IMG/VR virus record: IMGVR_UViG_3300021368_000105
Location: 1 to 23,372 of that record
Length of the DNA stretch: 23,372 nucleotides
Strand: one strand, 5' to 3'
Source: a virus
The stretch's first letter is position 1. Each line of letters opens with the position of its first letter. A model generated the notes under the pieces. The model did no database searches. It was given only the letters and a program-made list of their open reading frames with translations, and had not been told where the DNA came from. This document shows positions 1 to 23,372 of the stretch, piece by piece. The position numbers and the translations under genes were made by a program.

Positions 1-1004
1 TCCAACTCAATTCTGCCTATGGTGCCATCGGAAACCAATACTTTCGATACTACAATCTTGCAAATGCTGAGGCGATTACTCTTAGCGGGCAAGTCTCGAT
101 TAGATGGATTGAAGGGAAAGTAAATCAGTACCTAAACAAACTACTTAAAACAGAGGATCACGATTATGTTATTGCTTCCGATACTGACAGCATCTATATC
201 TGTCTTGATCTACTTGTTCGCACAGTATTTGATGGTAAAGATGTTTCTAAAGAGAGGATCGTTAACTTCCTTGACGATGCTTGCAAGAAACGAATCGAAC
301 CTTTCATCGACAAATCCTACAAAGAACTAGCAGATTATGTTGGTGCTTATGAACAGAAGATGTTCATGAAGCGAGAGAACATCGCTGAGAAAGGTATCTG
401 GACTGCTAAGAAGCGATACATCCTCAACGTCTGGGACAGCGAGGGTGTTCGTTATGAGAAACCTAAACTCAAGATGATGGGTATCGAAGCAGTCAAATCT
501 TCTACACCTGCTGCATGTCGCACATCTATTAAAGATTGCCTGATGGTGATCATGAATCAAAACGAAGAAGCAGCACAAAAGTTTATTGCAGATTTCCGAG
601 ACAAGTTTTCATCGTTGCCGATTGAAGATATCTCTTTCCCTCGTGGTTGCAATGGCATAAATAAGTGGTCGAACCCATCGACCATCTATAGCAAAGGCAC
701 ACCTATTCATGTCAGAGGAGCACTGCTGTATAACTTCCATAACAAGAAAAACAAACTTACTCACAAGTATCCTCTGATTCAGGATGGTGAAAAGATTAAG
801 TTTGTGTATCTAAAAACACCGAACAAAATCGGGGAGAATGTAATCAGTTATCTGAATACATTCCCGAAGGAATTTGCACTTGACAAACAGGTGGATTATG
901 ATCTACAATTCTCAAAGAGTTTCCTTGACCCGATCAAAGTAATTATGGATGTTATTGGATGGCAACCTGAAAAAATCGCATCACTGGAGTTTCTATTCGG
1001 ATGA
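1..1004 (+). CDS. 43: DNA polymerase, T4 gp43-like family B (3' part)
   Basis: This is the C-terminal part of the replicative DNA polymerase; the 5' end lies outside the window and the reading frame enters at base 3. Seen: the motif B stretch NSAYGAIGNQYFRYYN just after the left edge and the family B motif C core DTDS (bases 180-191), whose aspartates bind catalytic metal ions. The thumb domain follows to the stop. The protein ends in EFLFG, a hydrophobic/aromatic tail at the place where T4-type polymerases carry their sliding-clamp-binding peptide (inference). The family copies both strands of the phage genome with the gp45 clamp and the gp41/gp61 primosome, both primosome genes being in this window. 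The stop overlaps the next ATG as ATGA, which suggests translational coupling. Confidence 0.96.
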   Translation, partial: QLNSAYGAIGNQYFRYYNLANAEAITLSGQVSIRWIEGKVNQYLNKLLKTEDHDYVIASDTDSIYICLDLLVRTVFDGKDVSKERIVNFLDDACKKRIEPFIDKSYKELADYVGAYEQKMFMKRENIAEKGIWTAKKRYILNVWDSEGVRYEKPKLKMMGIEAVKSSTPAACRTSIKDCLMVIMNQNEEAAQKFIADFRDKFSSLPIEDISFPRGCNGINKWSNPSTIYSKGTPIHVRGALLYNFHNKKNKLTHKYPLIQDGEKIKFVYLKTPNKIGENVISYLNTFPKEFALDKQVDYDLQFSKSFLDPIKVIMDVIGWQPEKIASLEFLFG

Positions 1005-1156
1005 AGAAAACAAGATTTATTGTAACCTATCAAAACGCTTTCGGTTTCTCTCCTAGAGAAGAGAAGGTATTCAATGATCACAAGGAAGCAGAATGGTTTG
1101 AACGTGCCATGAAACGTTCTAATTACATCACGAACATTTTGGAGGTTAAAGAGTGA
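1001..1156 (+). CDS. Small conserved-looking protein, 51 aa, unknown function
   Basis: An ORF of 51 codons fills the gap between gene 43 and uvsX exactly: its ATG overlaps the gene 43 stop (ATGA at 1001-1004) and its stop overlaps the uvsX GTG start (GTGA at 1153-1156). The product is basic at the start (MKKTRF) with a central charged helix-like segment ([14 protein letters not shown]). No domain is recognised. The perfect double overlap is the main reason to accept it as a gene. It is too short to assign a role, but co-translation with polymerase and recombinase suggests a small accessory protein of DNA metabolism (inference). Confidence 0.7.
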
Positions 1157-2163
1157 ATTTTTTAAAGGATGTTGTAAAGGAGATTGGTAATGAGTATGCA
1201 GGACTTGTCAGTGATGGTGTCGCAGCAGGAGACACTGCTGATTTCATTGATACTGGTAGTTACATTTTCAATGCTTTGGTTAGCGGTTCAATCTACGGTG
1301 GAGTCCCCTCAAACAAGATCACTGCTATCGCTGGTGAGTCTTCTACTGGCAAGACTTTCTTTTGCCTTGGGATTGTGCAGCATTTCCTTGACAGCAATCC
1401 CGATGCTGGGGTGATTTATTTTGAATCTGAGTCAGCGATTAGTAAACAAATGATCGTAGATCGTGGCATTGACGCTGAGCGTATGATGATTGTGCCTGTA
1501 TCTACTATCGAAGAATTTCGTACTCAGTCGTGCCGTATCCTTGACAAGTATATGGAGCAAGACAAAGAAGATCGCAAACCCATGATGTTTGTTCTTGATT
1601 CTCTGGGTATGCTTGCGAGCAATAAGGAGGTTGAGGATGTTGCGAACGATAAGCAAGTTCGCGATATGACAAAATCACAGTTGATTAAAGGTGCGTTCCG
1701 TGTGTTGACATTGAAACTTGGTAAAGCAAATGTTCCAATGCTGGTTACTAACCATACATATGATGTAATCGGAAGTTATATTCCCACAAAAGAAATGGGA
1801 GGAGGAAGTGGACTCAAATACGCTTCATCAACAATTATATATCTATCAAAGAAGAAGGAAAAGGATGGTACAGAGGTTGTTGGTAATATTATCAAATGCA
1901 AAGCACACAAATCTCGACTAACAAAGGAGAACTCACAGGTTGAAACACGTCTTTATTACGACCGTGGACTTGACAGGTATTACGGACTACTGGAACTGGG
2001 TGAGAAGTATGGAGTCTTCACAAAGCGGGGGAATAGGATCGTTGTTGGTGAATCTACTGTTTATCCTAAGTCTATCCTCTCTGATCCGCAGAAGTATTTC
2101 ACCCCCGAAGTGATGCAAGCACTTGACGAAGCTGCCGCCCAGGAGTTTCGTTATGGAAACTAG
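1153..2163 (+). CDS. uvsX: UvsX, RecA-like recombination protein
   Basis: UvsX is the phage RecA homologue: it forms ATP-dependent filaments on single-stranded DNA and carries out strand exchange for recombination-dependent replication and repair. The 336-aa product has the Walker A loop GESSTGKT (residues 61-68) and a Walker B strand MMFVLD (144-149) followed by SLG. Further on are VTNHTYD and a GGGSGLKY segment like DNA-binding loop 2 of the family. The start is GTG, overlapping the preceding stop by four bases; T4 UvsX is of similar size (about 390 aa). The next gene starts inside the last codons. The polymerase - UvsX - helicase order fits a cyanophage replication cluster. Confidence 0.95.
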
Positions 2164-2776
2164 TATTTTAAATCAAAAACTTACTGACTATATCAAAGTA
2201 CCTTGCGATAAACTTACTGATTACATTCGAGTTTATGACGGGATTGCTGACAAACGTTTTTGTGACGATCTGATTGCAAACTTTGAATATGAAGAACACA
2301 ATCAAAACCCTGTAGATAGGGAGAAGCGTCCTACTTTTACTGAACTGAATATCTCTCAGCAGTATAATGATAGAAACACTCGCTGGATAATTCCTCAGCA
2401 AGAATCTAAGCAGATCTTTCTAAAGGCAGTTAATGAATACATGGACGAGTTAGATCTTCGTGACATGGATTTTCCTCCTAAGTATTTGTTTGAAGAGTTT
2501 AGAATCAAACGTTACCTGGATAATGGTAAAGATGAGTTTGCAGATCATGTTGATGTAGGAGATCATTCCTCTGCTAGAAGATTCCTTGTGTGTTTCTTAT
2601 ATCTAAATGATGTTGAAGAGGGTGGCACTACAGATTTTCCAAAACTAGACCTTTCAATTACCCCTAAGTGTGGTAGAATGTTAGTGTTCCCACCAACCTG
2701 GATGTTCCGTCACGCGGGTCGTCCAGTTACCAAAGGCAAAAAGTACATTCTAGGAACTTATCTACACTACCTATGA
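2153..2776 (+). CDS. 2OG-Fe(II) oxygenase, prolyl-4-hydroxylase type
   Basis: Enzymes of this superfamily use Fe(II), O2 and 2-oxoglutarate to hydroxylate proteins, nucleic acids or small molecules. The 207-aa product carries the expected facial triad: H132-V-D134 in [11 protein letters not shown] and distal H187 in RHAGRP, with K197 ten residues later as the likely 2-oxoglutarate-binding residue. The stretch [16 protein letters not shown] is typical of the P4H-like subgroup. I chose ATG 2153 because AGGAG (2141-2145) sits seven bases upstream; a longer frame from 2123 has no such site. It overlaps the uvsX end by 11 bases and its own stop overlaps the gene 41 start (ATGA). The substrate is unknown; such oxygenases are common in cyanophages. 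Confidence 0.85.
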
Positions 2777-4155
2777 ACGATCTCGAAGTTACTATCCTTA
2801 GCAATCTCATATATCATGAGAAGTATACTCGGAAAGTGCTTCCTTTTCTTAGGACAGAGTATTTTCAGACACGGTGCAACAAAGTCATCTTTCTGGAGAT
2901 TCATGAGTATGTAAGTCAGTATGATGCGCTACCATCTTTAAATGCTATTGGTATAGAATGTCAGGAACGAACTGATCTGTCAGAAGAACAGTTTAAAGAA
3001 ATTATTGAGGTATTAAATGAGCTTTCCGATGATCCCTCGGACTACGATTGGCTCGTTGATACTACGGAAAAGTGGTGTCAGGAGCGTGCGATCTACCTAT
3101 CGCTTATGGAATCTGTCAAGATTGCTGACGGGCAAGATACCAAGAGGGATAAAGGTGCGATTCCTTCGATTCTTTCGGAGGCACTAGGGGTTTCCTTTGA
3201 TCAGCATGTGGGTCATGATTATGTCTCTGATGCTGAAGCACGATACGATTTCTATCATCGGAAGGAAGATAAGATTCCTTTTGGTTTGGAATTGTTCGAC
3301 AAGATCACCAAGGGTGGTCTCCCTAACAAAACTCTGAATGTTGCTCTTGCTGGCACAGGTGTCGGTAAGTCTTTGTTCATGTGTCACCTTGCTAGTAGTG
3401 TTCTCCTTCAGGGGAAGAATGTTTTATACATTACTATGGAGATGGCAGAAGAAAAGATTGCAGAAAGGATTGACGCAAACCTTTTGAACATTCCTATCCA
3501 ACAACTTAGTGATTTGCCTAAGGTAATGTTTGACAAAAAGATTGCAAACCTGAGTAAGAAGACTCAAGGCAAACTTATAATTAAAGAGTATCCAACGGCA
3601 TCCGCACATGTCGGACATTTTAAATCTCTTCTTAGTGATCTTGCTCTTAAGCGGTCTTTTAGACCCGATATTATCTTTGTGGATTACCTCAATATATGTG
3701 CTTCCCAGAGATACAAAGGAGCGGTTGTTAACTCCTACACCTACGTCAAAGCAATCGCAGAAGAACTCAGAGGACTTGCTGTGGAATCCAATGTTCCTAT
3801 TGTATCTGCTACGCAAACCACTCGTTCAGGTTATGGTAGCACTGATGTTGACCTTACTGATACTTCTGAATCCTTTGGTCTCCCTGCTACTGCTGATCTT
3901 ATGTTTGCCCTTATTAGTACGGAAGAGCTTGAGGGTATGAATCAGATCATGGTGAAGCAGTTGAAGAATCGATACAATGATCTCAGCAGAAACAAACGTT
4001 TCTGTCTGGGTATTGACAGAGCAAAGATGAGGTTGTATGATGTTGAAGAATCTGCTCAGGAAGACCTGGTTGATTCAGGTCAAGAGCAAGAAAAAGCAGA
4101 CCTGGTGAAACGATTCACCGCCAAAAAATCTTTTACAGAATTGAAGTATGATTGA
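2773..4155 (+). CDS. 41: gp41-like replicative DNA helicase (DnaB family)
   Basis: This 460-aa protein is the hexameric 5'-3' replicative helicase that unwinds the fork and works with the gp61 primase encoded downstream (12503). Seen: an N-terminal helical domain resembling the DnaB N-terminal domain (VLPFLRTEYFQ), a RecA-like core with Walker A GTGVGKS (residues 194-200), then VLYITMEM and the Walker B region IIFVDYLN, and QTTRSG near the sensor region. Length matches T4 gp41 (475 aa). The start ATG overlaps the oxygenase stop by four bases, and the end overlaps mazG by eight bases, so it is translated within the run of coupled genes. Confidence 0.95.
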   Translation: MNDLEVTILSNLIYHEKYTRKVLPFLRTEYFQTRCNKVIFLEIHEYVSQYDALPSLNAIGIECQERTDLSEEQFKEIIEVLNELSDDPSDYDWLVDTTEKWCQERAIYLSLMESVKIADGQDTKRDKGAIPSILSEALGVSFDQHVGHDYVSDAEARYDFYHRKEDKIPFGLELFDKITKGGLPNKTLNVALAGTGVGKSLFMCHLASSVLLQGKNVLYITMEMAEEKIAERIDANLLNIPIQQLSDLPKVMFDKKIANLSKKTQGKLIIKEYPTASAHVGHFKSLLSDLALKRSFRPDIIFVDYLNICASQRYKGAVVNSYTYVKAIAEELRGLAVESNVPIVSATQTTRSGYGSTDVDLTDTSESFGLPATADLMFALISTEELEGMNQIMVKQLKNRYNDLSRNKRFCLGIDRAKMRLYDVEESAQEDLVDSGQEQEKADLVKRFTAKKSFTELKYD

Positions 4156-4549
4156 TCCAATTAAGTATGCAGAATTTGTCAATGCGGTTACGTCGCAACA
4201 AAGTAAAGACCACGAAGCATTCGTTTATCGTATTCAAGAACTTGAGGGTCAGGGATTTCCTTCCGAGCGACTGCTTACTGCTTCTGTAGGCATGTGTGCT
4301 GAAGCAGGTGAATTTACGGAAGTAGTAAAGAAGATTGTATTCCAAGGCAAACCTGTCAATGAAGATAATCTGTTTCACCTGAAGCGTGAATTGGGTGACA
4401 TCATGTGGTATGTCATGCAAGCATGTATGGGTCTAGGTACAGATCTAAATGAAATCATTGAGATGAATGTTGAGAAACTTGCATCTCGTTATCCTGATGG
4501 TGCATTTGATGTTCACTTCTCTGAGAACAGGAAGGAAGGTGACGTTTGA
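4148..4549 (+). CDS. mazG: MazG-like nucleotide pyrophosphohydrolase
   Basis: MazG-type enzymes hydrolyse nucleoside triphosphates or related nucleotides to monophosphates. The 133-aa product shows the all-alpha NTP-PPase signature: E52-x-x-E55 in MCAEAGEFTEVVKK and E81-x-x-D84 in KRELGDIMWYV, which bind Mg2+ and the phosphates. Its compact single-domain form matches the MazG found in many cyanophages, where proposed roles are altering host (p)ppGpp signalling or supplying nucleotides from host DNA (known proposals, not shown here). The start lies inside the gene 41 end, and its stop overlaps the TTG start of the next gene. Confidence 0.92.
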   Translation: MIDPIKYAEFVNAVTSQQSKDHEAFVYRIQELEGQGFPSERLLTASVGMCAEAGEFTEVVKKIVFQGKPVNEDNLFHLKRELGDIMWYVMQACMGLGTDLNEIIEMNVEKLASRYPDGAFDVHFSENRKEGDV

Positions 4550-5109
4550 AACATCTGGAAGTAATAGATAATTTTGTTCCTCCAGAGGAATGGCAGGAAC
4601 TGCAGGAAGTCATCCTGGCAGATGACTGTCCTTGGTTTTGGAATAATGATATTACTTCATTAGATAATGTTGTATCAGATCCTGTTCCTAGTGGGCAATT
4701 TACACACACAGTATGGAGAATCAATGAAGGTCCTCAAACTGTTGGGTGGAAATATTTTCTATCATTGTTTGAGCAGATTAGATTGTCTTCTCCAAAAGCT
4801 CATGAGGAAGTATTTGTATTGTTGCGGGCAAAATTGAATATGAACCCCAGAGAATCTGAGAATGTTCAGTTGGGTAGTTTTCATATAGATTTTCCAATTG
4901 AGTCTGAAACAGCAATTCTTTATATCAATACAAACAATGGATATACAGAGTTTGAAGATGGAACTAAAGTTGAGTCTGTAGCAAACAGACTGTGTATGTT
5001 CCCATCGCATATGAGACATGCTGGTTTTGCTTGCAGTGATCAGCAAAGACGAGTTGTCCTTAACATGAATTACATCAGATGTCCAAAAATTATACAGTCC
5101 CAGTATTGA
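4546..5109 (+). CDS. Second 2OG-Fe(II) oxygenase-like protein
   Basis: This 187-aa protein has the pattern of a 2OG-Fe(II) oxygenase: H113-I-D115 in GSFHIDF, distal H158 in HMRHAGF and an arginine pair (R168/R169) ten residues later at the expected place for the 2-oxoglutarate ligand. The core between them (ETAILYINTNNGYTEFEDG) reads like the jelly-roll strands of the family. It starts with TTG, overlapping the mazG stop; AAGGAAGG just upstream supports this start. It is only distantly like the oxygenase at 2153, so the two are not a recent duplication. The target is unknown. Confidence 0.72.
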   Translation: MKHLEVIDNFVPPEEWQELQEVILADDCPWFWNNDITSLDNVVSDPVPSGQFTHTVWRINEGPQTVGWKYFLSLFEQIRLSSPKAHEEVFVLLRAKLNMNPRESENVQLGSFHIDFPIESETAILYINTNNGYTEFEDGTKVESVANRLCMFPSHMRHAGFACSDQQRRVVLNMNYIRCPKIIQSQY

Positions 5110-5210
5110 TGTTCCTTGGCGTTATTGCCTCTACCCTTGCCATAATTGTGGCGGGGTATTTTCATGGCAACATGCATATTGAGGCAGTATGGAAGACTCT
5201 TCACAGTTAA
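5079..5210 (+). CDS. Small single-span membrane peptide, 43 aa
   Basis: A short frame overlapping the end of the second oxygenase gene encodes a peptide with one hydrophobic segment (VLMFLGVIASTLAIIVAG) and a short polar tail with several histidines. An internal ATG at 5109, whose A is the last base of the upstream stop, would give a 33-aa version. Neither start has a strong ribosome-binding site. The membrane span and placement immediately after the upstream gene favour a real gene. The function is not recognisable. Confidence 0.5.
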   Translation: MSKNYTVPVLMFLGVIASTLAIIVAGYFHGNMHIEAVWKTLHS

Positions 5211-5216
5211 TAAATA
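5209..5216 (+). promoter_or_regulatory. Possible phage late promoter box (AATAAATA)
   Basis: AATAAATA differs by one base from the T4-type late promoter TATAAATA, and it falls in the only gap between the replication run and the next gene. The following ATG is at 5230, so the transcript leader would be very short, and the assignment is tentative. Confidence 0.35.
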
Positions 5217-5229
5217 GTCAAAAAGGACG

Positions 5230-6060
5230 ATGGCAAACAAAGGACTTCAGTTTGAACATGCTGTAATGTATGCTGCTACTTCTAGGATTAATGAACCTAG
5301 AACTAGAGAGCAGGAGAAGTTCTTTACAGAAGCAGCAAAGAAGTGGGATGCTATTCCTGATGAAATAAAAAATAAAGCAACAGAACTTGTTACTAGTCTT
5401 GCACCTAGAAGTGTGACAGACAAGCAAAAGTATTATGGATCATTTAAAAAAATGTCTGGTGGTGGAACAGAACCAAAGACAGATATTATGTTCTCAAAAT
5501 CTGGTAAGACTTATAAGTGTTCTATGAAATGGGGAGACTCTTTTCAGTTAACAAGTTCTGGTATTGATACTTCAGTTCAAACTCTTACTAAGGTATTGAA
5601 AAAAGTTGCTACCGACTTGGGTAAAAATAATATGACTGTAAATGAGTTGGGGACTCTACAACTTATTGTTGAGCAGATTGCTAATAAGTTTGAGAATAGA
5701 ACTGGAACTTTGACTCAATCGGAAGCAGATAGAATGATGAAAGATGTTAACAAAGCAGGTGGTCTTAATGAACAACTGCAAGAAATATTAGGTTCTAGGA
5801 GAGCACCTTCAGGTGCTGCTGCATATGATGCATTCAAGTATGAACTTACTAAAGAATGTATGACTGGGGAACTCACATTTTCTAATGAGAAAGATAAAGC
5901 AGCGGACCATTTATTGACTGAGCATGGTCTAAAACCCATTGATGATAAAGCAATTCGTGAAGTGATGAAGAAAGCAGGAGTAAGATTCTCTAAAAAGGGA
6001 AGAGGAAAGGATGATAGGGGTGTCCGTCAGAACGCCATTACGATTAGGTACGAAGTTTAA
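5230..6060 (+). CDS. Uncharacterised 276-aa protein, possibly PD-(D/E)XK-like
   Basis: No family is recognised with certainty. The protein is soluble, lysine-rich and without membrane segments. The N-terminal half shows a pattern reminiscent of PD-(D/E)XK nucleases: an early helix with E9 (GLQFEHAV), then EPKTDIMF with D85 and a beta-strand KCSMK ending in K100, in order E...D...xK. The usual D/E two residues before the lysine is S98, so catalysis is doubtful. The C-terminal half is helical and ends in a basic stretch (FSKKGRGKDDRG). The ATG follows AAAAAGGACG and a possible late-promoter box. It stands between the replication genes and the putative nucleotidyltransferase pair, so it may act on DNA or belong to the virion (inference). 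Confidence 0.85.
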   Translation: MANKGLQFEHAVMYAATSRINEPRTREQEKFFTEAAKKWDAIPDEIKNKATELVTSLAPRSVTDKQKYYGSFKKMSGGGTEPKTDIMFSKSGKTYKCSMKWGDSFQLTSSGIDTSVQTLTKVLKKVATDLGKNNMTVNELGTLQLIVEQIANKFENRTGTLTQSEADRMMKDVNKAGGLNEQLQEILGSRRAPSGAAAYDAFKYELTKECMTGELTFSNEKDKAADHLLTEHGLKPIDDKAIREVMKKAGVRFSKKGRGKDDRGVRQNAITIRYEV

Positions 6061-6095
6061 ACTGGCACAACCCCATGTGTGATTCGACTTTGACA

Positions 6096-6104
6096 TGCTA
6101 TAAT
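6096..6104 (+). promoter_or_regulatory. Extended -10 promoter, host sigma-70 type
   Basis: TGCTATAAT is a perfect extended -10 element (TGN before TATAAT). There is no good -35 at 17 bases, as is usual for extended -10 promoters. The TTGACA at 6090-6095 is too close to act as the -35. It lies 25 bases upstream of the preferred TTG start of the next gene. Confidence 0.6.
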
Positions 6105-6128
6105 AGTGGTATAGACACAGAGGAAACC

Positions 6129-7052
6129 TTGCCTAACAAGCATCTGGACCACCTTGAAGACCTGATCTTCGTGGGTCGTAAGGAAGCACTTGAAGCAGTT
6201 CGTACTGCTCTCAGCAAACCTAAACTTAGTGTCAAGTGGGACGGTGCTCCCGCTATCGTGTTCGGTACTAATCCTGCTAATGGCAAGTTCTTCGTCGGAA
6301 CCAAATCCGTTTTCAATAAAGTCAAGGTCAAGATCTGTTATAGTCAGGCAGATATTGACAAACATTACAAGGGCAACGTTGCGAACATTCTTCGCTTATG
6401 CTTTTATCATCTTCCTCGTCTCAGTGGAATTATCCAAGCTGACTTTATCGGTGTCGGCGGGGGGTCTGTATATCGTCCTAATACTTTGGAGTATCGTTTC
6501 TCCAGTCCGACTAATCGTGATATTATCCTTGCTCCACACACTTCTTATACCGAAGTTTCTCCGACTGCTGTGGGGCGTGGCGGCGTCAATCTACTGTCTG
6601 CATTGGGTACTCAATTCGTAGGTCTTGACGAGGCACATGCGACGGTCAGAAGGAACCCTAGGTTCAACTGGATTAAATTTCTCTACATGTTAACTCAGTG
6701 TAAGATTCCTAGTGCATCTGCTCGCCAGCATATATACAAGCATATCAATAAGTTTATTCGTGCAGGACAACTTCCCTCGGTTGGAGTTTTGTACAGTACG
6801 CTACCTGATAAATATAAGTGTGAAGTTAATCTGACCACCTTTCAAGTGTGGGAAATGATCTTCCTTTTGAAACAGTCTTTACTTGAAAATATCGTTGTCG
6901 ATGGATCTGTGAAATGTTTCTTGAATGACCAACCTGCTCAACATGAAGGGTTTGTCACTGTTTCTGATAACCCCTACAAAATTGTAGACAGACTGACTTT
7001 TAGTAAAGCAAACTTCAACCTAGATAAGAATTGGACGAATGAAAAAATTTAG
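6129..7052 (+). CDS. Ligase/capping-type nucleotidyltransferase-like protein (DUF6267-like)
   Basis: This 307-aa protein carries the ordered motifs of covalent nucleotidyltransferases (DNA/RNA ligases, mRNA capping enzymes). Motif I is K36-W-D-G in SVKWDGAPAIVFG, the lysine that would take up AMP or GMP. A motif III-like strand is IIQADFIGV. Motif IV is HEGFV (E273-G274), and motif V-like lysines are K284 and K293 in PYKIVDRLTFSK. The N-terminal HLDHLED box before motif I resembles what I recall of phage DUF6267 proteins. I prefer TTG 6129 as start because GAGGAAA lies just upstream and the promoter at 6096-6104 would fall inside a longer frame that begins at ATG 6075. The substrate is unknown. 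The gene overlaps the next one, another nucleotidyltransferase, by 14 bases, suggesting joint function. Confidence 0.8.
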   Translation: MPNKHLDHLEDLIFVGRKEALEAVRTALSKPKLSVKWDGAPAIVFGTNPANGKFFVGTKSVFNKVKVKICYSQADIDKHYKGNVANILRLCFYHLPRLSGIIQADFIGVGGGSVYRPNTLEYRFSSPTNRDIILAPHTSYTEVSPTAVGRGGVNLLSALGTQFVGLDEAHATVRRNPRFNWIKFLYMLTQCKIPSASARQHIYKHINKFIRAGQLPSVGVLYSTLPDKYKCEVNLTTFQVWEMIFLLKQSLLENIVVDGSVKCFLNDQPAQHEGFVTVSDNPYKIVDRLTFSKANFNLDKNWTNEKI

Positions 7053-8199
7053 TGCTTTCCTAACTGAAGCCGAGAGATCGTTCGCAGCAAAGTCTGCAGA
7101 AAAATTAAACCTAAAACATATTGGTTACGGACGTTACGCTGACCCTAGAGGCAACGTGACCCATATGTCTCAAGATGGTAAGCTTGTAAAAATTACACCA
7201 CAGAATGACCCAGGACCCCAGCAATCCAATGGAGGAGAAGAAACGGCAGATGGCGAGGGTAAGGTCGATCAAGGCACAATATCTATTACATTTGGAAGAT
7301 TTAATCCACCTACTGTTGGGCACGAGAAGCTTCTAGCAAAAGTAGCACAAGAGGCAAAATCCAATGGAGGAGAGTATAGAATATACCCCTCAAGGTCGCA
7401 GGATCCTAAGAAGAATCCGCTCGACCCAGGCACGAAAATTAAGTTTATGCGGCTCGCGTATCCAGATCACGCCAATACGATTGTCGATAGTGACGACATG
7501 CGTACTATTTTTGATGTACTTTCCGCCCTCGATAATGACGGATATAGCGACGTTCGTATCGTGGTCGGTGGTGATCGCGTCAGTGAGTTCAACTCGCTTG
7601 CGACGAAATATAACGGAGATCTCTACAACTTTGAAAACATCAAAGTAGTATCTGCAGGTGGTAGAGATCCTGATGCAGAGGGTGTCGAAGGCATGTCAGC
7701 ATCCAAGATGCGTAAAGCAGCAATGGAAGGAGATGAAGATACTTTTTATGACGGTCTTTCCAGTAATCTTTCTAAAAAAGATCGAGAAGCGTTATACTTA
7801 ACTCTTCGTCAGTCTATGCAGGTCCAAGAAACCTTTGAAGATTTTGCCGAAGCATCATACCATGTGTATGAAATTGCTCCTAGGTTAGATCCTCAAGGTC
7901 TTCGTGAAGCATATTTTGATGGTAATTTATTTGAGGTAGGTTGCTTCATTGAAAATGTCAACACGGGGCTCGTTGGTAAAGTTGTTAGTCGTGGCAGCAA
8001 TTATGTCATCTATATTGATGAGCATGATAATGTATATCGCTCATGGTTGAAGGATCTAGTAGAAAGAAACGACATTAAGTATTTTAATTTCACTCCTGCT
8101 GGTGAAATGGGTACTGATAAATTAGCAAACTACATGCGTAAACTCACTCCTGGTGAGTTTATTCGCAAGATAAATAAAAAGGACAAGGTTACCAAGTAA
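7039..8199 (+). CDS. HIGH-type nucleotidylyltransferase, possible head-packaged enzyme
   Basis: The 386-aa protein contains a cytidylyltransferase/NMN-adenylyltransferase-like domain (about residues 80-255). Seen: [13 protein letters not shown] (83-95), a GRFxPxTxGH nucleotide-binding loop; [10 protein letters not shown] (175-184); and SASKMRKA (220-227) in the place of the ISSTxIR motif. Such enzymes transfer a nucleotide to phosphate-containing acceptors such as NMN or CDP-type precursors. The N terminus [11 protein letters not shown] resembles the T4 capsid-targeting leader (MKTYQEFIAEA as I recall it), and LTE|A fits the gp21 prohead protease cleavage rule, so the enzyme may be packaged in the head (inference). 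A C-terminal SH3/KOW-like segment ([18 protein letters not shown] onward) follows. Substrate unknown. Confidence 0.82.
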
Positions 8200-8200
8200 G

Positions 8201-9616
8201 ATGAACTTAAAAGATTTACCTGATATGTCGGACGCCTTGAAAAAGGTACAACAGTTCGACGAAAAGAAATTAGATCCTGTTGGCAAGGAGGATTCCGATG
8301 TCAATAATGACGGGAAGGTCGATAGCAGTGATTCTTATTTGAAAAACCGCAGAAAGACTATTGCCAAAGCGATGAAGAAAGAGCATCATGAAAAGGATGC
8401 TGACGGCAAAGTCATTGAGCATGATGTAGAAGATATCGAAGAAGGTAAGTTCAGCGGTTCTAAGTCCTCTGTAATGCGTGATGGCACCGCTTCTGCTCCC
8501 GAAAGAACTGCTGCTGAGCGTAAAAAGGATCGTCGTATCCTTGCTGGTTACGGCAAAGGTGGCATGGAAATGGCAGTGGATCGTGCAAAGAAAGAGCGTG
8601 ATGAGAAACGTGCAGCTCGCAAAGAAGCATTTGCATTCTCTGAGTCAGAGTTAGAGGAATTGGCACTGCATGAGGAAGAGATCGATGCTCTGACCGATGA
8701 GCAGTTGGTTGAATTCTTTGAAGAAGCAATTCTGGAGATGGCAGAAGATGATCAGGATCTGATCGAAATCTGCGAGCATCTTGAGGAAGTTGAGATGCTT
8801 ACTGAAGTAAGCGACAAGTATTATGATTCTGCTGTTAAGTCTTCTAAGGCAGCAGCAAAAGCAAATCGTCCTTCACGCATGGATCGTCTGAAGTCTGCTG
8901 CTAAGTCGGCAGGTTCTAAAGTCAAGGCAGGTGTTAAGGCAGTAGGTAAGAAAGCAGTTTCTACTGCTGGTAAAGTTGCTGGAACTTATCAAGGTTCTAA
9001 AGAAGCAGCAAGGATCAAAGCAAAACGCAAGTCGATGCAGAACACTCCTGCTAAGAAGAAAGATGACGATGGTACTGGTGGTAAGTTAGATAAACTGTTA
9101 GCAGATACCAGAGGTAAATCTTCTAGCAGCAGTTCCTCCTCTGGTGGTGGCGGGGAAAGAGACGCAGGTTCTGAAGCAAGAGAGCGTCTTAAGTCTAAGA
9201 AGAAAGGTCCTGGTCTTCTCAGAAGAATCGGTGGTGCAATTAAGCGTGGTCTGAAGAAAGCAGTCGGTAAGACTTCTCGTCTGGTATCCAAGGGTAGCGA
9301 CAAACTCGCTAAGCGCATGGGTGAAGAGTATGATAGAATTGCACATCTCCATGAGTCTGGATTGTTTACTATCCAAGAGATCGAATCTATTATCGAAGAA
9401 GGTTACAAGCCTATCGATAAGAAGAAGGAAACTGCAATGTATCGTAGAGCAGGTAATCTGAGTCGCGATGCACTTAGTAAAGGAATGAATACTAAGGCAG
9501 GTTCTAAAGCACAGGATAAATCTGGTAAGATCGTAAGCGCAATCACTTCTCAAAAGGAGCGTGAGCGTTTTAGTAAGATGGCAGACATCAAGGCTCGTTC
9601 TAACTATGGCGGTTGA
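8201..9616 (+). CDS. Large charged protein with EF-hand loop, putative head core/internal protein
   Basis: This 471-aa protein is of low complexity with strongly segregated charge. Residues 33-44 ([12 protein letters not shown]) match the EF-hand/dockerin calcium loop at every ligand position. An acidic helix-rich region (148-203) is followed by Lys/Ala-rich histone H1-like sequence ([19 protein letters not shown]), a linker of eight serines and four glycines (307-318) and an amphipathic basic segment ([19 protein letters not shown]). Such composition fits a scaffold, head-core or internal DNA-associated protein; cyanophage annotators sometimes call similar proteins prohead core (recollection). 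The start is two bases after the nucleotidyltransferase stop. No enzymatic domain is visible. Confidence 0.82.
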
Positions 9617-9618
9617 TT

Positions 9619-10092
9619 ATGTTATCATTCAATGACTTACAAGAGAAAAAAACTAGTATCAAGATAAATCCTAAGAAAGAGGATGTCATGGAGGGGGATA
9701 AAACCCTCAACCATGGTGAGGATTGCGGTTGCATGAAATGTGATAAGCGCCGCCGTAAAGATGAACTTGGTGATGAAAAAACAGTATCTACAGAGGAAAC
9801 AGCCTATGTCAGTCAAGAAGAAGTTTCAGAAGAAAGCGATCAAAGCATCGGTGAAAAAGAAACTTCTGGTTTGCTGACATTCTCTCAATTCGCTGAAGGA
9901 TTATCAATCGATGATCAGATGAAGATCTCTAAGGAGTACAATAGAAAGTCTCCTGAAGAGAAGAAGGCAGCAAATAAAAAAGCAATGGGTAATGTTAAGA
10001 AGGTTCCTCCCAAAAAGGACACCAGAACAGACGCTCAAAAAATGACTGATGCCACTGGTCCTCGTCCTGGTTCTCGCTACAGAGGTGACTGA
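9619..10092 (+). CDS. Small charged protein with Cys/His cluster and FxxFxE motifs
   Basis: The 157-aa product starts MLSFNDLQEKK, similar in layout (MxxFxxLxE) to the leader of the nucleotidyltransferase at 7039, and contains a second related segment LLTFSQFAEG (residues 85-94). A compact cluster H32/C36/C38/C41 (NHGEDCGCMKC) could bind a metal. The rest is acidic in the middle and Lys/Pro-rich at the C terminus (KKVPPKKDTR). I chose ATG 9619; a TTG at 9613 would add two residues. It lies between the EF-hand protein and another small basic protein, with no gaps. The function is unknown, but a head-internal role would fit the motifs. Confidence 0.75.
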   Translation: MLSFNDLQEKKTSIKINPKKEDVMEGDKTLNHGEDCGCMKCDKRRRKDELGDEKTVSTEETAYVSQEEVSEESDQSIGEKETSGLLTFSQFAEGLSIDDQMKISKEYNRKSPEEKKAANKKAMGNVKKVPPKKDTRTDAQKMTDATGPRPGSRYRGD

Positions 10093-10304
10093 TGACTAAC
10101 GAAGAACTAAAACATCTCGCCAAAGAAAAGGAACATAAAGAACGTGACGCTCGCATGAAATATGGCAAGCGTTACAAAGATGTTCTTAAGAGGCAAAAAG
10201 AAGCAAAGGATAGACTCCATCATGACACCAAAACTAAAGGTGTTCGCTTCTACGATAAGAAAGGTTCTGGTTACATGAAAGGTGGAGTGAAAAAATATGA
10301 TTGA
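10092..10304 (+). CDS. Small highly charged protein, 70 aa, unknown
   Basis: The product is almost entirely Lys/Glu/Asp/Arg-rich (for example KEKEHKERDARMKYGKRYK), predicted helical, and ends in a Gly-rich tail (GSGYMKGGVKKYD). Its ATG overlaps the preceding TGA (TGATGA junction), consistent with translational coupling. A nucleic-acid or scaffold association is possible from charge alone. No family is recognised. Confidence 0.7.
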   Translation: MTNEELKHLAKEKEHKERDARMKYGKRYKDVLKRQKEAKDRLHHDTKTKGVRFYDKKGSGYMKGGVKKYD

Positions 10305-10340
10305 GCCTATATAGGATAGACCCCTTTATAGGACGAAATC

Positions 10341-10550
10341 ATGTTATTATCTTTCCTTCTTCCGTTCGCGAAAAAAATTGTAGCGGATGCAGTATCGAAG
10401 ATTCCTGATGATGCAGAACTTGGTGAAAAACTCATCGACATTTGCATCCTGGTATTAGAAAAGGCAGTAAAGCTTACTAAAACGACCGCAGATGACGCTC
10501 TGTTGGAAGCAGTGAAGAAAGCTTTAGTTACTAGAGAAGACGCCGCGTAG
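10341..10550 (+). CDS. Small helical protein, 69 aa, unknown
   Basis: The product begins with a hydrophobic stretch (MLLSFLLPFAKKIVADAV) followed by acidic amphipathic helices. The first stretch is too short and too interrupted by charge to be a firm membrane span. AGGA eight bases before the ATG is the likely ribosome-binding site; it is the second of two TATAGGA copies in the 36-base gap upstream. It is the last gene before a strong terminator, closing the block that starts near 6096. Confidence 0.65.
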   Translation: MLLSFLLPFAKKIVADAVSKIPDDAELGEKLIDICILVLEKAVKLTKTTADDALLEAVKKALVTREDAA

Positions 10551-10560
10551 GCGATTCTAG

Positions 10561-10585
10561 AGGGGTCTCAGAGACCCCTATTTTT
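10561..10585 (+). terminator. Rho-independent terminator
   Basis: Stem AGGGGTCT/AGACCCCT (8 bp) with loop CAG is followed by ATTTTT. It begins ten bases after the 69-aa gene stop and separates that block from the late promoter that overlaps its T-tract. Confidence 0.9.
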
Positions 10586-10592
10586 ATAAATA
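10585..10592 (+). promoter_or_regulatory. Phage late promoter, consensus TATAAATA
   Basis: An exact T4-type late promoter box directly after the terminator T-tract and 34 bases before the next ATG. It should be read by host RNA polymerase with the phage late sigma factor gp55. Confidence 0.8.
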
Positions 10593-10626
10593 ATTGTAGA
10601 AAACCGACGAACTAAGGAGCATAATC

Positions 10627-11199
10627 ATGCCATTATACGGTATTACCGACGCTGATGAGTCTAAACCCAAGTGGGCTGTGCGTGGCAGTGCAGTAGATCA
10701 ACAAAATATCTTTGCAACTGCTGAAGGTTGGGTACTCCGTCACTACAAGAATGCAGCTAAGACCGAGTATTGGGACGAAGTTCTTGTAGCAGTTGATGGT
10801 TTGGTTGGTGCAGGTGGTCGTGGTACAGATACCCTCGGCAATGCTGACATCACCGCAGTCTTCTTTGAGGAGACAGGTTATGAAGGCGGCGCAACTGGAA
10901 CTGTTGTTGTTATCTACAATGAACAGGTTGATGTTACCAACGGTGCAACCTTAGTTGTTAGAAACACAACTGATTCTGCTAACATCACCGCAACTGCTGC
11001 TGCACAGACAGGTGTAAACCGTGTTGAGTTTACATTCACTGCTGCTGCAACTGGTAAAGCACATGCTATCCAAGCACAAACCATCTCTGGAACGATTGTT
11101 GATACGGGCACTTCGACCGCATCTGACAAAGTATTCGTTGCTGGTGACGTTGTAGGTGCTGGTGGATCTGGTTCTACCGCAACATTTACTGCAAGTTAA
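10627..11199 (+). CDS. Putative virion protein with Ig-like beta domain
   Basis: The 190-aa product is rich in Thr, Ala, Gly and Val with low lysine, unlike its upstream neighbours, and reads as beta-strands. Residues about 90-160 (GTVVVIYNEQVDVTNGATLV onward) resemble bacterial Ig-like domains of the Big_5 type. The N-terminal part (WAVRGSAVDQQNIFATAEGW) contains several aromatic residues typical of structural proteins. AAGGAG eight bases before the ATG is a strong ribosome-binding site, and a consensus late promoter is just upstream, so strong late expression as a structural or decoration protein is likely (inference). The C terminus is Gly/Ser-rich. Confidence 0.8.
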   Translation: MPLYGITDADESKPKWAVRGSAVDQQNIFATAEGWVLRHYKNAAKTEYWDEVLVAVDGLVGAGGRGTDTLGNADITAVFFEETGYEGGATGTVVVIYNEQVDVTNGATLVVRNTTDSANITATAAAQTGVNRVEFTFTAAATGKAHAIQAQTISGTIVDTGTSTASDKVFVAGDVVGAGGSGSTATFTAS

Positions 11200-11204
11200 T
11201 ATAA

Positions 11205-11567
11205 ATGAAATTTGACGAATTGAATGAAGGAAACTACATTCTCTTCGCCATGAAGCATTATGAAAATCCTCATTGCGTAACTCGCGATGACTTTGATGAA
11301 GACATTAAACGCTTCAAGTATCTGAAAAGACTCTTGAAGCGTTATGTACGAGGGGGTGCATTGAGAACCCACCTCATTATCAATCATCTTATCATTTTAT
11401 ATAATGTTTTTGGTGAAGCAGCAACTCCCCTTTTGTTTTTTAAACTGGAGCGGGAGTATTGGTGTATCCTGAAAACTATACTCATTTATTTGAATAAATA
11501 CCCTATAGGAATGCTTCCTGAATTAGAGGAAGATCCTGATATCGCTGAGGAGCTCGCAAAGATATGA
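11205..11567 (+). CDS. Conserved phage protein, 120 aa (possibly DUF7207-like)
   Basis: The product combines a charged N terminus (MKFDELNEGNYILFAMKHY) with basic helices and a hydrophobic C-terminal half (HLIINHLIILYNVFGEAATP). It resembles a family widely present in T4-like phages that I remember as DUF7207; this identification is from memory and uncertain. It follows the virion protein by five bases and overlaps the next gene as ATGA, so it probably shares the late transcript. No catalytic residues are apparent. Confidence 0.75.
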   Translation: MKFDELNEGNYILFAMKHYENPHCVTRDDFDEDIKRFKYLKRLLKRYVRGGALRTHLIINHLIILYNVFGEAATPLLFFKLEREYWCILKTILIYLNKYPIGMLPELEEDPDIAEELAKI

Positions 11568-12112
11568 CGGTCATGACTGCTGGTACAGGTGGATTTGGTG
11601 GCGATGCCGCTGCTACAGGTCCTAATGCTGGATACGATCCAGTCATGAAGTTTCGCGGTAAGATAAAAAAGAAGGATGCTAAGAAGTTAGTAGCACCTGG
11701 CAATAAACTTGGTGAGTCTAGGGAAAATCCTAAAGCACCATCCAGACTTTTTCAGTATAAAGTTACTATCCCTGAAGTTGGTGAGACTGTAATTTACGCA
11801 AGTTCTCCTGCTGAGTTACAACGTAAACTACGCATGGTCATCATGCCTGCTCACAGAGGGGATATTAGTATTGAAAGAATGATGCCCGCAGCTGCTGGTA
11901 AGTTCTTTATGAACAAGCGCATGAATCATATGCGAAACGTTCAGGAACAAAACGATCAGCAGATGAAGCAACAGATGGCACAGCAAAAGATTGCCATCGA
12001 GAAGAAAAAGATTATGATGAAAAAACAAGAACTCCAAAAGCAGTTGCAACTAAAAACTCAACAGTTGAAGAAGCAAGCAAGAGCGGGAGCAGAGCAAGAC
12101 GCGACGAGGTAA
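11564..12112 (+). CDS. Uncharacterised protein with Gln/Lys-rich coiled coil
   Basis: The 182-aa product has a Gly/Ala-rich N terminus (GTGGFGGDAAATG), a short beta-like domain (FQYKVTIPEVGETVIYASS) resembling a small phage domain, and a long C-terminal coiled coil of Gln, Lys and Met (from about residue 125 to the end). The ATG overlaps the preceding stop; an in-frame ATG nine bases later is an alternative start. The coiled coil suggests oligomerisation or a structural role. No family is recognised. Confidence 0.75.
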   Translation: MTVMTAGTGGFGGDAAATGPNAGYDPVMKFRGKIKKKDAKKLVAPGNKLGESRENPKAPSRLFQYKVTIPEVGETVIYASSPAELQRKLRMVIMPAHRGDISIERMMPAAAGKFFMNKRMNHMRNVQEQNDQQMKQQMAQQKIAIEKKKIMMKKQELQKQLQLKTQQLKKQARAGAEQDATR

Positions 12113-12113
12113 A

Positions 12114-12506
12114 GTGTCTGACATCAACACTGCAATCTTAGAAAGACTAGAACGAGTAGTTGATTCACTTCAGGATAATTCCGTGAAGATGGGTCAACTT
12201 CTTGCTGTACATAATGAGAAGTTGGATAAACAAGACAAGGTTGATGAGGTCTTGTTTGAAAAGATTGATAGAATACATGATGACATTACCAGAGAGACTG
12301 ATGCAATCAAGAAAGGGTGTGAAAGAGACATCCGTAAGATTGATGAAAGACTTAGAATTATGGAGAAGAAGATGTGGACCATATTTGGCGGTCTCACTGT
12401 AATATCTTTTTTATTATCGGCACCAGGACAAAGAGTTATGAAACAGTTGACAGGATCTCAATCTACCAGTATGATGGGGACTGAGATTACTAGGTCTATT
12501 GGGTGA
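12114..12506 (+). CDS. Coiled-coil protein with C-terminal membrane segment
   Basis: The 130-aa product is a long heptad-like helix (residues about 1-86) followed by one hydrophobic span (WTIFGGLTVISFLLSAP, 88-104) and a short polar tail. This topology is like XhlA-type holin-associated proteins, but similarity is only in layout. It starts with GTG, with GAGG about six bases upstream. Its stop overlaps the GTG of gene 61. Possible roles are membrane anchoring of a phage complex or lysis support; neither is shown. Confidence 0.7.
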   Translation: MSDINTAILERLERVVDSLQDNSVKMGQLLAVHNEKLDKQDKVDEVLFEKIDRIHDDITRETDAIKKGCERDIRKIDERLRIMEKKMWTIFGGLTVISFLLSAPGQRVMKQLTGSQSTSMMGTEITRSIG

Positions 12507-13489
12507 TTGATGAACACTATGCGAGATTAATCTCTGCTCGGTTCGACAAATTTAAGAGAGTACGCAATGGAGTTTATAACTTTCGTTGTCCCTATTGTGG
12601 TGACTCGCAGAAGCATAAGAACAAGTCTCGTGGATACTTCTTTACGAAGAAAAGCGGGTTAGTTTACAAGTGCCATAACTGTGGTGTGGGTAGATCTTTT
12701 GGTAGTTTCCTAAAGGATAACGCACCTGATGTCTATGACGAATATGTCATGGAACGATATAAAGCAGGTCTTACAGGTAAAGGTCGAAACGTAGCAGACC
12801 CTACGCTAAGTTTTGAAAAACCCAAATTTAAGAAAAAAGGTGAACTGGTAAGTTGTTCAGAGCTAAATAATGAACACCTTGCAGTCGCATATCTTCTTGG
12901 TCGTGGAATACCTGAGGAAAATTACTCAGACTTATTCTTCACCGAAAAGTTTTGCACTTGGGTAAATACTCAGAAACCTACGTTCAAAGATGTCAAGAAG
13001 GATCACCCGAGAATCATCATCCCTTTCATTGACACCAACGGCGAGTGGTTCGGATTCCAAGGGAGGTCTCTAGATTCAGGTGATCAGATGCGATACATCA
13101 CGATCATGCTGGATGAGAATAGATCCAAGGTATTCGGATTGAACAAAGTAGATTTCAATAAAACAATTTACATTACAGAAGGACCTTTCGATAGTCTATA
13201 CATAGATAACGCTATCGCTATGGCAGGTGCTGATATTGATTGGGACTTGCTTAAAGGTAAAGAGGTAGTTTTTGTATTCGATAACGAATCCAGAAACGCT
13301 CAGATTGTCGATCGAATGACGAAAGTAATCGATAAAGGTTATGAGATTGTAATCTGGCCAAATAAAATATCAGATAAAGACCTGAATGACATGTTTCTTT
13401 CTGGACATGATGTGCAGTCTCTGGTAGAATTCAACACTTACAGCGGTTTAGAAGCCCACGTTAAACTAAGCGAATGGAAAAAGGTATGA
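12503..13489 (+). CDS. 61: gp61-like DNA primase
   Basis: The primase makes RNA primers for lagging-strand synthesis together with the gp41 helicase. The 328-aa product has an N-terminal zinc-binding domain with C29/C32 (CPYCGD) and C57/C60 (CHNC), and a TOPRIM domain with YITEGPFDSLY (E226, D230) and VVFVFDNE (D260) for metal binding. Length is close to T4 gp61 (342 aa). The start is GTG, overlapping the previous stop as GTGA; the stop overlaps the nrdA region. It is separated from gene 41 by about 8 kb, so the two primosome genes are not in one operon. Confidence 0.95.
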   Translation: MIDEHYARLISARFDKFKRVRNGVYNFRCPYCGDSQKHKNKSRGYFFTKKSGLVYKCHNCGVGRSFGSFLKDNAPDVYDEYVMERYKAGLTGKGRNVADPTLSFEKPKFKKKGELVSCSELNNEHLAVAYLLGRGIPEENYSDLFFTEKFCTWVNTQKPTFKDVKKDHPRIIIPFIDTNGEWFGFQGRSLDSGDQMRYITIMLDENRSKVFGLNKVDFNKTIYITEGPFDSLYIDNAIAMAGADIDWDLLKGKEVVFVFDNESRNAQIVDRMTKVIDKGYEIVIWPNKISDKDLNDMFLSGHDVQSLVEFNTYSGLEAHVKLSEWKKV

Positions 13490-15783
13490 AAGAAATTCAT
13501 GTTGTAAAACGTGATGGGGAACAAGAACCCCTTAACCTTGAAAAGGTACATGCAATGGTTGAGCACGCTTGCAGAGATCTTGCAGGTGTCTCTGAGAGTC
13601 AGGTTGAAATGAATTCAAACCTGCAATTTTTTGACGGTATCAAAACCGCTGATATTCAAGAGATTCTTATTCGTTCTGCTAACGATTTGATCTCATTGGA
13701 TTCTCCTAATTACCAATTTGTTGCTGCTCGTCTGCTCCTGTTTAGTTTGAGGAAAGCAGTTTACAATGGACACCCTGATGGTCATCCACCTCTGCTAGAG
13801 CATGTTCAAAAGTGTATTGCTCAGGGAGTATATGATGAGAGTATCCTGGTAAAATATACAGAAGAAGAGTGGGATAAACTCAATAGTTTTATTGATCATG
13901 ATCGTGATTATTTGTTCACATATGCTGGCATTCGTCAGGTGGCAGATAAATATCTTGTACAGGATCGCAGCACGGGAGAGATCTTTGAAACTCCCCAATT
14001 CATGTACATGATGGTTGCGGCGACACTGTTCCAAGATGATGATAAGTTCTATCGTCTCGAATACGTCAAAAAGTATTATGACGCAATCTCCAAACACCGA
14101 CTCAACATCCCAACGCCAATCATGGCGGGAGTCAGAACACCCCTTCGTCAATTTGCATCTTGTGTTCTCGTTGATGTTGATGACACCCTCGATAGTATCT
14201 TTAGCAGCGATATGGCTATTGGTCACTACGTCGCACAACGCGCTGGAATCGGTATCAACGCAGGCAGAATCCGTGGCATCAACTCTAAAATCAGAGGCGG
14301 AGAGGTACAACACACAGGCGTTGTCCCCTTCCTTAAAAAGTTTGAAAGCACTGTACGATGCTGCACACAAAACGGCATCCGAGGTGGTTCTGCTACAGTT
14401 CACTTTCCTATCTGGCACCAAGAAATAGAAGATATTATTGTTCTGAAGAACAACAAAGGTACAGAAGACAATCGCGTTCGCAAACTTGACTACTCAATCC
14501 AGATTTCAAAACTTTTCTATGAGCGTTTCATCGCGAATGGAGAAATTAGCCTATTCTCACCGCATGACGTACCAGGTTTGTATGATGCTTTTGGTACTGA
14601 TACATTTGACGATCTATATGTGGCTGCTGAATCAGATGACTCTGTTCCAAGAAAGACTGTAAAGGCACAAGAATTAATCCTGAACCTTCTTAAGGAGCGT
14701 GCAGAGACTGGTCGTATCTACATTATGAATATTGACCATTGTAATACTCACTCGTCCTTTAAGGACAAGGTGAATATGTCTAACCTGTGTCAGGAGATCA
14801 CTCTACCGACTGATCCTCTGCAGCATATTGATGGTCATGGTGAGATTGCTTTGTGTATTCTCTCTGCTATTAATGTTGGTAAACTTAAGAATATTGATGA
14901 ACTCGATGAACTCTGCGAACTTGCTGTTCGTGGTCTTGACGCTTTGATTGATTATCAACAGTATCCTGTTAAGGCAGCAGAGGTCAGCACCAGGAATCGT
15001 CGCTCTCTTGGTATTGGTTATATCGGTCTTGCACATTACCTTGCAAAGAACGGTGCCAAGTATGATTCACAGAAGGCACATGACCTTGTTCATAAACTCA
15101 CTGAGAGGTTCCAGTATGCCCTCCTAACAGCGTCTAATCGTATGGCGATGGAGAAGGGTCCTTGCGGATATTTTGGTAAAACAAAGTACGCAGATGGAAT
15201 TCTGCCGATCGATACATATAAGAACGACGTGGATGAAATTGTACCGAATGACCTTTCATGTGATTGGGAATATCTACGAGGACGGATTGTTGAGTACGGA
15301 CTACGGCACAGCACGCTGTCCGCACAGATGCCTTCGGAGAGCAGTTCCGTTGTGTCAAACGCAACAAATGGAATTGAACCTCCTAGAGACTACCTGTCCG
15401 TTAAGAAGAGTAAGAAAGGACCCCTTAAGCAGATTGTCCCGTCTTATTCGACGCTCAAGAGTAACTACACCTTGCTCTGGGACATGCACAACAATGACGG
15501 ATACATCAAAGTCACCGCCATAATGCAAAAGTTTTTTGATCAGGCAATCAGTGGTAACTGGAGTTACAATCCAGAGAACTATGCTGACAATGAAGTTCCT
15601 GTATCAGAAATGGCAAAAGATTTACTTACAACTTACAAATATGGTTGGAAGACTTCTTACTATCAAAATACCTATGATGCTAAGAAGGATGGTGATGATG
15701 TTGAAGTGAAGGGTAATGTTAACGATTTAATTGACGAACTACTTAACACGGAGGAAGACGATTGTGACAGTTGCAAGGTCTAA
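13486..15783 (+). CDS. nrdA: Ribonucleotide reductase class I, alpha subunit NrdA
   Basis: NrdA reduces ribonucleoside diphosphates to deoxyribonucleotides with NrdB. The 765-aa product begins with an ATP-cone-like domain (VVKRDGEQEPLNLEKVHAMV). The redox cysteine pair is C226 (FASCVLVD) and C457 (GEIALCILS), the radical site is N433/C435/E437 in NLCQEITLPT, a YY pair of the radical-transfer path is in TSYYQNTY, and the C-terminal shuttle cysteines are in CDSC. All expected residues are present, so the enzyme should be active. ATG 13486 overlaps the gene 61 stop (ATGA) and matches the E. coli N terminus; ATG 13474 would add four residues. It supplies dNTPs for phage replication. Confidence 0.96.
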   Translation: MKEIHVVKRDGEQEPLNLEKVHAMVEHACRDLAGVSESQVEMNSNLQFFDGIKTADIQEILIRSANDLISLDSPNYQFVAARLLLFSLRKAVYNGHPDGHPPLLEHVQKCIAQGVYDESILVKYTEEEWDKLNSFIDHDRDYLFTYAGIRQVADKYLVQDRSTGEIFETPQFMYMMVAATLFQDDDKFYRLEYVKKYYDAISKHRLNIPTPIMAGVRTPLRQFASCVLVDVDDTLDSIFSSDMAIGHYVAQRAGIGINAGRIRGINSKIRGGEVQHTGVVPFLKKFESTVRCCTQNGIRGGSATVHFPIWHQEIEDIIVLKNNKGTEDNRVRKLDYSIQISKLFYERFIANGEISLFSPHDVPGLYDAFGTDTFDDLYVAAESDDSVPRKTVKAQELILNLLKERAETGRIYIMNIDHCNTHSSFKDKVNMSNLCQEITLPTDPLQHIDGHGEIALCILSAINVGKLKNIDELDELCELAVRGLDALIDYQQYPVKAAEVSTRNRRSLGIGYIGLAHYLAKNGAKYDSQKAHDLVHKLTERFQYALLTASNRMAMEKGPCGYFGKTKYADGILPIDTYKNDVDEIVPNDLSCDWEYLRGRIVEYGLRHSTLSAQMPSESSSVVSNATNGIEPPRDYLSVKKSKKGPLKQIVPSYSTLKSNYTLLWDMHNNDGYIKVTAIMQKFFDQAISGNWSYNPENYADNEVPVSEMAKDLLTTYKYGWKTSYYQNTYDAKKDGDDVEVKGNVNDLIDELLNTEEDDCDSCKV

Positions 15784-15793
15784 GATTGAAAAG

Positions 15794-16924
15794 ATGACAG
15801 TATTTAATAAGAACAAAGTTAATACCAAGAAGCAACCTATGTTCTTTGGACAACCTTTGGGGGTCCAAAGATATGACGAATATAAGTATCCAGTATTTGA
15901 TAAACTAACTCAGCAACAATTAGGTTATTTCTGGAGACCTGAAGAAGTATCTTTACAAAAAGACCGCAGTGATTACCAAACTTTATCGGATGAGCAAAAG
16001 CACATCTTCACCAGCAATCTTAAGTACCAGATCATGTTGGATTCTGTCCAAGGGCGTGGTCCTGGGATGGCTTTTATCCCATACTGTTCATTACCTGAAC
16101 TTGAAGCTTGCATGAATGTATGGGAGTTTATGGAGATGATCCATAGTCGCTCTTACACATACATCATTAAGAATGTGTATTCAAATCCTGGTGATGTGTT
16201 CGATACTATTCTCGATGATGAGAAAGTTATGGAACGTGCCAGCAGTGTCACTGAATCGTATGATGATTTTATCAGTCATGCACATGAGTATGACAACGGA
16301 ACGATGTGGGATCTTGCAAGAGAAGGTCATCCCACAGGACAATATGATCGTCGTGAGTTAAAACGCAAACTCTATAGGGCTATCGCTAATGTTAACATTC
16401 TGGAAGGCATTCGCTTCTACGTTTCCTTCGCGTGTTCGTTTGCTTTTGGCGAGAATAAACTTATGGAGGGCTCGGCAAAGATACTCTCTCTTATTGCTAG
16501 AGATGAAAGCCAACATTTGGTTATCACGCAAAATATCCTCAGGAAATGGAAAGAAGGGGACGATCCAGAAATGGCAATCATCGCAAAAGAAGAAAAACCC
16601 TTCGTAGCAGAAATGTTTAGAAGGACAGTTGATGAAGAAAAGATGTGGGCAGACTACTTGTTTAAGCAAGGTAGTATGATTGGTCTGAATGATCGACTGC
16701 TTCACAACTATGTTGAGTGGATTGCAAACCGTCGTATGAAAGCGATCGGTCTTGATCCTATCTTTGATATTCCTGCTAAGAACAATCCTCTTCCCTGGAC
16801 TGAGCACTGGCTCAACTCTAAGGGTCAGCAAAACGCACCTCAAGAAACGGAGATTGAAAGTTATGTCGTCGGAGGAATCAAACAAGATGTCCAAGCAAAC
16901 ACCTTCGCTGGATTCAGTCTATGA
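15794..16924 (+). CDS. nrdB: Ribonucleotide reductase class Ia, beta subunit NrdB
   Basis: NrdB carries the di-iron centre and tyrosyl radical for NrdA. From ATG 15794 the product is 376 aa, the same length as E. coli NrdB, with MTVFNKNKVNTKKQPMFFGQ aligning to its start. Metal ligands are present: D83 (MLDSVQ), E114/H117 (MEMIHSRS), E204 (ILEGIRFY), E238/H241 (ARDESQH), and radical tyrosine Y121 (HSRSYTY). The C-terminal tail NTFAGFSL replaces the NrdA-docking peptide. In-frame GTG and ATG codons upstream, inside the nrdA end, would give longer forms but lack support. It is ten bases downstream of nrdA. Confidence 0.95.
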   Translation: MTVFNKNKVNTKKQPMFFGQPLGVQRYDEYKYPVFDKLTQQQLGYFWRPEEVSLQKDRSDYQTLSDEQKHIFTSNLKYQIMLDSVQGRGPGMAFIPYCSLPELEACMNVWEFMEMIHSRSYTYIIKNVYSNPGDVFDTILDDEKVMERASSVTESYDDFISHAHEYDNGTMWDLAREGHPTGQYDRRELKRKLYRAIANVNILEGIRFYVSFACSFAFGENKLMEGSAKILSLIARDESQHLVITQNILRKWKEGDDPEMAIIAKEEKPFVAEMFRRTVDEEKMWADYLFKQGSMIGLNDRLLHNYVEWIANRRMKAIGLDPIFDIPAKNNPLPWTEHWLNSKGQQNAPQETEIESYVVGGIKQDVQANTFAGFSL

Positions 16925-17030
16925 TGACTTGGTAGAAACTGCTAATGAGATCGGTCCAGACGTTACAGACATGATCTGGACCGCTGCCAAGAAAGAAGCA
17001 TTAAGAGATCGTAAAAACGTATCACACTGA
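16887..17030 (+). CDS. Small acidic protein, 47 aa, unknown
   Basis: The frame begins inside the nrdB 3' end and ends 106 bases later. GGAGGA nine to ten bases before ATG 16887 is a strong ribosome-binding site; ATG 16863 is an alternative that gives 55 aa. The product (MSKQTPSLDSVYDDLVETAN and on) is helical and acidic, with DMIWTAAKKEALRDRK at the end. The position after nrdB suggests a link to nucleotide metabolism, but no family is recognised. Confidence 0.6.
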   Translation: MSKQTPSLDSVYDDLVETANEIGPDVTDMIWTAAKKEALRDRKNVSH

Positions 17031-17054
17031 ACTACATTTAAAAAACATCTATGA

Positions 17055-17062
17055 TATAAATA
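17055..17062 (+). promoter_or_regulatory. Phage late promoter, consensus TATAAATA
   Basis: An exact TATAAATA box in the centre of an inverted repeat (ACATCTAT at 17045-17052 and ATAGATGT at 17062-17069). It lies 28 bases before the riboswitch-like RNA and probably starts the transcript for it. Confidence 0.7.
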
Positions 17063-17089
17063 TAGATGTATCAATAGATACGAACTTTA

Positions 17090-17134
17090 CGTTCATCCCA
17101 CTTTGGTGGGACGCAAGTAAGTCGCGGAACGGAG
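17090..17134 (+). ncRNA. Glutamine riboswitch-like RNA (glnA/Downstream-peptide motif)
   Basis: The RNA has CGTTCATCCC, a hairpin TCCCAC-TTTG-GTGGGA (17096-17111), then GGGACGCAAGTA and GCGGAACGGAG. P1 can form between CGTTC (17090-17094) and GAACG (17127-17131). These conserved blocks match what I know of the glutamine-binding glnA and Downstream-peptide RNAs, which occur in cyanobacteria and cyanophages upstream of short ORFs. Here a 56-aa ORF follows directly. GGAG at 17131-17134 is the likely ribosome-binding site for that ORF, so folding could control translation. A second CGTTCATCCCA (17135-17145) abuts the start codon and can compete for GAACG. Confidence 0.8.
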
Positions 17135-17144
17135 CGTTCATCCC

Positions 17145-17315
17145 ATGTTTGAATTACTATTCTATGCAAATATGATGTGTTCTGATGCTGATGCACTAGT
17201 GTTCAGGATCGAAAAGAACAGATCAGAATTACCTCCACACATAGTTTTGGAGTTAGTAGAGACCGTAAAGGAATCTGTGCCTGAATGTAATCATTACTGG
17301 GACGCACACGACTGA
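17145..17315 (+). CDS. Short protein under riboswitch control, 56 aa, unknown
   Basis: The ORF starts at the ATG at the end of the riboswitch-like leader (GGAG ten bases upstream) and encodes MFELLFYANMMCSDADALVF and so on, ending YWDAHD. It is acidic and helical, with two cysteines. The Downstream-peptide riboswitch class is named for such short ORFs of unknown function. Its last codons form the repeat GGGACGCA seen in the riboswitch upstream, so RNA constraints act on its 3' end. Expression probably follows glutamine (nitrogen) status in the infected cell (inference). Confidence 0.8.
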   Translation: MFELLFYANMMCSDADALVFRIEKNRSELPPHIVLELVETVKESVPECNHYWDAHD

Positions 17316-17361
17316 AGGAACGGGTAACGGATCCAGCGAAAGCTGAGAAGGTTAATCACCC
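17299..17361 (+). promoter_or_regulatory. Second riboswitch-like 3' half and structured leader of the DUF4278 gene
   Basis: GGGACGCA (17299-17306), ten bases, then GGAACGG (17317-17323) repeats the 3' half of the upstream riboswitch with identical spacing. It is followed by a possible stem-loop: GGGTAAC (17322-17328) pairs with GTTA (17351-17354) and CCC (17359-17361), enclosing a CAGC-GAAA-GCTG hairpin with a GNRA tetraloop (17334-17345). The structure ends ten bases before AGGAG of the next gene. Confidence 0.55.
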
Positions 17362-17381
17362 TATTATTTCAGGAGTCAATC

Positions 17382-17546
17382 ATGAACACCTTAACACTGA
17401 TCAAAAAGCAAATCGACAAAGCAGCAGCTCTTCATGACGCACAAATCAACGTCACCAAATATCGTGGTGTTGACTGTGTAGTTCATCAAGTACCTGAGGA
17501 AACTCACGGCACCTTCTGCTATCGTGGTCGCACATACGTCAAGTGA
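17382..17546 (+). CDS. DUF4278-type small protein, 54 aa
   Basis: The product carries the duplicated YRG pattern of DUF4278: KYRGVDC and, about 20 residues later, FCYRGRTYVK. The family is small and found in cyanobacteria and their phages; its function is unknown. AGGAG six bases before ATG 17382 is a clear ribosome-binding site. The gene is preceded by a structured leader and followed by a terminator, so it is the last gene of the riboswitch transcript. Confidence 0.8.
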   Translation: MNTLTLIKKQIDKAAALHDAQINVTKYRGVDCVVHQVPEETHGTFCYRGRTYVK

Positions 17547-17551
17547 AATAA

Positions 17552-17572
17552 CATCTTAAATATGTTAAGATG
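17552..17572 (+). other. Perfect stem-loop after the DUF4278 gene
   Basis: CATCTTAA-ATATG-TTAAGATG forms an 8-bp stem with no T-tract. It sits immediately before the terminator and may protect the 3' end or aid termination. Confidence 0.6.
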
Positions 17573-17579
17573 ATAACAA

Positions 17580-17602
17580 AGCACCCACATGGGTGCTTTT
17601 TT
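17580..17602 (+). terminator. Rho-independent terminator
   Basis: AGCACCCA and TGGGTGCT form an 8-bp dyad (six to seven pairs in practice around the ACAT centre), followed by a run of Ts. It separates the riboswitch transcript from talC. Confidence 0.92.
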
Positions 17603-17607
17603 GCTAT

Positions 17608-17615
17608 CCTAAATA
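17608..17615 (+). promoter_or_regulatory. Possible late promoter box (CCTAAATA) for talC
   Basis: CCTAAATA keeps the TAAATA core of the T4-type late box. It lies just after the terminator and 23 bases before the talC ATG. Confidence 0.45.
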
Positions 17616-17638
17616 CAGACAAACTACACAGGAGAGTC

Positions 17639-18304
17639 ATGAAAATTTTTCTGGACTGTTCTGATCCCGAACTCATTGCCCAAGCATACGAGACAGGACT
17701 AATTGATGGCGTTACGACAAACCCATCTCTTATGCTCAAAGCAGGCGAAGACCCTAAGAGTGTTATCAAGGAGATCTCTGCGATCTTTCCTTGGAACTCT
17801 TCGGTATCTGCTGAGGTGGTCGGAGAGACCGCTGAGGAAATGTTAGATATGGCAGAAGACTTCATCGAGATCGGACCAAACATTACAATCAAAGTTCCTT
17901 GCACACCAGAAGGTCTCAAAGCATGTAGAGACCTGACTAACGACGAGATCAATGTTAACGTCACATTGATTTTCAGTACGGCACAAGCGATCCTTGCATC
18001 AAAAGCAGGGGCGACATACGTTTCACCCTTTGTGGGTAGAGTGTATGATCAATCGTTTGATGGTCATAAACTAATTGAGGAAATTGCAGATGTATTCGCT
18101 ACGCACCAGGCAAAGACGCAGGTCCTTGCTGCATCGATTAGGGATGTTCACCAAGTATCCACTGCTTTTAGAGTGGGAGCTGATATTTGTACTATCCCTC
18201 TTCCCGTTTTTCATAAAATGTATAAGCATGTTCTTACCGATAAGGGGTTAGAACTATTTGACAAAGACTGGCAGGAACTTCAAGCATGTCTGACGACGAT
18301 CTGA
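17639..18304 (+). CDS. talC: Transaldolase-like protein TalC
   Basis: The 221-aa protein belongs to the short transaldolase/fructose-6-phosphate aldolase family, a common cyanophage auxiliary metabolic enzyme thought to pull host carbon from the Calvin cycle into the pentose phosphate pathway for NADPH and ribose. Seen: GVTTNPSL (24-31) and the Schiff-base lysine K85 in TIKVPCTPEG, at the same number as in E. coli FSA. Later barrel strands read YVSPFVGR and VLAASIRDVHQV. AGGAGAG lies just before ATG 17639; a longer frame from 17570 would run through the terminator and is rejected. The next gene overlaps its end by 19 bases. Confidence 0.94.
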   Translation: MKIFLDCSDPELIAQAYETGLIDGVTTNPSLMLKAGEDPKSVIKEISAIFPWNSSVSAEVVGETAEEMLDMAEDFIEIGPNITIKVPCTPEGLKACRDLTNDEINVNVTLIFSTAQAILASKAGATYVSPFVGRVYDQSFDGHKLIEEIADVFATHQAKTQVLAASIRDVHQVSTAFRVGADICTIPLPVFHKMYKHVLTDKGLELFDKDWQELQACLTTI

Positions 18305-18495
18305 AACGCATCATTCAAAAATATCCACCCTCGGGCAGATCTATAATGAAAAAAGTAGATTTTGAACCGAGGATTCACCATTTGAAATCAGAACTATATC
18401 GGGGTGATTATGATGGAGCCAGTGAAGACTGGAAGGACGGAGCACATTATATGCTCAACAGAGTTCTGATGATTCTACAAGAATATTACTCATGA
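18286..18495 (+). CDS. Small protein, 69 aa, unknown
   Basis: The product (MSDDDLKRIIQKYPPSGRSI and on) is helical with a C-terminal stretch DWKDGAHYMLNRVLMILQEY. It begins inside the talC 3' end, with AGGAAC as a possible ribosome-binding site, and overlaps the following ORF as ATGA. No family is recognised. Its tight packing on both sides supports it as a gene. Confidence 0.7.
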   Translation: MSDDDLKRIIQKYPPSGRSIMKKVDFEPRIHHLKSELYRGDYDGASEDWKDGAHYMLNRVLMILQEYYS

Positions 18496-18656
18496 ATAAA
18501 AAGAATCTTAAGACACTAATTCAAGACCTTGAGATAGCAGTTGCTGAACTCAAGGCAGAAGTTTACGCTGATCCCTCTGCTTACATAGATAAGAGTAGCG
18601 AGCGAACAGCGAGTAGCTACATTGACCAAAACGACGACGACGGAGACCCCGATTGA
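18492..18656 (+). CDS. Small acidic protein, 54 aa, unknown
   Basis: The ORF starts in the stop of the 69-aa gene (ATGA) and ends in a run of aspartates (QNDDDGDPD). The first half is a likely coiled helix (NLKTLIQDLEIAVAELKAEV). Its 3' end overlaps the frame of the endonuclease gene by 35 bases. Function unknown. Confidence 0.6.
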   Translation: MNKKNLKTLIQDLEIAVAELKAEVYADPSAYIDKSSERTASSYIDQNDDDGDPD

Positions 18657-19077
18657 TTATGAAAACCCCTGGATTTTTAACGGACACCCTTTTCTATCTG
18701 AGAACATTGACGATTATTTCGGTTTCGTCTATTGCATTACAAACCTTTGTAGTGGTAAAAGGTACATCGGAAGAAAATACTTCTACCAACATAGAAAGCC
18801 TAGAGGTAAGTCTAGGCGAGTTAAAAGTGAAAGCGACTGGAAAAGATACTACGGCAGTAGTAAGGAACTTGCTGATGATGTCAGAACTCAGGGGAAAATA
18901 TCGTTTAAAAGAGATATATTAAGCCTACATAAATCTAAGGGACTCACAAATTTTGAAGAGACCCGACAACTTTTTCTCAACAATGTACTTACGGAGGCGA
19001 TGTCAGATGGGACACCTGCATTTTACAATTCAAACATCCTTGGTAGGTACATGCGAAAAGATTATTTCAACCCTTGA
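18622..19077 (+). CDS. GIY-YIG family endonuclease, T4 Seg-like
   Basis: The 151-aa product carries a GIY-YIG-type nuclease core: GFVYCIT (34-40, with GFVY in the place of GIY), RYIGRKYF (47-54, with the catalytic-type arginine R51), and further SESDWKRYYGSS and NFEETRQLF. It looks like the free-standing putative nicking or homing endonucleases found in several copies in T4-like phages. The start is uncertain: TTG 18622 is the most upstream choice and gives a Thr-rich N terminus (MTKTTTTETP); no better in-frame start is seen before PWIFNG. It may be a mobile gene inserted between the talC group and the tRNA segment (inference). Confidence 0.8.
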   Translation: MTKTTTTETPIDYENPWIFNGHPFLSENIDDYFGFVYCITNLCSGKRYIGRKYFYQHRKPRGKSRRVKSESDWKRYYGSSKELADDVRTQGKISFKRDILSLHKSKGLTNFEETRQLFLNNVLTEAMSDGTPAFYNSNILGRYMRKDYFNP

Positions 19078-19102
19078 CCGCTGCTAATAGGTCTGTTATA
19101 AT
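19074..19102 (+). promoter_or_regulatory. Consensus sigma-70 promoter
   Basis: TTGACC, 17-base spacer, TATAAT. It overlaps the last codons of the endonuclease gene and lies 26 bases before the next ATG; it should drive the tRNA-containing segment early in infection using the host polymerase. Confidence 0.85.
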
Positions 19103-19128
19103 TCAGAGGTAGTCAAGGGAGTTCTCCA

Positions 19129-19311
19129 ATGAACGCAGAGTTCTACGAAAACGAAGCAACAACCGATGCATTGTTCGATCTTTTTATCGATCAACTGCAC
19201 CATTTTGCCGAGCTTGAGTCGGAGGAAGACCTTGCAACCACTGGGTCAGTAGCTCAGCGGATAGAGCAACTGCCTTCTAAGCAGTCGGTCGTAGGTTCGA
19301 TTCCTACCTGA
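19129..19311 (+). CDS. Small acidic ORF running into the tRNA gene, 60 aa
   Basis: The frame follows the strong promoter and has a possible GGGAG ribosome-binding site ten bases upstream. The first 38 residues (acidic, DALFDLFIDQLHHFAELESE) look like a real protein, but the last 22 are encoded by the tRNA gene on the same strand (SVAQRIEQLP and on). It may therefore be a truncated gene, or a gene that uses the tRNA for its stop. Function unknown. Confidence 0.5.
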   Translation: MNAEFYENEATTDALFDLFIDQLHHFAELESEEDLATTGSVAQRIEQLPSKQSVVGSIPT

Positions 19312-19315
19312 CCCG
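19243..19315 (+). tRNA. tRNA-Arg(TCT)
   Basis: The sequence folds as a full cloverleaf: acceptor GGGTCAG/CTGACCC, D stem GCTC/GAGC, anticodon stem ACTGC/GCAGT with loop CTTCTAA (anticodon TCT, reading AGA), and T arm GTAGG-TTCGATT-CCTAC. The discriminator is G at 19315 and CCA is not encoded. It reads the AGA arginine codon, which occurs often in this phage; tRNA-Arg(TCT) is a frequent cyanophage tRNA. Confidence 0.96.
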
Positions 19316-19356
19316 TTGCCCTTTTGGGCATATGGTCCATTATAAGGTAAAATCTT

Positions 19357-19584
19357 ATGACTACAGCACAAAAGTTCTCGTCTGTTGTTGGTATCCTCTA
19401 CGATGCCATTGATCGACAAGTAACACTTGACATCGAGTATCCTATCCTTTATAATCAAATCGTGAAATTTTTTGAGGAGAAAGGTGTTGACTTCTATGGT
19501 GATGTAGATGAGGATTATGACATCCTTTTGACTAAACTTGAACAGGACCTTTTTTATTATGAGCAAAGTGACAGTTCTTCTTGA
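19357..19584 (+). CDS. Small acidic protein, 75 aa, unknown
   Basis: The product (MTTAQKFSSVVGILYDAIDR and on) is acidic and helical with many tyrosines (DFYGDVDEDYDILLTKLEQD). AAGG lies ten bases before the ATG. A short hairpin TGCCC-TTTT-GGGCA (19317-19330) separates it from the tRNA and may mark tRNA processing. The 3' end overlaps the next gene by 26 bases. No family is recognised. Confidence 0.65.
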   Translation: MTTAQKFSSVVGILYDAIDRQVTLDIEYPILYNQIVKFFEEKGVDFYGDVDEDYDILLTKLEQDLFYYEQSDSSS

Positions 19585-19801
19585 ACGCTATCCTTATCGG
19601 TATGTCCAGTCTGGGACGATCGCTCTCAACGGTCGTCCTGACTACCGAATCCAAAAGTTCGACGATTGGACTAAAAGGTACAAGGATATGTACCTCCTTG
19701 ATAATTCTATCCAACTAGATTATGCTATGGAGGATTTTGAATACACGAAATGGTTGGACCCAGATCGTGTTCCCTGCTATGTACGCGACATTGTATCATG
19801 A
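19559..19801 (+). CDS. Small protein, 80 aa, unknown
   Basis: I chose ATG 19559, ten bases after AGGA; a TTG at 19538 would add seven residues. The product (MSKVTVLLERYPYRYVQSGT and on) is rich in Tyr, Asp and Arg, looks like a small mixed alpha/beta domain and ends DPDRVPCYVRDIVS. It is coupled to the next gene by an ATGA overlap. Function unknown. Confidence 0.65.
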   Translation: MSKVTVLLERYPYRYVQSGTIALNGRPDYRIQKFDDWTKRYKDMYLLDNSIQLDYAMEDFEYTKWLDPDRVPCYVRDIVS

Positions 19802-20079
19802 ACGTTTATCAAACTGCTATCAAAGCACTCGAAAATTGCGTCAAAGACGCTATGGAAAATGATGTTGATGCTGGTCTCCAAATGGAACTCTGGCGTCACT
19901 ATCAAGGCATGAAAGCAATTCAACGCCAACTGCCTAAAGAAACTGAGTATAAGTTTTCCGTCAGTGGAAACGATGACACGATTTCTTTCGACCCTGACTA
20001 TAACGTTAACGTTGCAGCAGGTCTCGTAGATGTTCCTTTCTTCGGTGCAGGGTCTAAGGATGTAATTACGTTCTCCTAG
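19798..20079 (+). CDS. Small protein, 93 aa, unknown
   Basis: Starting from the ATGA overlap, the product has a helical N-terminal half (NVYQTAIKALENCVKDAMEN) and a beta-rich acidic C-terminal half (KFSVSGNDDTISFDPDYNVN). A longer frame starting 48 bases upstream lies inside the previous gene and is not preferred. No family is recognised. Confidence 0.65.
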   Translation: MNVYQTAIKALENCVKDAMENDVDAGLQMELWRHYQGMKAIQRQLPKETEYKFSVSGNDDTISFDPDYNVNVAAGLVDVPFFGAGSKDVITFS

Positions 20080-20104
20080 TCTTTACCAATAGACTCTAAA
20101 CTAG

Positions 20105-20215
20105 ATGGCTTTTGACTGGATGACAGTCGCACATAAAACAGAAAGAGTTTCCCTGTTCTCTAAAATAAAAACAAGGTGGTGGAGTCAATTTGACCCATTC
20201 ATAAGGACCCCATAA
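20105..20215 (+). CDS. Possible small basic protein, 36 aa
   Basis: A short frame encodes MAFDWMTVAHKTERVSLFSK followed by an aromatic tail with RWWSQFDPF. Its TAA stop lies exactly in the loop of the terminator hairpin. A typical ribosome-binding site is not seen. The unusual Trp content and the fit to the terminator argue for a real gene, but it could be chance. Confidence 0.4.
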   Translation: MAFDWMTVAHKTERVSLFSKIKTRWWSQFDPFIRTP

Positions 20216-20228
20216 GGGGTCCTTTTTT
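20205..20228 (+). terminator. Rho-independent terminator
   Basis: GGACCCC-ATAA-GGGGTCC (7-bp stem, 4-base loop) followed by six Ts. It ends the tRNA segment before the hli promoter. Confidence 0.94.
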
Positions 20229-20260
20229 GTTGGATTCAAAATCTTAATATTTGAAAGTGC

Positions 20261-20289
20261 TTGACAAATGTAAAGAAATGATATATAGT
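20261..20289 (+). promoter_or_regulatory. Sigma-70 promoter of hli
   Basis: TTGACA, 17-base spacer, TATAGT: a perfect -35 and a five-of-six -10. It lies 24 bases before the hli ATG and after a terminator, so the photosynthesis-related group can be expressed early by host polymerase. Confidence 0.85.
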
Positions 20290-20313
20290 TGTAACAGTTC
20301 TTTACAGAATACA

Positions 20314-20523
20314 ATGACCGTTACAACTAACGAATTTGGGCAGAACAATATGTTCGCCAAAGAACCCCAAATGTATGTGTCTAAAACCGACGCTGAGCGT
20401 TATGGTTATGAGACGTATGCAGAACGTGCAGAGAAACTTAATGGTCGTACCGCCATGATGGGTTTCGTTGCAGCCTTGATTTCTTACGCATTTACTGGTA
20501 AACTGTTTTTTGGAGTTATGTAA
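20314..20523 (+). CDS. hli: High-light-inducible protein (Hli), 69 aa
   Basis: Hli proteins are single-helix members of the chlorophyll a/b-binding family that protect photosystems from excess light. The C-terminal half carries the signature AEKLNGRTAMMGFVAALISY (E and R in the ExxNGR element bind chlorophyll) in a thylakoid membrane helix. The N-terminal half is polar (MTVTTNEFGQNNMFAKEPQM) and of the phage/Prochlorococcus type. I chose ATG 20314; a longer frame from 20251 would include the promoter. Phage Hli is thought to help keep photosynthesis running while the host is infected. Confidence 0.93.
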   Translation: MTVTTNEFGQNNMFAKEPQMYVSKTDAERYGYETYAERAEKLNGRTAMMGFVAALISYAFTGKLFFGVM

Positions 20524-20543
20524 TCCATTAAATACTTTTTACC

Positions 20544-21035
20544 ATGGCACAAATCCCAGAAGTAATTTTTCAAACCTTCGACAAAGGTTGGGGTCAATTC
20601 AATTCTCTAGATCTCATTGAAGACAAGCGAATTGTAATCTTTGCTCTTCCTGGAGCATTCACCCCTACCTGTAGCAATTTTCAACTTCCTGCTTATGAGG
20701 AAGCATATGATGACATTCGTAATGAAATGATTGATGAAGTTTATTGCCTCTCGGTCAATGATACTTTCGTCATGAACGCTTGGTTTAAACAACTAGGTAT
20801 TGAGAAAGTGAAACCTATTCCTGATGGGAACGGTGAGTTTACAAATGCGATGGGGATGTCAATCCCTAAAACAAATCGTGGTTTTGGATTCCGCTCTTGG
20901 AGATATGCTATGGTTGTTGATCACGGCGAAATCGAAATGACTTTCGTTGAAGATGGAAAGATTGGTAACTGCCCTTCTGATCCTTATCTTGTCAGTGATC
21001 CTCAAACCGTTCTGAAGTATCTCAAGAGTAAGTAA
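20544..21035 (+). CDS. Peroxiredoxin, Prx5-like
   Basis: The 163-aa protein is a thiol peroxidase that reduces hydrogen peroxide and organic peroxides. It has the peroxidatic motif PGAFTPTC (36-43) with C43 as the active cysteine and T40 and P36 in the conserved places. Further features of the AhpC/TSA-redoxin fold are VYCLSVNDTFVMNAW and DGNGEFTNAMGM, with an arginine-rich stretch GFRSWRYAMVVD. Other cysteines (for example in IGNCPSD) may resolve the sulfenic acid. It sits between two hli genes and would limit oxidative damage from photosynthesis (inference). The next gene's ATG overlaps its stop. Confidence 0.9.
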   Translation: MAQIPEVIFQTFDKGWGQFNSLDLIEDKRIVIFALPGAFTPTCSNFQLPAYEEAYDDIRNEMIDEVYCLSVNDTFVMNAWFKQLGIEKVKPIPDGNGEFTNAMGMSIPKTNRGFGFRSWRYAMVVDHGEIEMTFVEDGKIGNCPSDPYLVSDPQTVLKYLKSK

Positions 21036-21184
21036 TGCCTGATCCCGATGCCCTTTGGAAGGATGTACAAAAACTCGACGATTTGTATGAAGAGTTGATG
21101 TGGCACCCTGATGACGAATTACAATTTACACACGATGGTGAGAAAATCATCATTACAAACAAAACCTTGGAGAACCAACAATGA
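21035..21184 (+). CDS. Small acidic protein, 49 aa, unknown
   Basis: The ATG uses the last base of the peroxiredoxin TAA and the stop overlaps the second hli start as ATGA, so it fills the gap exactly. The product (MPDPDALWKDVQKLDDLYEE and on) is acidic with a short beta-hairpin-like part (LQFTHDGEKIIITN). No family is recognised. Confidence 0.65.
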   Translation: MPDPDALWKDVQKLDDLYEELMWHPDDELQFTHDGEKIIITNKTLENQQ

Positions 21185-21288
21185 CTGAAAACGCAGAAAG
21201 AATTAATGGATGGGCAGCAATGCTCGGAGTGGTCGCAGCAATCGGATCTTACGCCGTAACTGGTCAGATCATTCCTGGAATTTGGTAA
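21181..21288 (+). CDS. hli: Short high-light-inducible protein (Hli), 35 aa
   Basis: This is a minimal Hli consisting of little more than the chlorophyll-binding helix: AERINGWAAMLGVVAAIGSY followed by AVTGQIIPGIW. In the signature ExxNGRxAM the arginine is replaced by tryptophan (INGWAAM), as in some short phage and Prochlorococcus Hli. It starts in the stop of the 49-aa gene. It probably dimerises in the thylakoid membrane and protects photosystem II (family knowledge). Confidence 0.88.
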   Translation: MTENAERINGWAAMLGVVAAIGSYAVTGQIIPGIW

Positions 21289-21432
21289 ATGTCAGATGTT
21301 CAGGCAGCATTACTCTTCCCATTTATCCCTCTGTTGGGGTATCTATTGCTAGAGTTGTTGCTGGATAAACCTGATGATGATGACGACCAGGGCGGTGGTA
21401 TGATGATCCCCGCTTACAATCCAACAACATAA
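21289..21432 (+). CDS. Small membrane peptide with acidic tail, 47 aa
   Basis: The ATG directly follows the hli stop. The peptide has a hydrophobic span (LLFPFIPLLGYLLLELLL), then five aspartates and a Gly/Met/Pro tail. It is too short for a known family; its position after hli suggests a thylakoid or cell membrane role (inference). Confidence 0.6.
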   Translation: MSDVQAALLFPFIPLLGYLLLELLLDKPDDDDDQGGGMMIPAYNPTT

Positions 21433-21437
21433 GAACA

Positions 21438-21518
21438 ATGGCACTTTTAGCAATGGGGGCAATCCTCATTAGCACCTTTGTCGGTGCTGCAATGTTAACA
21501 CAGTCAGGAGAGGAGTAA
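21438..21518 (+). CDS. Tiny membrane peptide, 26 aa
   Basis: The frame begins five bases after the previous stop and encodes almost only a membrane helix (MALLAMGAILISTFVGAAML) with tail TQSGEE. Its stop TAA lies in the loop of the terminator hairpin. The size and layout resemble small photosystem or cytochrome b6f subunits, but no specific similarity is recognised. Confidence 0.5.
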   Translation: MALLAMGAILISTFVGAAMLTQSGEE

Positions 21519-21532
21519 TCCTCTCTTTTTTT
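21508..21532 (+). terminator. Rho-independent terminator
   Basis: GAGAGGA-GTAA-TCCTCTC followed by seven Ts. It overlaps the end of the 26-aa gene and ends the hli/peroxiredoxin transcript. Confidence 0.93.
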
Positions 21533-21564
21533 ATACATAATAGTGTTGAGAAGCACATCAAATC

Positions 21565-21762
21565 ATGTCCAGAGATCCCAATAACACCTCCCGCTGGGTT
21601 GCAACCCGTCGTAATGAAGATAAAGATATTGAATACCTGGTGTCTCATAGCACCTGGTCACCCGATAAAAGATTTGCAAAGATCTTTGATGCCCAGGCAG
21701 GAGCGAGAAAATTCTTAAAGGAATCTGGACTGAAGGGCACAGTGCGAAAATTTGTGGTATAA
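21565..21762 (+). CDS. Small basic protein, 65 aa, unknown
   Basis: The product (MSRDPNNTSRWVATRRNEDK and on) is basic, with a likely alpha/beta layout ending in GLKGTVRKFVV, which looks like a small modulator domain. The next gene's promoter lies in its last codons. No ribosome-binding site stands out. No family is recognised. Confidence 0.65.
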   Translation: MSRDPNNTSRWVATRRNEDKDIEYLVSHSTWSPDKRFAKIFDAQAGARKFLKESGLKGTVRKFVV

Positions 21763-21763
21763 T
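21755..21763 (+). promoter_or_regulatory. Extended -10 promoter, host sigma-70 type
   Basis: TGGTATAAT is an extended -10 (TGN-TATAAT) overlapping the stop of the 65-aa gene and 21 bases before the hydrolase ATG. No clear -35 is seen. Confidence 0.55.
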
Positions 21764-21784
21764 ATAGCGTTACCGTCTATCGCT

Positions 21785-22171
21785 ATGATCTTAGAAACTA
21801 TTCTGGCATTGACACCCGCAGATTATTCATACCTTGCAAGGGCGGTGCAAGTTGAAGCAGCATCTAATACCCAAGATGAGTTCTGCGTTGCAGTGTCTAT
21901 TCTTAATCGAGTCCGCTCTCCGCTATATCCCAACAGTGTTCGGGATGTGGTCTATGCACCTGGTCAGTATGAGGGTATGAAACGTAACCCTCGTACTCAA
22001 TACTCTGTCCTTACTCGTCTTCAAAATACTGATGAATTGTTAAAAGCATATAGTATTATCGGTGATCGCACCGACTTCAAAGGACAACGTATGCTAAGAT
22101 ATCGTGTAACGTCGGAAGACCCGATGTGCGATCCCAAAGGAAACTTCTATCACTACCACTGGCAAACATGA
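21785..22171 (+). CDS. Cell wall hydrolase, SleB-like
   Basis: The 128-aa product matches the SleB/CwlJ hydrolase domain: ARAVQVEAASNTQDEFCVA (with E24 as the likely catalytic acid), VSILNRVRSPLYPNSVRDVV and VYAPGQYEG, which is the usual continuation. The family cleaves peptidoglycan, so a role in lysis or cell-wall penetration is likely. No signal peptide is convincing; the N terminus (MILETILALTPADYSYL) is only slightly hydrophobic. I chose ATG 21785 because the longer frame from 21752 would include the promoter. It is coupled to the next gene by an ATGA overlap. Confidence 0.87.
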   Translation: MILETILALTPADYSYLARAVQVEAASNTQDEFCVAVSILNRVRSPLYPNSVRDVVYAPGQYEGMKRNPRTQYSVLTRLQNTDELLKAYSIIGDRTDFKGQRMLRYRVTSEDPMCDPKGNFYHYHWQT

Positions 22172-22569
22172 TTAGAATCCGAACAATCAAAGACACACTA
22201 GGACAAGTCTTTCACTCCCCCGAAGCATCGGGAACATGGGGTGTTGAATGTGCAATTGATGAAGAAGTTGTGGACTGTGACGAAATGGACAATCCTCCTT
22301 ACGTCGGTGTTCCTGCTCCTGCTTACCTAAAGGATGATCCTTGGTTCGGTCCTGCTCCTGTCAGGAGTGAGAAGCAACTGGATTACATGCAGCAGGAAAC
22401 TCTTATCAAACAGCAACAGCATCAAGAAACTCATTCTGGCGAACCTGAGAACATCCATGAACTGATGTACGAGATGTCAACTGCCAACTGGAACACCGTT
22501 GGGGAAACTCAAGGTGCTTCTGAGAATTTTCATGAGGGTTGGCAGTCTGGCACTGGATTTTTTGAGTAG
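22168..22569 (+). CDS. Uncharacterised acidic protein, 133 aa
   Basis: The start overlaps the hydrolase stop (ATGA). The product has a small N-terminal beta domain (MIRIRTIKDTLGQVFHSPEA), a Pro/Asp-rich middle (NPPYVGVPAPAYLKDDPWFG) and a Gln/Glu-rich C-terminal part. No membrane segment or known motif is seen. Co-translation with the hydrolase could mean a lysis-related role, but this is only positional. Confidence 0.7.
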   Translation: MIRIRTIKDTLGQVFHSPEASGTWGVECAIDEEVVDCDEMDNPPYVGVPAPAYLKDDPWFGPAPVRSEKQLDYMQQETLIKQQQHQETHSGEPENIHELMYEMSTANWNTVGETQGASENFHEGWQSGTGFFE

Positions 22570-22589
22570 AAATACTCTAATTTTAGGTC

Positions 22590-22623
22590 TTGACGGGTTT
22601 TCCGTACCGTGTTATTATAAATA
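22590..22623 (+). promoter_or_regulatory. Overlapping sigma-70 and late promoters of psbA
   Basis: TTGACG (22590-22595), 17-base spacer and TATTAT (22613-22618) form a host-type promoter. The exact late box TATAAATA (22616-22623) overlaps its -10. psbA could thus be read both early and late in infection from almost the same start. Confidence 0.75.
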
Positions 22624-22774
22624 CATGAACACGTTACGAAATGTAACACGTCATACACGCCTCACCGAGACTAAACAGCGTGTCAAAACAACAGTCTCTC
22701 ATACCTCTGCTTAGGGTGCAGAGGAATAGTAACTCCACCATTTCCCTGATGGTCTTACTTATTTCTTATTCAAA
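22624..22774 (+). promoter_or_regulatory. psbA 5' leader with two hairpins
   Basis: About 150 bases without a convincing gene. Seen: GTTAC-GAAAT-GTAAC (22633-22647) near the transcript 5' end and CCTCTGC-TTAGGGT-GCAGAGG (22704-22724). No ribosome-binding site stands before the psbA ATG. Structured leaders (PhotoRC-II RNAs) are known upstream of phage psbA; I cannot confirm that this is one. A 29-codon frame at 22625-22714 begins almost at the promoter and is probably not translated. Confidence 0.5.
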
Positions 22775-23372
22775 ATGGCTACTACTCTGTCGCGCCAACA
22801 AGGCGTAAACAACTGGGACTCGTTCTGCGAATGGGTTACCAGCACTAACAACCGTCTCTATGTCGGTTGGTTTGGCGTTCTGATGATCCCGACGTTGCTT
22901 GCAGCAACTATCTGTTTCGTCGTTGCCTTCGTCGCTGCTCCTCCTGTGGACATCGATGGTATTCGTGAACCCGTTGCTGGTTCGCTTCTTTACGGTAACA
23001 ACATCATCTCTGGTGCTGTTGTTCCTTCGTCCAACGCAATCGGACTTCACTTCTATCCCATCTGGGAAGCAGCTACTCTAGATGAATGGTTGTACAACGG
23101 TGGTCCTTTCCAACTTGTTATCTTCCACTTCCTGATTGGTATCTTTGCATACATGGGTCGTGAGTGGGAACTGTCTTACCGCCTTGGTATGCGTCCCTGG
23201 ATCTGCGTTGCATACAGCGCACCTGTCGCTGCTGCCTCTGCAGTCTTCCTCGTTTATCCTTTCGGTCAAGGTTCTTTCTCCGATGCTATGCCTCTTGGTA
23301 TCTCTGGTACTTTTAACTATATGCTTGTATTCCAAGCAGAACACAATATCCTTATGCATCCGTTCCACATGC
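22775..23372 (+). CDS. psbA: Photosystem II reaction centre protein D1 (partial)
   Basis: D1 turns over quickly in light, and the phage copy keeps photosystem II working during infection. The first 199 codons are present, without interruption; the 3' end is outside the window. Seen: [20 protein letters not shown] at the start, membrane helices A-C, E130 in [11 protein letters not shown] (D1:2 or high-light form, pheophytin contact), TyrZ Y161 (LVYPFGQ), D170 and E189 as manganese-cluster ligands, H190 and the P680 chlorophyll ligand H198. All functional residues in this part are intact. It has dual promoters and a structured leader. The group I intron known in some cyanophage psbA genes is not present in this part. 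Confidence 0.98.

Follow-up and report, generated by a model that had tools for sequence, protein, structure and literature searches.

A composite glutamine riboswitch probably lies in this stretch of an IMG/VR virus record with cyanomyovirus-like gene order (nrdA, nrdB, talC), acting as an ON switch for a small DUF4278-like gene and also openable by ribosomes that finish an open reading frame (ORF) embedded within it. The whole stretch, 23,372 nucleotides long, is called the window below. At a finer grain, and with rather more reserve, two glutamine aptamers are proposed to lie head to head through a shared helix, P3, the inner one circularly permuted and with protein genes in one P2 loop or in both; shared start-codon, stop-codon, and Shine-Dalgarno bases would then tie ligand binding to translation both of the embedded genes and of the gene downstream, each depending on the others. 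Comparison among related loci shows P3, the outer P2 helix, an anti-Shine-Dalgarno pairing, optional ORFs with matching Shine-Dalgarno sequences, and constraint at the RNA level at the ORF end. Riboswitches are usually seen as non-coding leaders; here one or two small genes would have their coding sequence inside the aptamer fold, and a single stop codon would serve together as stop signal, as part of loop E, and as anti-Shine-Dalgarno sequence.

Two motif copies and the helix between them

Exact string counts place both halves of the motif where an earlier note on this DNA had put them. The window has exactly two occurrences each of the 5' half, CGTTCATCCC (17090-17099 and 17135-17144), and of the 3' half, GGGACGCA-N10-GGAACGG (17108-17132 and 17299-17323); for the latter, 0.21 occurrences are expected per shuffled window when up to three mismatches are allowed. 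The embedded ORF (17145-17315) begins one base past the second CGTTCATCCC and its stop codon falls within the second 3' half. The composite was found in 188 distinct related cyanophage loci, 12 isolates included, where the 5' half of copy 2 precedes the ATG of a gene of 51-56 amino acids (phrog_504) and the 3' half covers its stop codon. More than 120 exact matches to GGGACGCA-N6-TGAAGGAACGG occur in viral contigs, nearly all of them at the end of a phrog_504-like ORF with CGTTCATCC before it, and the same arrangement was recovered by protein-level and copy-1-level searches that left the 3' half unspecified. Because relatives keep this arrangement, a chance origin of copy 2 is excluded. The note was right to place the ORF in a P2 loop within a riboswitch element, and the conservation of the 3' half is one of RNA, beyond what the protein alone would call for. 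The features are as follows.

17090-17095, + strand: outer P1 5' strand CGTTC plus A (5' half of copy 1); CGTTCA is invariant in relatives
17096-17111, + strand: outer P2 hairpin TCCCAC-TTTG-GTGGGA (strands 17096-17101 and 17106-17111), with covariation
17112-17119, + strand: CGCAAGTA, with CGCA as ligand-contact strand and AAGTA as the 5' strand of loop E, matching RF01739/RF01704
17120-17124, + strand: P3 5' strand AGTCG, partner of 17309-17313; 110/110 distinct sequences pair at all 5 positions
17126-17131, + strand: GGAACG, P1 3' element of copy 1; under nesting it would pair with 17135-17139 and close the inner aptamer
17131-17134, + strand: GGAG in the triloop that separates GAACG from CGTTC, putative Shine-Dalgarno sequence for the embedded ORF
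17135-17140, + strand: CGTTC plus A again, here in copy 2 as the inner P1 strand; invariant in relatives
17141-17145, + strand: inner P2 5' strand TCCCA, whose final A is the A of the start codon; pairs with TGGGA at 17298-17302
17145-17315, + strand: embedded ORF, 56 amino acids, phrog_504 (match E=3e-20), inside the inner P2 loop
17298-17302, + strand: inner P2 3' strand TGGGA; covariation weak
17303-17308, + strand: CGCACA (CGCAAA in most cases), ligand-contact strand of the inner core; no variation in codons GAC and GCA (64/64)
17309-17313, + strand: P3 3' strand CGACT, covering the stop codon's T as well as codons 55-56
17312-17317, + strand: CTGAAG, anti-Shine-Dalgarno strand in the alternative fold, complementary to 17367-17372; covariation, and present in the window minimum free energy (MFE) fold
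17313-17315, + strand: stop codon TGA, whose GA belongs to the GAA of loop E
17317-17322, + strand: outer P1 3' strand GGAACG (P1 is 17090-17094 with 17318-17322)
17367-17372, + strand: TTTCAG, partner of 17312-17317, overlapping the Shine-Dalgarno sequence AGGAG (17371-17375) of the next gene
17382-17546, + strand: downstream gene, 54 amino acids, phrog_545, DUF4278-like (PF14105 E=0.002, under the gathering cut-off), putatively regulated

Are the two copies separate elements or parts of one RNA? The copy 1 spacer, AGTCG, is the reverse complement of the copy 2 spacer, CGACT, across the ORF. When loci were chosen by copy 1 only, with the copy 1 spacer forced to differ, the matching change was found in copy 2 about 190 bases away, giving the strand pairs AATCG/CGATT, AATCT/AGATT, AGACT/AGTCT, AGTCA/TGACT, ATTCG/CGAAT, and GATCG/CGATT. 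The helix is present in 188/188 loci, with a one-base shift in one of them, and in the 110 distinct cores all 550/550 cells are paired with six kinds of changed pairing. Two-sided changes affect pair 2 (G-C, A-T, or T-A), pair 3 (T-A or A-T), and pair 5 (G-C, A-T, or T-A). Sliding one strand by a single position lowers pairing from 100% to 24% or less. None of 2000 shuffles of the 110 distinct cores reached the observed pairing, a statistic that overstates the number of P3 events because the loci are related. The loci are also partly redundant and the ORF tree is poorly supported; the 18 changes mapped to the 5' strand on this weakly supported tree represent at most about 18 independent events, and for the main P3 change there are only 2 strictly supported independent pairs. 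Since the spacers of the two copies pair with covariation, there is a strong sequence-based case that both copies form one composite RNA joined by P3. The suggestion that copy 2 is a relic or a separate, degenerate switch does not survive this pairing, and a relic is likewise rejected by the retention of copy 2 in related cyanophage loci.

A reading by coding constraint only would attribute the second 3' half to a conserved C-terminal WDA[NH]D and a Shine-Dalgarno-like GAAGGAACGG after the stop codon, with no RNA switch. WDA.D is indeed among the best conserved residues. However, the GAC and GCA codons at the ORF 3' end are fixed in 64/64, and GAC GCA AAC shows no synonymous change even though GAT serves for Asp elsewhere in the ORF. 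The coding changes follow the non-coding copy 1, and some matched P3 changes swap one amino acid or one stop codon for another, as where Asp becomes Glu and TGA becomes TAA (L208, L218, L223); because several changes alter the protein in this way, RNA pairing overrides coding. ORF-less loci also keep the motif. Conservation of protein alone is refuted by the matched changes with copy 1, the absence of synonymous change, and these ORF-less loci, and it deserves scarcely any credence.

Proposed outer and inner aptamer cores

With P3 established between the copies, a glutamine-I order becomes visible in the outer aptamer: CGTTC-A-P2-GACGCAAGTA-P3 ... P3'-GAA-GGAACG. Outer P2 covaries across the ORF of about 200 nt (TCTCA/TGAGA, TCTTA/TAAGA, TCCTA/TAGGA, TCACT/AGTGA), and both P2 and P3 thus show the covarying pairing of glutamine-I members; an A-A mismatch stands at pair 4 in 24/49 distinct rows of ORF-bearing outer P2. 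The P1 strands are invariant throughout, which makes P1 uninformative for covariation. By sequence, loop E is made up of AAGTA in copy 1 opposite GAA in copy 2 (AAA where the stop is TAA). Thus copy 2, which the note had called degenerate for lack of AAGTA, receives that strand from copy 1 and supplies the GAA that copy 1 is missing. Glutamine-I members lie upstream of nitrogen-related or DUF4278 genes, and the composite stands upstream of a DUF4278-like gene, although the Pfam score of the window protein is under the cut-off.

Rfam scores for copy 1 of the window are sub-threshold for both Glutamine-II (30.2 bits, gathering 33) and Glutamine (26.9 bits, gathering 35), and the latter shortfall is probably due to the ORF. 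In two ORF-less composites, the Rfam glnA model scores above its gathering value of 35 (43.6 bits in L088, where it independently arrives at the order given above with P3 drawn between the two copies, and 39.6 bits in L098). The window fold is only mildly better than those of shuffles (z -1.46). The case for the RNA architecture as such is strong. Glutamine contacts C1, G2, G18, C39, and G40 in the glutamine-II aptamer, C1 and G2 being located in the CGTTC strand (PMC6698751). The equivalent residues here come from three strands: CG in CGTTC, G in CGCA, and CG in GGAACG; all glutamine-contacting residues of 6QN3 are present in the sequence of both cores. The conserved contacts point to glutamine as the putative ligand, which would have two binding sites.

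P3 normally ends in a small loop. Here it would hold a second glutamine-aptamer core, consisting of GGAACG-gag-CGTTCA, P2' (TCCCA/TGGGA), and CGCACA. The enclosed sequence, C-GGAACG-gag-CGTTCA-TCCC...GGGA-CGCAAA, includes every element of this core in circularly permuted order, and the inner, ORF-bearing aptamer is, as far as the letters can tell, the mirror partner of the outer one. Split and permuted layouts are plausible because the glutamine-II aptamer is functional as two RNAs cut at the linker after CGCA (PMC6698751). Inner P2 pairing is weakly shown: a test for compensatory change with the pre-ATG CATCCC, as proposed in the earlier note, found modest support (UCCUU/AAGGA in L223 and C-G to U.G elsewhere), because the stem hardly varies. 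P1 would be nested rather than strand-exchanged, two arrangements that look the same in sequence because the P1 strands never vary.

Alternatively, the locus could hold two ordinary tandem glutamine aptamers that are pseudo-cooperative and have their own P1 helices (17090-17094/17127-17131 and 17135-17139/17318-17322), in which case AGTCG:CGACT would be a kissing contact and the second P2 loop would merely house the ORF. Glutamine riboswitches do occur in tandem, with 157 doublets known (PMC9481103), glutamine-II was crystallised as a strand-exchanged dimer (PMC7357161), and in two loci (L097, L179) Rfam prefers the inner 5' strand, reading it with the terminal 3' strand as the aptamer. However, each copy alone would be without half of loop E, and only the nested reading gives the complete glutamine-I order. 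In L088, the nested fold reaches -28.3 kcal/mol against -21.2 kcal/mol for the tandem fold, in which P3 cannot be counted, and the GAACG-gag-CGTTC hairpin, with its loop of 3-6 nt, should form at once. The tandem arrangement is therefore considered unlikely.

Embedded genes and proposed control of the DUF4278-like gene

An ORF of 62-75 amino acids (phrog_6471 type) takes the place of the outer P2 hairpin in about half of the loci; its stop codon lies within the P2 3' strand. The outer/inner P2 loops hold hairpin/ORF in 90 loci, ORF/ORF in 87, hairpin/hairpin in 4, and ORF/hairpin in 1; the inner ORF is absent from five loci. Because all four combinations occur, the RNA core is constant and the ORFs are optional. 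GGAG accompanies the inner ORF, being present in 176/184 loci with it and in 0/5 without it (Fisher p=7e-7). The phrog_504 and phrog_6471-type families are related (hhalign 93.9%, E=1.6e-7, cysteines aligned), which suggests duplication of an ORF-bearing unit.

The phrog_504 protein is conserved along its whole length and has two invariant Cys. Both embedded families (window 17145-17315; phrog_6471 relatives, e.g., L006) have a hydrophobic N-terminus and two invariant cysteines, and these small proteins are possibly exported or disulfide-bonded. An AlphaFold model of the 56-amino-acid protein has three helices (pLDDT 81); no significant PDB match to the model and no Pfam family for the protein were found.

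How might the composite act on the gene downstream? CUGAAG spans the end of P3, the stop codon, and loop E, and its complement lies in UUYAGGAG, the region around the Shine-Dalgarno sequence of the DUF4278-like gene; in S-SSM5 the orthologous position is annotated DUF4278. Among the tabulated loci, the stop codon of the embedded ORF is either TGA or TAA; TAG does not occur. Where the stop is TAA, UUUAG is found in 24/24 loci, as predicted before the tally; where it is TGA, UUCAG occurs in 120 and UUUAG, the wobble partner, in 34 of 154 (about 22%). The association between stop and UUYAG holds among distinct cores (Fisher p=5e-7). TTYAGGAG is found at 124/128 starts of composite loci vs 23/490 other starts on the same contigs, and the MFE fold of the window contains CUGAAG:UUUCAG. 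This covariation shows the anti-Shine-Dalgarno pairing at the level of sequence and supports the idea of a signal from the stop-codon region to the DUF4278-like gene; the decisive pairings, P3 between the copies and this downstream one, were not proposed in the earlier note.

Without glutamine, CUGAAG, stop codon included, would pair with UUUCAG at the Shine-Dalgarno sequence and the DUF4278-like gene would be off. With glutamine, P3, loop E, and P1 would use CUGAAGG, leaving the Shine-Dalgarno sequence free and the gene ON. In L088, the anti-Shine-Dalgarno fold has -35.5 kcal/mol and the best fold with P1 and P3 -28.8 kcal/mol, before any gain from ligand or tertiary contacts; the greater stability of the former is as expected for an ON switch. 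Both glutamine-I and glutamine-II are ON switches (PMC6698751, PMC6316151), and the direction of switching would by analogy be the same here. A ribosome terminating at the embedded stop codon would hold CUGAAG open, so that translation of the embedded gene would be a second input. The start codon, coding end, and stop codon of this gene would all be parts of aptamers, and with its GGAG in the inner P1 hairpin, glutamine binding would also repress it.

Could the embedded ORF itself be the main sensor? In leader-peptide type control, the position of the translating ribosome would open the downstream Shine-Dalgarno sequence, and glutamine binding would be secondary or lost. The stop codon does lie in the anti-Shine-Dalgarno strand and covaries with its partner, and a Shine-Dalgarno sequence accompanies the ORF. 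However, ORF-less composites (L088, L097, L098, L179) keep the whole RNA core and the anti-Shine-Dalgarno sequence, the ligand-contact residues are strictly kept in both cores, and a protein conserved along its length with two invariant Cys is unlike a pure leader peptide. Leader-peptide control is thus quite improbable, and the composite glutamine riboswitch is preferred.

In IF17, an inactivating factor of glutamine synthetase, DUF4278 makes up the N-terminal part (PMC6698751, PMC6316151). The composite suggests that phages sense host nitrogen status via glutamine to control a DUF4278-like relative of that factor. The end of a -10-like hexamer lies 7-9 bases ahead of the first CGTTC in 126/168 loci, and the transcript therefore probably starts at the aptamer. 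In relatives, a palindrome with a -10-like centre (GGTCTATAATAGACC type) lies 7-9 bases before the aptamer (e.g., L088 8320-8337), a possible promoter-operator. Between the composite and the DUF4278-like gene, window 17326-17358 holds a small conserved element, ACGGATCC-NNN-GAAA-NNN-GAGAAGGTTAA, found in 43/168 loci, window included. Its stem covaries (agc/gct, tgc/gca, acc/ggt, tcg/cga, atc/gat), and there is no Rfam match for it.

Relation to known RNAs and distribution

The composite shares with glutamine-I (glnA motif, RF01739) the order CGUUCA-P2-GACG.AAGUA-P3-GAA-GGAACG; in cyanobacteria, glutamine-I is an ON switch for DUF4278/IF17-type genes (PMC6316151). It differs in that its P3 would hold a second aptamer core instead of a small loop, its P2 loops contain complete genes, and GACGCA replaces GACGGA. 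With glutamine-II (Downstream-peptide motif, RF01704), which is found in marine picocyanobacteria, it shares the CGCA strand, small downstream proteins, and predicted ON switching (PMC2864571, PMC6698751, PMC6316151), but the small ORF is inside the aptamer and not after it. Glutamine-II also has a hairpin flanking GGAACGG with a CGUUC pseudoknot; an independent hairpin of this kind is rejected in the composite, where the CGC/GCG strands are not kept, the bases after GGAACG vary (GAG, GTA, GAT, GAA, GGG), and copy 2 provides the partner for the strand preceding GGAACG.

Tandem glutamine riboswitches have been described (PMC9481103, PMC2864571). Pseudo-cooperative tandems such as glutamine doublets and the glycine riboswitch (PMC9481103) likewise have two aptamers for one ligand in one leader. 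By contrast, the copies of the composite are not self-contained aptamers with their own platforms: they share a covarying helix, complete each other's loop E, and have genes in their loops, and one anti-Shine-Dalgarno platform was found. Group I and II introns have ORFs in peripheral loops. The composite resembles them in carrying a complete, optionally present ORF in a loop of a structured RNA; it differs as a predicted metabolite-sensing mRNA leader that is not self-splicing and has start and stop codons within its core helices. Glutamine riboswitches in cyanophages have been mentioned (PMC9964418, PMC9602691). The open-access literature yielded no earlier description of an ORF inside a riboswitch aptamer, a nested glutamine riboswitch, or a shared P3, in agreement with the note, which knew of no riboswitch with an ORF in such a place. 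The locus hints at a pair of aptamers that nature has circularly permuted and joined by a shared helix.

The composite was present in 12/12 phage isolates or genomes inspected (S-SM1, ACG-2014h, S-IOM18, Syn33, metaG-MbCM1, S-SSM5, S-SSM4, ACG-2014d, S-CAM1, S-RIM2, Syn1, and S-TIM5), whose records have only CDS features and no RNA annotation at the locus. Diverse marine cyanophages carry it, yet searches of the Rfam type overlook it because a gene splits the motif. Its genomic surroundings differ among loci (nrdB-talC, speD-td, and others), which suggests that it is a cassette. The exact core GACGCAAGTANNNNNCGGAACGG had 7 matches in 84,980 species genomes, roughly the chance expectation and none of them cyanobacterial, and a host origin is rejected on these grounds. 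Two of the 7 matches (L236, L238) are cyanophage-like contigs binned as Euryarchaeota, in the GTDB genome 'Euryarchaeota archaeon TMED129'; they carry the composite, phrog_504, and the DUF4278-like gene, and this assembled genome appears contaminated. Elsewhere in the window, a tRNA gene (Rfam RF00005, 73.8 bits) lies at 19243-19315 amid a stretch of small ORFs, and a PhotoRC-II RNA (59.9 bits) at 22644-22737.
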